Assembly: GCA_024741835.1 (NCBI GenBank) | Contig: JAENRP010000209.1 | Span: forward strand, 617 to 64,616 | Direction of reading: 5' to 3' | DNA length: 64,000 bases | DNA from: Diplocarpon mali | Taxonomy: Eukaryota > Ascomycota > Leotiomycetes > Helotiales > Drepanopezizaceae | Shown here: piece by piece, positions 1 through 64,000 of the stretch | Layout of the letters: each line of letters begins with the position of its first letter | How positions within the stretch are numbered: position 1 is the first letter of the stretch | Program-made: the position numbers and the translations under genes | The notes under the pieces: model-generated | Seen by the model: only the letters and a program-made list of their open reading frames with translations | What the model was told of the DNA's origin: nothing | Databases searched by the model: none

Positions 1-3000
1 CCCCCCCTTTTCCCCTCCGTCGCCTGCGCGCCCCGTCCCTGCTAACATCTGCCAAGGTCACGCCGACTTCGACCCGTGGACGGGCAACCATCCCGAAGAT
101 CAGTTCTCCGAGGTGGCCATCCGCAGCGGCTACTACGATAAGAGCTCCATGACCCAGAATGAGGTCGGCTCGGCCAGAGCCTCCATCTTCCCCGCGCTCA
201 AGCACAAGAGCGGGCTGCAGACGCTCTCCTCCCTCTTCACCAGTGTGCTGGCGCAGCGGAGGGCCCACGGGCAGATCACCGCGGCCTCGACCTTCAAGCC
301 CCCGCCGCGGGTGACGGTGACGGACACCAAGAGAGAGCTGTGGCTGAAGGACCTGGCCAATACCACCATACCGCTGCGGCGCCTGAGCCGATCGATACCC
401 CACGGGATCCGGGGCAAGGTCTTGCTGGATCAATCCCTCAGCAAGAACATACCCATCGAGAGAGCCGTCTGGCTGGCGAAGTGTGTCGGTGCCAACGAGC
501 TGCGAGCCTTCCGGCGCAAGGGCGGCAGCGGAACCTTTGCGATGGGCGGCGAGGCCAAGTGGATTCGAGACTTTACCGTCTGCGTCGAGCAGTTCGTCGA
601 CAGTGTCGTCGGCACGTGTGGGGAGAAGGACTTCAAGACCCGGATCAGCTACGCGTACGTTCCTTGGCCCGCTTGAATTCTGCAGATCGCTCACTCAGTT
701 GGTGCAGGATACGTCTGGCAGCCCATTTCCACGCCGAGCAGCTCCTGGACAGGGAGCACTTCATGGACTGGCTCGTGGGATCCCTCGAGAACAGCCCCCC
801 AAACAAGCTCCCCATGTGGCTCCTGATCAGCCAGGTATACTGGAACGATCTCTCACAGTACCGAAGGTTCGGCCGCCGCTTGTCGGCGGCGCTCATGAAC
901 CAGCTGGCTGAGGTACGACCCGGCCGTTCCGTTTGCATCTGCGCGCCCCGTCGTTGTGATACTGACGCCCCAGCCAGACTCTGAACGACCCCGATCGCGA
1001 TATCCTCGCGCCCCTGTCCGCCCGGCTGACGAGCCTGTTGAGAGGACTGATCTCCTCCAACGCGCATAATTTCCTGACGCCCCGAACGTGGCAGACCCAC
1101 CGGGGAATGCTCACCTCCCCCGGCGGCGTGGGTGATGCCGCCCTGGGACCGGTTCTGGCGGCGATCGACCGTCGGAACCAGCGCTTCGTCGCCACGGGCG
1201 CCACGACGGAGCCCGGCCCGCGGCGACGGCTGATCGCCCTCCTGGATGGCTGTCTCGCGGAACCCTTCGCCCCCGAGCTGCCCCGGCTCTGTTGGGAGAC
1301 GGACCGCGACAAGGACCTGCTCGCGGCGACCGTGCTGGGCTGGGCCGCCTCACCTCACCGGCCGGGCAGCACCAAGATCTACGCGGCGGTCCGGATTCTC
1401 CGCTCCTGGAGCAGGCTGGGCACGGATGTCACGGGCTCGATCCTCGCCTTCCTCGACACGGCACCACGCGACTCGGCCTGCAGCAAGCCGGCGCTCTACC
1501 ACGTGGTGTCGGAGCTGGCTCGCTCGGCACACTTCTCCACGCCACGGTACGCCCGGTGGCTGATAGCCCGCGGAGGCATCTCGACGGGAGCGGACGTGGC
1601 CCCCGACGGCCCGGCGTCGACCCGGCTCCTCGCCGAGTTACCGACGCATCACGTCAGCGACAGTCTGGCCGCCCTCCGCACGGCCTTGCTCGGCCGGGCC
1701 GGACTGTCGACCACCGACGAGGATGGCCTGGTGCAGGAGTGCACAGCTCGCATCGCCCAGAGTCTGCCGGGGATGCAGGCGGGGGCCGACGGCAGGCTGG
1801 GGGCGCAGGACGATCTGGGATCCGCGGGGATCGCCGAGCTCCCTCCCGGCCTGAGTCGCACGGTGCGATCAGAACTGGGACTGTGGCTCCGGCAGCAGGC
1901 CCGGCGCCCGATGGGGCAGCCGACGAGGCCTCCGCTGGACGACTGGGACCCGCCCCCCGGGAGGGGCGGCCCCTCGGCCCGGCCCGGCTTGGCCTTCGAG
2001 ACGATCCGCCGCTACCTCGAAGACCTGGGGGACTTCTCCATGCTTGCCGACGTGCTCCAGATCGTCACGGCTTCCGGGGACGCCGACGTGCTGGCCTCGT
2101 GCGCCGACACGCTGGGCGCTCACCTGGAGATCTTCGCTGCGATTGGAGCGCTCAACGGCCTCTTCGAGATGCTCGCCAGCCGCCTGCGGACTCTGACCGC
2201 GGAGGCCGGCTCGGTCCCCCGGCGCTTCTTGGTTTCCCTCGCGGATCTGGCCGCGCGGCTCCCGGAGCACCGGGCCGCAGCTCAGCAGCTGGCGCTGGAG
2301 CTGGCGCGCAACGACCGGACGACGGCTGCGGACGCCTGGTCGCCCGTCTCAGACCACATGGCGATCGTCGAGACCGCCGAAGCAGATTTCACCGACGAGA
2401 TTGAGAAGGTGCTGGCGAGCGGGAACAGCATGGACCAAGCGACCCTGGAGCGCTTGTTTGCCCGGATCACCCTTCGCCTCGAGGCGTCGTGGGAGAAGGG
2501 GCCAGAGCAGCAACGCAGCTGCGCCTTGCTGCTCACGCGACTCCGCACGTTTGATGCGAAGCCGTTCGACCTGCGGATGGCCGCATGGGTCGGCCGGTGC
2601 GTGCAGCGGCAGAGCCGCCGCAGCATGATGCACGTCTTTGGCCCGCTGGTCAGCTTCGGGTGCCTCGCTCTCCGCGACGTCGCGCGTGGCTGTCGGTGCG
2701 GTGACGCCGACGCGAGCCCCGGCAGCTCGTACGTCCCCGGGACGTCTCTGGAGCTGCTCGGTCTGCTCGTGGCGCCGTGCAGCCTCCCCGGGCTCCTGAC
2801 CCTCGACGAGGCCTACCGGCTCCGCATCAAGCAGGCCCGCCTGCAGAAGGACAGCCCGATGGAGGTTCTGCCTGTCGTTCGTCGAGCCTTCGGGGAGGCC
2901 TTCTCCGCGGCGCATGCCCAGAGCACTCGGGCCGCCGAAGTGCGGGCCCTCCTCGAAAGCCGCGAGATGTACGCCTTCTACCAGCGGGTGGTGCTGCGGG

Positions 3001-4115
3001 ACCCCGTCGCCTTCGCGCAGGAGCTGGCCGTCCCGCTGCTCCGGAGCGCCAATCGCGAGACCGTCGCCGCGATCCAGACCAGCATCGACAGACTGCTGCT
3101 CGCCGGCCGCCGGGCCGAGCCGATCACACCCGAGCTCCTGCTGCGCCTGGCAGACGACCTCTCCCTGCCATTCTGCCAGGTCCAGCTCGCCGCGATGTTG
3201 CAGAGCCGCGCCGCCGTCGCGGACGGCGGCGACGCCTCCCCGCCGGAGCACCTTGCCGCCCTGGATAGCGCCATCGAATCCGCCGTCCACGCCGGGAACA
3301 CCTCGTGGGCCAGCATCATCCCCCTGCTCGACGTCTCCATCGCCCAGCACCTCCGGCGGCGCGCCGCCACCCAATTCCTGGGCGGCTTCCCTCCCCCCAC
3401 GGCGGGCGGGATCGAGGCTGCCGCGATGAGTACGCGGATCGCCCGGGCCGAAAACCTTCTCCGGATCATCGACGCGACGGCCTCCGGCATACCCGATGCG
3501 GCGCCGGACCCGAGCAATGCCACGCTGGCTTCCGATCTCGTCTCCACGCTCAACGGCACCTGGCTCCTCCTGGCAGGCACCCCCTCCCCGGCGATGCGAG
3601 AGAGCATCACGTCGCGATGGCTTCCTCTGCTCCTCTCCTTCACCACCACGCACGTCTCGGTGTTCGAGGCGACCAGGCAGGGTCACGAAAGCCGCGCCAA
3701 GGCCACCCTTACCCTCGCGGCCGTCTACCTCCAGCTCACGGCCCTCGAGATCCGCACACCGGCCATCCGCGACCTCGCCGAGCAGACGTTCGACCTGGCG
3801 CTCCACCTCGTGGATTCGCTGCCGGAAGACCTGCGCCTGCAGTGCGTCCGCAGTCTCCGGGATACCACGTCCAACCCGCAGATCGCGTATCTCTTCAGCG
3901 TCGCGAGCACCCCGACCGAGTCGCTGTGGCTGAGCCAGAAGGAGAGGGGTCCCGTCGTCCCAGGCACGAGCCCTGCCGAAGCGCGGCTCCCCGAGAAGGA
4001 GACGCTGACTCCTTTTGTCCTGCGGAGGTGGGAGATACTGGGAGAGCCGACGCCGAACGTCGGCGAGAACGATACGAGCTTGAGCTTGACCCTCTTTGGG
4101 GCCAGACGAGGATGA
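1..4115 (+). CDS. MED12: Mediator complex subunit 12 (5' end outside the window)
   Basis: Large subunit of the Mediator kinase module (CDK8, cyclin C, MED12, MED13), which modulates RNA polymerase II initiation in the nucleus; yeast orthologue SRB8. Exons joined by frame: <1-654, 708-912, 978-4115, giving about 1,330 visible residues. The first exon is open to the left edge in frame 2. Seen: a GHADFDPWTGNHPEDQ segment at 56-103, then the conserved Med12 core around 330-640 with IPHGIRGKVLLDQ and RAVWLAKCVGANE, continuing across the first intron into HFMDWLVGSLENSP. Both introns are short, with gtacgt/gtacga donors and phases 2 and 0. The rest is a long helical, low-similarity C-terminal half typical of the family. 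The coding sequence is very GC-rich, so several long ORFs on other frames here are shadows. Identity is confident; the true N terminus cannot be seen. Confidence 0.9.
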
Positions 4116-4531
4116 TGTTGCCCCCCGGGCACGTGTGGGAAGGGGCTGGTCAGGCTGGCCAGGCTGGCGCCTGTCGAAGGATTAGCGTTTACTACTACCG
4201 GGTCTTGGATTAGCGTGGCGTTTGGATACACGCATGGGATAGACGGACGAGATGTGACGAGACGAATGTAAATGACGCTGCCTTGTTTCCTGTTGCTGCA
4301 CATGACGTCCCGCCGTGACACCAGCCATCGGCCGAAGCTCTTGCCGTGCGTAGTTTGGCAGCTCCGCCGAAGACTTGAGCCAGGGGTCCTGGGGCGTGGG
4401 TATCTACACGTTTGGTGTACGGTCGGGCGGGGACATGTCCGTGATGACAAGAACAGCAAGGCTCTCCGACGTCTCGCACACATGCCACCCGTACCCGCCC
4501 CTCCCCACGCTCTCCCTCGCCGCGACCAGGG

Positions 4532-4608
4532 ACGTCTGTGTCTGTCTGTGTCTGTGTCTGTCTCTCTATCTCTGTCTCTGTCTGTGTCTGTGTCTGTCTC
4601 TCTGTCTA
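4532..4608. repeat. (TGTC)n/(TC)n microsatellite
   Basis: Imperfect tetranucleotide tract of TGTC/TCTG units with some CTCT interruptions, about 75 bp, in the 3' flank of MED12. Confidence 0.85.
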
Positions 4609-4698
4609 CATATACGCAGCTAGTTCCCGACCCGGCCCGGCCACGGCGCGGGTCTTGCTGGTGCTGGTGCAGGGGTTTGACGCAGGAGCTTGCTTTTT

Positions 4699-4769
4699 GG
4701 GGGGGTAGGGTAGAAGGGTAGAAGGGTAGAAGGGTAGGAGGGTAGAAGGGTAGAAGGGTAGGGAGGGTT
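4699..4769. repeat. GGGTAGAA minisatellite, G-rich on + strand
   Basis: About eight copies of an 8-10 bp unit (GGGTAGAAGGGTAG type) preceded by a run of seven Gs. The repeated GGG runs with short spacers could form a G-quadruplex; that is inference. Confidence 0.8.
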
Positions 4770-4794
4770 TAGGAGATGGATGTTGTTGTTGTTT

Positions 4795-4842
4795 ATGTAT
4801 TATATGTATCGTATGTATCGTATGTATCATATGTATCATACG
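4795..4842. repeat. (GTATCGTAT/GTATCATAT) short tandem repeat
   Basis: About five copies of a 9-10 bp TATGTATCR unit forming an alternating purine/pyrimidine tract. Confidence 0.7.
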
Positions 4843-5113
4843 TAAAAGAGAAAAGCAAGGCAGAGGGGGCAGAGGGCTCTTGCGAATCAGCTAGGCGGGA
4901 TGGGACGGGACAACACGATAGAACAGTAACATCGTCGAGCTTGGCTTGGTTTCGGCAACACAGGCAGTGGAGTGCGGCACGAGTCGAGCCGAGTCGAGCC
5001 GAGCCGGGTTAGTAGATACTTCAAGCGGCTCTAGCCCTCATCCCGCACGTGGCATAGTGTACGGTATGTATCGTAGTATTGTAGTGCTAGCGAGAGGCTC
5101 TTGGCGCGCGTGT

Positions 5114-5161
5114 ATTGATAGGGGGATGGGGGGATAGGGGATAGGGGGATAGGGGGATAGG
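5114..5161. repeat. GGGGGATA tandem repeat
   Basis: Five to six copies of GGGGGATA/GGGGATA, G-rich on the + strand, with a repeated G-run pattern compatible with quadruplex formation. Confidence 0.8.
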
Positions 5162-5199
5162 TGTATACACAGGTGTGGAAAAGGGAATAGGAACATGTG

Positions 5200-5230
5200 T
5201 GTATATATATATGTATATGTGTGTATATAT

Positions 5231-5267
<37 letters not shown>

Positions 5268-5272
5268 AAAAC
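5200..5272. repeat. (TATACA)n / (TA)n microsatellite
   Basis: TATATATATG followed by at least five TACATA hexamers; a simple AT-rich tract. Confidence 0.85.
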
Positions 5273-5437
5273 CAAATAGCCCGTGTCCATCCCGACTGGA
5301 AAAGAGCCGCCTCTCCCTGACGAGACCTCGGTCGAATCCCCTCTTCCCTGTTGGCTGTCTCTGCTTCCTCTGTTGACGCTTGACGCGGGATGCTTTTGGC
5401 AGGTTTGGTTGGTTGGTTGGTTTGGTTTATCTAGGAG

Positions 5438-5562
5438 GAGAAATGAAGAGGGGAGAGGAGAGAAGAGAAGAGAGAGAGAGAGAGAGAGGAGAGAAGAGAG
5501 AAGAGAGAGAGAGGAGCGAAAAGAAGAGAGAGAGAGAGAGAGAGAGAGAAGAGAAGAGACAG
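5438..5562. repeat. (GA)n purine tract
   Basis: About 120 bp of GA/GAGAA purine sequence on the + strand. Any apparent Arg/Glu-rich ORF here is only the translation of the tract. Confidence 0.9.
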
Positions 5563-7887
5563 CAGCTAGAAACAGCCTTCCCATCCTGACCCTACCGCCG
5601 ACTCCCCGCCTTGCACATTGCAACCGCACACGCCGGCCGCCCATGCTCCCTCTTCCTCGCCGGCCATCCTTACCGTCTGAGCGAGAATGCAGTGAGATAA
5701 CTTCGGAACTCCTGGTCACTATTCCAATCGCAGGACTACGAGTTGAGTCAAGGAGGATGATCTCCTGATTGCAAGCTCGTCCTCTCTGTACACGCTCGGT
5801 AGTAGTAGATGTAAATCACATATAACGCTTACTATGCCACATGCTCTCTGCGTATGTCTGCTTCTATTCGATCACACATACCTACACTCCAGCTCTACAA
5901 CAACTCCTCCTCTAAACCATCTTCGCAGCTCGCTAGGTAATCCTCATGCCTCGCTAAGGGTAGTTCAATCGGATCTACCATTACCATAATCAAGAAGTAC
6001 GACATACAACCATCTACCAAGGTATTCTCGCTTATACTCGCCTAGTGAACAGCAACAGACAACGGCTCCCGTCATGCTACGAGATCTACTTCCTTTGCAA
6101 TTTACAACTCGAGCTTCCCAATACGTCGTGAAACCCCGACCACGCACAGGCTCACCCCGCAAAGCCACCTAAGGACAAGCTCTACCTCAACAACATACCC
6201 CCACGACTGGTCTCCTCTCCTCAAGCAACCTTGCACGTCTATCCTCCAGGCACAGCGTACCCAACAAACCGCCTTCTTTCCCTTCATACCACGTACGCTT
6301 TACGCCCTCGTCTTGGCGGGAAAGACTCGGCACTCGCTATGTAACGGCCAGAGAAAAGGATCTTTGCTGCAGTGCATTCAGAGCTGGAGCTCTCGCGATC
6401 TAGGCATGTTAGCCCTTCTGGTCATACAGTTCAAGACTCGATTACACATACCAAAGCAGAGGGTTCTGATCTATCTACATGATCCTCAAAGATCCTCAAA
6501 GATTCTCAAAGATTCTCGCAAGAGGAGGGTATTGAAGTGGTATGATCATACCAGTCATGTAGGAGGGAAAAGTACGTTCCTCTGAAATTCGCATCGTCAG
6601 GTTTTCGGTACGTATCAGGTGACGGTCACGAGATCATGTCGGGCCGCGCGCGTGCTTGCGGGCTCGGAGAGAGGCCCGTCTGTATCCTGCAGGAGAGCTA
6701 TGCTGGCTGCCATGTGCTCTCGGCATGGGGAGAGGCAGGCCGGGTTTTCAATAGTCGTCTTTACCTAGCATCAACAAGTAGCACCTCCGTTCATCATCTG
6801 GATCCAGAGCAAGGTGTCATTTGTAAACAAGACAACGCAAATATCCTCGTAAGCGTAGCCGCTAATAGTGGTATATACTAATGTATTCTACGCCTTTAAT
6901 TTACAGTCCTTGCACACCCACACGTCCTATATCATCTTCCTTGATCATCTTCATCCCTGTCCCCCCCCCCCTTCCAGATACGTCCACGCTGACCTCGGCC
7001 AAATCTCATAAACCTGGCACGAAACCTGTCTGTAGCTGATGAATCTCAGTCTCATAGGGAAAATAACCACCTGGCCATAGATGTTTCCAGCCAGGCATGC
7101 CCATCACTTTGAAAGAGCAGGCACAGTCAAGCAATAAAGAGCCAAGGGGGAAACACACAAGAGAAGGCCTCGTAGAAGATCTAAAAACATGAGGAAGCAC
7201 CACAATTGGGCAAGCCTCGAAAGAGGTGTTGGGAACAATTCCCAGGTTGGAGGTATATTGTTGTTGTCGGGGGCTGTGCTTGTCTCTCCAAGTACAAAAT
7301 GGCATCGTATTTATCTTCCCTCTGTCATATGCCAATCATTTGACTTTATGTCACGAGACCCCTACGTTTCTGGTCTCTACAGCAAGAGCTTCACACTTGA
7401 TCAAGTCACACCACGGAGCAAGAGATGTTTTGGTTTGCAATTTTGAGTTTCATTTGTATGGAGCCATGGTAGTACATCCTGGGGGCAGTACAAGTTCGAA
7501 AACTATGTGCGAAGATGTAACGAAACCCTATCCTACGACTTTTCTTCTCCAACAGGGGAGCAAGAAGATCAAGGAAGATGGGCCAACAGGCAACGTCTGA
7601 CAGGCCGGAAAGTATTATGCCTCGACATGAAAAGGGAAAACATCATGAGGGCAATTCTGTCGCGGCGAACATGAAGCTAGATTTCGCGCAAAGCTGAGAA
7701 GATCACGGCCACGAATCGATTCCAGAGCCGGAGGCATAACGGAGCAACACCGTAGCAAATGTGGGCAAGAAAGAGCACCCGTATGGAAGAGCAGATGGGA
7801 ACATGACCAGATGGCCTTGGACCTGTCTTTGAGTGAGAAGAACAAGCAATGCTGCGAGTCGCTCAAAGTTATAAGCCGTAGAGGTAC

Positions 7888-10840
7888 TCACTCAGACTCG
7901 AAGGATGACTCATCAGCCGAGCCGTGACCAGCTGGAGTTGGAGTGGCCGAGCGATCATCCGGAACGACAATGTCAGTCACGGTTGGTGGGTAGTATGTTG
8001 GGTAGAATGCCTGGGGACCAAGCGGGCTGGAAGTTGGCCAAGCACCTAGACGCCATGGTTAGTGCGCTGGCTCAACTATCGGAGCGGGGAGTCTCACCAG
8101 GAGCAGCAGCAGCATACTGAGGTTGAGGGTAACCGTAGTAGTACTGAGCCTGAGTTGGGCTGCCAGTACCATGGTGCGCAGCGGGGCTAGCACCAGGGTA
8201 GCCGTGGTAGGACGGGCTGCCGGTGTAGGTGTAGTAGGGAGGATACGAAGCGTATTGCGAGTAGGACGGAGATGGAGAGCTGTAAGTGTACTGTTGACCG
8301 CCGAAGCCAGCACTTGAGTAGTTGAAGTACTGGCCACCATGGTATGCGTAACCGGAGGGGGAGTATCCAACAGGGGACATCTGCGACATCTGGGAAGCCT
8401 GGGGCATAATAACAGAGTGAGGAGCCGGGGATTGGTAGGCAGCATTTCTACATGACTGGCGGCGACTACGCGACTTGGCACCATCAGTGTCCTTTTGGGA
8501 GACCTTGAGACATCTGTCACGGAGGACGAAACCGTTCTGTGGTGTTTGATACGTTAGTCTCGTGCAGCTGAGGGTGCATCGATGAGAGGGGAGAGGAGAA
8601 ACCTACCATAGTAGCCAGGGCTCTGCTAACAGATGGCTGGTGCTTGAACTCAACGAAGGCGAAGCAGTGCTTTTGGCTGGCTAAACAGGGAGTCAGCCAG
8701 TGCCAGCAGATATCATATTGGGGAAAGACATACCATCAACAATGGACTCGTTCTTGTGGAGAGAGACGTTCAGAACTTCACCAAACTGTTGGAAGATGGC
8801 CTTGAGATCGCCCTCAGTGATGTCGACAGGGAGATTGCCAACGAAGACTGAACGCTTGTCGACATCGTAGACGTCAAGATACGATCGTAGGGCAGGATCC
8901 GACAGCTCGCCACGGCCCCGAGATGAAGAGCCCATGTTGGCCATACATTGCATCTTGAACTCATTGTGGTTGCGGTAGGTCTTCCAGAAATTAGTATGCC
9001 GCTCCAAGAAGAGTATCCCAAGCGAAGGTTTGTTCTTCGGAAATCCCGACTGACCTGAAGAGCGGCTTGACCCTCGTCATACATCTCAAATTGAACCATG
9101 ACACCCTCATTGAGGTTGTAGGTGGCACGCTCAGGTTCGCTGGCCGGTCTACAAAAGACGATTCTACCGAAACAACGAAGGAGCTTCTCGACTTCGGATG
9201 GGGTGACGACGGTACCATACTTGCGCTCGAAGAAGAACAGGCGATGAGCCTTTGCCTTCTCACAACGGCAAGGTCGGCCCTTGATCAAACGGCCACGACC
9301 ATCCTTGATGGCACGCTCGGCATCATCATCGTTCTGTTTTTGGTCAGCGAACTAAAGTACCAGAAAGGGGGGGTGGGCGGAAGGAGCATTTTTAGGGTGA
9401 AGAGGTAAAAGATGTCACCACTCACTGTGTATTGGCAGAATGCGAATGGCATATGCTTAGCGTCACGACGGATCTTGACGTAGACAGTGCCATACTCACG
9501 GAAGACCTGGGTAACAGCTACCTCAAGAGCCTCATCACCCTCAGATTGAAGAAGGCTAAGAGATGTTAGCACACACAAAATACCAAACTCCGAGTGGGGG
9601 CTTACTTGGCGACGAAGACGCAGCTGGAAGGTGGAAAGATTGACTGAGCATCCTCGGACTTGATGACAACAGAGTCGGGGGTAACGAGCTCGAGATCATC
9701 TGGCATGTACTCTTGATCCAGAACAACGCGGCTGGTCTGAGCGCTAAGCAAGACGTACGTAGCAGACGGAGAGACTGTTCCAGTATCGGAGCTTGAGGAT
9801 GAACCAGAGCGCCAGTTGTCACTCTTGGCAGAGCGACCCTTGGACTTTGGGCCGGTTGGAGTGCGCTGAGCGGAACGGTGTTGGGAGACAGGGGATATGG
9901 TGAATGGGTCATCGTCCTTGCTCTGGGTGCTCTTGCGAATGAATGGTGGGGAATATCCGTAAGATAATTAGCATTGGACCAGTATTGTGGAGGAAGTGCT
10001 TACCGCTCAACGCCATTGCCATCGTTGACAGCGAGCTTGGAAAGCTTCTTCAGAAGAACGCCTTCTGTTGTCAAGTTAGCGAACTGTTCCTCGAGTTTGG
10101 AGGTCCCAAGCAGAAGCAAGCTGGAAGTTATGCAAATAAAAGTGGAGACCGCCAGAAACACTAAGTGATGGAGGTGCAGTCAAGAGCCATTCACCCAGAC
10201 ATCAACTCCCGACAACCACGTACCCACAATCAGGCAGGCTTGCGATACAATATCACTGCTCAATAGATTGAACCGGATGAACCGGATGAACCAGCAAATG
10301 ATGTGGTTGACGGTGTTGGAGAAGAGCAAAAGACGCGTTCAGACTTGAACATCGCGTGCAAGACGCGTGATATGCCATTCCCTCCAAGGAGACACGTAGC
10401 ATACACGAAGTGGAGAGAAGAGTGGCCTGTGTCAGTGGTGCAGTAGAGACCGTGCTTGAAACTTGAAAGGTAGGGGAATTGGATGATGCGCGCACAACGT
10501 GCAGAAGTCTCGGTACCGAGCTCGCCAGGAGTGTAGTAGAATGTAAACGAGAAGGATACTCGTCATGGAGTAGAGCAATGATACGAAATGGAAAGTATGA
10601 AGATGGTTGTGAACGCGTCGCCTGTGACGACGCGCTCGCGGTAGGAAGGGAATCGAGCAGCAACGAAGGAGAACATGGAGAGCAGAAGCCAAGTCAGAGG
10701 AACGTACCATCGTCAGGGGTGCGAGCATCGTCACCAGCATTGCTCGGAGCACTGCCGCCGAAGGTGCTCGCAGGAGACGGCTCAACGGAGGAGTCACCAC
10801 CAGCCTTGGAGGCGCCAGGAGTGTGCGTCGAGGACGACAT
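7888..10840 (-). CDS. RNA-binding protein with three RRM-like domains
   Basis: Probable cytoplasmic or nuclear mRNA-binding protein. Exons on the minus strand, in transcription order: 10840-10708, about 10120-10004, 9929-9606, 9555-9426, 9333-9055, 9001-8734, 8680-8607, 8536-8098, 8045-7888. Domain 1 starts at SSCVFVANL and ends at FAFCQYT; domain 2 at RLFFFERKYG; domain 3 is the best RRM, with RSVFVGNLP (RNP2) and HCFAFVEF (RNP1, in the 74-nt exon). The C terminus is Tyr/Gly/Ser/Pro-rich low complexity and the protein ends DESSFESE. Exons from 9929 downward join perfectly in frame; the last intron skips an in-frame stop near 8072. The joining of the first exon (133 nt, phase 1) to the exon ending at 10004 does not keep frame as drawn, so a small exon in the long 10121-10707 intron is probably missing. 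The acceptor at 9002 may instead lie at 8981 (21 nt, in frame). Orthologue name not assigned. Confidence 0.75.
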
Positions 10841-12932
10841 GATGCTCGGGGTGAGGGAAGTGTGCAGGTAGGTGTGATGGTGTTGTGTGCAGAATGTGAG
10901 ATTGAGTCTGGGGATTGGGATTTAAGTTTGAGAGAATGCAGTGCGCAGTGCAGAAGTAGAAGAAGGGAAAGAGCGTCTGAGATGCAGGAGTGCCGAGAAA
11001 GTGATGTGGGAGCGGGTATGTAGGAGAAAAAGTGTGTTAGGAGGGGGAGGGAAGGGGGAAATGGCCGTGGGGAGAATTCGTATATATAGGATTGCGAGAG
11101 CTCAGGAAGAACTTAGTGCCGGCCTCTCGTCTAATGGATGTTTGTTGCGTTTGCCCAAGTGCAGCTATAAGGGGGGAGGTGTGGCAAAAGTAGAAGGGGG
11201 GACTGTATCCGGAGTTGGCAAGAACTCTGGCCTCGTCAATGCCGATTGCCAACGTCGTTGGGCTACGACTACGAGGAGACGTGAGCCTCGAAGACCAAGT
11301 AAGAGCCAGCTCAAGCATACATATGCACATCGTTTCATGAAGACGGCATTCGATCACCTCGAAAGAGATCAGAAGGGCCCGCGGGTGTGGTCGAGTCGAG
11401 TACAGCGAGTACAGCGAGGCCGTATCCGCCTCCTCTCCGCCTCCTCTCCGCCTCCCATACAGCCAGACCCGGGGTGTGGGATTAACGATAACACTCAGGT
11501 CATCCATGAGAGGCTGCCATCTCAGTAGTCAGGCCCTGGTAGATGCAGATGCAGATAGATGCACGCGGGATGGATGAATGGATACACGACTACAGGAAGA
11601 CGAAGGCAAGAATCAAAGATGAAGGATTGATTGAGATCCATATGAAGCAAGACAGAACAGTCACTGGTCACTTGTCTATTGCCCATTCCAGTATCGTACA
11701 TGAAGAAAGTGTTCAAGCTGGTAGCCCTCGTACTTGATGCAAAGAAAGGATTTGTACTAGTCAATAATCCTGAACCAGTATGCTACACACCACAGACAAC
11801 CTTCTCTGGAGAATGCCAAAAACTTTTTTGTGGGACACGTGCCAGCCAGCCCCAGATGTCTTCGAAAGATCCAGCATGCCTTCACACAATTATCTGTTCT
11901 TGAATGCAGCATCTTTGTTTACTTCCCCCCTATACTTAGTGGATAGGCTTTACCGAGCCATATAGCAATATAACCTTATTGTGCTTAGGCGTAAAGATAT
12001 TGCGATCCGGCCGGCCTTAGCGAGTCTTAATCCTCACAACGTGGTTATGACGTCATTGACTTCCACAAGCGCGTCTACCCACGAGGTACCTCGCAAAAAT
12101 CGGAGGACAGGCTTCTGCGCTACACTGTAACAAACTAATAGAATAACGAAAGCTTTGGCACTAGTAGCAATGCGAATTCTTCTCCAGCCAGGGACTTCCA
12201 TGGTTGGCGACAAAGCTCAATCACGTTTGTTCCATGTGATTTAGTGCAGTCAAGGTTTGCAGCTGCAAATGGGCCTGGGAAGGCCAGGCAGCCAGGCAGC
12301 CAGTCACTCACTCGCTCACACCATTTCTTTGATACGCAATGACCAGTAGAGAATGTGTCGACGACATGTGCTTGCAAGAAATAGAGCAACAAAGGTAGAG
12401 AGACCTGTATCAGGCAGAACGCCAAAGAGAGAGTGCATCCAGAGCAACTTTGCCAGAGCTGTGCAGGTAGAGGGAGAAACAACAAACAAGACAAGATATT
12501 GAAGACTGCTGAGGACGGTCCGAAAGTTTTAGGTCAATTCTCTGAGGCCATTCAATGTGTAGAGGATCTTTAAAGACGCGACTGGATGAGATACATAGAC
12601 GAAAGGAGCAGAAGTCGGACGGGAAGTTAGAGAAGATAGAGCAGAAACTCGTAAGCATGTACAGACTTTACTAGAAAATCACAAGTTATGAATGTTGTTA
12701 CTGGAAATCGGTCTGGTCCTTGTCATGGTCGCTCCGATAATATGGTTTGTGGCTTGAAAGTACGCTAGCGAGGGACTCCCTGCAAGCTCAAGCTTGAGCC
12801 CCTCCGATGGGAACGCCAGTACACAAAGCACAGCTTGAATTGATACGCGTTGACAATGTCTCACTGAGATAGTTGCTGGACCGTCGTCTTTCTTCCCCAC
12901 ACCAAGCGGAGGGCGTTGCCGCCCATCTTGCA
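10841..12932. other. Intergenic region, 5' flank of the RNA-binding gene and of CIA30
   Basis: Divergent promoter-containing spacer of about 2.1 kb. It contains purine-rich and CT-rich stretches (for example repeated CTCCGCCTC near 11,428-11,453) and no ORF with family resemblance or consistent exon structure. Nothing else is supported here. Confidence 0.5.
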
Positions 12933-13807
12933 ATGAGAGCTACTCGGAATCTTTTGGCCAAAGGCTTCTTTGGCAGGAGCCTAGATGAATTCAAACGGCT
13001 CTCCGGGATTGGTCAGTCCTCAGATTCTCTGTACACATAGGCCATGCTAATTGACCTGGCTCCAAAGCTCTAAGAGCAGAAGGCACCCGGCGCGCGTTGA
13101 AACCTTACATCCTCCACACATTCCACGACCCCTCCTCGCTCCAAGACTGCAAGTTGATCTGCGACAGCGATGTGGGAGGCTTCTCTCGCGCGCATCTAGA
13201 CTGGATACCGCCTGTCAAATCCTCCTCCGAGTCCCTTCCTTCCACCGAGAATACAAATGGGCACGCGAAATTTCACGGCAAGATCTCTGTCGAACTGCCC
13301 GTAAATAGACCACAAATACAACGCTCGGGATATGCTGCATGGCGCACGAAAGACAGGCTTTTCACGATATTCGGCAAGTCGTTGTGGGATATTGACCCGT
13401 ATGCGTATCTGGCGCTGCGGATCAAGAGCGATGGGAGGAAATACTTCGTCAACATACAGACAGAGAGCATCGTGCCTACGGACCTGCACCAGCATAGATT
13501 ATACGCACGGAGACCGGGAGAGTGGGAGACGGTTCTCATCAAGTGGAACGAGTTTGTTCGAACGAACCATGGCATCGTGGTTGAACCACAGACGGAACTA
13601 CTGAGGCAGAAGGTCAGGACCGTAGGCATAGGCCTGATCGATAGAATACCAGGACCATTTGAGCTGTGTGTAGAGAGAATCTGGGCTTCAAATGGACTGG
13701 GCAAGGAACTTTTGAAGGAGGATGACCGGATAGAGGAGGGACAGTTGAAGAGCAAGCATGGCGAGAAGATCAGATGGAATGAGGGCAGGGTCGCGAAAGA
13801 ACCTTAG
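12933..13807 (+). CDS. CIA30: CIA30-family complex I intermediate-associated protein (NDUFAF1-like)
   Basis: Mitochondrial assembly factor for respiratory complex I; CIA30 was defined in Neurospora and its animal homologue is NDUFAF1. Exons 12933-13011 and 13068-13807, with a 56-nt intron (gtcagt donor, phase 1); total 272 aa. The ATG at 12933 gives a basic, hydroxylated N terminus (MRATRNLLAKGFFGRSL) that looks like a mitochondrial presequence. The family core follows: LHTFHDPSSLQDCKL, then a jelly-roll-like domain with SGYAAWRTK, YLALRIKSDGRKYFVNI, WETVLIKWNEFV and the C-terminal VRTVGIGLIDRIPGPFEL. The length suits the family. It lies alone between the RNA-binding gene and APC5. Confidence 0.85.
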
Positions 13808-14755
13808 CCATTGTGAGATACTGTGCCGGCAAACGGCAAGTACTCGAGCGAGATTCCACGAGTAATTGAGTGGCTCTGGTTGGAAGCACCTGTAAGCTAT
13901 ATTCGAACTTTTTTTTTTTTTGATAAGATTCTGTGGTGCATGTGCATTCCTTGCGAGATTTTGAAGACCCAGGGCATCCCCAATTCAACGGCAGACGTTT
14001 GCGCTCGGAAACCAAGTTGGCTTATCGTCAAGCTGCTTTTGAGTGCGTTCGATATGCCGTGTGCAGGCTCTGGTAAGTCCCAGGTTGCAAACGCAACTGG
14101 AAAACGCGCAACAGCCGTTTGGCTACAAAGAACATGAAGTGGCTAGATGCGCGGCACTTGAATGATGGAATCAATAGAATGCTGGAGATTGGGGGAGGTA
14201 AGGCATTACAAACCTGCAGTGGATTTATATATGCAGGCACGTTAGGATGAATCAGAGCAAGCGTGTGAGCGCGGATATTCTCCAACGTCATTATCTCTAG
14301 AAGACGGTCGCACTCCGTAAGGGTATCCCCAAGTCTTGTGACGAACATCGAATCGTTACATGCCAGCCTTGTGAGGGTACAAACCCATTGTTCAGCCTTG
14401 CCCAGGAGGTAGTTGGTTACCTACTTTGCTAGTTCTGCCTGATGTAGCGGACTTCGGACCAACCACCAGCACCCAGCGAGTATCAAAATTGTTAACTTTC
14501 TCACTCGGGCCGTGAGCGGAATCTGAGACCTGCATGGTCAAGAGGAGGTACTCCCAAAGTACCTAACCAGCAGATACTTGGAAGATCTCGAGGCTTCTTG
14601 GGAATCGGGATAGTCACGTGCAGTCGAGGAAAGCGCGTCCAGTGACGCGTCGGATCGCCTGTACACGGAACACGCCCACAACTGGGCTTGAGATGTCGGT
14701 CGATTCTGGTGAGGTAGGATTCGAATGACCGCTTTTAAATAAGGAGACAGCCGCG
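13808..14755. other. Intergenic region between CIA30 and APC5
   Basis: About 950 bp holding the CIA30 3' end and the APC5 promoter. It includes a poly-T run near 13,909-13,921. No gene, RNA gene or repeat is recognised. Confidence 0.5.
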
Positions 14756-17171
14756 ATGACTCGCTTTCTCACACCGTCGAAAATCGGCCTTCTAGCCCTG
14801 ATTGAACTCTATACCGATGCTGTTGTCCCCACCACTTCTACGATCCCGATACTCTCCTTCATACTGAACCAGCTTCTGCCTTCGTATCTCAAATCCCAGC
14901 CACGAGACCCGAGCAAGCCGCAGACTCTGCCCTTCATCCTCGACCTTGAATCCTTCGAAACGCTCCTAACAACCCACCCAGCCGCTTCTGGCCTTCCTGG
15001 CCGCTCATTATGGGATCACTTTCTGAAGAAGCTGTGGGAAATCGATAGCCTGGATGCCGTGCATGAGTTCTTCACGAAAAGAACCAATCTTCTGGCGAAG
15101 ACCAGGGAAGAAATAAGAACGGATGGCGAAATCGGCATTCCACCTCCCTCCGAAGACATGATCCTTCTATCGAGGACGTCGCCATTCGGAAGCTTCATAC
15201 GCAGGTCCAAAGTCGAGTACGAGCGTTTGGCGTTCAGCGACGCCTTGGCACTGTGGATGGCCTTCGTGACGTGGAGAGAGGGGTCGAGGAAGTACTGGAC
15301 GAAGAAGAATGGTGGCTTGGGCAGATGGGCTGGAGATAGGGCATTAGAGGAAGGAGAGCAAGAATGGGGAGCAGACGCGACAGAAATGCTGGAGCTTGTG
15401 GCTTACGGCGGGCTGTCGATCGAGGATCAAGATGGAGCCACGAGCACGGATGATGTTGAGAAGCTGTTGGAATTCCAAGTTGAACAGATGCAGAGTGAGG
15501 AGTCCGGAGTCCCCTTCAGTACTGTCACTAATGCCACTAGAACTGGGAAATAGGATATCAGATGAGGTCAAGGAAAGATTCAAAACTGTGCTGAGCAAGA
15601 GCATTGTGGTACCCAGCCTGTCCCATTATCTCAAGTGCGTAACGTGTAATTCGTAACTCGGTGCTGTGCTGATTGTGGCCAGCTTCCTTGATGCGTGGAG
15701 AGCTGGAGACTACCCCACATCTTTCGACCACCTCCATCGATATTTTGACTATACCATGCAGAACAGAGATCGTCTCTTCTACCAGTACGCCCTGATGAAC
15801 CTGGCTGTTCTCCAGGCCGACTTTGGGTGCTTCGACGAAGCCGTGGCTGCGATGCTGGAAACAGTCTCAACTGCTCGAGAGAACAAAGATATGGCCTGTC
15901 TGAACTTCGCGCTCAATTGGCTCTATCATTTCGGGAAAGCACACCCCAAAGTCATCAGGGGGACCGACTCTACCAACATCCTAGGAGTGGAGCGAGAGGG
16001 CCTTGCCTTTCTCAGGATCAAGGCGAAAGAGACGGGCATGTGGACGCTCTGGAGTTCGTCGTTACTCAGTGAAGCCAAATTAGGAATGTCGAACGGCGAA
16101 AGCGTTGCAACTGCCTTCGAGAACATCCTCAAAAGCTCCCAGCTCACCGTGGAGAAGAATATGAAGAGCATGATGGGGCCGCAAATAGCAATGCAGTCTT
16201 CTCTATGGGGACGATTAGGTATTGCTCATCTATCCAGACAGTACTGCGACATCTTCCTCAGCTGCCATTCTCGCTTCGCCCTCTTTGACGATACCCTGAG
16301 ATTTACCTGCAAGGTGGCTCATCTCCTGGCAGAGAGGGGTAGATATGACGAGGCCATGGAGAAGCTGGAAAGCTTAGACGAGAATTCGCTTCGATCATGG
16401 AAGGCGAACCAGTACTGGCAGAAGTATCGAGCCATCCTCCGTCTCAAACGGGATCTGCATAAGAATAACTTGAATGGAGCGAACCATCTGCTGTCACAGC
16501 TCCTTCAGTGCAATGGCTCCGATACCGACACAGAACTTGCCTTTGAGACCAATACTCTACACATCGATTACTTGATACGGCGCACTGACTACGGCGGCGC
16601 TTTGGCAAAAATTGAGCACATGGCGTCAGAGATGAAGGAGGATGGGGATGACCTCAACCTGAGAGTCAAGCTCCTTACCATTAAGGCGATGCTTCAAGAC
16701 AAATCCGGACGCCCCCAGAAGGGCTTTTCGGTGGCAGTCCGCGCAGCAAGTATTGCTTGGCGAGCGCGGTTGATTCCTGCTTTATGGGGAGCAATGGGAG
16801 CCATTGCTAACATCTTGACCTCTCTTTCGGAATTCCAAGCGTCGACCCAAATCTTGATTGCTATCATACCTCGGGCCTTGGAATACGAAAACTGCTCTCT
16901 CAGCGCGCAGCTCTACTCTTTCCTGGCTGATGCCTACATGGGACTTGCTGGGCAAGCAGGGCCGGGGAGTTTGAAGAGAAAGGAAAACTTGATGAGATGC
17001 CTGGAGTTCGTCGGCCGTTCTTTTGACGAGTATTCTGCCCTGGAAGATATCAATGGACAATGCGAGATGATGGCTAAGAAGGCAACCATCATGAAAGTTG
17101 TTGGAGAGAATGTGCTGGCCAACGACTATGCAGGTGCCTACCTGGATTTGAAGAGGGGCTCGTCGGCGTAA
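14756..17171 (+). CDS. APC5: Anaphase-promoting complex subunit 5
   Basis: TPR-repeat scaffold subunit of the anaphase-promoting complex, the nuclear ubiquitin ligase controlling mitotic exit. Exons 14756-15494, 15541-15634 and 15683-17171; introns of 46 and 48 nt; 773 aa. The start MTRFLTPSKIGLLALIELYTD is the usual APC5 N terminus. The Apc5 TPR signature region lies at the start of exon 3: FLDAWRAGDYPTSFDHLHRY followed by LFYQYALMNLAVLQADFG. Further helical repeats continue to the end. APC5 is commonly found beside COX13 and APN2 next to the MAT locus of Pezizomycotina, as it is here, which supports both the call and the reading of the region. Confidence 0.9.
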
Positions 17172-17939
17172 ATGTTAGATATGATACCCATGGTTGATGC
17201 CAATATTAGTTACACTTTGCCAGCGTCAACCGTAGCTTTTGTTCTTACTGATGCTCTATCGTGCCTGCACATACGGCTGCAACTTCTTTTAGGTATTCGA
17301 ACTATACAGTTTCATCTACTGTCTCGGGCTTAGTATCATTATTCCAACCTGTCTTCACTGGACCGCTTGGTAAATTCCGCCAGCAGGAAGAATAGTTCAT
17401 GCCTCGTATGTGACCTCAGCGGCAGGATTGGCCCGGCGAAACTACAAGCCAGAGAGCTCTGTCACGAGGGCATTCGTCTCTACCGCCCAGATTCATCCTG
17501 CCCACCGCCTGTTCCTCGGCATCCGACACTCAATGGCGGCATAAGCTTCCTCTCTACTTCCCTTGAGCCCCGCCCCTTCACCGGAACTCCGTCGTCTTGG
17601 TACCTAGCACCTGCTAGCCTATGGAGAGTGGCCGGAGATTGCTGCGGCCCTCGTACGGTGTCGTATCCTCTTTGGCTTGGGATCGATTCCCAACGTTAAG
17701 CGGAGATGCTCTTTTCCAACCCTGCAAGACTACCTCCTCCGCAACGTCTAAGATTGTAAGTCTGCCGTCTGTGGAAAACTGTCTGGGTTCAAATAGGCTT
17801 CAGAACTGTGAAACACCGCGTGGCATGTAGTATTGCTGGGACTCAAGGAGAAATGTACAGTCTTGCGTGCCCTATCCCAGCCAGCACCACCCTTCTCAAG
17901 CTCTCCTCGATAACCGATTCCGCTCAACATTCCATGCCC
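17172..17939. other. Convergent 3' flank between APC5 and COX13
   Basis: About 770 bp between two genes that end towards each other. Nothing with coding structure or repeats was seen. Confidence 0.5.
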
Positions 17940-18608
17940 TTACTCGCTCTTCTTGTGGTAGTTTACCTTGTCATTCCAGCTATATCCAGAGTCAGCATTT
18001 GCATGTATGGCCGTACATGCCGGTCTACTTCCTGGCTCGGGGCAGAACTTACAAAGCGGTCTGCGCAAGAGTTAGCTTAGAGAATTAGAAGAGAGAGGGA
18101 CCCAGTGAACTCACCTTGTCTCCATCCCCCCAGAAGAAGTTCTTGGTTCGGATGTTCTGGTATGGGTATTCCACCCTCTCTTCTAGAGGCGGCATGTGCT
18201 CCCAGTGGTCCCAATGCTCGTTCCACAAGACCCAGGCGTTGGCACCAGAGATGATCAAGGCCGGGACAGCGACGCTGAGGAGTCAATCGGTCAGCTTCTT
18301 CCCTCTTCCCGTCTGCCGCTTCTTCCACCAAGAGGGCACCTCACTAGATCGACAGCTTGCGCCACAAATCTGCGCACTCGTCAGCGTCGTCTCCCACCCC
18401 TCGGCCCCAGCGATCACATACCACTCGTAGCAGCGGCGTGGTCCTTCACGGCCTTCCTCTCGCGGTTGAAAGCGTTATCCTCGGCACCGTGGAAGCCGGA
18501 GGTCTCGCTGCTCGCAAACCGCCGTTGGAGAGGCGTGCGGACAGCAGGCGTGCGCAGCTGGGGAGCGAAGCGCTGGGAGGCGCGTAGCATCGTGCGGTGA
18601 GGGAACAT
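17940..18608 (-). CDS. COX13: Cytochrome c oxidase subunit VIa, mitochondrial precursor
   Basis: Small nuclear-encoded subunit of respiratory complex IV in the inner mitochondrial membrane (family COX6A). Five exons on the minus strand: 18608-18422, 18369-18345, 18274-18115, 18060-18053 and 17979-17940; 139 aa. The presequence is MFPHRTMLRASQRF; an in-frame ATG at 18656 would extend it by 16 residues but fits a presequence less well. The single membrane span is VAVPALIISGANAWVLW, followed by HWEHMPPLEERVEYPYQNI and FFWGDGDKTAFWNDKVNY, the family signature. Exon 4 is only 8 nt (ACCGCTTT), supplying T, A and part of F; every phase matches and each intron has gt..ag ends. Located head-to-head with APN2, 259 bp between starts, as at many fungal MAT loci. 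Confidence 0.9.
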
Positions 18609-18867
18609 GTTGGCTTCTTGTCGGTTCAATGGCTCTTGGAATTCTGGGTTGCGCAATTCAGAGGAGTCGTCAGGTACGCTTCAGGATTCGAGGCGGCTGA
18701 CTAAGCGCTTGCTTGTCATATGACGAGGCGATTCGGCGCGTCCCTCTTCGTACACGGAGATCATGAAGCCGGGGCTGTGAGCTTGGAGAATGGCTGACTT
18801 GGCTTGACAGGAGTTAGGAGCAGTGCCATGTCTCGAGGTCTGAACCAAGTTTGCAGGCATCAAACTC
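18609..18867. promoter_or_regulatory. Shared COX13/APN2 divergent promoter
   Basis: 259 bp between the start codons of COX13 (-) and APN2 (+), so both promoters and 5' UTRs must lie or overlap here. No specific binding site is claimed. Confidence 0.55.
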
Positions 18868-21116
18868 ATGAATATGGAAGACAAAGCCAAGCGGGGTCTC
18901 CGGATCACGACCTGGAATGGTAAGTCCAAGATCTTTGGATTTGAAATTGATGCTGTCTTTACAAATCGATGTGAATGCTAATCAGAAACAGTAAACGGTA
19001 TCAGGTCAGTTGTGCCAGAGGCCATCTGCACCTTGGCTGCTCTAGCCAGGATGCTGGATGCTGAGTACCGAACAGGAATCCCTTTGGATATCAGCCATGG
19101 CGTCAAGAAAGGACATTTTCCGTATGTGATATGCCTGGGAGCTGTAAGCGTGACGTCTCCTGACCCTTCTAGGCCATGTTCGAGATCCTCCAGGCAGATA
19201 TTGTTATCATGCAGGAGACCAAGATCCAGAGGAAGGACCTCCGCGATGACATGGTTCTGGTCCCCGGCTGGGATGTGTTTTTCAGCCTCCCAAAGCATAA
19301 GAAGGGTACGGGGAGTTCATACACAAGCCCATGAGCTTGGCTGACAAGACCAGGGTACTCGGGAGTTGCTGTTTACACTCGCAATTCTGTCTGCGCCCCT
19401 ATCCGAGCCGAAGAAGGCATCACGGGTGTTTTGACTCCACCAAATTCCCCCACGAGCTTCTCCGACCTCTCTGAAGACCAGCAGATTGGTGGATATCCCA
19501 GTCCTCGCCAGCTTTCCGAATGCTCTCTTGACGCTGCGACGTTGGACTCCGAAGGCCGCTGTGTCATCCTCGAGTTCCCTGCATTTGTGCTCATCGGTAC
19601 TTACTGCCCTGCAAATCGAGATGAATCGAGAGACCATTTCCGTATCGGCTTCTTGAATGCCTTGGATGCTCGTGTACGTAATCTTGTAGCTGCTGGTAAG
19701 AGGGTCTTCTTGACTGGGGACTTGAACATCGTTCAAGGGCCAATTGACTCGGCGAATGCGGAGGAGCAACTGCGGAAGCAGGGAATCACGAGCGAGGAAT
19801 ACATCTCAACTCCGGCAAGGAGAATGCTGAACCAGCTTCTCGTAGGTGGGGAAGTCGTCGGGGATCGAGACGAAGGCAGAGAGGAACCAGTCATGTGGGA
19901 TATCTGTCGGTCCTTCCATCCCACACGCAAAGGAATGTTCACGTGCTGGGAGCAGAAGATCAACGCTCGTCCAGGAAATTTCGGCTCTCGGATTGACTAC
20001 GTTCTCTGCAGTCAGGACTGGAAGGACTGGTTCTGCGAGTCCGATATCCAGGAAGGTCTCATGGGGTCTGATCACTGCCCTGTATATGCCGTACTGATGG
20101 AGAAGGTCACGATCGATGGCAGAGAGGTGCACATCCGGGACATGATGAGCTCTGGGATCTTCGAGGATGGCATAAGACAACGGGAATGGTGTGCGAAGGA
20201 TCTACTTCCAATGTCTGCCAGGCTTATACCAGAATTCGATCGTCGCCGCAGCATTCGGGACATGTTCAGCAAGAGACCTCCCCTCCCGGCAGCAGAAAGC
20301 CCTGCCCAGGGTATGGTTTTACGAGATGCCAGCCAAGGTGGAGGTTCACTGCCACCGAATGGAACAACTATGCCTGGAGAGGCTCTTGCCAAAGATTCTG
20401 CGAGTGCTGCACGCGTTTCTGCCGCAAATGATAAACCAAGAGAGCCAAAATATACAGACACCTCCATGGCGAAAGAGCCGAAGACGGCCTTGATGCCAGG
20501 TCCTGCGAAGCCCGTCAAACGACCAAGTGATTCCTCTTCATCCATACGGCCTCAGAAGCGTGGCAAGACTGGCACAAATTCGAAGACGGCAGGAGGCAAG
20601 GGACAGTCTGCAAAAGCACAGAGCAGTCTGATGGGATTCTTCAAGCCCAAAGCACAGCAACTAGACAGCCCGCCGGGGCTGGGGAGCCAGAAAAATTCAA
20701 TTCATGATGCAGACTCGGACACAGCAAGCCTCGCAGACAATGATATCCCGTCTGGATCTCCGAGCCCAGATCACTCTGCCAAGCAAATGTCATCTTCTAC
20801 GGATGACTTCAACACCTATCCCCCCCCGAAGACATCCGACCCTGCAGACCCGGTTGATGTGGTCGACCCAATTGTTGCCAAGGAAGGCTGGTCAAAGCTC
20901 TTGGGAGGCAAGCGGATTGTCCCTCGGTGCGAACACGACGAGCCCTGCATCAGTCATATCACGAGAAAGGCTGGTGAGAACTGCGGGAGATCATTCTTCA
21001 TGTGCCCGAGGCCTCTGGGCCCCTCTGGGAAGAAGGAAAAGAACACCGAATGGCGCTGTGGCACTTTTATTTGGAGCAGCGACTGGTCTCTGAAGAATGC
21101 GCTTGATGCTCGCTAA
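18868..21116 (+). CDS. APN2: DNA-(apurinic or apyrimidinic site) lyase 2, class II AP endonuclease
   Basis: Base-excision repair nuclease cleaving 5' of abasic sites, exonuclease III (ExoIII/APE2) family. Exons 18868-18919, 18992-19004, 19076-19121, 19173-19305 and 19354-21116; 668 aa. The joined N terminus reads RITTWNVNGIRNPFGY, with WNVNGIR spread over exons 1 and 2; exon 2 is a 13-nt microexon. Catalytic motifs follow: IVIMQETKIQR (metal-binding Glu), FLTGDLNIVQGP, RIDYVLCS and GSDHCPVYAVL (C-terminal Asp-His pair). A linker of about 250 residues with a SSLMGFFKPK motif resembling a PCNA-interacting (PIP-like) peptide precedes the C-terminal GRF zinc finger (RCEHDEPC..NCGRSFFMCPRP..WRCGTFIW). 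APN2 is the classic left flank of MAT in Pezizomycotina. The protein has family-normal length and no lesions. Confidence 0.93.
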
Positions 21117-22701
21117 AGTGCAGTTTCATGGTCAGGTCGATTCATTCAGATGAGGAGCTATGAGTTCTACGCAATATCGCAGTAGGCTAAGTCAGGGATG
21201 AGAGGCTCTACTTGATTTGTTTCTGGGTTATACTAATATACACTTGCAGGAACAAGCTGTGGTACGAGGGCACATATCCGACCATCTCGCTGTAACTATG
21301 GCATCTCCCTTGGTATTGACAGCTAGTATCGAGGCAGCTAACCAGCCGCGAGGTCGAAGAAGCGACTGGGTGTGCATAGGATCGGGCCTGGGATACCGAG
21401 GCATCTAGAAGCATCTCGCTGGGACACCAAGAATGCGCACACGGTACCAAGATGGCACTTGTAGGTCCCGGGATATGATATCAGGAGGGTACGGAGGGGG
21501 AAATGGCAGCTTCCAAACAACAACATCACCACGATCCTCTTCTTCAGATCTATCGGCTTCACGTGCCCACCTCTCTCTGACTTCCCTGCTCTAAGATTGA
21601 CTGTGCCACCAACAACCCCACGGAAGAGCCCTGCAAAACACCGAATACCGAGCCGTAACCCGCAGATCGTGCCATCACCGATCACCTCCCCAAACCAAGC
21701 AGCGCACCCACCGCATTCGCAGGTCACGTTTCCCCCTTGGACCCCCTTCTCCATCCCCAAGCCAGCTCGGCCTCCGCCTCCCCGGCACCTGGACCTGAAC
21801 CTGAACCTGAACCTCATCCTCGGAGCAGAGCCTCACCCGCTCGTCTGCACGCTCAACGCCCCGCCCCGCCATCTGGCTCCGTTCCCTGTTGGAAAAACAC
21901 CCGCCTCCCCCGTTTCCAGAACACGCGAGACGACCAGCCCCCCGAGTTCGTGGGCCGCGCGAGGCCGCCAGCCTCCGGCATTCAGGGACGGCGCTAGACG
22001 ACCAGCCCCCGAGATTCGCCAGTTTGCCAGTTCGCCAGCTCGGGAAAGGTGAGGGCGCGAGGGGCGAGGGGCGAGGGGCGAGGGGGTTTTGTGCCCGTCG
22101 CGCGTGGCGTTGCCGGGCCAGCCGCGGCCGGAACCTCGCGACGGGGGCTGGTAAACAAAGCACAGGGCTTGCATCTGCGCGCGCTGCCGCACAATCTCCA
22201 AACCGGCTACAGGGCAGGAGGGGGAAACGTTGGGCTCTCTGAACGCATTGTGTATTATTCTAGTCAGAGGTTGCTATGGTGCTTTGAATCTAGTTTACAG
22301 TTTTTCACCCATCCATCCATCCGTGATCGGTCCATGTCCATCCTAGGCTCCGGTGAACGAGACCCCAAAGGTCCCAGTGGCTGTGAGCGGCCGACAAATA
22401 GAATCAGGACGCCGCGGCAAAACAAACAACGGGCTGGGGTATCATGCGATGCAAGAGTAACGCTGGTCAGGAAAGGCTGTACAGGATATGTCTCCAGTCC
22501 CCTGAAAGCTGATGATCATGTGAGAAGGCTGGAACACCGGTATTCAGAACAGTGGTATTCAATGCCGGAAGTCTCGATGGAAGCGGTGACTGGTCAATTT
22601 TCGCGAGCACTGAGGCCCCGTCGGATGATCGCCGCTTTGCTGTCCCCGTTGGTGAAGACCAGAGACGTGGAAAGGGCGGCGGCAAGTTGATGTGGTTTTC
22701 C
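21117..22701. other. MAT left flank, APN2 to MAT1-2-1
   Basis: About 1.6 kb between the stop codons of APN2 (+) and MAT1-2-1 (-). The middle, about 21,600-22,200, is very GC-rich with repeated 'cgaggggcgaggggc' and 'cctgaacctgaac' type direct repeats, then composition falls towards MAT1-2-1. No gene is supported. The left edge of the idiomorph should lie in this interval or close to it, but it cannot be placed without a MAT1-1 strain. Confidence 0.5.
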
Positions 22702-24107
22702 TTAGTCTTGGGAAAAGAAGAGGCTTGCGAGGTCCGTATCAAATTCTGACTCGATGAATTCGTAGCCGTAATTATCGTTGACGCCGAAGTTGAGTGGTCT
22801 ATGAGCCATGGGGCCATTGATCTCATTGAAGCGAGCCCGATCTTCGTCTGTCTCGAAGTCGCTCATTAGTCTGGTGGCGTTATCGTAATCCAAGGAGAGC
22901 AAGGGATCATCTGGTTGGGTTGGGGCGGTGATCATAGCAGCAAAGTCCTCGCGATGGCCTTGATCCAGAGTCTGCAACTCGAAACCTTGTCCTTGTGGCT
23001 CCATGACCGGGATATCGATCAATCCGCCAATGTCAGATTGACCGGCAACAGTGGACCACTCATTAACTGGTAGCATGGCCGTTGGAAACGTTGGTCTCTC
23101 CATGTTTGGAAACTCGGGAATCTCGGGCATGGTAGGGAATGGGAGTTGCTCGGGAGCGTTGGCTGAAGCTCGGCCGATGCGGGCAATCTTCTTCTTGGTC
23201 ATGCGACGCTTCTTCTCTGATGACTTTCTTGGTCTGAAGGCATAATCTGGGTAAAGTAGGGCATGCTCTTCCTTGGCCTTTTGAGCGAGACCTTTGTAAT
23301 GTTGAACAAGAACGGCGGGGGCAGTCTTCCACATCTGGGAAATGATTTGAGCTGTGGTAAGTTAGTGTTTGTCGATGAGCTTGGCAGGATCAGAAGCTTA
23401 CAGATATGAATGTTGCTAAGATGCGGATTATCGCGAGCAACAGACGCCTGTATTTGAGTGCGGAAGATGATAAAGCAGTTCATTGGGCGGGGAATCTCTG
23501 CTCGAGCAGGTCGGCGCACTGCTCCCGATGAAGAGGTAGTGGTAGCGATGATGCTGCTGGATGCAAGGGTGTTGTTGGGGGAGGTGTACAAGATTGGTGC
23601 GGTAGCAACACTGAGAGAAGAATCTGTAGCAGTGACCTGGTCGGTTTGATCAGACAGGTTTCCAGAATTAATTGCAAGTTCATCGGAAGTGATGACTCGG
23701 GCGCTGGCAGTGAGCTGTTGCTCGGTGTCACGATTGTTGACATCAGTTGCGGGGCCGTCAACAATGATGGGGATATCACCAGCGACGTCGACGTAGCGGC
23801 AAACCCTATCAAAGAAGGATTTGGGGCCCAGGAAGACACGGGGCAGTTTGTTGCAGCGCAACCACATGAGGTCTGGGTAGTTGTCGGTCCTGTGAAAAGT
23901 AAGGATGTGCGCGTAGTTCCGAGGTGTAACTTACAAGTATAGCTCCATCGTATGAACTCGCCAGTTAGCATCCCAGCCTGAGAGTCTCGACTCCATGATG
24001 GTAACCACACCATTCTCGTCGCGCTCTCCATTTTCAACTCTCATTCTGGTTTCCCAATGGTGGGTGAACTCGCCCGCCGAGGCTGGTGCGGTTATTTGGG
24101 ACGACAT
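22702..24107 (-). CDS. MAT1-2-1: Mating-type HMG-box transcription factor MAT1-2-1
   Basis: Master regulator of the MAT1-2 mating identity: a nuclear, sequence-specific DNA-binding protein with one MATA_HMG box. Exons on the minus strand: 24107-23935, 23889-23402 and 23351-22702; introns of 45 and 50 nt; 436 aa. The HMG box spans about residues 187-265: IPRPMNCFIIFRTQIQ, then HLSNIHIS and QIISQMWKTAPAVLVQHYKG, followed by basic RPRKSSEKKRR. The second intron interrupts the HMG-box serine codon (phase 1), the intron position usual in fungal MAT1-2-1 genes. The N terminus carries SGWDANWRVHTMELYL; the C terminus is acidic. An upstream in-frame ATG at 24182 would add 25 residues. It is divergent from the unrecognised gene at 24528 and convergent with APN2. 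Its presence marks this chromosome as carrying a MAT1-2 idiomorph. Confidence 0.92.
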
Positions 24108-24527
24108 CACGAGGTCGGATGCGATTAGTTTTTGGGCGAAGATCTGTATTTGAAACGATCGGTGATGTGCAGAAGCAATCAAGAAATGGAATTATGCTTG
24201 TAGTTGGACTTGGGCGATGTTGTATGGTTGAGGTTTAGGTGATTTGGTTTTGAGCGTGGTGAGAGATTTATAGATTTAAAATTGTGCGGGAAGACGCTAA
24301 GTTGGAAGCGAGCATCAAAGGTGAATGCGAACTCCAGCCACGATTATTCTCTGTCCCCTTAGAAGTCACTTCAAAAGCGAGCTTGATAATTTGCACGGGC
24401 TCGCTCAGCAAGGCAGAGCGAACCTGCTAACGCACAGTGCTTGTACGTAACCTATACACGGGTCACAATATTTCTGAACAACTATCTCGATCAGCAAGTC
24501 AGCAAGTGTAAACATCGCGGATTCAAG
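24108..24527. promoter_or_regulatory. Divergent promoter inside the MAT1-2 idiomorph
   Basis: 420 bp between the start codons of MAT1-2-1 (-) and the unrecognised gene (+). Its content is AT-richer than the flanks. Head-to-head arrangement suggests coordinated expression of the two idiomorph genes; I cannot point to a specific operator. Confidence 0.5.
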
Positions 24528-25423
24528 ATGCAGGATGGAAACAACTTCGAGCCCTCCCAGAAAAAAAAGAAAGGCATCTTGGTCGAGCCACCCAAGGAGG
24601 AATCATGGCTGCAAGAAGTAAAATCTTTCGCCGAAGACTTCACAAACTTTCAGGGGGAGGAGCTGCCATCAACACCAAAGGCGGATCTGGGTATAGGGCC
24701 TGTTAAGTACGCAATGAAGCTAATCGCCAAGGACGGACTTGCAGAGAAGCGCTTTCAACTTCTTGATCGCACCGTCAACCTCGAAAAGATGCTTGGAGAT
24801 TATTGGATCAAGGTTGAAGCTACCCTGATGTTCGCAGCATTTGGCGTTGAAGATCCTTTGCCTTGGTTGCCAGCTATGCAGCACTACGCCATCCGGATGG
24901 ATCTACGAGAGTGAGTCTTCATACTTTGGACCATGGCGGCTTGACTTACGCTATATTAGGATGACCACAAGATTTGTGAATAGACACGGCCTCGTACGCA
25001 ATGCACGAGTAGACCATGATGGTCTCTCGCATATGGTACAGGATTTCAACCAGATCGAGGGTAGTATGAACAGGGCAGAAGTACTTCTGATGGCCCAATT
25101 TGTTCCCAAGAGAGTTCAAGCAACGTCTCGTTCCAGTCCAAATCCCATTCCAACGATCGACTTGACGAAATTTGCAGATATCTGTGAGTTTTCCGGGAGA
25201 GACTCGAACATACACGAGCTGAAATTTTCCAGTCGATAGGCATCAGATGGAGAGAGGCCGTGTCGAAGCTTCCCATAATCTTGTTTGTAGACTTGTCCTT
25301 GGAGCAGTAGCCGAGGAGGAGAGCATGCCTGACACGAATTACGCAGCCATTGATCCACAACTCGAGACAGACCCAGATATACTCAAACAGAGCTTGGTGG
25401 ACCGTGGACACGTAATGGATTGA
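24528..25423 (+). CDS. Unrecognised MAT1-2 idiomorph gene (265 aa)
   Basis: A well-supported three-exon gene: 24528-24910, 24960-25183 and 25233-25423, introns of 49 nt each with gtgagt donors and tattag/ttccag acceptors, all phases consistent. The start is the first good ATG (MQDGNNFEPSQKKKKG); the sequence is open further upstream in frame but has no ATG. Seen: a lysine cluster near residues 11-16, an acidic/amphipathic segment (EESWLQEVKSFAEDF), a central helical region (FQLLDRTVNLEKMLGDYW), then KRVQATSRSSPNPIPTIDL, and an acidic C terminus ending RGHVMD. No HMG box, alpha box, signal peptide or membrane span. Position and orientation resemble the secondary MAT1-2 genes of some Leotiomycetes (for example MAT1-2-10 of Botrytis), but I cannot establish homology. 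It may be a lineage-specific mating gene. Confidence 0.75.
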
Positions 25424-25589
25424 AAAAAGCGGAGGGTACTCACGGGATAATATAAAGTTTCTGTGTTCCATCGGCAGGAGTAAGAATGTTATCTGTTAAC
25501 CAGACCGTGCGATCAAAGAAGTTGACTTATCATATGGCTAACAAAGAAACAGTTGGAAAGGAAAGCCAAGCCCCCAAAACGCTGTACGA

Positions 25590-26316
25590 TTGGCCGAGTT
25601 TCATGGAGGAATGCGATGTATTAAAATAGAAAGTCTCAAGCCACGAGCACCTCTCGACAAATACATGAGCGTTGTCTGCCCCCAGATGGGCATCATCGCT
25701 GTGCCGGCATACCTCGGCATGCTCCACTGGACCTACGAGCGCCCGGCGGACGGGGCTCCCACCTTGACTCAGAGCGCGGCGCCGGATCTGCAAGCGCTCG
25801 ACCAGCACATCCTCCGCTCCAACATGACGGCGCAGGACCTGATCAGCTTCTGCGGGAGGGTCGGATACATCCCGCGGTCGATCGCCCGGCGCCTCGGCGG
25901 CCAACAGTCCTCGGGCTCGCCGCAGCACGGGCTGCTCGCGTCGACCCCCGATCTCGGCTTGGTGCCGGTCGGTGGCCGGGAGGAGAGACGGGAGCCGGCG
26001 GTCGCGTCGCGGCCGGCCGACCTCCCGCTGGCGCCGAGCGACGGCTGGACGGGGAGCATGTCGGATCTCTACCACCCCTCGGAGGGCAGCGTGGACTTTG
26101 AGCGGCTGCTGAGCGAGCCTCACGCCAGCGCGTGGGACACGGTCAGCATCTACGAGCCCGCGTCGCTGGACCGGCTGCTGGAGAGCGGCGGGGTGGCCGA
26201 CGGGTTCCTCGCGCCTTGTGGTAAGCCGCGCGCCTCCCGAGTCCCTGCACCCGCACAAGGAAGCGATGCTGACAGCCACAGTTCCACAGATGGGCCGCGG
26301 GGCCTCCTGGGGTTAG
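25590..26316 (+). pseudogene. MAT1-1-1: Truncated MAT1-1-1 (alpha-box gene) 3' fragment
   Basis: Remnant of the opposite idiomorph's alpha-domain gene. The open frame runs 25590-26220, then a 61-nt intron (gtaagc..cacag, phase 1) and a last exon 26282-26316. Recognisable is the segment just after the alpha box of MAT1-1-1 proteins: RAPLDKYMSVVCPQMGII followed by VPAYLGMLHWTYE. The region downstream, about 160 residues (SDLYHPSEGSVDFERLL, SIYEPASLDRLLES), is like a divergent MAT1-1-1 C terminus. The alpha box itself is absent; upstream sequence becomes AT-rich idiomorph DNA from roughly 25,650 leftwards. The ATG at 25590 lies in that unrelated part and may not be a real start. Without a DNA-binding domain the product cannot act as the alpha-box activator. 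Identification rests on motif memory, so confidence is moderate. Confidence 0.65.
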
Positions 26317-27168
26317 CGTGCCCGGCGGCTTCATTCCTCTCACGGGGGGGGAGGGAGTCGGGGGCGGGAGTCGAGAGTCGGCCCGGAGGTCGACATGGCT
26401 GTTGTGAGCAGCTCACGCCCGCGCCAGGCCGAGGGGGTTGGTGGATTCGGAGCGGCGGAGGAGGGAGCGCGACCCGAGGATCGAGGACATGTTTGCTTCT
26501 CGCCGGGCCGCAGGTCGTGGAAATAAAGCTGAGGGGCTCATGCAGGGCGATGCAGGGTGATGCTCGGCGACCGGGGATTTGGGTGGTGGCAGCGGGCCCC
26601 GCCGGCCACACGTGCATCGCGCGCACATCGTCTGGCATCCGGCGCCTGACATGTGACGTGCGGCATGTGACGTGCCGCCCCAGCGTGCCGATGTGGCCGC
26701 GCCCGTCGAGTCGCCCGCGGTCCGACCCGCACCGGCCCGCCCGGAGCTAGCACGCGTCGCGCCGAATCAGCAGCGCAGGACGAACATGACGATCCACATC
26801 ACCGACACAGTCTCAGTCTCAGTTTCAGTCTTGGTCTCGGTCTCAGTCTCAGTCTCAGTCGCCGTCGCCGTCGCCGTCGCCGTCTCACTCGCCGTCCCCA
26901 TCCTGCTTGCGGCCTCCCGCCTCGCTCTGTCGCTGCTTGCCGACGAGGGAAACGGCCTGCACCGCTCGTCCCGTGCCGCCGACGCCAGGGAGCCGGGATG
27001 CATTTCGGATCCGGCCGAGCGGGCCGGTCCCTGCACGATCCTTCGGGGCGACAATGGCATGTTTGAACAAATCCGTATTCCTATCTGTATTATTCCTGTG
27101 TATATAGACATCTCTCCCTCTCCCTCCCTCTCTCCCTCCCTCCCTCTCCCAGGACACCTGCCCGGCCG
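26317..27168. other. Spacer between the MAT1-1-1 fragment and the small secreted protein
   Basis: GC-rich sequence without a supported gene. The ORF running on from the MAT1-1-1 fragment to 26,750 is a read-through of its terminal intron. The stretch contains the CAGTCT/CGCCGT microsatellite listed next and a CCCTCT tract near 27,112-27,150. Confidence 0.5.
26809..26890. repeat. (TCAGTC)n then (GCCGTC)n microsatellite
   Basis: About seven CAGTCT-type hexamers followed by about five CGCCGT hexamers. This compound tract looks like hexamer slippage with a base change spreading through part of the array. Confidence 0.8.
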
Positions 27169-27435
27169 CTATTGCTCCTGCGTGCACAGGACGAGCCACA
27201 GACACTGCGTGTTCAGATCCTTCCCATCACAGGATACCTCGTTCGCCGCATTCGACATGCTGTCCTGGCTCGCGGTGAAGCCAGTCGTGCAGACCTCGTC
27301 CGTCGTCGCGCAGTAGTTCACGTCGCCCTTGGCGCAGAAGCCGGCAAAGGTCGCGCCGTACAGCATCTCCGGCGTCTCACTCCCCGACGCCATGACGAGG
27401 ACGCCGGCCGAGACGAGGAGGGCGAAGAGGTTCAT
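27169..27435 (-). CDS. Small secreted cysteine-rich protein (88 aa)
   Basis: Putative single-exon gene. The chosen start gives a typical short signal peptide (MNLFALLVSAGVLVMASGS) with a hydrophobic core at residues 3-16 and small residues before a likely cleavage site. The mature part of about 70 residues has six cysteines (FCAKG, YCATTDEVC, SCDGK, QCLWLVLC), suitable for three disulphides, and is slightly acidic. An upstream in-frame extension to 27552 is Arg/Pro-rich and would hide the signal peptide. No family is recognised; by form it could be an effector-like or cell-wall-associated protein. It lies between the MAT1-1-1 fragment and SLA2, an interval usually without genes. A chance ORF is possible because GC is high, but signal peptide plus six Cys argues against that. 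Confidence 0.5.
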   Translation of the reverse strand: MNLFALLVSAGVLVMASGSETPEMLYGATFAGFCAKGDVNYCATTDEVCTTGFTASQDSMSNAANEVSCDGKDLNTQCLWLVLCTQEQ

Positions 27436-27774
27436 CGGGGCTGCTCCGGGGGGTAGATGTGGATATAGGTGGCGAGGTCGATATCTCCCGCAGCCGGGGG
27501 GAGAAGCGGTAGGGACACGTCGCGCACCGCGACTGCTGGAGGTGGTCGTCACAGACGAGCAAGAGGCTCAGAATCGTCACTGACGAGCAAGCAGACGAGC
27601 AAGAAGCAGACGAGCAAGAATCAGACGAGCAAGCAGCCCAGAGCAGCAGAGATGCGTAATTGGGACCGCCCGTCTACGCACGCTCGCGCGTATATATACG
27701 TGTCTCTCACACATAGATCCAAAACCTGCTTCGTTTCACTTGTTGTGTATTTGATTACTTGCTCTCTACGCTTT

Positions 27775-28020
27775 ACACTCTCCCCTCTACTTTAAACTCA
27801 CTCTCCTCGTACTCTCCCCTCTCTACTCCTCTTAAAACTCACTCTCCTCTTACTCTCCGCTCTCTACTCCTCTTAAAACTCACTCTCCTCGTACTCTCCG
27901 CTCTCCACTCTCCACTCTACTTTAAACTCACTCTCCTCTTACTCTCCGCTCTCCACTCTCCCCACTCCCCACTCCCCACTCCCCACTCTCACTCACCCCC
28001 CTCCCCTCCCCTCACTCTTC
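27775..28020. repeat. CT-rich minisatellite, about 40-49 bp units
   Basis: Four clear units share 'aaactcactctcctc' at about 27,793, 27,835, 27,875 and 27,924, with intervening 'tactctccgctctcc' blocks. The array then degenerates into CCCCACT repeats and a poly-C run near 28,024. Strong pyrimidine strand bias. Confidence 0.75.
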
Positions 28021-28613
28021 ACCCCCCCCCCTCGAACAAAACAAACGCCAGCCCCCCGCCAACATCTCGCTGCCGCATCGACGTGCCCGCACCGCGGTCG
28101 CCGGGCGTGCGCGAGGTCCGGGGCCTTGGCGGCTGCGAAGATGAGAGGGAGAGAGAGAGAGAGAGCCGGCAGAGATCGCAGGGCCCCAGGGGACGGCGTC
28201 GGGCCGGAGCGCATGTGACGTGTTCCCGAGAGGCGATGCGTCGCCGGGGGAAGGGGGGGAGGGAGAACGCGCGACGCGACGCCGCGGAGAGATGCCTTGC
28301 TGGCAATGCGGTACAGTCCTGCGCAGGGCAGGGCTTCGAGGCCGTGGAGGCGACCCGAGGGCAGAACGGAATACGAAGCTGGCGTGTGCACTCGCTGCTC
28401 TCGGATGGAGGAGCCCCAAGCAGCTGTGCAGACAGGCACCGGGGAGGCCCCGTCCGGGCCATCTATCCCCGGAGCCTCAGCATGCGCAGCACACACTTCA
28501 CCAGGGGAGGCGTGGGAAGAGCCTCCAGAGTGTCGCTGCAGTTGGCAATCCACAAGCTACGCGGCGAATATACACAAAGCTCTCCTCCACCCCCCACCCC
28601 CCCCCATCTGCCC
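28021..28613. other. SLA2 3' flank
   Basis: About 590 bp of GC-rich sequence between the CT minisatellite and the SLA2 stop codon. It contains a short GA tract at 28,143-28,163. No supported gene. Confidence 0.5.
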
Positions 28614-31600
28614 CTACTCCTCCTGGTACGAGACCTTCCGCATCTCGCCCAGTCTCTGCCTCGCCGCCGCCAGGTTGTTCTCCAGCTGTAGTATCTCCAC
28701 CTGGCATCCTGGTTAGAAGAGTGCGGGCGCCCGAGGAGGAGACTCGACCTACCTGCTGCTCCATCTCCTGAACCTTGAACTCGTGCGCGCCGAGCTTGCC
28801 GTAGTCGACCTTGTCCTCCTCCTGGTCGCGGTCCTGGATCATGCTCTGCACCTGTCTGACGAGCGCTCTGCACGCCGCCCCGACGGCCTTGCTGGCCTGC
28901 TCCAGGGATTCCTGACTCTTGCTCATGAAGCCGGCCTTGACGCGGCTGGCGGCCACGAGTTGGGCGGTCGACGCCGCCACGTTGTTGGAAGCGACAATCA
29001 GCTGCTCGGGGCTGTTGCGGCCAGACAGGACGCCATCGGCCGTCTCGATCAGCGTGTTGGTCGACGAGGCAACGGCCTTGGCGGCGGAGATCAGCCCCTC
29101 CGTCCAGCGGTTGTTCTTCTTGTAAAAGTTGCTCTTCGAGGATGTCCCCCGCCCAGCCTGCACGATCTCCTGCTGCGTCACCGTCGCCGCCTGGATCAGT
29201 TTCCCGATCGCGTTGGTCACGGACATGGCGGCGTCGAGGATCGAATCGTGGATCCGCAGCTCGTAGGTCGAGTAGCCGTCCTTGGGCTTGGACTTGAGCC
29301 TCGCGAGGCGCTCCGCAGCAGCATTGATAGCGTTTGCCGCCTTGTTCAGCTCGTCATCCACGAGCTCGCCCAGGTCGCCGCCCTTCGCACTCAGCTTTCC
29401 GCTGCTGGGCGCAAAGGAGTCGGCAAGCTTGCTGAGCTTCTGCAGGTTCATCAACACCTCGTTGTTGCTGTTGATGACCACGTCGGTCTTCTGCATCGGG
29501 TCCATCCCGTCGAGGCGGAAGCTCTGGAGACCGCGGAAGAACTTGACCGTGGACAGGGCGGATTGGCGCGCACCGCTGGTGAGCTGATCGGCCTTCTTAT
29601 CGTCCGTCGCAAGCCGAGTCAGCCCTTTGGTATTGCTCAGCACATCTGCGATGGAACTCGAGAAGATGTTGATGGTTCGGATGATCTCGGCGTGGCTGCT
29701 GTTGGGTCCGTCGGCAATGAAGTTGTTGAAGGATGTCGCGAACTCCATAGCACTCGAAGAAGCCTTCTCGATCTGCGAGAGGACGTACGAGGGGGTGGCG
29801 TTCTGGTTCCCGGCCTGCATCGAGGAGTCGAGCTCGTACAGGGCATCGTCGACTCGCTGAACACCGCTCTGCAATACCGAGTCGATAATGTCGTTGATCC
29901 TGTCGATGTTCGAGAGGAGCATAGCGTCGATCTCCCCGTCGAGGGCCTTGTCCGTGTCGCCCCGGGACATCTCCAGCTCATTCAGCTTGATGAGAGTGTC
30001 GTCCAGGCTTTGCTTGTAGACCTCCAGCTCATCCTCTTTCTCGCGCAGCAATCGCTCGGCGTCTGATCCGCCCTCGCTGTACTTGGCATGCACATCCTCG
30101 AGCGCACGAGATTTCTTGCGCAGGGCCTCCTCGAGATCCGCCATCTCCCGGTTGTACTTGGAGAGCATCGAGGAGAGCTCATTGCCCTTGCTGCGCTCCA
30201 GGTTGTCCGCCCGGTCGAGGGCCATCCTCAGCTCTCTCTTGAGTTTCTCGAGCTCCTCGCGATTCCCACCCGCAAGGCGATCCTTGTCGTGCAGAGCTCT
30301 GTCTCTTTCCCGGATCATGTCAGCCAGTTCCAGGTTCTTGGTCTTGATTTCCCGCTCGAGCTTCTCGCGCTTGTCAATCGCCTCCTGAGCGGATGCCGCC
30401 TTCAGCTGTACACCCTTGAATTTCTGTAGCAAGTCCAGATGCTCGTGGCGTAGCTGGGAATAGAGCTTTGCGAGCGCTTCGTACTTTGTCCGCCAGGTAT
30501 TGACTTGTTCTTGCAGGGCACGGATTTGGTCGTCCTTGCTCCCAATCTGCTGACCATAACTGTTCTGCAGTTGCGCGAGTTCGCTCTCCAAAGCCCTAAT
30601 CTTCTGGTCATATTGCTGGAGCATCAGCTGATCCCGGGCATATTGTGCTCTGGCATCAAAATTCTCCTGCTCCAGCTGTGCCATACGACCCTGAGTCTGC
30701 TGCTGGAATTGCTGGGCCAGAAGAGCCTCTTGGTCCCGCCTCTGCTGCTCTGCAAGTTGCCGCTGCTGCTCCTCGAAATCGCGCTGGGCCTGCAGTGCCG
30801 CTTGTTGCTGTGCGTAAAGCTGCTGAGCTTGCCGCTCTTCAAAGACTCTCTGCTGATCCTCGTATTCCTTGTTCTGCCGAGCCTGCTCATTCTTCCAGAA
30901 CTCGCCAATGTCATCTGGCTCCTCTTGCTTCGGCGCTCGCGGAGGGGTTATCTGTCTCTCGATCTCCTGCTTCGGCCGTTGAGGTAGCCTGGGGGCGGTG
31001 TCGTCTTCGGAGAGCAGGTTCGGAGGTTCTTGAGGCAATTTGGGCACAGTGATCAGGCTTGTGAGGTATCTGAGGTTCGAGCATTCGTAATAGAACTTGA
31101 CGAGGCGGTAATGCTGCGCATCATAACGGCCTCTGAGAGGTTCCAGCGCATCGTCATCTCCAGTTGCTACAGGCCATCAGGTTCAAGTTTCAGCCGAGAC
31201 CAGCACATTGCTTACTTGTATGCATGGCACGCAGCATGCTCGTGATGAATTTGTAGATGCCATAGCTCTCCTGCACCAGAGGAACTAGGGCGGATATTCT
31301 GCACTCATTGTGTCCACCGCTCCGGAAATGCGCGAAGATTAATTTCTGGAACAGCTCGATTCTATCTTGAAGCGCCATGAGGTCGGAGATCGTCTCGTAG
31401 CCTTCGTTTGGATCATTTATCCCCTTCAAGCTGATGTACTCCTCGTATTCGAACGTGCCATTGAAATCTGGATGCTGCGCATGAAAGGCCAGTTTGGCAA
31501 GCAGAAAGTTGACGTATTCTTTGATCAGGGGGCCGTAGCCCCGAAGACCTTCTCCGGGAAATCCTCTGTTCAGGCTGTCGATCCAGCTCCGGTTTGCCAT

Positions 31601-32112
31601 GGCTTCCCGTAATGTTGACGGATGGCCCTCCTGCAGAACCTTGTGCACCGTGATCAACGCCTTGAACGTCTGTACCTCATCTGCCAGGATCGGCTGCCTG
31701 TGAAGCGGTTCTCGTATCAGCATCGTCTGCCCGGGAGGTGTGTGAACTTGCAGCCTTGGTCGAGGGATGGTCGAGAAAGGCCAGCCGCCGAGCAGTCCGG
31801 CAGCAAGTCCCCGGCCTCCGCCAGAGAGGTGTGGACTAACACTTTCATGCCCGCCCAGAAGGCCCCAGAGGACTTGTGGTCCCATGTGTACACGATGCAG
31901 CTGCGCACATGCTTGCGTTTCGGTGCCGTCTCCTCGATGCTCGTCGCCTTCCTGATGTTGATCGCAAGCTCGCCCTCAGACCTGCATCATCGTCGCGTTA
32001 GCGAAGTGGACAAAGGTAGAGACGGACGCCGCAGATCCAGAGTGACGGGAGGCTCTGGGGCAACGGACTTGGTGTGGTCGAGGTTTCGTGTAGACGGAGC
32101 GTAGCTTTGCAT
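28614..32112 (-). CDS. SLA2: Cytoskeleton assembly control protein Sla2 (HIP1R/End4 family)
   Basis: Endocytic adaptor linking clathrin-coated membrane to actin; the standard right flank of the fungal MAT locus. Exons on the minus strand: 32112-32069, 31981-31841, 31697-31216, 31166-28753 and 28700-28614; 1,055 aa, normal length. ANTH lipid-binding domain at residues about 20-270: HVRSCIVYTWDHKSSGAFWA, QPILADEVQTFKALITVHKV, YGPLIKEYVNFLLAKL, ECRISALVPLVQESYGIYKF. A long Gln/Glu/Arg-rich coiled coil follows (about residues 340-620), then the talin-like I/LWEQ actin-binding domain (LIQAATVTQQEIVQAGRG, RWTEGLISAAKAVASSTN) and C-terminal LGEMRKVSYQEE. Two donors are weak: gttagt at 31840 and gtccgt at 32068. 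Both are needed to give the expected protein, so the first exon is the least certain part. Confidence 0.92.
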
Positions 32113-32845
32113 CTTGAGGGGCGCTCAGCGCGAACGCGGATACCGGAAAAGATTAAAAAGAAGGGCGAGAAGCAGCGTCCGAGAGAGATATGCAGAGATC
32201 TCGAGACTCCGCGGATGGGAGAATTTATCGTAGTGGTTCTAATAAGCTGTCGCCTGGGCGGATAGCGTGGCGCGGGTGTTGCTGCGTAATGTGGCGTAGG
32301 CTGCCGGCGAAGGCGGTGACTGGCACTCTGAATAACGACTGCGATTCACCTGGGGGGAATAGATACCACTCACAAAACATTCGTGGGCAAGTCACAAAGT
32401 GAAGATGTGATTTCCTCTCAATTACTTCCGACTCGATCTGCATGGGACGCATGGGATCCTAGCGGCAAGTTTCAAATGGGTAGTAAATGTTTTGAGACTT
32501 TTCCAAACGTAGGTACTTGGTCTCAGTATACTCCGGTGATCCTAAGCTACATTACATGCATTCAAGCATCATGATGAGGGCCAGTGCACCTGGACGTGAC
32601 CTGCAGGGCATATAGAAGGCAGATATCGCTGCCGCTCTGATTCTTCTCCAGGAAGATGGATACACTGGCTCACCGTGCCTCCTGGCCCGAGCCGACTTCC
32701 CAATTCCTCAGGGATGCTTTCCTGTAGCCACCACTCCATCATCCGGTTTCCAGAAACTCCTCACCACAACGCCGGCATTCCCATATGTACGTTCCCACGT
32801 GATCCTTCCTGAGCCACCCATCTCGGTCCCGATGTCCACCACACG
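32113..32845. other. Intergenic region between SLA2 and the PH/SMP gene
   Basis: About 730 bp containing the SLA2 promoter and the 3' end of the downstream gene. No other feature recognised. Confidence 0.5.
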
Positions 32846-35800
32846 TCAGAGGCCAGCGTCTTCATGCACAAACGTGCTCCTTGCCCTGGCCTCTTCCTCT
32901 TGCGCTGCCATCCAAGACGGTAGCTTGTGACCGTCCTCCTCGAGGCTGGACGACAATACGCGATGCGGAGGTCTTCTTCTGGGTAGCCGGGGCGGCGTAC
33001 GATTGTGGACTGTTTCAGCCGTTGGTTTTGGAAGCTCTCTTTGAGTCGCCTCCTCTTCGTCGTCGACCCATGGCTGCATGTAAGCGGGTTCATTCTCCGT
33101 CAGAGGAGTTGTGGGCTGTGAAGTAACTCAGAGTCAGCATTACTTCGCTGGGTGCGGGTTCACGGCGATAGGGCTGCTTGAGGCGGCGGGAAGCACATTT
33201 GGGGCGGGTAGTGGGTCCCCCGACAATCTGCAGGAGAGATGGTACGAGCGAGAACACGGAAACTCACCTCCGAGTCCCCCGCTGGTGCTGCAACGACAAG
33301 CAGCTCATCGTCCGGGACGTCTCTTCTAGAGCTCGCAAAGTCGGGACTTCTACGTCTCGGAAGAAGAGGTGGCGGCACTGCATGCTGCTGACCAGGGAGG
33401 GAATGCAGGTCAGACGACGAGGGAGTTGGATTTGGTGGCAGATATGGAGGCGGCACGGGTCTGCGTTTAGGAACAGGGATCGGGGCAGTCTTCGTCTTCT
33501 TGTCGGGGCGCGGGAGAGGCATCCCTGGAGGTGGGAGAGGCTGCCCGCGCCCCATCACCAGAGGCCGCGAAGGCGTTTCTTCAGAGGCGCCGTCAGTCCT
33601 GTTCTTTCCGTTTCTCTGCAAGGCATTCCACCCCCATTTCTTTGCTGTGGCGGCAACATTGGACACGGCAGCTAAAGACAGCCCTTTGATCTCCGTGGAC
33701 GACGAAGACTGGCCCGACGAGGAAGTTGAGTTTTCACGTCTGGGATCGGGCCCGAAGGGACCTACGGATCTTGCGGAGGGCGCTTCCGGTTTAAAAGAGG
33801 CACTGCTCTTGCTTGCTGGGCTTGGGTGGAAGCTCGAATCGGCATGATCGGGGATTTCGGAGACGTTCGTTAAAGGCTGGGGGGTCAGATCACTCAAATG
33901 ATCCTTCTCCGAGTCGTTGGGGATCGAGTTTTTCGATGACACGGATGAATGGCTGCCGGGTTTCTCTGTGCCTGACGGCAGCGAAGGAGACCCAACGGGC
34001 GTCGGAGTCGGGGACGTTGTCTGAGACAGGGCTGCAATCGCCGCCATGGCGTGACTGTGCTCTGGCGGTGTCGAAGACTTGATAGCATCAGCATGGGTGG
34101 CACTGGTGCTGACGACCGGGCTAGCGGCGCTGACGACGAACGAGTCTGATCGGAACGCTCTCGGCTTCTCAGCGCCTGAAGCGCGGGTGTCAATACTGCT
34201 GGATGAAGAGTTGACTTTTAAACTGGGGAGATTTAACGCCGACTTGGCGTTCTTGCGCGCATAGACCGGACTTGGAGAGGAGGAGGGGTCGAGTGGTGGA
34301 GAGCTGATGCTCTTTTCCACCGGCGGTAGGGCCATTATGCATTCGGGGTGGTCGGCCTCTACAGGTTGCACCTCATCCACGTCGCCTTCCAGAGCTGCGG
34401 ACGTTGGGCGGTCGACCGGGTGCTCTGTTACCTGCTCGTCAGCCCAGATGCCACCCCTCCAAGGTTTGCCCTCGCTATTGCTAAACGGAGAATCATCCCA
34501 GTTGGGGAAGACCAGACTCTCTGCCACCACCTCCTTGATGCGATTCTCAATCTGCCGTAGAATTATGGTATACGTGATCTGCCTGGAACTGACGATAGGC
34601 TCTATGGTCATATCGATCTTTGGCATCGTCTGGAAGGTCATCCAGAGACGGTTCGACGGAGGCGGTTTGATACGTGCCAGTGCGTGGCCTTCGATCCTCT
34701 TCAGAACCACGGCGAGGAGAAGGTTTACTTCTCTCGCCTTGAACCGGGATCCGAGATCGATGCGGGCGGTAGCAGCAACCTCGATACGGAAGTTGCCCGC
34801 ATACTTCACGTCGGCCTCGACGACCAGCTCTCCGTCGACGGTCAAGTCCTTGAGTCGAGGGTTTGTAATCACGGGAGCCGCTTCGCCCATGTCAATGTTC
34901 CGCAGCGAGATCTTGGAGAGGAATGCCGGGGTCTTCACCCTCGAGATCTTCTTGGTGATCCTGGCTCGGACCAAATTCTCCATCTCTGGCGTCTTGTACA
35001 GAGCCAGAAATATCCTTCCCATGACAGCGTTGACCCATCTCGTTTGGAGATGCTCTTCTGAAGAATGCAGTCTCTGCACGAGCGTTATGACATCCTTCAC
35101 ATCGTACTGCAGGGGTACGGGGGGGTTGTACATGGCATCCGGTCTCCTTTCCTGGTTCCGTAGGAGAGCAAAGTAGAAGTCTTCCTTCTCGGAACAGTTC
35201 TCCGAAAACAGGAAAAAGGGCTTTGAGGCCTTGCCGTCGGGCGTGGCCTCTCCGACATCTGTCCTCCTCGAGAGACAGAGCGCATTCCTCTTGATGAAGA
35301 GCTCCCCTTCTGGCGTCTCATCGCCTCCCGAATATATGCTGACTTCGTGGTGGGCTAACGCGACGACGTGTCTGACTTCGAGCTGCTCGTCATCGTCGAA
35401 TAGCATCAGGTGGCCATGCCTACGCCGGCGATTAGATATTGCCATCAAGCCCGCGGCGTCGGGGGGGGGAAGTACCTCAAGACTACGTAGAACACGTTGG
35501 TCCCTCTCTTCTGCGGCTTGCCAACACCCTTGTTGTCGATGGGGCTGCTGACTGGTCTCCGGTCGAATATGCTCCGGTACATGGTCTGGTAGACACTGGG
35601 ACTCGGGACCGACACGGTGGTCGAGCCGGTGGGCGTGGATCTCTCCGGCGGAAGGGCTCCCACGCCGCCGGGGACATATGTCCGCGACACGGCAAAGTAG
35701 CCGGCCGCCACCTCGGCCCCGTGGCTCTCTCGGGGCTGGAACTTGGGACCCAGCGTCTTCTGAGCCCGCTTGATGGCATCGACATCGTCGCCGGCCTGTA

Positions 35801-35948
35801 CCGTGGCGTTGGCTTCGTGTGCTTGGTCTGCCGCGTCTCGGACGATGGGGGATGTGAAGTAGGCATGGGAGATCAGCGCGAGGAGGGCCAGCGGGATGAA
35901 GGTCAGACCACCGAGTACGTAAACGACGAGGAAGCTCAGCAGGCCCAT
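32846..35948 (-). CDS. PH and SMP domain lipid-transfer protein (Nvj2/TEX2-like)
   Basis: Predicted ER membrane-contact-site protein that moves lipids between membranes; yeast Nvj2 and animal TEX2 share this layout. Exons on the minus strand: 35948-35476, 35419-33268 and 33115-32846; 964 aa. Order of domains: N-terminal hydrophobic anchor (residues about 3-30, LLSFLVVYVLGGLTFIPLAL); PH-like region across the first intron (NVFYVVLR, then HGHLMLFDDDEQLEVRHVV); SMP lipid-binding domain at about 275-500 (RWVNAVMGRIFLALYKTPEM, AAPVITNPRLKDLTVDGELV, RIKPPPSNRLWMTFQTMPKI); then a long disordered Ser/Pro-rich tail with poly-proline motifs. The last exon (90 codons) replaces an intron read-through near 33,160-33,267. 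Family call is confident; the exact orthologue name is not. Confidence 0.85.
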
Positions 35949-36261
35949 GCTGGCCTCAGCAGTGGATCAGGGAATGCGACGGCCACGGGACGCAGCCGTT
36001 GGACACATGAATGGGTGAGGCGCGCGACGGAGAAGAGCTGGAGAAGAGCGAGAGAGCGCAGGGCCCGAGACGAAGGGAGGCAGGGAGAGAAGGGGACAGC
36101 CAGGAGGCATGAGTGGGGAGGTGAGGGGAGGTCGATACCGAATTTCGAGAGATCAGCTTTGAGGTCGGAGGAGTTGAGTTCGGATTGCGATTCTCCAGAG
36201 CGCCGCTTCAACTGCCAGGATCGCGGGCCGGGGCATCTGGCGTGGGGCGTGGGGCGTGGGG

Positions 36262-37249
36262 AGTGGCACTCGACAATCTATATTGCAAGTAGCACTTGAT
36301 ATTCTATATCGCGAGCGGCATTTAATATTTTATATTATAAGTAGCACTTGACATTTAACATCGCAAGTAGCATATGATATTCTAGATCGCAAGCGGCACT
36401 TGACATTTAATATCGCAAGCGGTATTTAATATTATATATTGCGATATTCTATATTGCAAGTAGCATTTGATATTCTTTACTATAAATAACATTTGATATT
36501 CAATATCGCTAGTATTTAATATTCTATATCGCAAGCGGTATTTAATATTTAATATTTTATTACAATATTCTATTTTATAAGTAGCGTTTTATATTTTATA
36601 CTATGAGTAGCATTTAATATTTAATATCGCAAGTAGCATTTGATATTCTTCATTATAAATAACACTTAGTATTCAATATCGCTAGTATCTAATATTCTAT
36701 ATCGCAAGCGGTATTTAATATTTTATATTACAATATTTGTTGCAGGAACGCATGTCACAGTGTGTCATATGATATATCACATGACTTAGTTGCCATGCCA
36801 AGAAGGCACTTACCTTAAATAGCCCTTAGTTAGAGAGCTCTCTCTTAGACCTTAAGACAACCAATATCGTCGTTTGCACTTCATACTTTCTCGTGCCCTC
36901 TTCTAGTTTACTATTACGTTTACTATCAGAGAACCTCCTCACAACAATATTCTATATTATAAGTAGGATTTTATATTTTATATTATAAGTAGCATTTGAT
37001 ATTCTATATCACCAGCGGCACTTGGTATTTTACATTGCTATATTCTATATTCTATATTGCAAGTAGCATTTAATATTTAATATTGCAAGCAGCACTTAAT
37101 ATTATATATCGCAAGCGGTACTTAATGTATAATATCGCAAGTGGCATTTACCATTTTATATTACAATATTCGGTATTATAAGTAGTACTCGATATTCTAT
37201 ATCACAAGTAGCACTTGATATCCCATATCGCGAGCGGCACTCGACATTC
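36262..37249. repeat. 26-bp AT-rich minisatellite
   Basis: Tandem copies of a 26-bp unit, approximate consensus YTATATYGCAAGYRGCAYTTR followed by ATATT. Six successive units from 36,278 are each exactly 26 bp. Units differ mainly by C/T and G/A transitions. Some are shortened by deletion, for example around 36,440-36,450 and 36,500. The outermost partial units keep GCGGCACTCGACA while inner units are AT-shifted. The array is split by a 209-bp insertion at 36738-36946. Confidence 0.85.
36738..36946. mobile_element. Solo LTR (retrotransposon remnant) with 5-bp target duplication
   Basis: A 209-bp non-repetitive block inside the 26-bp minisatellite. It begins TGTTG and ends CAACA, a perfect 5-bp terminal inverted repeat of the TG..CA type seen in LTRs, and is flanked by ATATT on both sides (36733-36737 and 36947-36951). 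Removing the block and one ATATT restores a normal repeat junction (ACAATATTCTATATTATAAG), as occurs uninterrupted near 36,570. Internal features fit an LTR: 'ttaaatag' TATA-like sequence near 36,815 and a pyrimidine-rich 3' part. No internal retroelement genes are present, so recombination between two LTRs is the likely origin. Copia or Gypsy class cannot be decided. Confidence 0.75.
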
Positions 37250-37633
37250 AACCCTCTCTCGGCCGGGAGGAAATGTCAGCTACGTGTGCGTTTGTATACA
37301 CGGCCCTCGTCGGCGCTGGAGATGACCTTCATCCGGAGCTCCACGACATCTGCCGGGGGCGATCGTGCGCCGTTCTCCAGCATCAATTACTCCGGGTGAA
37401 AGTCCCCCCCGCCCCCCCGACGCATGTTTTCCTCCACGTCCAACCCGACAAGCGCTATTCGTGCAAGTCCACGAGTTCCCCAGTCCACCAGCGCCTCGTT
37501 TCCAAGACGTCGTCTCGTCCCTCGCGCAATCAATGCCATGCCATTCCATCGCCCAATCCATGGGCGCGAGAACCCAGCCCGTCCTCCCACGCTGATCCTC
37601 AGGGAAAGCCATCGCTCTCGCAGCATCTGCATC

Positions 37634-40600
37634 TTACCAGTCCAGGTCCGCCATATCTATCATCGACCCGGCCAGTGTCCGCATCACGGGCTCCACGACA
37701 GACCGTTCGGTCTTCAGCCTCGCGGTGTGCTTGGTCCTCGTGTAGAAGACGGGGCAGTCTTTGCTCTCGCATCGAACCTCGTCCAGCGGAGATATGCCTG
37801 AGCAGCCTTGGCATATCCGGTGAAGATCCGCCAATGTCCTCTCTACACGGCTGAGTCGGTTTCGGAGAGCCAGCAGAGATGTCGGCTTCTCTGATAGACA
37901 CCTCGGACAGATCGAGTCTGCCGACTCGAGCTTCTCCCTGCAAACAAGGCACGCGGACGACTTCATGTAAGACTCGAGGGTCTTCTTGTTGATCGCCAGC
38001 TCTTTCGACAGGCCTTGAAGCTGTAGGGTGGCATCGACTCGACGGATTCGCTGGACTTTGGGCATCTCGTCGTACCACTGCCGGACGTTGGCGCCGACCA
38101 GGTTGAAAATTCGCTCCAGCGGAGGTATGAGGTTCTTCGAGATGTAATACTCTGCGTCAAGCTCGCGGTGTTCGTTCTCGAGCAATTCCTCTGGTGCGAC
38201 GCATCGATCAGTGAGTCGAGCTCCTGGCGCTCCGGTGACGACAACGTAAGGTACCCGCTCGCCATACTGAGGCTCGGCTCGAGCATCTTCCAGCATACGC
38301 TTCGTGCTAATCAGCGCCCCAGGTGGCGGTGGACCTTTCTCGCTGTAGGTCCCTAGTTTGACTTCTCTGGCAAAGCAGAAATCTTGGACCGAGACTGCGC
38401 CTCTCATAATCTTCTCGCATTCTTGCTGAAAGTAGCTCTTAACTTGGCTCAGGTCAGACGTGCGGAATAGAATCTTGAGCGCCCTCTCTTCAATCTTCTG
38501 TTCCGCGGGAGTCCCGTCCCGTCGAACAGTTTCGATGCCCTTCGCATCAAAGTCTGGTGCGGCCTGGTTCCTGTTTTCGTATTTGAACCCAACGTAGCGC
38601 TTCTTGGCAAGCAAAACACATGGCAGATAGACCTTCTCGAACTTGAGTTTGACAGGTCGTGGATTCATGTCCGTAACGGTCTTCGCAATCTCCTCGCCGA
38701 TATCGAATGCTTGGTCCTTGGTTCGACCTTTCAGGTAGACAAAAATACTGTCTGTATCTCCGTATACAACTTCTGCTCCCCACCGTTCGACCGAATGTAT
38801 CAGGGCGATGGCTTTCTCGAGTGTCTCGCGACCGGTCTGCACGATACTGTCCGCGATTTCAGAACATGGCATTCGGCCCGAGAAAGAAGCTGAGGTGTAC
38901 CCGTAGGTAACGTTTGCTATCAGCTTCAGGGCCAGTTGTCTATTGTTTAGCAAGCGCTGGAGGGCCTTATCATCCTTGTCGACTTTCATTCCACTCTTCA
39001 CCATCACCCGAGTCTCGAGAATTTCTCCCAACATCTTGGCGAGAAGTGATTTCCGGATCTCTGGCTTCGCGTACATGATGCCGTTGGGGGCGATGTTGAT
39101 GTGATCCTCCAACAACTCCAGTAGTCTTTGTTGTCGTTGGTACTCGGCGAAACCCATTTTATTCGTGCCACGCCAGTTGACAATCCTTCCAAGGAACGTA
39201 GAATAGCAGTAGTTGTATGCAATCATGACACTAGGGTAAAGACTCTGGAAATCCAGAACCAGTAATGGGCTGTTGTAAAAGGCGCTTTGAGGTTCCATGA
39301 CCAGAGGCAAACATTCCAAAGCATTCTGGCCCCCGACTTGTTTCCTGCTCGGCGAGACAAGCATAAAGTTCTCTGGTTTGGCAATACGAAACATGAGAGA
39401 CTCGACCTTGAATTGGGAGCCGCGGGAGAAGACAGAGAAGAAGTCAACCCCCAAGAGACGTGCTTGCTCACTCGTCCGCGGGATAAGCTCATTTTGCTCG
39501 AGCAGCTCCAAGTCAAGCTGGACTCGAGTTACGTAGTGATTGATGGTCTTTGCTAGGTCTCTCGTTTTGCCATTTGTATACCATCTTGTCAGGTCGGCCC
39601 AGGTGAAGTGAGGGATCCGTCGGTGCAAGAGGTGGAAAGTTACGTTTTCTATACTATACTGGAGGAGATTCAACTCGCTTCGCATAGCTCGCCAAATGTT
39701 GATCATGTGTCTGCCGGTCACACGGATTGTTGATGTATTGTTGAATCCCCATTTGTCACTGTCTTTGCCAAACCTCCCATGCGATTGGGCTTTCATGCGA
39801 GAGAACTCGTCGCAAAGGTTGTAGTCGTATTTGAGACGTGCTCGCTCAATCAAGTATCCCCAAGAGCCACCATGCACCTCGTAGCCAGTAAGGATATCCG
39901 GGTCGTAGTTGCGCACAATCTCAACCATACGAACCAGGAGCTCCAGCTCTGTAGACTCTTCTTGAATATCTATGGAGACCTGCCGGGCAATCTTTTGGGC
40001 CATGATACCGTCCTCCGAAAGAACCACCGCTCCTAGATGTGTCCCGTCGACTGATCCGTTGCTAACAAGGTCCTCCTCGGAGGATTGGAGACACCAAAAC
40101 AGACACTGGACCTCATCCTCCTCAGGATTCGGCACCAAGCTTCCTCTGGTATTGATGTGGACCTCTAGACTCATCGTACTCATGTACTGGGCTTCGTGCT
40201 TGACGCTAGTGGTCTTTTGATCTTGGGTGTACTTGAAGCCGTACTTATTCTTCTGAGTGGGGCCGTCGACCTGTGACAGCCTAGCATGTGTCAGGAGATT
40301 GGTGGTAGCTCGATGCTCAGAATTCATCACTGTCGTTTCTGACTGCTGAAGAGCATCCACTCGACACCATTCAATGACTTCGGAGTAAGCTGGAGGAGGA
40401 TTCGCTATGACCCAGCTGCGCAAGCCACAGTTCTGTCGCTGGCGTTGGTAGTTCATCTCTTCCTTCACTTTGTCAGGTAATGCGCTTACTTTCTCCCCAA
40501 CAATCGCATCCGGTGTACCACAAGGGTCAAAGTCTGGAAGGAAGGGGACGGTCAAGCTCTGCAGTCGGAACTCCCTTCCAGCCCATTCCCTGACACGGTC

Positions 40601-42921
40601 CGGAACATCAAGCTCGTTGCTGTAGAAAGCATCCTGATAAATGACCGGTGGGAGATCGAATGCCTGGAAAGTGGAAGTTACATAAGATACTGAGGGGGGG
40701 AGCGTGTTCAAGACTAGGCTTCGCGCTTCTGCAGGCATTCCATACTTAGTGATCATGCTCCCCAAGATAGCTGCCGCAGGAGCGGATTCTTGACCTATAT
40801 CGTCCTGGACCAAAGACTCTTTTGAGGCTTGCTCTGACACCACCAAATCGCCATTGGACAGAGATGGATCGTTTGGAACGTGCTTCTCTTTGCCGGACTG
40901 GGAAATTTCTGAAGCACTTTTTTGACTTAATCTTGATATAGTGATCGGGTTATTCGGGTCTTTAACGACAGGGAAATTGAGATAGAGTGACTGAGAGCCG
41001 TCGGTAGCCTTGCTGTGTTCCTGCGGTAGCTTTAGGATACCTGACGACTTTGTGCCGCGGGGGCCTGAGCCAGCAGTCGATCGCTCCAGGTCCGTTTGAC
41101 TAGACAGGTTTTGATCTTCTGATGACCCCGGGAACGTAGCTTCTAATTGGTTTCTGGGAGATGGCTTCGAGCTCAAGCCATGAAGGGCAGCCAATCCTGA
41201 TGATGGGTCGAAGCTGTTGTTGTATCCCAGATGGTTCTTGGAGAGGATTTTCTGGCGTTTCCGATGATTTTCTTGTAAAGTTTCGAGGTCTCCGTGAGGT
41301 TCTGGTCGTTTGTGACTTTCAGCAGATTGACCCAGTGGAGGCTGGCTTCTGCTCTGTTTGGCCGCTGGGGCGCCGAAATGGGAATCAATGCCTCCCGTAT
41401 GCGAGTCTGATGAGCTTGTTGGATCCTCCACAATGATTAGATCGACAGGTTCAAGGAATTCGTCACCGTAAATATAGCCGCCAGCTCGAGACTCCTCCTC
41501 AGTCTGGTGCTTAGGCAGCTTAGTTTTGCTCAACTCGAGGTCTTTTTCTCCAGCCATGTCTCCTATCTTCCGCTGTGAAAGTTCCATCTCTCGCATCACC
41601 TCTTCGTCAGAATCGTAGGGAAAGTCTTGGTCGTCTTCTGTCATGAAGTTCCTGATCCTTCCCTCGTCAATATCTCTCCCATTTTCATCAATAGTATGAG
41701 TGAAAACATCATCGTTGGTCCCGTATTCCAGTCCTAGAGCTGGACGAAGATTCTCCGGATAGAGGTCTTCGACTGCCTCTAGGCTCGTCTTCACTGAGGA
41801 TTCAAAAGGTGCAGGTCTCACAAACGATGCAAATGAGACCTTGGCACCGTCACTATTGTTCCTCTCGTCATCTATGATAGACGTAACCTTGTCTCGATAT
41901 TCCTGCTCGTGGATCCAGCCACCCGGCTGTGAATTCCGAGGATTTGCTGACATGGATATCATGACTTCCGCTGGAAAGGGGCTGGATCCTGGAGCTGGAT
42001 TCGTCATCCGCGATTTACGGCGTCGAGTCTCGTCTTTCCATAGGCCAGCCATGCTGTGAACTAACTTTTCATCCGGAGCAAATGGGTTAAGACGCTCAAT
42101 GAAATCATGGTGGAGGGAGCGCGGCTTAACGTCGTGTCTGTTCAGAATATCCTGTACGCGAATATCGACTTCCAAAGAGCAATGACTGACTCTTGGGAGT
42201 ACAGACTCATCAGTCACCAGATTGGACGGAATTGACCGATCATGCCACAGATGAGACAGGTTATTTATCTCTTCGAATTCCGGTACCGGTCCTCGAAATG
42301 TGACTCTCTTGCAGTTGATATATCCGCATCCATACAAGTTGTAGTCTGCCATCCACTGAAGCAAAAATTGAAGATGAGCTTCGTAGGGTTGGAATACCTT
42401 TTTCATGATGATCCCTTGACGCAAGAGGTCGCCAAGACGAGTCATAACCATAGGGTTCAACATGTATACTTTGAGGTAGAAACGGTAGCCCACATGGAAG
42501 CCATAGAATGGAATACCCTTAACAAGGGTAATGCGTGCAACGAATTTGGAATTCCCCTCGGACACATTTCGTCGGTAGCTTACCGCAAGAGCATAATCAA
42601 TGGAGAGATGAAGACGATGTATATACGCGCCGACTTCGACCCATTAGTTTCGCAGTCATGCGTGTTATTTCGGATTAGGTACTTGCCATCATCTTCGATA
42701 AGGCTCCCAGAGTACTCTACATAGAGATATGGAAATGCGCCGTGAATATGAGCACATACTTTCTGGCCTGTCTCGGTAGCCCCAAATACTCTGATGATCG
42801 GAACTTTTGGCTCACTTGAAATCTGAGAGGGCTTGATGTTGTTTCGAAGGAGAGGGTCGAACTTCGAGGGCGTCGACTGGTAATGATCAATGCAATTCAG
42901 TCGGACACGAAACAGGTCCAT
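37634..42921 (-). CDS. REV3: DNA polymerase zeta catalytic subunit
   Basis: Family B polymerase for translesion synthesis, the main source of damage-induced mutation; partner of Rev7 and the Pol31/Pol32 subunits in the nucleus. Exons on the minus strand: 42921-42687 and 42633-37634; 1,744 aa. The N terminus begins MDLFRVRLNCIDHYQSTP. The exonuclease-like region has DPDILTGYEVHGGSWGYLIE. Polymerase motifs: VLDFQSLYPSVMIAYNYCYS near residue 1,206, NRQLALKLIANVTYGYTSAS near 1,310, and YGDTDSIFV near 1,371 with both catalytic aspartates. The C-terminal domain has two Cys clusters, CLVC..CPRC (about 1,645) and CQGC..C..C (about 1,690), the second being the iron-sulphur site of B-family polymerases. 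The single intron is 53 nt with a GC donor (ATG|GCAAGT); no GT donor gives the correct frame. Intact and full length. Confidence 0.93.
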
Positions 42922-43153
42922 AATGAAGAAACGAACAGTCAGGCGGCCTCAAAATACTATCAAAGATGGTTGACATTGTCCAAAAGCATGAGAAGCACGT
43001 TAGTCCAAGTCGTATATGATGATCGAGGGCGTGTTGTTGTTCTTGTCAAGAATGACGCGTGCTACTTCACGCGGTCACGGGACGAGAATATTGAGGTCTA
43101 GCCTGGTTACGAACTCCCAAATAACCATCTTCCATTCGAAATGCCATGACAAC
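42922..43153. promoter_or_regulatory. Shared REV3/SLU7 divergent promoter
   Basis: 232 bp separates the start codons of REV3 (-) and SLU7 (+). No defined binding site is claimed. Confidence 0.5.
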
Positions 43154-44569
43154 ATGCCTCCCGCTGGCGCACAACCTAGGAAGCCGGATCCTCCTTCCGC
43201 GGCGAACAAAGAGGCGAACGAATACATCCCATCCTTCATCTCAAAAAAGCCATTCTACATCGGCGAGGATGACCAGAACGATTACCTCGAGCATCAGCGT
43301 CTACAGAGAGCCCAGGAAGAGCAATCGAAATGGTATGACCGGGGAAAGAAGATTGGGCCTGCGGCGACAAAATTTCGCAAAGGCGCATGCGAAAATTGTG
43401 GTGCCATGACGCACAAGACCAAAGAATGCTTGAGCAGACCCAGAGCAAAAGGCGCAAAATGGACGGGGAAGGATATCCAGGCAGACGAAATCATCCAAGA
43501 CGTCAAGATGGGTTGGGACGCCAAAAGGGATAGATGGAATGGGTATGATGCGAAGGAGTACAAAGCTGTCACGGATGAGTACGCCGAGCTGGAAGAGCTC
43601 AAGAATGCGCAAGTGAAGAAAAAAGAGGAAGAAGATGATGACGACGACGGCGCCAAATACGCAGAGGAATCGGACATGGGTCGTCAGCAAAAGACATCGA
43701 CGAAACAACTTCGAATTCGAGAGGACACAGCCAAGTACCTGCTCAATCTGGATCTAGACTCGGCAAAGTACGACCCCAAGACAAGATCCATGGTTGATAG
43801 CGGAGCAACTGCAGACACCGCTGCTGCCCTGGTTGCTGAGGAAGGATTTATGAGAGCTTCAGGAGATGCTGCCGAGTTTGAAAAGGCGCAAAAGTATGCC
43901 TGGGAGTCTCAGGAGAAGGCAGGGGACACGAAGCAACATTTACAAGCAAATCCTACGTCGGGGGAATACTTCCGGCGAAAAGAGAGAGAGGAGGCAGAGA
44001 ATAAACGTCAAGCGCACAAGAAGATGTTGCTCGAGAAGTATGGCGGCGAAGTGAACTCGAATGCCTCGAAGCTTCGAGACGCTGCAGTAATGGAGTCCGA
44101 GCGGTACGTTGAGTATGATGATACCGGCGGTATCAAGGGAGCTCCCAAGGCATCCTCCAAGTCCAAGTACCGAGAAGATGTCCTGGTCAACAACCACACG
44201 TCAGTATGGGGGAGTTGGTGGTCTAACTTCCGGTGGGGCTATTCCTGTTGCCATTCCATGATTAAAAACAGCTTCTGTACTGGCGAAGAAGGAAAGAAGG
44301 CTTTTGAAGAGGCCGACATTCTCCGAACTGGAGGTGCTTTTGATGCAAGAACACCAGAGCCCGCCAAGGAGATCGAATGGCAAGCCGAGGGGACAATCGA
44401 GGAGAAGCTCAAAGACGAGGGTACCAGTACGCTGCTTGCAAAGAAGAGGACAGCAGATGATATGAAGGGAGGTGTCTCCGAGGAAGATTTGGAGAACTAC
44501 AGGAGGAAGAGAACAGCTGCCAATGATCCCATGGCTGCGTTCTTGGGCAAGGATGATTTGTTACCGTAG
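43154..44569 (+). CDS. SLU7: Pre-mRNA-splicing factor Slu7
   Basis: Second-step splicing factor that helps select the 3' splice site in the spliceosome. Single exon, 471 aa. The start is [20 protein letters not shown]; the frame is open upstream to 43016, but this ATG matches the family N terminus. Zinc knuckle [14 protein letters not shown] (CX2CX4HX4C) at residues about 79-92, preceded by [18 protein letters not shown]. The middle is charged (acidic run [12 protein letters not shown]). The conserved C-terminal block contains [20 protein letters not shown] and [20 protein letters not shown]. Length is a little below many orthologues but the sequence is complete. Divergent neighbour of REV3. 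Confidence 0.92.
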
Positions 44570-44826
44570 TTGTTGCCATAGATATTTACAAGTACAAAGC
44601 ATTAGCGGGAGTTGAGGGGTATTTGCAGTGGCATGGAGTCTGTCTCCCAATGAAGTTCGTTAAAAACACGGCACTGAACTATACTGCATGTTTTGATTTG
44701 AATGCTTAGAGTAGCTTTTGGTGCAGATGTTGGAAGCCTCGAGTCACAAACGCTCGATAACCAGCTACCCACACTATGCAGATCGAAGTACACCCCATAG
44801 CCATCCGAATATCAGATGTGGAGCAT
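44570..44826. other. Convergent 3' flank between SLU7 and RPS9
   Basis: 257 bp between two genes that end towards each other; no feature seen. Confidence 0.5.
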
Positions 44827-45616
44827 TTATTCCTCGTCATCATCCTCCCCGTCATCGCCACCATCCTTCCTCTCAGCCGCCTTAGCCTTCTTTCTGCGGA
44901 CACGGCCGGGACGTCCACCACCGAATGGCGAGCTAAGAGCGAAATCGATGTGCTTCTCAGAGTCGAGACGAACAACGAAAGATGGGACATTGACAATTTG
45001 CTTGCCAACACGGATGTGTCTCTGACGGATGAGAACACGGGCGTGGTGGATGGACTTGGCCAGACCGAGCTTGTATACGCAGGTTTGTAGACGACGCTCC
45101 AAGAAATCCTCAATCTTCAGGGCCAGCACGTAATCGAGCTTCATGCGGGATTCATCAAGAACACCAACACGGACGAGACGGCGAATCAGGGCATTTCCTT
45201 CAAAGAGTCGCTTTGGATCCTTCTCCTCGAGGGTGAGTAGTTGACTATGGCTATCAGTACGTGTACCGTCATGGACGCACATGGGAAGTCCGCACCGGGC
45301 AGCACGACGGATCTTGGAGAGAGTGAGCTGGACACGCCAAACCTCACGCTTGTTGCGGAGTCCATACTCTCCAACGAGCTTCAACTCGGAGTCCCTGGGA
45401 CAGAATCAGTGACATGTAGAGAGACGAGCTCTAATACAGTGGCCAACCTACAAACGAGCAGACTCGAAAGCTACGAACCAAGTTAGCAAAATTGGCAGGA
45501 AATGATCGATTCGGGCGCATCGCATAGAGCACATCAGGCAGATTTCGGGGACGGGAAACTCAGAGCTTACGTCTTCTTGGAACCTTGTAGGTCTTGGAGT
45601 ACGAAATGGGCGCCAT
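44827..45616 (-). CDS. RPS9: 40S ribosomal protein uS4 (S9)
   Basis: Small-subunit ribosomal protein that binds 18S rRNA early in assembly and helps decoding accuracy. Exons on the minus strand: 45616-45571, 45470-45452, 45394-45296 and 45244-44827; 193 aa. The joined protein begins [20 protein letters not shown], then [20 protein letters not shown] and [20 protein letters not shown]; the S4 RNA-binding domain is [20 protein letters not shown] with [17 protein letters not shown]; the tail is [20 protein letters not shown] and acidic. The second exon is only 19 nt. The third intron (51 nt, gtgcgg..catag) is a multiple of three and free of stops, so retention would insert 17 residues. Divergent from RPL21. 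Confidence 0.94.
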
Positions 45617-45856
45617 TGTCGCTATTCGTAGTTGTCGAAGTAGTTGGATGCTCTTCTTGTTCACTCCATCGGGATTTGCGAAAGCCTTGCTCAGTGTGTG
45701 CCAAGGCGGACGCTAAGCAAGCGGCCTCGTTTTCTCACGTGACCCACCAAGTGAGATGGTGCCGCCTTTTGAAAATTATTGGCGATAACCTCTGACGGGC
45801 TTCAATTTGCCGCCCACTTCCCTCGCCAACTGTTAAACCGACGAACAGAAGTCACG
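45617..45856. promoter_or_regulatory. Divergent ribosomal-protein promoter (RPS9/RPL21)
   Basis: 240 bp separate the starts of two ribosomal protein genes in opposite directions, suggesting a shared promoter. CTTCTT-type pyrimidine stretches occur on each sense strand; no specific factor site is claimed. Confidence 0.6.
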
Positions 45857-46509
45857 ATGGGTCACCCAGCAGGTCTCCGTGCCGGTACTAGATATGCCTT
45901 CTCCCGGGATTTCCGGTAATTTGAACGCGATGGCGCTGCATCGGGCAAATGCTGACTGTCTCTCAGGAAGAAGGGAATGATCAAGCTCTCGACCTACCTT
46001 AGACAATACAAGTGAGCCTCTGGTGGTCTGAGAAGGCATTCTTCGAATACTCATTTTTGCGCAGGGTTGGAGATATTGTTGATATCAAGGCAAATGGTGC
46101 CGTCCAGAAGGGTGTACGTCCTACCAAACAGCGGCCGCATCGAAGATCGACGGAGGGCATATGCTTACGGTTTAACTAGATGCCTCACAAGGTCTACCAT
46201 GGTAAGACTGGCGTGGTCTACAACATCACAAAGAGCGCAGTCGGTGTCATTATCTACAAGAAGGTCAAGCACCGTTACATCGAGAAGCGTGTCAACCTCC
46301 GTGTCGAGCATGTTTCCCTATCACGATCGAGAGAAGAGTTTGTTCGCCGGGTCAAGACCAACGCCGAGCTGAAGAAGAAGTCGAAGCTCGAGGGCACCCA
46401 TGTCCACCTGAAGAGACAACCTTTGATGCCACGCGAGGCGCGGACCATCACGATGAAGGACAACGTACCCGAGACCGTCGTTCCAATCGCATACGAAACC
46501 ACCATCTGA
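45857..46509 (+). CDS. RPL21: 60S ribosomal protein eL21
   Basis: Large-subunit ribosomal protein found in eukaryotes and archaea. Exons 45857-45915, 45967-46011, 46065-46113 and 46180-46509; 160 aa, the exact usual length. The joined N terminus is MGHPAGLRAGTRYAFSRDFR followed by KKGMIKLSTYLRQYKVGDIV; then MPHKVYHGKTGVVYNI, KVKHRYIEKRVNLRVEHV and the C terminus ETVVPIAYETTI. All three introns are 51-66 nt with consistent phases. High expression is expected from function. Paired head-to-head with RPS9. Confidence 0.95.
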
Positions 46510-48049
46510 GCTTTCGGATTGCGGGGTTTGCTACTTGGGTTTCTTTGGGGTTGGGACGAACATGAGCTCTGGGCAGAAGGGTTTAGCGTTGCATGACACA
46601 CGGACTTTGTGCATTGTCTCAGGGACAGAGAGCTGAATCCATCGCCACAATACACAAAATCGACCAATTCCAGTTGATCAAGCGTTGACTTGGTGCGAAT
46701 GGTACCTGATTTTGAATTTTCCTTCTCCCAGTACTCGGCACCGTATTTGTCAGGCTTAAGAAGAATCCGACTTCCCTTCTGGCCCTCCTAAGTTTTCCCA
46801 GATGAAATTACTCCATGTGGAATGGGCCTTGGACTTCTGTTTCAAGTCATGCGCATGAGGTTAGACACCCCGTGATAAAGCGAGATCTAGAGGTTACGCT
46901 AGACTAAACGGATGTTACCAAGCAAGCGGAAGTCCATTCTGCGACCATGCCGTTCTTGAGAGTAGGACGTAATACCTGCCGGTATCATGCCTTGAGTGCT
47001 TCTTTCTTTCTGGGTTATTTCGTATCAACGTCGAAGCAGCTCAATATGTCCAGCGCTTTTTCCCCTTTGATATGCTAATTTAGCTATGAGCTCTATAGAA
47101 TGAGCGGGAAACGCTTTAATCGTATTAAGTATGAGGGGGAACTAGTATCAAACCCCTTCAGTTTGGCATTTAGTCTCTTCTACATACAGGTGACCTGACT
47201 CCTTAAACAGGATTCTAGCCTGTCCCTTGGTCGACAGTTATTGTCTAGTTCTTAGGCGAGTATATTCTCGACAAGGTGCCCAAATAGACACTCGCCTTCG
47301 GTTCCCCCTCCCAGGACAGGCCTCCTTGCAATTGCGACTGTTCATTTGATTATCTGAAGCGTGTTGCTAGTTAGCGGCGGCTGTTGATCATGACCCTTGT
47401 TATCGGCTATAGCTTTCAAGAATCTTTGACGGAATCCTTGAAGCTGCAAGGCTCTGAAGATATCTCTCCTCTCGTCCTTTCCTTGCGTATTATAAAGCGC
47501 CTTGTTTTCCTTTGGATCGATCGAGCCCTTGATCCTCAAGTGCGCAATTAGGGCCGAGAGTAGAGGGGATTCACAAAAAGGTAATACAAGAGACTACTCT
47601 CCAGCTCTTGACCATGCTAGCTTTCTTCGATTCGCGGTGTGATATTCCGCAGGTGAAAAGATTCCATCTCGGCTCTGGACACTAGCCGGTTCGGAGACAG
47701 CGCGCGCGACGGCACTTGTCGCCCATGTGAACCTGGGGAGGATGTCGTCATCTGCCGCTCTGCTCTGCGGCGTTTCCCTCGGCCGACTCTTCTCGCGGTG
47801 CCGCTCCTCGCAGAGACTTCGGGCATGTACTCTTCTCCAGACCTGGGGTGGGTTTTGGTCGTGGTGTCCTGGACCCGTGCTTCTGTCCTGGCCGTCTACT
47901 TCGTGCCATGGGTAAATATTCAACAGTTCTAGGCCGTGCACTTGAGATACTTGGCAATGCTGCTTTTATTTCCTACCTTGGTATTTTATAGACGCTCTTC
48001 CAGCTTGAGTTACTACGCTATACCTCTTTGGTATGTCCCTGATTAGCTC

Positions 48050-48520
48050 TCTTACCTTTTAATTATGATCGATTCTACGCTTTATATACCACTTCTTACA
48101 GTCTCTTGTAAGACCGGTGTACCTTGAGATAATTTACCTGTATATAGTCTTTCATTTCATCTTACAAAGTCTTAATTGGGTTGAAATTAGGGAATTCGCA
48201 GGCTAGAAGATAGGGGTGATTCTGGTCGCTTTAAATATAGAATTTGTATACTTGGAAGCGTATCCTTTTGCGTTATGTTGTGTTATGAAATTTGAAGCCT
48301 AGCGTGCTTTAATGAGAGCTCTTAAATTAAAGGAATAATAATCCAAAAGTACGAACCCTTATCAATTGTCTCTAATCTTTCTCTCAGAACAACCCCTTTT
48401 ATCGACTGTATTCCTTAATGTCGTACCTTGAAATATCTACCCTATCTTCCTTTTGTATTATATATTAACGCAATTAGGGTGATACTCTTCTTCCGAGCCG
48501 ATTTCGCGTAGAATCCAATC
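48050..48520 (-). pseudogene. Tc1/mariner-type transposase remnant, RIP-degraded (copy 1)
   Basis: Reading the minus strand from about 48,235 down, the DDE transposase C-terminal block can be followed: NHPYLLACEFPNFNPIKTL, stop, DEMKDYIQVNYLKVHRSYKR, with further stops at positions where related transposases have tryptophan (DPNLNPIE-L-W-DEMKDYI and KA-W). TGG to TAG/TAA changes are the expected RIP outcome. Upstream (48,340-48,520) the sequence aligns with copy 2 at 49,800-49,960. No terminal inverted repeats were found, and many stops show that the gene is dead. Confidence 0.65.
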
Positions 48521-49639
48521 CTTTATGTATCTTCCCAGCTATACCTAAGTCTTATTACTCTGCACAATTGAGAACTATTAGCCTTTGGCCAATCTTTACA
48601 CTCAACAGCCTATTAAAGTCGTGCGGTTTAGTTTGCATAAGTAAGAAGTGGTTTCCGGCGTACAACTCGTTAGGCAACGCCTTTCTTAAATGCGGTCCGA
48701 ATGCGCAAGAGCCAATATCCTACTTAAGGATTAAAGGAATCTTAGCCTGTAGGGTATAACGGGTTATACTTCAAGCTGTAACCTCTTAAATAAAGCGCTT
48801 TCGTTATAGCATAGTTAATTGATCTTTCTAGCCTTTTATATAGTATTAAGGTATAAGACGAGTCGAAGGTGCGTATTAAACCTAGTCTCAAGTGGGATCT
48901 AATCAAGGGCAATCTCATGAGTAAAACCAGCGTCAAAATAAGCGTATAATAGCGAGATCGCTCGTCTTGAGAAGTGTATCCCTCTAGAGTCTCTAGCGTC
49001 GGTATACCAAATATATATTCCACAATTAAAGCGTCCATTCTCATTTCAGTTTCAAAGCAGCGAATCGACATACTTATATCAACAGCAGTGATCCCTATTC
49101 AAAACCCCAGCTAATAGAAACCTCTACAAATACGCTCAGACTCCCCCTGTGGAACATCTCCCACCCGTACCGAGTATGCTTCTCTACCACTTGCCCTCCC
49201 ACCGGATCGCCGACCGGGCTTGCGGGATCCGCGAGAGAGGCCGGGGCGGAGCTGCTCACGTGCGGGGAGGGTCTCGCGGCGTTGTACCTGAGCGAATCTA
49301 ACGGTGTCGAATAGGAGTTCTATCTGCAGGAGGAATGTACAAGGTGCGGCTACATCCCGATCCTTGTGTGTTCTAACAGCACCAGGACAAAGATCGAATG
49401 TCGACGGTGCGCGCGGGATACTTGGCTACGCTGCTCTTTGGGGGTGTTTTCGTGTTTGGTGTAGCCTCCTGTTATCACTGCTCTGTCTCCATGTGGCGTT
49501 TGCTAAATCGGTCTGTACTCCTTGGGTTGTAGTTGATTCCTAGGCTTCAGGTTTGGCTTGTATAGCCGCACACCTAGTCCGTAGACCTGACGGGTTTTTT
49601 GAACGTAATCCTTGAACCATCTTATGTAGTCCTCGGGTC

Positions 49640-50060
49640 TGGGTTGGGACGACTCGGAGGCTAGAAGGAAGGGCAATCCGATTGCTGGAAGTGCTACTTC
49701 TGTACACTTCACAGCGTCCCTCTTGCATTCTCCCACCAAAAGTGAAGCGTACGATACTGCAATCGAAGCTCTTGAATGAGAGGAAGAACAACCCTCGAGC
49801 CGGACCCTTATTAATTGTCTGTAATCCTTCTTCTAGAATAACCCCTTGCGCCGGCTGTGTTTCCCTACTGCTACATCGTCAAACATCTATCCGACTCCCT
49901 CCAATATCGCTCGACTTCATAACCCTTGTAAACCACTCGTTCCTTTATCTCTCGCGCTATCAATCCTCGTCCGCCTTCCGAGCCAACCCTCGATCTCGCG
50001 ACTCTCATACCCCGACAACCGCTCTTCTCCGGTCCAATCCTCGGACTCGATAGCCTCTTC
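49640..50060 (-). pseudogene. Related transposase remnant (copy 2), less AT-shifted
   Basis: Minus-strand sequence aligning with copy 1: the words 'acccttatYaattgtctStaat' and 'ataacccctt' recur in the same order and spacing (49,807-49,855 versus 48,355-48,401). A frame around 49,860 reads ILEEGLQTINKGPARG, compatible with the middle of Tc1/mariner transposases. Frames are broken. GC content is clearly higher than in copy 1, so the two copies differ in RIP exposure or age. Confidence 0.5.
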
Positions 50061-53000
50061 TCGTCGGGAAAGCTGAGCCGTATGTACAAGGGCTGGTTTG
50101 GAAGCGCAATTCGACGAACGAAGCCTTCGGGCTTAGATGCTTTCTGCGTAGCGTCTAGATCGCAATCGAAGCCGAGAGTTGGAGGAATCGCTGCCTCTTG
50201 CCGACGGCGATTCTTTCCCGATGGAACCTACTCGACAAGGCGTGTACGTTCCGGAGTATAAAGTAGTGCTCTGCATCCGCACTATCGTGCTATGAAGGGA
50301 TTGGTTAATAAGCAAGGGCGTATGAGACTCGGCTCAGCGCAAGGTCTCATTACAAGGCAATTGTGTCTCCAGTCAAACTGGCGTTCAGGTAAGGGGGTAG
50401 AGTTTCAATCGACTTTTTCTATTATGGACTTGCGTTAATCTTAGATGAATATAAATAATCCGAGATATTCTTCGATATTGGATTTTAATTGATTTTAAAA
50501 GAGAGACTGTGAAGTATAGGTACGTGAAGGATGGAATCTCTCATAATTTCGTAGGGTTCAGGTAGCCACAGCGGCATAGTCGTATCTTGAATTCATCAGT
50601 AGCACCCCGTATATTCCCCTGCAAGCCGAATCTTCTGGCACTGCGCACAGACGTCAAGTCGTGGATCTTTTGGTGATGTACCAAGTGTATGCCTCAGGCA
50701 ACAGCAGTGGCAGGACGACCTACCAGTCCCTGTTTGGCTACGAGGCAGTCGCCCATCTCCCGTTGAGGCCTCTTTGCAACCTTTCACCTTTCAACTTTCA
50801 GGAATGATATGATCATTGCTGCCGTGCGGGACGTCCACATGCACGTGATTGCCCATTGGATCGGAGACAAGCTCTCTTCCTCTTGATCCCGGCTCACTGT
50901 TCTCTACTGGAGTCTCGGCGCTCTACGCACGCGTGCTCGGCCTTGCCCTTCGATATTGCCATGAACGTCACGGGTTTCGCGTGCAAGCCGAGGCAGCGCG
51001 GAGCATGGGTGGCGGTCGAGTTGTAGCTCCCATGTCCCGTGTGTCACGTGTCTGGGTAGGTGCTGATGCCTTAAGCGAGTCTCGTGTCAATATCAGCCTG
51101 ACCGACCGCTGCGCAACGACCCAGGCAAGAGTTCCGACGATAGGTTGAGGGGTATAAATGCCTGCAGAAGTCCGAACCGAGACCTGGAACGGGATCCGAA
51201 TATGCTGGGAACGTGTACTTCCCTTCCTGTGGTTGAAAGCTTGGGCAATCTCCACCATGCATTGTCAACTGGGCCGCATGCGCGGTCTGTCTGTATTACT
51301 TCACAAATGGGGGGTGAAATGGACTAAATGGACCAAATGACTTGAAAAGCTCTGGGAAAGTTGACACCGCTCGATCTTGGTAGGGAGCTGTGTCCGTGTG
51401 GGGAAAAAGCAAATGTCATCTGAGACGCGGAGGGTGGCTGCAGCTTGAACGGCGCTGCTTTGTGATATCTCCCCAGCACTCCGAGCTCACGGAGGACTCG
51501 TATCTCGTGAGGAACGATGATGTGATCTGATGCGTTTGAAACCAGACGAGTCGCCACCCGATCTATTGCTGGACGTCGCCATTCCGGTGCACGGGAGGGG
51601 TCCCCGTGGATCGTGAAGGAGCGAGAACTGGCACGCAGCAAGGCCTCCTGTGTACATGTATGAAAGGCATCATCTGCGGTGACAGGCCATGCACCGCATC
51701 CTGAGGGTCTCTCGGCCCTTACTGTGTGACATCCTAGCACCGGGCACGTCTTGATGCTGGGAAGGGCCCGACTCGCCCGATCAACAAGCGACGCGAGCTC
51801 TCTGGGTGAAAGGGGCAGAGACCACGGTGCTGTGCTGCGCCGGAGCATCGATGGAGATCATTGTCTGGCACGAATCCCGGCTGGATCACACCAGTCGCGG
51901 GACGGTCACCGTCAGCCCCCTTTTTTTCCCCGGGTCCTCCTGAGAGAACTGGGACTGAGCTCCCCCGGCGTTTCAAGAGATGAGATGATGACGCCGACCG
52001 GTCGCTTCAGTGGCACGATGCGCGAGAGGCTCAGGTCAACATCTGGTCCGGGCCGGGCAGCTCTGATGCCTCTCTCTCTCTCCCCAGCGCATGGCAGCGG
52101 GGGGGGAAGATACTCCAGCGACGAGGATTGCCCTCGAGCTCCTCTGGCAAGCCCGCCGCCCCCGACTCGGCGATGCAAAGCTACGCGTTGGGCGGATGGC
52201 ATCAACAAGGTGCCCGGGGCAGACGATTCGACCCAGGAGCCGAGGGGAGGTTCGAGCTGGTCGGTCGTCGACCGTAGTCGAGCATGGTCCGTGGATATGA
52301 TGGCCACGGTGCACTCATGTCGCGCTGAGCCGGACGCGCAGAGGTCGGTCGTTGCGGAAGTCTGCAAGCGACGCGTCCGGCTTGGACGCGGATGCACGAG
52401 TGGGAAGAAGGGAGCAGCTCTCTGGCGACTCGCGACTCTCGCCTCTCGCCTCTCGCCTCTCTATTGACTTCATTTGTGAAGATGTTCTTAATCTCAGACC
52501 GCGCTTCTCCCCAGCTCGCCTCCACCTGCCATACTTTCCCACGCACCAGGGTTTGGCTATGGTTCTTACGGCCTACTCGTAATCTGCCTGTCTTGTCCGG
52601 CCTCCCCTCGCCTCCACGGAGGCTCTGGGGAAAGCGGAGGCTCGATGGCAAACGCGCATCCGAGTCTCAGATGTGCCCCATCCCCATCCGCATCCTCATC
52701 TTCCTTCGTACGGGCCCGAGAGCGAGGTTCTTCGCAGAAACTGTACAGCCTCAATCCGCCCAGCTAGAGGTTTGGTGCCAGGCGAAACCCTCAAATGCTC
52801 GTCCCTGCACCGGGCCGAGCATGTTCGGACGAGCCAGCCGTGCCCCCCCCAGCACCACGGAATGGAAATGAAATGCTCCAGCTCGCTCCAGTCGCAGCAA
52901 GCAACAACAACAACTATGGGCACGCAAGACAGACATCGTCGTCGCCTTACATGGATTATCTCGACGAGTGCCTGAGCTGACCGTATAACCTGACGGCAAC

Positions 53001-53405
53001 CTTGCGCCCCATCTCATACCCCCCCCCCGACCTTTCTACACCTTGCTTGGGGCGCGATGCGTGGCGCCGCCCGGGTTTTTTAGCATCTGCCCACTTTCCG
53101 GCCTCGCGACTTGGGAGAAGAAATGAGTCGAGTCTCCACCCCCAAGAGATCCTTCTCTTCCTTCATCCCAACCTCCCCCCCCCCCATCTCCACATCCCAC
53201 GGCTCTGGAGTCGTGATTTTTATGACTTCACGCCGGCGCCCGCAGCCACCTGTCCGCCAACCCCCAGCGTCGAGTCCTCAATGTGCTCCCCGTCCCCGAG
53301 CACTGTTGCCACAGCGTCATTCTTGGAGTAACCGCCACCGCCACCGCCGTGGCGTCGCCTCCCTGACCCGAGCGGCTTGCAGAGAAGGCTGAGGAGAATC
53401 TCGTC

Positions 53406-55586
53406 ATGTCCGAGTGAGTGAAGAAGTCCATCCGGTGCGAGACCACGCCTTTCTAACCTCCGCTGCTCTCGCCAGCCACCGCGGCCCGTCGTCCCAACGC
53501 TCCTTACCGCACTCGAGGTCGCACAGCTCGTTCTCCAACTCCGCCAAGTTCGCCCCGAGGCCGCCCCGACCGGTCTCCAAGTCGATTAGTACGGGGGCTC
53601 TGCGCACCATGGCGGCCGCGACCAGCCCGCCCGGCATGTCGCCACGGCTGCTGAGTACGCTCAGTGACGAGGAGACTCTCATGACGACCTTACCCGATCC
53701 GCGGAGCAGAGCAACCTCCCCGTCCCTCGAGAGTGAGGTCGCGACCCCTCCGCAGCACCCGGATCTGAGCGACGAGGTCGCGACGCTGAGCAACAAACTC
53801 ATCAACGCGATCAACTACCAAACCAACCTGGACGATACCCTGTCCGCAACCCGGCACGAGTGGGAGGCAGCTCAGGAGCGGGTCCGGCAACTGGAGAGGG
53901 AGAAGCAGGAACAAGCCGAGTCGATGGCCCGCCAAGCGTCGCTGCAGAAGGCGGCGACGGACTTGGAGAAGGCCACGCTGGTGGCCAGTTTGGCCGAGGA
54001 GAAGAGGCAGAGGGCCGAGGTCGAGAAGGAGAAGAAGGAGATCGAGCAGGAGCTCGAGACCTTGACGACGGCCTTGTTCGAAGAAGCCAACAAGGTGGGT
54101 TGTCCAGTCATGGCTCCCTCCGGGACCCCGCGGATACTAATATGCACAGATGGTCATCACGGCTCGAGAGGCGGCGCAGAGAGATCACGACCTGGTTCAG
54201 CGCAAGAATGATCAGCTCAAAGCGCAACTCGCCGATACCGAGAGCCTCTTGAAATCACATCAAGAGCAGCTGGCCGAACTGAAGCACGTCCTGGAGCAGA
54301 TGACGGAAGCGCGAGAAGAGCAGACCATCCAGACAGCACCTTCGACTCCCGGCCTGAGCAGGTGCGACAGCAAGGACGACGGAAACCTGGATACGGAAGC
54401 ACCGCAGCTCAGCTGTGATTCAATCCCGCCGTCCTACCCTACCAGCTTCACCCACCTCTTGCAGCCTGTCCTCCGAACAGATCTCTCCGCCTACGAGGAT
54501 TTCATGTCGCTGCTACGCATGTCGAAAAACGTCCCCGCCGCCAGCAGGGTGTCCAGCGGATCGTACGGGAGCATCGGCTTGGGCTTAGGACTGGGAGCCT
54601 ACGCGCCGTCGTACACCGGACCCACCAACGGATCGTCCACTTCTCTGGCAACCGCTGGGACCCAGGGCTCCTCTCCCGCAACGCCAACCACGCCCGCATC
54701 TTCGGTCAGCAACGGACCGGTCAACGGACCCAACTCGTTGACCCCGCTCAAGGAAACCAAGTTCTACAAGAGAGCACAGGCCGAGGATATCGAGCCGACT
54801 CTACGGCTCGACTCAGCACCCGGGCTTTCGTGGCTGGCTCGGCGAACGGTCCTGAACGCAGTATGCGAGGCAACGCTGGTTGTCGAGCCGATGCCCAGCT
54901 CGACCAAGCCCCACGCCATTGCGTGCTCCCTATGCGGCGAGACGCGGAACGACCCTGCGCACGTCCGCAGCCACAGGTTCAAGACCAGCGAGAATGACAA
55001 CGCGCAGCGCTATCCTCTCTGTAAATACTGCCTCGGGCGGGTCCGTTCGACCTGCGACTTCCTCAGCTTCCTCAGAATACTGAAAGACGGGCACTGGAGA
55101 GCAGACGACGAGGAGTCGGAGCGGGCAGCTTGGGAAGAGAGTGTGCGATTGAGGGAGCAGATGTTCTGGTGCCGGGTCGGAGGGGGGGTCGTCCCAACCC
55201 ATCAACCGCACAGCCACGCGGTATCGAGTCCTCGAGTCAGCCAGGAAAGGAAGGAGCAGGAGAGGATAATCAGCGAAGAGTTGGAGCAGACCGGAGAGAT
55301 CCAACCCAAGGACGTTACAGTTGTCGACCCGTCCAAGTCCCGGCCGGCAAGCAATATGATGAAGACAGGCATCGCCGAAGCGGCTCAGACGGGCGCCGAA
55401 CATGCGATGGCGCCTAGTCCTCCCGAATCTGGGGAAGAACATGCTGAGCCGGTAGAAACATCAGATACCACCGAGAAGCAAGGGGGTGCGAGGGACTCGG
55501 CCCAGCTGACGAAACTACTCCAACTAGCTTCCACCGAGGAGGGAGGAGGGAAGAGGCTTTCGATTACCATTCCGGGAGCATTCTAG
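53406..55586 (+). CDS. SEC2: Rab guanine-nucleotide exchange factor Sec2
   Basis: GEF for the Rab Sec4, acting on post-Golgi secretory vesicles in polarised exocytosis and hyphal tip growth; animal relative Rabin8. Exons 53406-53413, 53476-54094 and 54150-55586; 687 aa. The first coding exon would be only 8 nt (MSD start); it fits phase, a gtgagt donor and a ctaacc branch site, but a downstream ATG at 53611 is an alternative. The Sec2p coiled-coil GEF domain is at about residues 105-265: LSNKLINAINYQTNLDDTLS, ELETLTTALFEEANK joined across the intron to MVITAREAAQ and KNDQLKAQLADTESL. The conserved C-terminal part includes PYLCKYC-like cysteines (CSLCGETRNDP, PLCKYCLGRVRSTCDF). A Ser/Gly/Thr-rich linker separates them. 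Intact. Confidence 0.87.
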
Positions 55587-56200
55587 GGAGCAGAGCACCG
55601 GCACCTCATCTAATCTTTCTCTGTATTGTGTATTCGGGGGATCCGGAGGTCAAAAGCTCTGGCAAAACAGGCGGAGTTTCGGTCTGTTACATTGACCGGC
55701 GTGTCAGGAGACATAATGTGGTTATGGATTGGGCGCGGCGCGTCGGCTTGCTTATACCTTATTGAACATAATTCTTTTTTGCTGGTGAGGAATGCCAGCG
55801 GCCAGTGGTGCCAAATGAGGAGGTCAGTATAGAATCAGTGCGCAAGCCTGATGTAGGATCGAACAATAGACTGAGTGATGAGTCCGAAAATGTCATCGGA
55901 GGCTGGCTATGTGAGGCAGCGAACAAGTGCACATGGTCTTCAGGCTAACGATATTATGTCTGGTGAGCAGAAGATGACGTCGCAAAGTGAGGTGAAGCTG
56001 TCGAGACGAACCGAATACCCAGAACTCGGGGAAGTCTGGTCGGCGTCGCAACATCGTGGTTGGCCGCGTTCGGCAAGGCTGAAGTTCCTTGGCGCAACTT
56101 TTCCGTGACTAGTTCCCTACCTCCCAGACCCGACGCGTACCGGGGCAGATCACATCAGAGACCCCCCCCCCTCGTCGCCTTCAACATTACACGTCTCACA
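55587..56200. other. Intergenic region between SEC2 and SF3A1
   Basis: About 610 bp holding the SEC2 3' end and SF3A1 promoter. A run of nine or more Cs lies near 56,162-56,171, just before the SF3A1 start. No gene recognised. Confidence 0.5.
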
Positions 56201-57913
56201 ATGGCTCCAGCGGCTACTCATGGCGACGCCATTGCGATGCTTGAGGAGATCAAGGCGCCTCCAGGTGTCGTGCTGCCGCCCAGGGAGATCAAAGGTGCGC
56301 CATCCATCTCAGATCAGCGGAACAGCGGCTAACATTCGATCCAGCTATCCTCGAAAAGACAGCCGGATATGTCGCACGGAATGGTAATGTCTTCGAGGGT
56401 ACGTCCAAGGTCCCAGCACCGGAGATCATCTTGCTAAGAAAGTACCCAGACCGCATCCGAGAGAAGGAGAAGCACAACCCGAAGTTCTCTTTCCTGAGCC
56501 CGAACGATTCGTACAACGCATACTACCTGTGGCGGCTCGGCGAGATCAAGGAAGGACGTGGGACGGCCGTCGCGGCGGGACGGGCTGGGGAAGCAGAAAC
56601 AGAGGCTGCGAAGCCTCAAGGACCGCCTGAGCCACCCGAGTTCCACTTCTCAGCGCGCATGCCGAACATCAGCGCGCAGGATTTGGAGGTCGTCCGGCTG
56701 ACGGCGCTGTTTGTGGCGAAGAACGGCCGGCAGTTCATGACGACGCTGTCGCAGAGGGAGACGGGCAATTATCAATTCGATTTTCTGCGACCCAATCACA
56801 CCTTGCACAGCTTCTTCCAAAGATTGATCGACCAATACACTGCGCTCCTGAGAGCGGGTGGCATGGATGGCGACGGCGGGAAGTTACAGAAGGAGAGGAT
56901 CAAGGAGCTGCAGGCCAATGCCGACGACAAGTTTCACGTTCTGGGAAGGGCGAAGCAGAGGGCAGAGTGGTTCAAGTTTCAAGACGAGCAGAAGGCGAAG
57001 AAGGAGGAAGAGGCCGAGAAGGAAAGGACCTCATACCAGCAAATCGACTGGCATGATTTCGTGGTTGTTGAGACGGTGGTGTTCACCGAAGCAGACGACC
57101 AGGCACATCTCCCGCCCCCAACTGCCCTCTCGGATCTCCAATTCGCCTCCCTGGACCAGAAGGCCATGATGTCCGTCAGTTCGCATAACATGCGTATTGA
57201 GGAAGCCATGCCCGAAGATACCGACTTCTACAACTCGTATCCGCCACAACCTCAACAGATGGCCCCGCCACCCGTACCCCACGCAGCCTACCCGCCGCAG
57301 CCCCAAGATACGCCGATGCGCAACACGGATGAGGAGGACGAGGATGAGCAACGGATCCGTGAGCGGGCCGAGGCTAGGCAGCGTGCCCAGCAAGCACAGG
57401 CTGAGGCCAAGGGTGTGGCTGCACCGATGAAGATCAAAGAGAACTATGTTCCCCGAGCGGCTGCAAGAGCGGCAAACAGACAGAATATAGTCATGTGTCC
57501 CAACTGCAGGACACAGATGCCAGCGAACGAGCTCGAGGAGCACATGAGAAGCAAGATTCCCCCAAGTATTCCGAAGTCACACTACTAACAAGTCCGCAGT
57601 CGAACTCCTGGATCCTAGATGGAAAGAGCAAAAGGCAAAGGCAGACAGCCGTTACTCGACAACCAACCTCTCCACCCAGGACGTGGCCAACAATCTCAAG
57701 CGCCTAGCCAGCCAGCGCAGCGACCTCTTCGACGGCGTCACCGGCCAACCGATTGTCTCGGAAGAGGAGCTCGCAAGAAGGAAGAAGGCTGCTACGAGCT
57801 ACGATGGCGTCGCACCGGACAAGGGCGATCGGAGGCTCGATATGATGCAGAATGTCAACGTAGAGGAGCAGATTAGGGCTATCCACCAGAAGTTCGGGGA
57901 TAAAAAGTCATGA
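56201..57913 (+). CDS. SF3A1: Splicing factor 3A subunit 1 (Prp21-like)
   Basis: U2 snRNP component of the SF3A complex, needed for prespliceosome formation. Exons 56201-56294, 56345-56398, 56450-57550 and 57600-57913; 520 aa. SURP module 1 (about residues 35-85): ILEKTAGYVARNGNVFE joined to DRIREKEKHNPKFSFLS; SURP module 2 (about 150-200): LTALFVAKNGRQFMTTLSQR and YQFDFLRPNHTLHSFFQRL. A Pro/Gln-rich linker, then MCPNCRTQMPANELEEHMR joined to IELLDPRWKEQKAKADSRYS, and QEIR-like C terminus VEEQIRAIHQKFGDKKS. The third intron (49 nt) uses a GC donor (AGAA|GCAAGA); the only GT alternative would leave a 34-nt intron and insert residues into a conserved block. The human ubiquitin-like C-terminal domain is absent, as in many fungi. 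Confidence 0.92.
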
Positions 57914-58404
57914 ATCCCCTGTGATGCGATTGTGCATGAGTAGGTGGATGGCGTTACGGGTGGTATCTGTGTGAAGTAAGCTGGATCATCGGGAGTATCA
58001 TGGTCGGGTTGACCGGGGGACTCTGCAATGTATACTTCTCTGGGGGATGCAGTATCTGCGCTCAAACGACACCTGGTGCCGGAGATCTCGTGACCGTTGT
58101 AACCGATCTCATCTCACCCTGCTCTCGGGGCATAAGCGAAGGAAGGCGTGCTCGCTGGAATGCGCTCCGAGCTCACATTGAAGAATAGCCTACGCTCTTC
58201 CACCACGTAGAAAGATACTCCAGGTGGAAGCAGTCATCCAGACGAGCATTCCGCCTGCGCCGGAAAGGCACAGCCTCTCTCGATCTTCTCGTACGAGCAG
58301 CCCGGCCCCCCGACCGTGAAGGAGACAGCTTCGAGCGCAACATGGCTTGTTGACCACTTCCAGCTCACCAGGGCCTCTCTGTGAGGTGTGCGAGATGCTT
58401 TGTT

Positions 58405-59250
58405 AAGGGAATAGAGAGACTTTTGAGATGAATATAAGGAATAGTAGGGTATTGAGCTTACGCTTAGCCTGGTGTTTCTTAAGATGTAGATATTAGTGTA
58501 TAAAGGCTTGTAGATGATTATAAGAGCTATAAGGGATGATTATAGAATCAGACGACTATCTTTTAACTTACGGTATTTGAGTATAAGGATAGGGCTAGGA
58601 CTGCTGCCTTGAAAAAGGTGATCTATTTACAAGAGTACTACTTGCATACCTCGATTAGATGCTATTAGCTAAGCTGGCTTTTAGAAGTATTATAAAGAGT
58701 GAGATTAAATGATTTGTGTATTGATTAAGGGAATTGATAGACTTTTGAGATGAATATAAGGAATAGTAGGGTATTGAGCTTATGTTTAGCGTGGTGTCTC
58801 TTAAGATGTAGATGTTAGTATATAAAGGCTTATAGATGATTATAAGAGCTATAAGGGATAATTATAGAATTAGACGACTATATTTCAACTTACGGTATTT
58901 GAGTATAAGGATAGTGCTAAGATTGCTGCCTTGAAAAAGGTGATCTATTTGTAAGAGTACTACTTATATACCTCGATTAGACGCTATTAGCTAAGCTGGC
59001 TTTTAGAAGTATTATAAGGAGTGAGATTAAACGATTTACATCTTAATTAAGGGAATTGATAGACTTTTAAGATAAATATAAGGAATAGTAGGGTAATAAG
59101 CTTACGCTTAGCCTAGTGTTTCTTAAGATGTAGATATTAGTATATAAAGGCTTATAGATAATTATAAGAGCTATAAGGGATAATTATAGAGTTAGACGAC
59201 CATCTTTCAACCTGGGGTGTCCAGACACGGGGATAGGGCTAGGAGTCGGG
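58405..59250. repeat. 322-bp tandem repeat, about 2.6 copies, AT-shifted
   Basis: The word TTTTGAGATGAATATAAGG recurs at 58,421 and 58,743, and as TTTTAAGATAAATATAAGG at 59,065, an exact period of 322 bp twice. Copies differ mainly by C/T and G/A transitions. The third copy breaks off near 59,250 and its last 50 bp (CAACCTGGGGTGTCCAGAC) is much more GC-rich than the matching part of copies 1 and 2 (TAACTTACGGTATTTGAG), consistent with RIP acting on the repeats and stopping near their edge. Confidence 0.85.
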
Positions 59251-60401
59251 TGCGTACCAAAGATCAACCTTTGCAGAGCATGGTACGCCCTGCCGAAGAT
59301 CAGTACTGCCTCTGGACCACCATCTTAAGCGCTCTCTGAGAGGGCCATGGCGCATGAACGACGGCAGCACAAAAGAGTTCTGGAAGATATACTAATTCTG
59401 CTCTTACTTGACGGAGACCTTGCTGACAGTACTTTAATAAAAGTTCATCTCTTTCGATAAAGTAACAACATCTCAGAGTACCGCCCGTCCAGCAAGAGCC
59501 TGGTCTTGAAGGGTCCATGGTCCCCCGTGAACTCGCCTATCCTGTCCCGGGAATGAATCTGACTCGATGTCAATAGACAGGTACTGAGATCCAACCAGGG
59601 CAGTCTTTGTAGGGTTTACTCTGATTCGGATACGGGAGAAACTTGGTTCAGATACTGCCAAGACGTGTAGGTGTATTGGTCTTTTTAAAATGCCAGCATT
59701 GCTGCGGTAACTTATCTCTGCCTCTGGATTCCCGAGCATGTCTAGAGGATCATGCTAGAGATCTGCTCTGCTAGGCTCAGCCAACACTCGGTGTTCAGGC
59801 CCATCATCGGAGGCGGATGAAAGTTCGGGAAAAAATGTATCCATGGTTGGCCTCAGGGATGAGGGATTTCAAGACAAGGCTCTGCAGACTGGGGACGTTT
59901 GGACTTGGCCAGTGTCAACTTCAAGACAGTCAGACTAGCAGACCGCAAGCAGTCGAAGACTTGAGCTACAGGTTCCAAGGTAGAATGGTTGTAAAATCCT
60001 GAACATAGCCAAAACGGCTACAGACGGGACCGTGTCAGACCCCCTGATCAGGACTACCAGTATTTCTGGGCCGTCTACTCTACGATATTTGATCTCTTGA
60101 TCTATTTATATCTCTGCGTGACCTCACAGACACGAAAATTATACAACGAGAATTGCACCTGAAGAGAGCCGTAGAGGAAAGTGAAGAAGCGCAGACATAG
60201 GAAATGGTAGACTGGTACAAGATAATGGGTCTCGAGGCTTTGAAGTTCAGCAGGCAAAGGATGGCTTGAGCCAAGTAACAGAAATTATTTCGTAGGAAAC
60301 TGCAAAGCCCCTCGAGATTGCTGAATCGACGGGTGGGCTTGGAGACTGATCCTCTCCAAGGATGGGAGACGTCCCGAGAAGGAGAGGATGAAGCAGTTGG
60401 T

Positions 60402-61079
60402 TCAAACCCAACTTTGTCCAAGAAGCCTTACCATACGACTATCTGGAGTCCGCATAGCTCGACACGGCTGCACCTCAAAGATCCAGAAGTATTGAGAGAT
60501 AGGTGGAGTCCTCAGAGCTTGATCGCACATGAATCTCGGAACCCAAGAGCGGGAGGACGTTTGAGTGTATGAAGACTTGCACGGTGTGGAATCTTCCGTA
60601 GAGCTAGCAGCTCCAATCAGGTTTTCCCAAGTCAGCCAAGTCCTTGCACAAAAAGATCTTCCTGCAAAGGCAAGGCAGGCTTGGGCGATTCGGGCGGAGT
60701 AGGAGTATACCCCAACTGCAGATCTGGGTGCTGCTTCCTTCGAAAGCGGCCATGAGCCAAAGTTAATAGCATAGTCTGGAAAGCCATGATCAATGACCAT
60801 GGCAACCAGACCTGCCTCCATCTTTACAAGGTATGGTAGTCCATATCTTGCGTTCGATGTGTCCCGCCTTATCCCATGATCCTCGGCCATACCGTGCTTC
60901 AGAAGGTTCAGAATCACCGCTCCAGATTGAACATCAATGAGCACCTCGATGTTCTGATTGAACATCCCCAGACCCAGGGCTGCATCCCTTGAATCTGCAT
61001 ATCTCCAGCCTCTTTGTCTCCAGCTTCTCCCCGGCTTATCCCCGGGGGAGATGTATGTCGTCAAGCAGCCGTCAAACAT
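60402..61079 (-). pseudogene. Possible decayed ankyrin-repeat gene
   Basis: An open frame of 225 codons whose first half contains alternating segments like degenerate ankyrin units (QSGAVILNLLKHGMAEDHG, EAGLVAMVIDHGFPDYAI). The second half is Ser/Arg/Cys-rich and looks random. No clear start context, no introns that improve it, and no neighbour supports it. It may be a chance frame; reported at low confidence only. Confidence 0.2.
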
Positions 61080-62711
61080 CCGAGGTTCAGCCTAATCCAC
61101 AGTCCGGGCACTTCCGCTATTGGTGCGTGCACCAAGCCGCGGCGCAGAGCCTCTTTCTCCCCCTTTGATACCGTGCCCTTACGCGAGGAGCTAACCGACT
61201 TTGTTGACATTGGCCAGGATGCTGCGTTGACTCCCATCCGCCAGATGATGCCCGGACTGTGTCTTCGACGGAGGATAGTGAGGCGCAGAGGCTCTCACCT
61301 CTGAATGCTGAGCGGGGTATTGGCTGAGTCCCACCCCATTTGTACTGCCCGTAGCTTCTGCCTTGTTGATCTTGTGTATGTATCGCGCCTTGGATCGCAG
61401 CCAAGGAAGGAGGCGCACTCGTGGGGCTGCCTGTAGAAGCGCGGGTCTTCGGGCTCGATGAGAGGCAGGAATGCTGGGAACGTGGTCGCAATAAGCACTC
61501 TGTTCTCTGTTTGTACACAGGCAACGTGCCTCTGCTGCGTATCGGCGATGCTTTGAAGACGTGTCGCTCCAACAAAAGGCCGTCGCATAGAGAAGCTGTC
61601 TTCTGCTGTTCATTCTGCTTGCCGTTGTCTTATCTCCTCGAGAATCGAAGTCTATTTTAATGAAGAGAGAGGCCTCCGCGGAATCTTCTCCTTGCACGTT
61701 CTAGTCTGCTTTTGCCGTAACTTCGCTGATGCGATCCGTCATGTTTCGAGGCTCGAGGGAGATTGACGGCCTCCATCTGGTGTGACGTGGATGGGAGCGA
61801 TACTCTTGTGCCAAGAGGGCCAGATTTGCAACTTCTCCACCGTGAGAGCGGCAGCAGACTTGGTCTCTTTGTACAGGGACCAAAGCCACGGTCCGTAATC
61901 GAGTGGTGGACTGGGCATGTATGGAAGCCCCCAAGTATTGCAAGCTGGCCGGCCGTGATCATGCCACACCAGACTCCGTAGCCTCTCCTCGTCCCGCTTC
62001 AGGGAATGCTACGCCTCTACGTTTGGGGAAGCTGGCGTCAAAAGATCTGCCATACTCCCATGGCCGTATTACATGGAGATGGAGCCCGCTTGGGCAATGG
62101 AGCAGTGTTACTCTCAATTAGCAATCCCTGTTGCTGTATATTGCATGCTGCTCTCTACCCAGCAATCCCACAGGATGAGCTCTTGAGTCACTGTACTCAT
62201 GCTCTGGTAATTCTTGATAGTTACGTCTAGAGCCCTAACATGTCTGTTGCTGCGTCAAGCCTCTTTCTGCCCCCGAGTTCTCTACAAAGTTAGATCTCTA
62301 TGTCATGGAATAGTCCCCTCCCCCTCCCCCTCTCCCTCCTCTCCGTTGCTCTTGATCAACAATAGTCACCTCTCTTGGCTACACAATAGCCGGAGTAGCT
62401 TCGGGGAAAGCCGTAGATACTTCTGGAGGCCTTTCTGGGTAGTCATCGACCAATGGATGGGGCTGTTCACCTATTCTACCGTGCTGAGCTAACGAGCCGA
62501 ACACTAGCGTTCTCCTGCTCCTGCCCCGGCCATAAGTACTACGCTCTACTCCTTCCTCTCGGGATTTTTTCTTTTCTTCATCCCACAAAAACTCCAACTT
62601 CAACTTCTTCTCTCCGGCTCCTCCGTCGGCCAACCCCTCCAGGTCCGCCGACATCAGCATCTTCTCCACGTTTAGGTATCCTCCCTAAACGCCGACCTCT
62701 TCCAACCAACA

Positions 62712-63456
62712 CAGTTACTTGCAAGTAAGTTGGCTTCCTCGTCCCTTGCCTGCTGCCTTGTCTTCATGGTGAGGCGCGTTGCTTCCAACGTTCTCACCGC
62801 GACCGATTCCACGCACGTTACCTTTGGACTCGATCACGTTCATCTCCCCTTACACCATCGGTCTTCCATCCTCCCCCTCGAGCAGCACCATCTTCTTGAG
62901 CATTCTGGCTGACAGCTACTCATCGCAGCGCAGATCAACCATACGGCAAGACATTGCTAAACAAAAAAAGAAAGTAAAAAAAATTGAAAACTTCAAAGGT
63001 AAGCAACTCTTACCATGCAACTAACTACTGTTTCCACCTACGCTTGGCCTTGGCCTCTATATCCTCTCCACCTTATCCTTGCGTCTTACATCTTGACACA
63101 ATAACAATGAGATCTCATCTCGATCTTCATTCGTGCCCATCTCTCGTACATCCTCAACGTACCCCTCATCACTTGATCTTGTCTTGCAATCGTTGTTCAA
63201 CTTTATTGACTCGTACTTTTTACAAAGAATATCCGATCTCAAAAACTCAGAGGTAAGAATCCCTTTCAGCTTCACATCCTTCTGTGAACTTCGTTGTCTT
63301 TCAGTATCGCATTCTTACCTCCTTGCACAGATCAATTGGTATCTCAACCTATCGTGTCACCTCGTATCTACGCAAAGTTTCCAACTCAATCCGTGTTCTA
63401 CCTCGTCCATATTTCACGGCTTGGAATGGGCTGACATCTTTTCACAGCAACCCAAG
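62712..63456 (+). promoter_or_regulatory. 5' leader of the helicase gene with probable 5' UTR introns
   Basis: CT-rich promoter sequence (62,310-62,700) is followed by three strong donor-like sites upstream of the start codon: gtaagttgg near 62,721, gtaagcaac near 62,999 and gtaagaatc near 63,253, each with plausible downstream ..cag/..tag acceptors. An A-rich stretch lies at 62,960-62,990. This suggests a long, spliced 5' UTR. Exact introns cannot be fixed without transcripts. Confidence 0.4.
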
Positions 63457-64000
63457 ATGTCTCAAACTCATGAGACTCCAGTCGCTACCGAGGCTCTCAG
63501 CACTGCTCCCTCCGGTGTCAACCCGCAAGAACATGGCTGGGTCCACAAGACCTCCTATGACTACGATAAGTATAACAAGTCAAGCAAGCAGTTAGCCGAT
63601 GCTCAGGCCTCTGCTGGTGAGGGCGCTCCCGGTGTTGCTCCTGGCCTAGGCATTGAGGAGGCTGTTGGTGGTCTTCACATTGGTGAGTGGGCTAGCAACG
63701 CAGCCACCTACACCTGGGACGAGGACTTCGGTGACATCGGACCACGTCACCCTCAATTGGAGGCCATGTTGTTCGGTGCTGAAAACCATGTCCGCTCTGG
63801 TATCAACTTCTCAAGGTAAGTCAAATTTCCTGTTTGATTCAGATGCACAGCTAATCTCTTGTGAAGCATTGCGAACATTGATGTTGTTCAGGAGGGAGCC
63901 ATTCGCATCAAGCCCATCAAGCAGTTTAAGGATGCGGGTTTGCACCCAGCCATGTTGAAGAACGTCGAGCTTGCTGGTTACGATGTTCCCACCCCCATCC
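63457..64000 (+). CDS. DEAD-box ATP-dependent RNA helicase, N-terminal part (runs off window)
   Basis: Exon 1 63457-63815, 51-nt intron (gtaagt..gtgaag, phase 2), exon 2 63867->64000; 164 residues seen. The start MSQTHETPVATEALSTAPS lies at the end of a long pyrimidine-rich leader. Seen: HGWVHKTSYDYDKYNKSS, a Gly/Ala-rich segment (GEGAPGVAPGLGIEEA), EWASNAATYTWDEDFGDIG, then IKPIKQFKDAGLHPAMLKNV and GYDVPTPI, which is the Q-motif entry of Ded1/Vasa-like DEAD-box proteins just before the expected Gln. The DEAD, SAT and HRIGR motifs lie beyond the window. Probably a Ded1-related translation or mRNA-processing helicase; the exact subfamily is not settled. Confidence 0.85.

Follow-up and report, generated by a model that had tools for sequence, protein, structure and literature searches.

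Why does a stretch of DNA with an intact MAT1-2-1 gene also carry a piece of MAT1-1-1, the gene of the other mating type? We addressed this question in 64,000 nucleotides (the window, by which we mean the whole stretch analysed) taken from one contig of an assembly that comprises 676 contigs and totals 49,369,952 bases. This stretch carries the MAT1-2 locus of the apple-blotch fungus Diplocarpon mali/coronariae (= Marssonina coronaria; Leotiomycetes, Helotiales, Drepanopezizaceae), D. mali being the sexual morph of D. coronariae, which was once named Marssonina coronariae (PMC11527701). The genes of the locus follow one another in the order APN2, MAT1-2-1, HP3, MAT1-1-1 piece, SLA2. A sequence-only reading had placed a headless MAT1-1-1 piece between MAT1-2-1 and SLA2, at 25,590-26,316, and its presence there is borne out by the features of the locus, which are as follows.

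19335..21116, plus strand: 3' part of APN2, with an Exo_endo_phos domain above the cut-off and a GRF zinc finger just below it
22683..25637, no strand: putative MAT1-2 idiomorph, obtained by counting the published 2,955 bp back from 25,637; GC 0.489
22702..24107, minus strand: MAT1-2-1, a 436-aa open frame that includes a complete HMG box (55.7 bits); predicted exons 24107-23935, 23889-23402 and 23351-22702
24528..25423, plus strand: HP3, a hypothetical gene of the MAT1-2 locus, named after PMC7864672; predicted exons 24528-24910, 24960-25183 and 25233-25423
25611..25637, plus strand: lead-in with an in-frame ATG, encoding MRCIKIESL fused to the tail; a possible but unproven start codon
25637..25638, no strand: putative SLA2-side idiomorph border, where the MAT1-1-1 likeness starts, in keeping with the published 679 bp
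25638..26316, plus strand: 3' end of MAT1-1-1 (truncated MAT1-1-1), recognised from Pfam, the match to protein P0001 and the published 679 bp; exon 25638-26220, intron 26221-26281, last exon 26282-26316, TAG 26314-26316
25638..31176, no strand: GC-rich flank, with a GC content of 0.698 in the MAT1-1-1 tail
27169..27435, minus strand: small ORF of 88 aa between the MAT1-1-1 tail and SLA2
28501..31176 and beyond, minus strand: SLA2, long frame of the 3' part, with the I/LWEQ domain and the end of the ANTH domain

The fragment encodes the last 205 residues of MAT1-1-1. Translation of 25,542-26,312 matches the Pfam model MATalpha_HMGbox (PF04769) with 39.4 bits, above the curated cut-off of 28.1, and the match is confined to profile positions 100-175 of 194. 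A protein search against MAT1-1-1 proteins, proposed with the sequence-only reading, found the expected C-terminal match: the best relative is a 306-aa alpha-box protein recorded under Marssonina coronariae (P0001, E = 1.1e-123), which presumably comes from the MAT1-1 strain NL1. The two proteins are identical at 193 of 194 residues before the terminal intron and at 10 of 11 after it, giving 203 of 205 in total; identity to the Drepanopeziza brunnea MAT1-1-1 (P0002) is 113 of 191. The likeness starts abruptly at KPRAPLDKYM, base 25,638, and the bases just 5' of this point encode MRCIKIESL, which is unlike MAT1-1-1. Of the extent first proposed, the end is thus correct (TAG at 26,314-26,316) but the start is not, the match running only from 25,638; the terminal intron (26,221-26,281) and the stop had been guessed rightly. 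The N-terminus of P0001 is unlike its relatives before FYQ, probably through a fault in the gene model.

The alpha-box core FYQNLFP...KAKW...YSKIRDAVG, present in full-length relatives, is absent from the fragment, which retains the C-terminal part of the Pfam-defined alpha-box domain and does not hold the complete MATalpha_HMGbox domain. The earlier statement that there is no alpha box is therefore right for the core but wrong for the Pfam domain, whose C-terminal part scores above the cut-off. The fragment also has the orthologous C-terminal region containing WTGSMSDLYHP (26046-26078), a motif that is invariant in 9 of 9 aligned proteins and largely retained in remoter relatives. A sequence search of the PDB with the fragment gave 0 matches at E values up to 1, and an AlphaFold2 model of the D. 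brunnea orthologue was discarded as too poor (mean pLDDT 37.3).

As a 3' part of MAT1-1-1 that lacks the core and lies near an intact MAT1-2-1 between APN2 and SLA2, the fragment belongs with the genes called dMAT1-1-1. It is a single copy: in six-frame, exon-by-exon searches of its own genome the Pfam model and the D. brunnea protein each gave one match, the fragment itself, and no complete MAT1-1-1 or upstream alpha-box part was found elsewhere in the 49.4 Mb assembly. The genome does not combine a complete MAT1-1-1 with a complete MAT1-2-1, as a homothallic MAT locus would; the HMG box of MAT1-2-1 is complete and MAT1-1-1 is present in the assembly only as a headless piece, and we reject homothallism. 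Repeat-mediated switching is likewise unsupported here, since between 22,000 and 26,800 direct repeats of at least 18 bases are absent and inverted pairs number only three, all of them weak (72-89% complementary). When the flank 25,600-28,600 was compared with its own genome it gave, besides itself, seven short matches of 40-183 bases.

Two of the neighbouring genes deserve a brief description. The protein P0009 (Diplocarpon mali JHW43_007823) is 99% identical to the HP3 of the window over 98% of the query; it is the public HP3 model and differs in its last exon, which is spliced towards the MAT1-1-1 tail. The product of the ORF at 27169-27435 has a hydrophobic N-terminus and several Cys, gave no match in a Pfam search, and looks like a small secreted protein; our guess is that this ORF is the published HP2.

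The fragment is known in this species and is not a new discovery. A truncated MAT1-1-1 of 679 bp with 99% identity to the MAT1-1 copy was published for it in 2021 (PMC7864672, where accession MT819951 is cited for the MAT1-2 locus of Marssonina coronaria (Diplocarpon coronariae)). Counting back (26,316 - 679 + 1) gives 25,638, exactly the base at which the MAT1-1-1 likeness begins, and we placed the border from the protein comparison together with this published truncated length. The published locus shares with the window the species, the neighbours MAT1-2-1, HP3, APN2 and SLA2, and the 679 bp, and in the parts of the report available to us we found no structural difference between the two. 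Its authors presume a route from a homothallic locus, and those parts make no mention of base composition at the border. The idiomorphs are given as 3,618 bp for MAT1-1 and 2,955 bp for MAT1-2, and HP1 and HP2 are described as 'nearly identical' in both mating types (PMC7864672), so the flank is shared. In a comparison of four strains the largest protein difference was in MAT1-1-1, between MAT1-1 and MAT1-2 strains (PMC11527701); the word 'truncated' is absent from the main text of that report. Asian isolates include both mating types (PMC11527701), and NBRC 30405 is, like NL1, a MAT1-1 strain.

Very probably, the SLA2-side border of the idiomorph falls inside MAT1-1-1 and the tail is shared flank, most plausibly a passenger kept open by exchange. 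The border would interrupt the frame of MAT1-1-1 immediately 3' of the alpha-box core. In MAT1-1 strains the 5' part of MAT1-1-1 would lie within the idiomorph, and from codon KPRAPL onward the DNA would be flank common to both mating types, so that MAT1-2 strains have the same 3' part without the head. The earlier suggestion of a 3' end of MAT1-1-1 that is common to both mating types, at the edge of the idiomorph, is supported; the description of it as 'stranded' finds no support, as it is near-identical to the species' own MAT1-1-1. In MAT1-2 strains the tail would most likely be a passenger whose frame is kept open through recombination with, or conversion by, the copy of the tail on which selection acts in MAT1-1 strains. 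The shared flank and the 99% nucleotide identity are taken from print; that exchange keeps the tails alike, and that the fragment serves no purpose of its own, we infer. Flanks of recent common ancestry would show 99% identity even without ongoing exchange. The apparent presence of 'both mating types in one strain' would then be a border effect and not homothallism, and where mating type is called from domain hits, MAT1-2 strains could be misread because the fragment scores above the Pfam alpha-box cut-off.

We asked how this headless copy relates to those of other fungi. A search with the fragment gave 8 proteins and a profile search at least 27 among the best 7,996 candidates, which were scored; the related proteins gathered comprise at least 28 MAT1-1-1-like proteins and one HP3. 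The headless copies used were that of the window, P0007 (Rhexocercosporidium), P0008 (Oculimacula yallundae) and P0010 (Cadophora sp. MPI-SDFR-AT-0126). P0025 and P0012 (on long contigs, starting inside the region), P0011, P0014, P0026, P0028 and P0029 were left out because their starts may as well result from gene calling or from the end of a contig, and sequence inspection covered the set apart from P0021-P0024 and P0027. In a tree of 10 proteins built on the common C-terminal region, the window pairs with P0001 (100/100), the headless Cadophora copy with a full Cadophora copy (96/98) and the headless Oculimacula copy with the full Rhynchosporium copy (97/96); the Rhexocercosporidium copy has no resolved place. 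Adding three distant proteins (13 rows) returned the same pairs, with supports of 100/100, 99/99 and 99/97. Forcing the four headless copies into one clade was rejected (p-AU 8.24e-07), in a test made after the first tree whose signal is partly the near-identity of the window and P0001, and in a set that has a full copy of the same species for only one of the four. Holding the window and Oculimacula alone together was also rejected (p-AU 2.03e-37).

The break points are specific to the lineage. The window breaks at KPRAPL, the Cadophora copy 19 residues further on, the Rhexocercosporidium copy about 30 residues further on and the Oculimacula copy, judged by eye, about 33 residues past KPRAPL; the automatic local alignment of the last runs weakly to before KPRAPL, which we discounted as chance. 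D. brunnea is reported to lack a truncated copy in its MAT1-2 locus (PMC9225152). Since the break points differ and D. brunnea is apparently without the piece, the border seems to move between lineages. In P0010 most of WTGSMSDLYHP is gone and the branch length is 0.21, against 0.016 in the full-length Cadophora congener; judged by its sequence, this looks like a decaying copy, as would be expected of a functionless piece once exchange ends. The gene model of P0007 fuses an HP3 homologue (34% identity over 207 residues) to a MAT1-1-1 tail, which reflects either an error of gene calling or transcription that reads through from one gene into its neighbour.

Three other explanations of the fragment have to be weighed. 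Fragmentation of the assembly into 676 contigs would favour a chimera of MAT1-1 and MAT1-2 reads, but the published loci make this very unlikely, and we give it next to no credence: isolate YL7 has the same structure by long-range amplification and Sanger sequencing (PMC7864672), a MAT1-1-1 protein is annotated in the MAT1-2 strains DC1_JKI (short and long reads) and PGHB (PMC11527701), and the assembly holds no alpha-box core elsewhere. Alternatively, a complete MAT1-1-1 may once have stood beside MAT1-2-1 in a homothallic ancestor and later lost its head. Such a relic was suggested by the sequence-only reading, and has been proposed for Botrytis cinerea, Rhynchosporium agropyri and Monilinia and repeated for this species (PMC7864672, PMC9225152); for Grosmannia, an unequal crossover followed by loss of the alpha box has been argued (PMC3583454). 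We consider it improbable here and the suggestion unsupported. An old relic without exchange should diverge about as much as the species do, whereas this copy differs at 2 of 205 residues; the headless copies are not one lineage by the AU test (p-AU 8.24e-07) and their break points differ. Published reconstruction also suggests a heterothallic ancestor for the Leotiomycetes (PMC10569646), which for Sclerotinia/Botrytis is the more parsimonious view (PMC3574095).

Finally, the fragment may be a working gene in MAT1-2 strains, whose predicted 214-residue product, starting at 25,611, would act as a modulator, for example by binding the partners of MAT1-1-1. The in-frame ATG at 25,611 and the open frame would allow translation, the intron is plausible and WTGSMSDLYHP is conserved; the truncated gene of Grosmannia clavigera is transcribed at a low level (Cq 32.9, PMC3583454), and the predicted protein P0007 joins an HP3 homologue to the MAT1-1-1 tail. 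We nevertheless regard such a function as unlikely, because similar copies in Schizothecium, Myceliophthora and Humicola show little expression (PMC9949647), the headless Cadophora copy has mostly lost the motif and sits on the long branch (0.21 versus 0.016), D. brunnea is reported to lack the piece (PMC9225152), and near-identity to the MAT1-1 copy accounts for the open frame without a function of its own. A border inside MAT1-1-1, with the tail as shared flank, remains the reading that we prefer.

Base composition changes sharply at this border. Within 24,000-27,000 the best single change point for GC is at 25,678 (support 25,663-25,712), where the content rises from 0.472 to 0.702; in other words, GC has gone from 47% to 70% no more than 75 bp from the border. 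Third-position GC (GC3) is 0.879 in the tail, 0.511 in HP3 and 0.568 in MAT1-2-1. The DNA between the tail and SLA2 also has a GC content of 0.617-0.67, so codon preference alone is insufficient as an explanation. Measured in pieces of 300 bases, the GC3 of the long SLA2 frame increases from 0.62 to 0.90 as the border is approached (Spearman -0.976, n=8), and this rise of 0.27 is the largest among 25 frames of at least 400 codons in the window and the background samples, the next being 0.14. On the other side, APN2 shows no GC gradient. A GC peak (0.666) at 21601-22250, between APN2 and MAT1-2-1, lies near the putative left border of the idiomorph and not at it.

The background consisted of 20 samples of 10 kb, one from each of 20 contigs of 264-560 kb, with a mean GC of 0.453. 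The level seen from 25,638 onward was reached there by 1 of 320 stretches of 600 bases and by 0 of 60 stretches of 3 kb, and in the window by 4 of 106 and 1 of 21, respectively. Of those in the window, the 3-kb stretch and three of the 600-base stretches fall in 1-3,600, and the remaining 600-base stretch is the tail. This second island, at 751-4,200, holds an SRB8-like gene with a GC3 of 0.87 and is of similar strength to the flank, so GC islands also occur away from the mating-type locus.

The protein encoded by the tail shares in the shift. Gly, Ala, Arg and Pro together make up 0.364 of the tail, against 0.237-0.284 in six relatives; over 47 alpha-box residues the figure is 0.255 in P0001 and 0.213-0.255 in five full-length relatives. 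Among 42 positions at which the window differs from at least four of five agreeing relatives, 21 changes are towards and 8 away from amino acids with GC-rich codons (binomial p = 0.024). The corresponding counts pooled over six relatives taken in turn, under a slightly different rule, are 37 and 59 (Fisher p = 0.0025, the relatives not being independent of one another).

The cliff and the gradient at the border suggest, without proving, a GC-biased recombination hotspot. Such recombination would account at once for the cliff, for the gradient that follows it and for the tail identity, and raised GC does lie beside the non-recombining segment, as a hotspot would have it, with a similar island also at 751-4,200. 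We put forward, tentatively and as a possibility we would not favour at even odds, that a meiotic hotspot inside MAT1-1-1 fixes and shapes the border, and that GC-biased conversion between mating types gave rise to the tail identity, the GC3 of 0.88, the SLA2 gradient and the drift towards Gly, Ala, Arg and Pro. On this view MAT1-1-1 would be a gene of two speeds, with a head frozen inside the idiomorph and a tail lying in the hotspot; the tail protein would be dragged towards Gly, Ala, Arg and Pro even though MAT1-1 strains need the gene, and recombination at the border would depend on the headless copy as its template. GC-rich DNA beside or inside the mating-type locus of Cryptococcus is tied to recombination and to measured conversion (PMC3390403). 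Counting against a hotspot are a yeast study in which recombination does not drive local GC (cited in PMC3390403), a tetrad study of plants and fungi that found conversion without GC bias (to judge by its title, given in PMC6730849) and the rarity of the sexual morph of this fungus (PMC11527701). The limited literature that we surveyed on GC, conversion and hotspots at mating-type loci, from which subscription journals are mostly missing, includes by title no study of Helotiales. The composition cliff is the part of this locus worth following: if it reflects recombination, the border would offer a sharp, testable ascomycete model of what keeps the edge of a non-recombining sex-determining region in place, and of the effect of conversion on a gene that straddles such a border.

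The nearest parallel to the composition of the flank is found at the MAT hotspots of Cryptococcus neoformans, which are likewise GC-rich, lie beside a largely non-recombining region and homogenise the mating types (study cited in PMC3390403); there recombination was measured, whereas for D. mali, an ascomycete, the parallel is one of composition. With regard to the fragment, one mating type also carries a piece of the other's gene in Botrytis cinerea, Rhynchosporium agropyri and Monilinia, where it is the dMAT1-1-1 (cited in PMC7864672, PMC9225152). The heterothallic fungi Grosmannia/Ophiostoma resemble D. mali in having a MAT1-1-1 without an alpha box beside MAT1-2-1, but their copy is described as upstream of MAT1-2-1 and as transcribed, and positive selection on it is reported in three of four named species (PMC3583454). 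In Schizothecium tetrasporum (Sordariales) the truncated MAT1-1-1, T-alpha-D1, retains most of the alpha-box domain, unlike the D. mali copy with its missing core; it yielded very few RNA-seq reads and was taken for a pseudogene, and genes similar to it occur in Myceliophthora and Humicola (PMC9949647). As in D. mali, T-alpha-D1 is the 3' end of MAT1-1-1 lying beside MAT1-2, and it is regarded as standing outside the mating-type locus proper.
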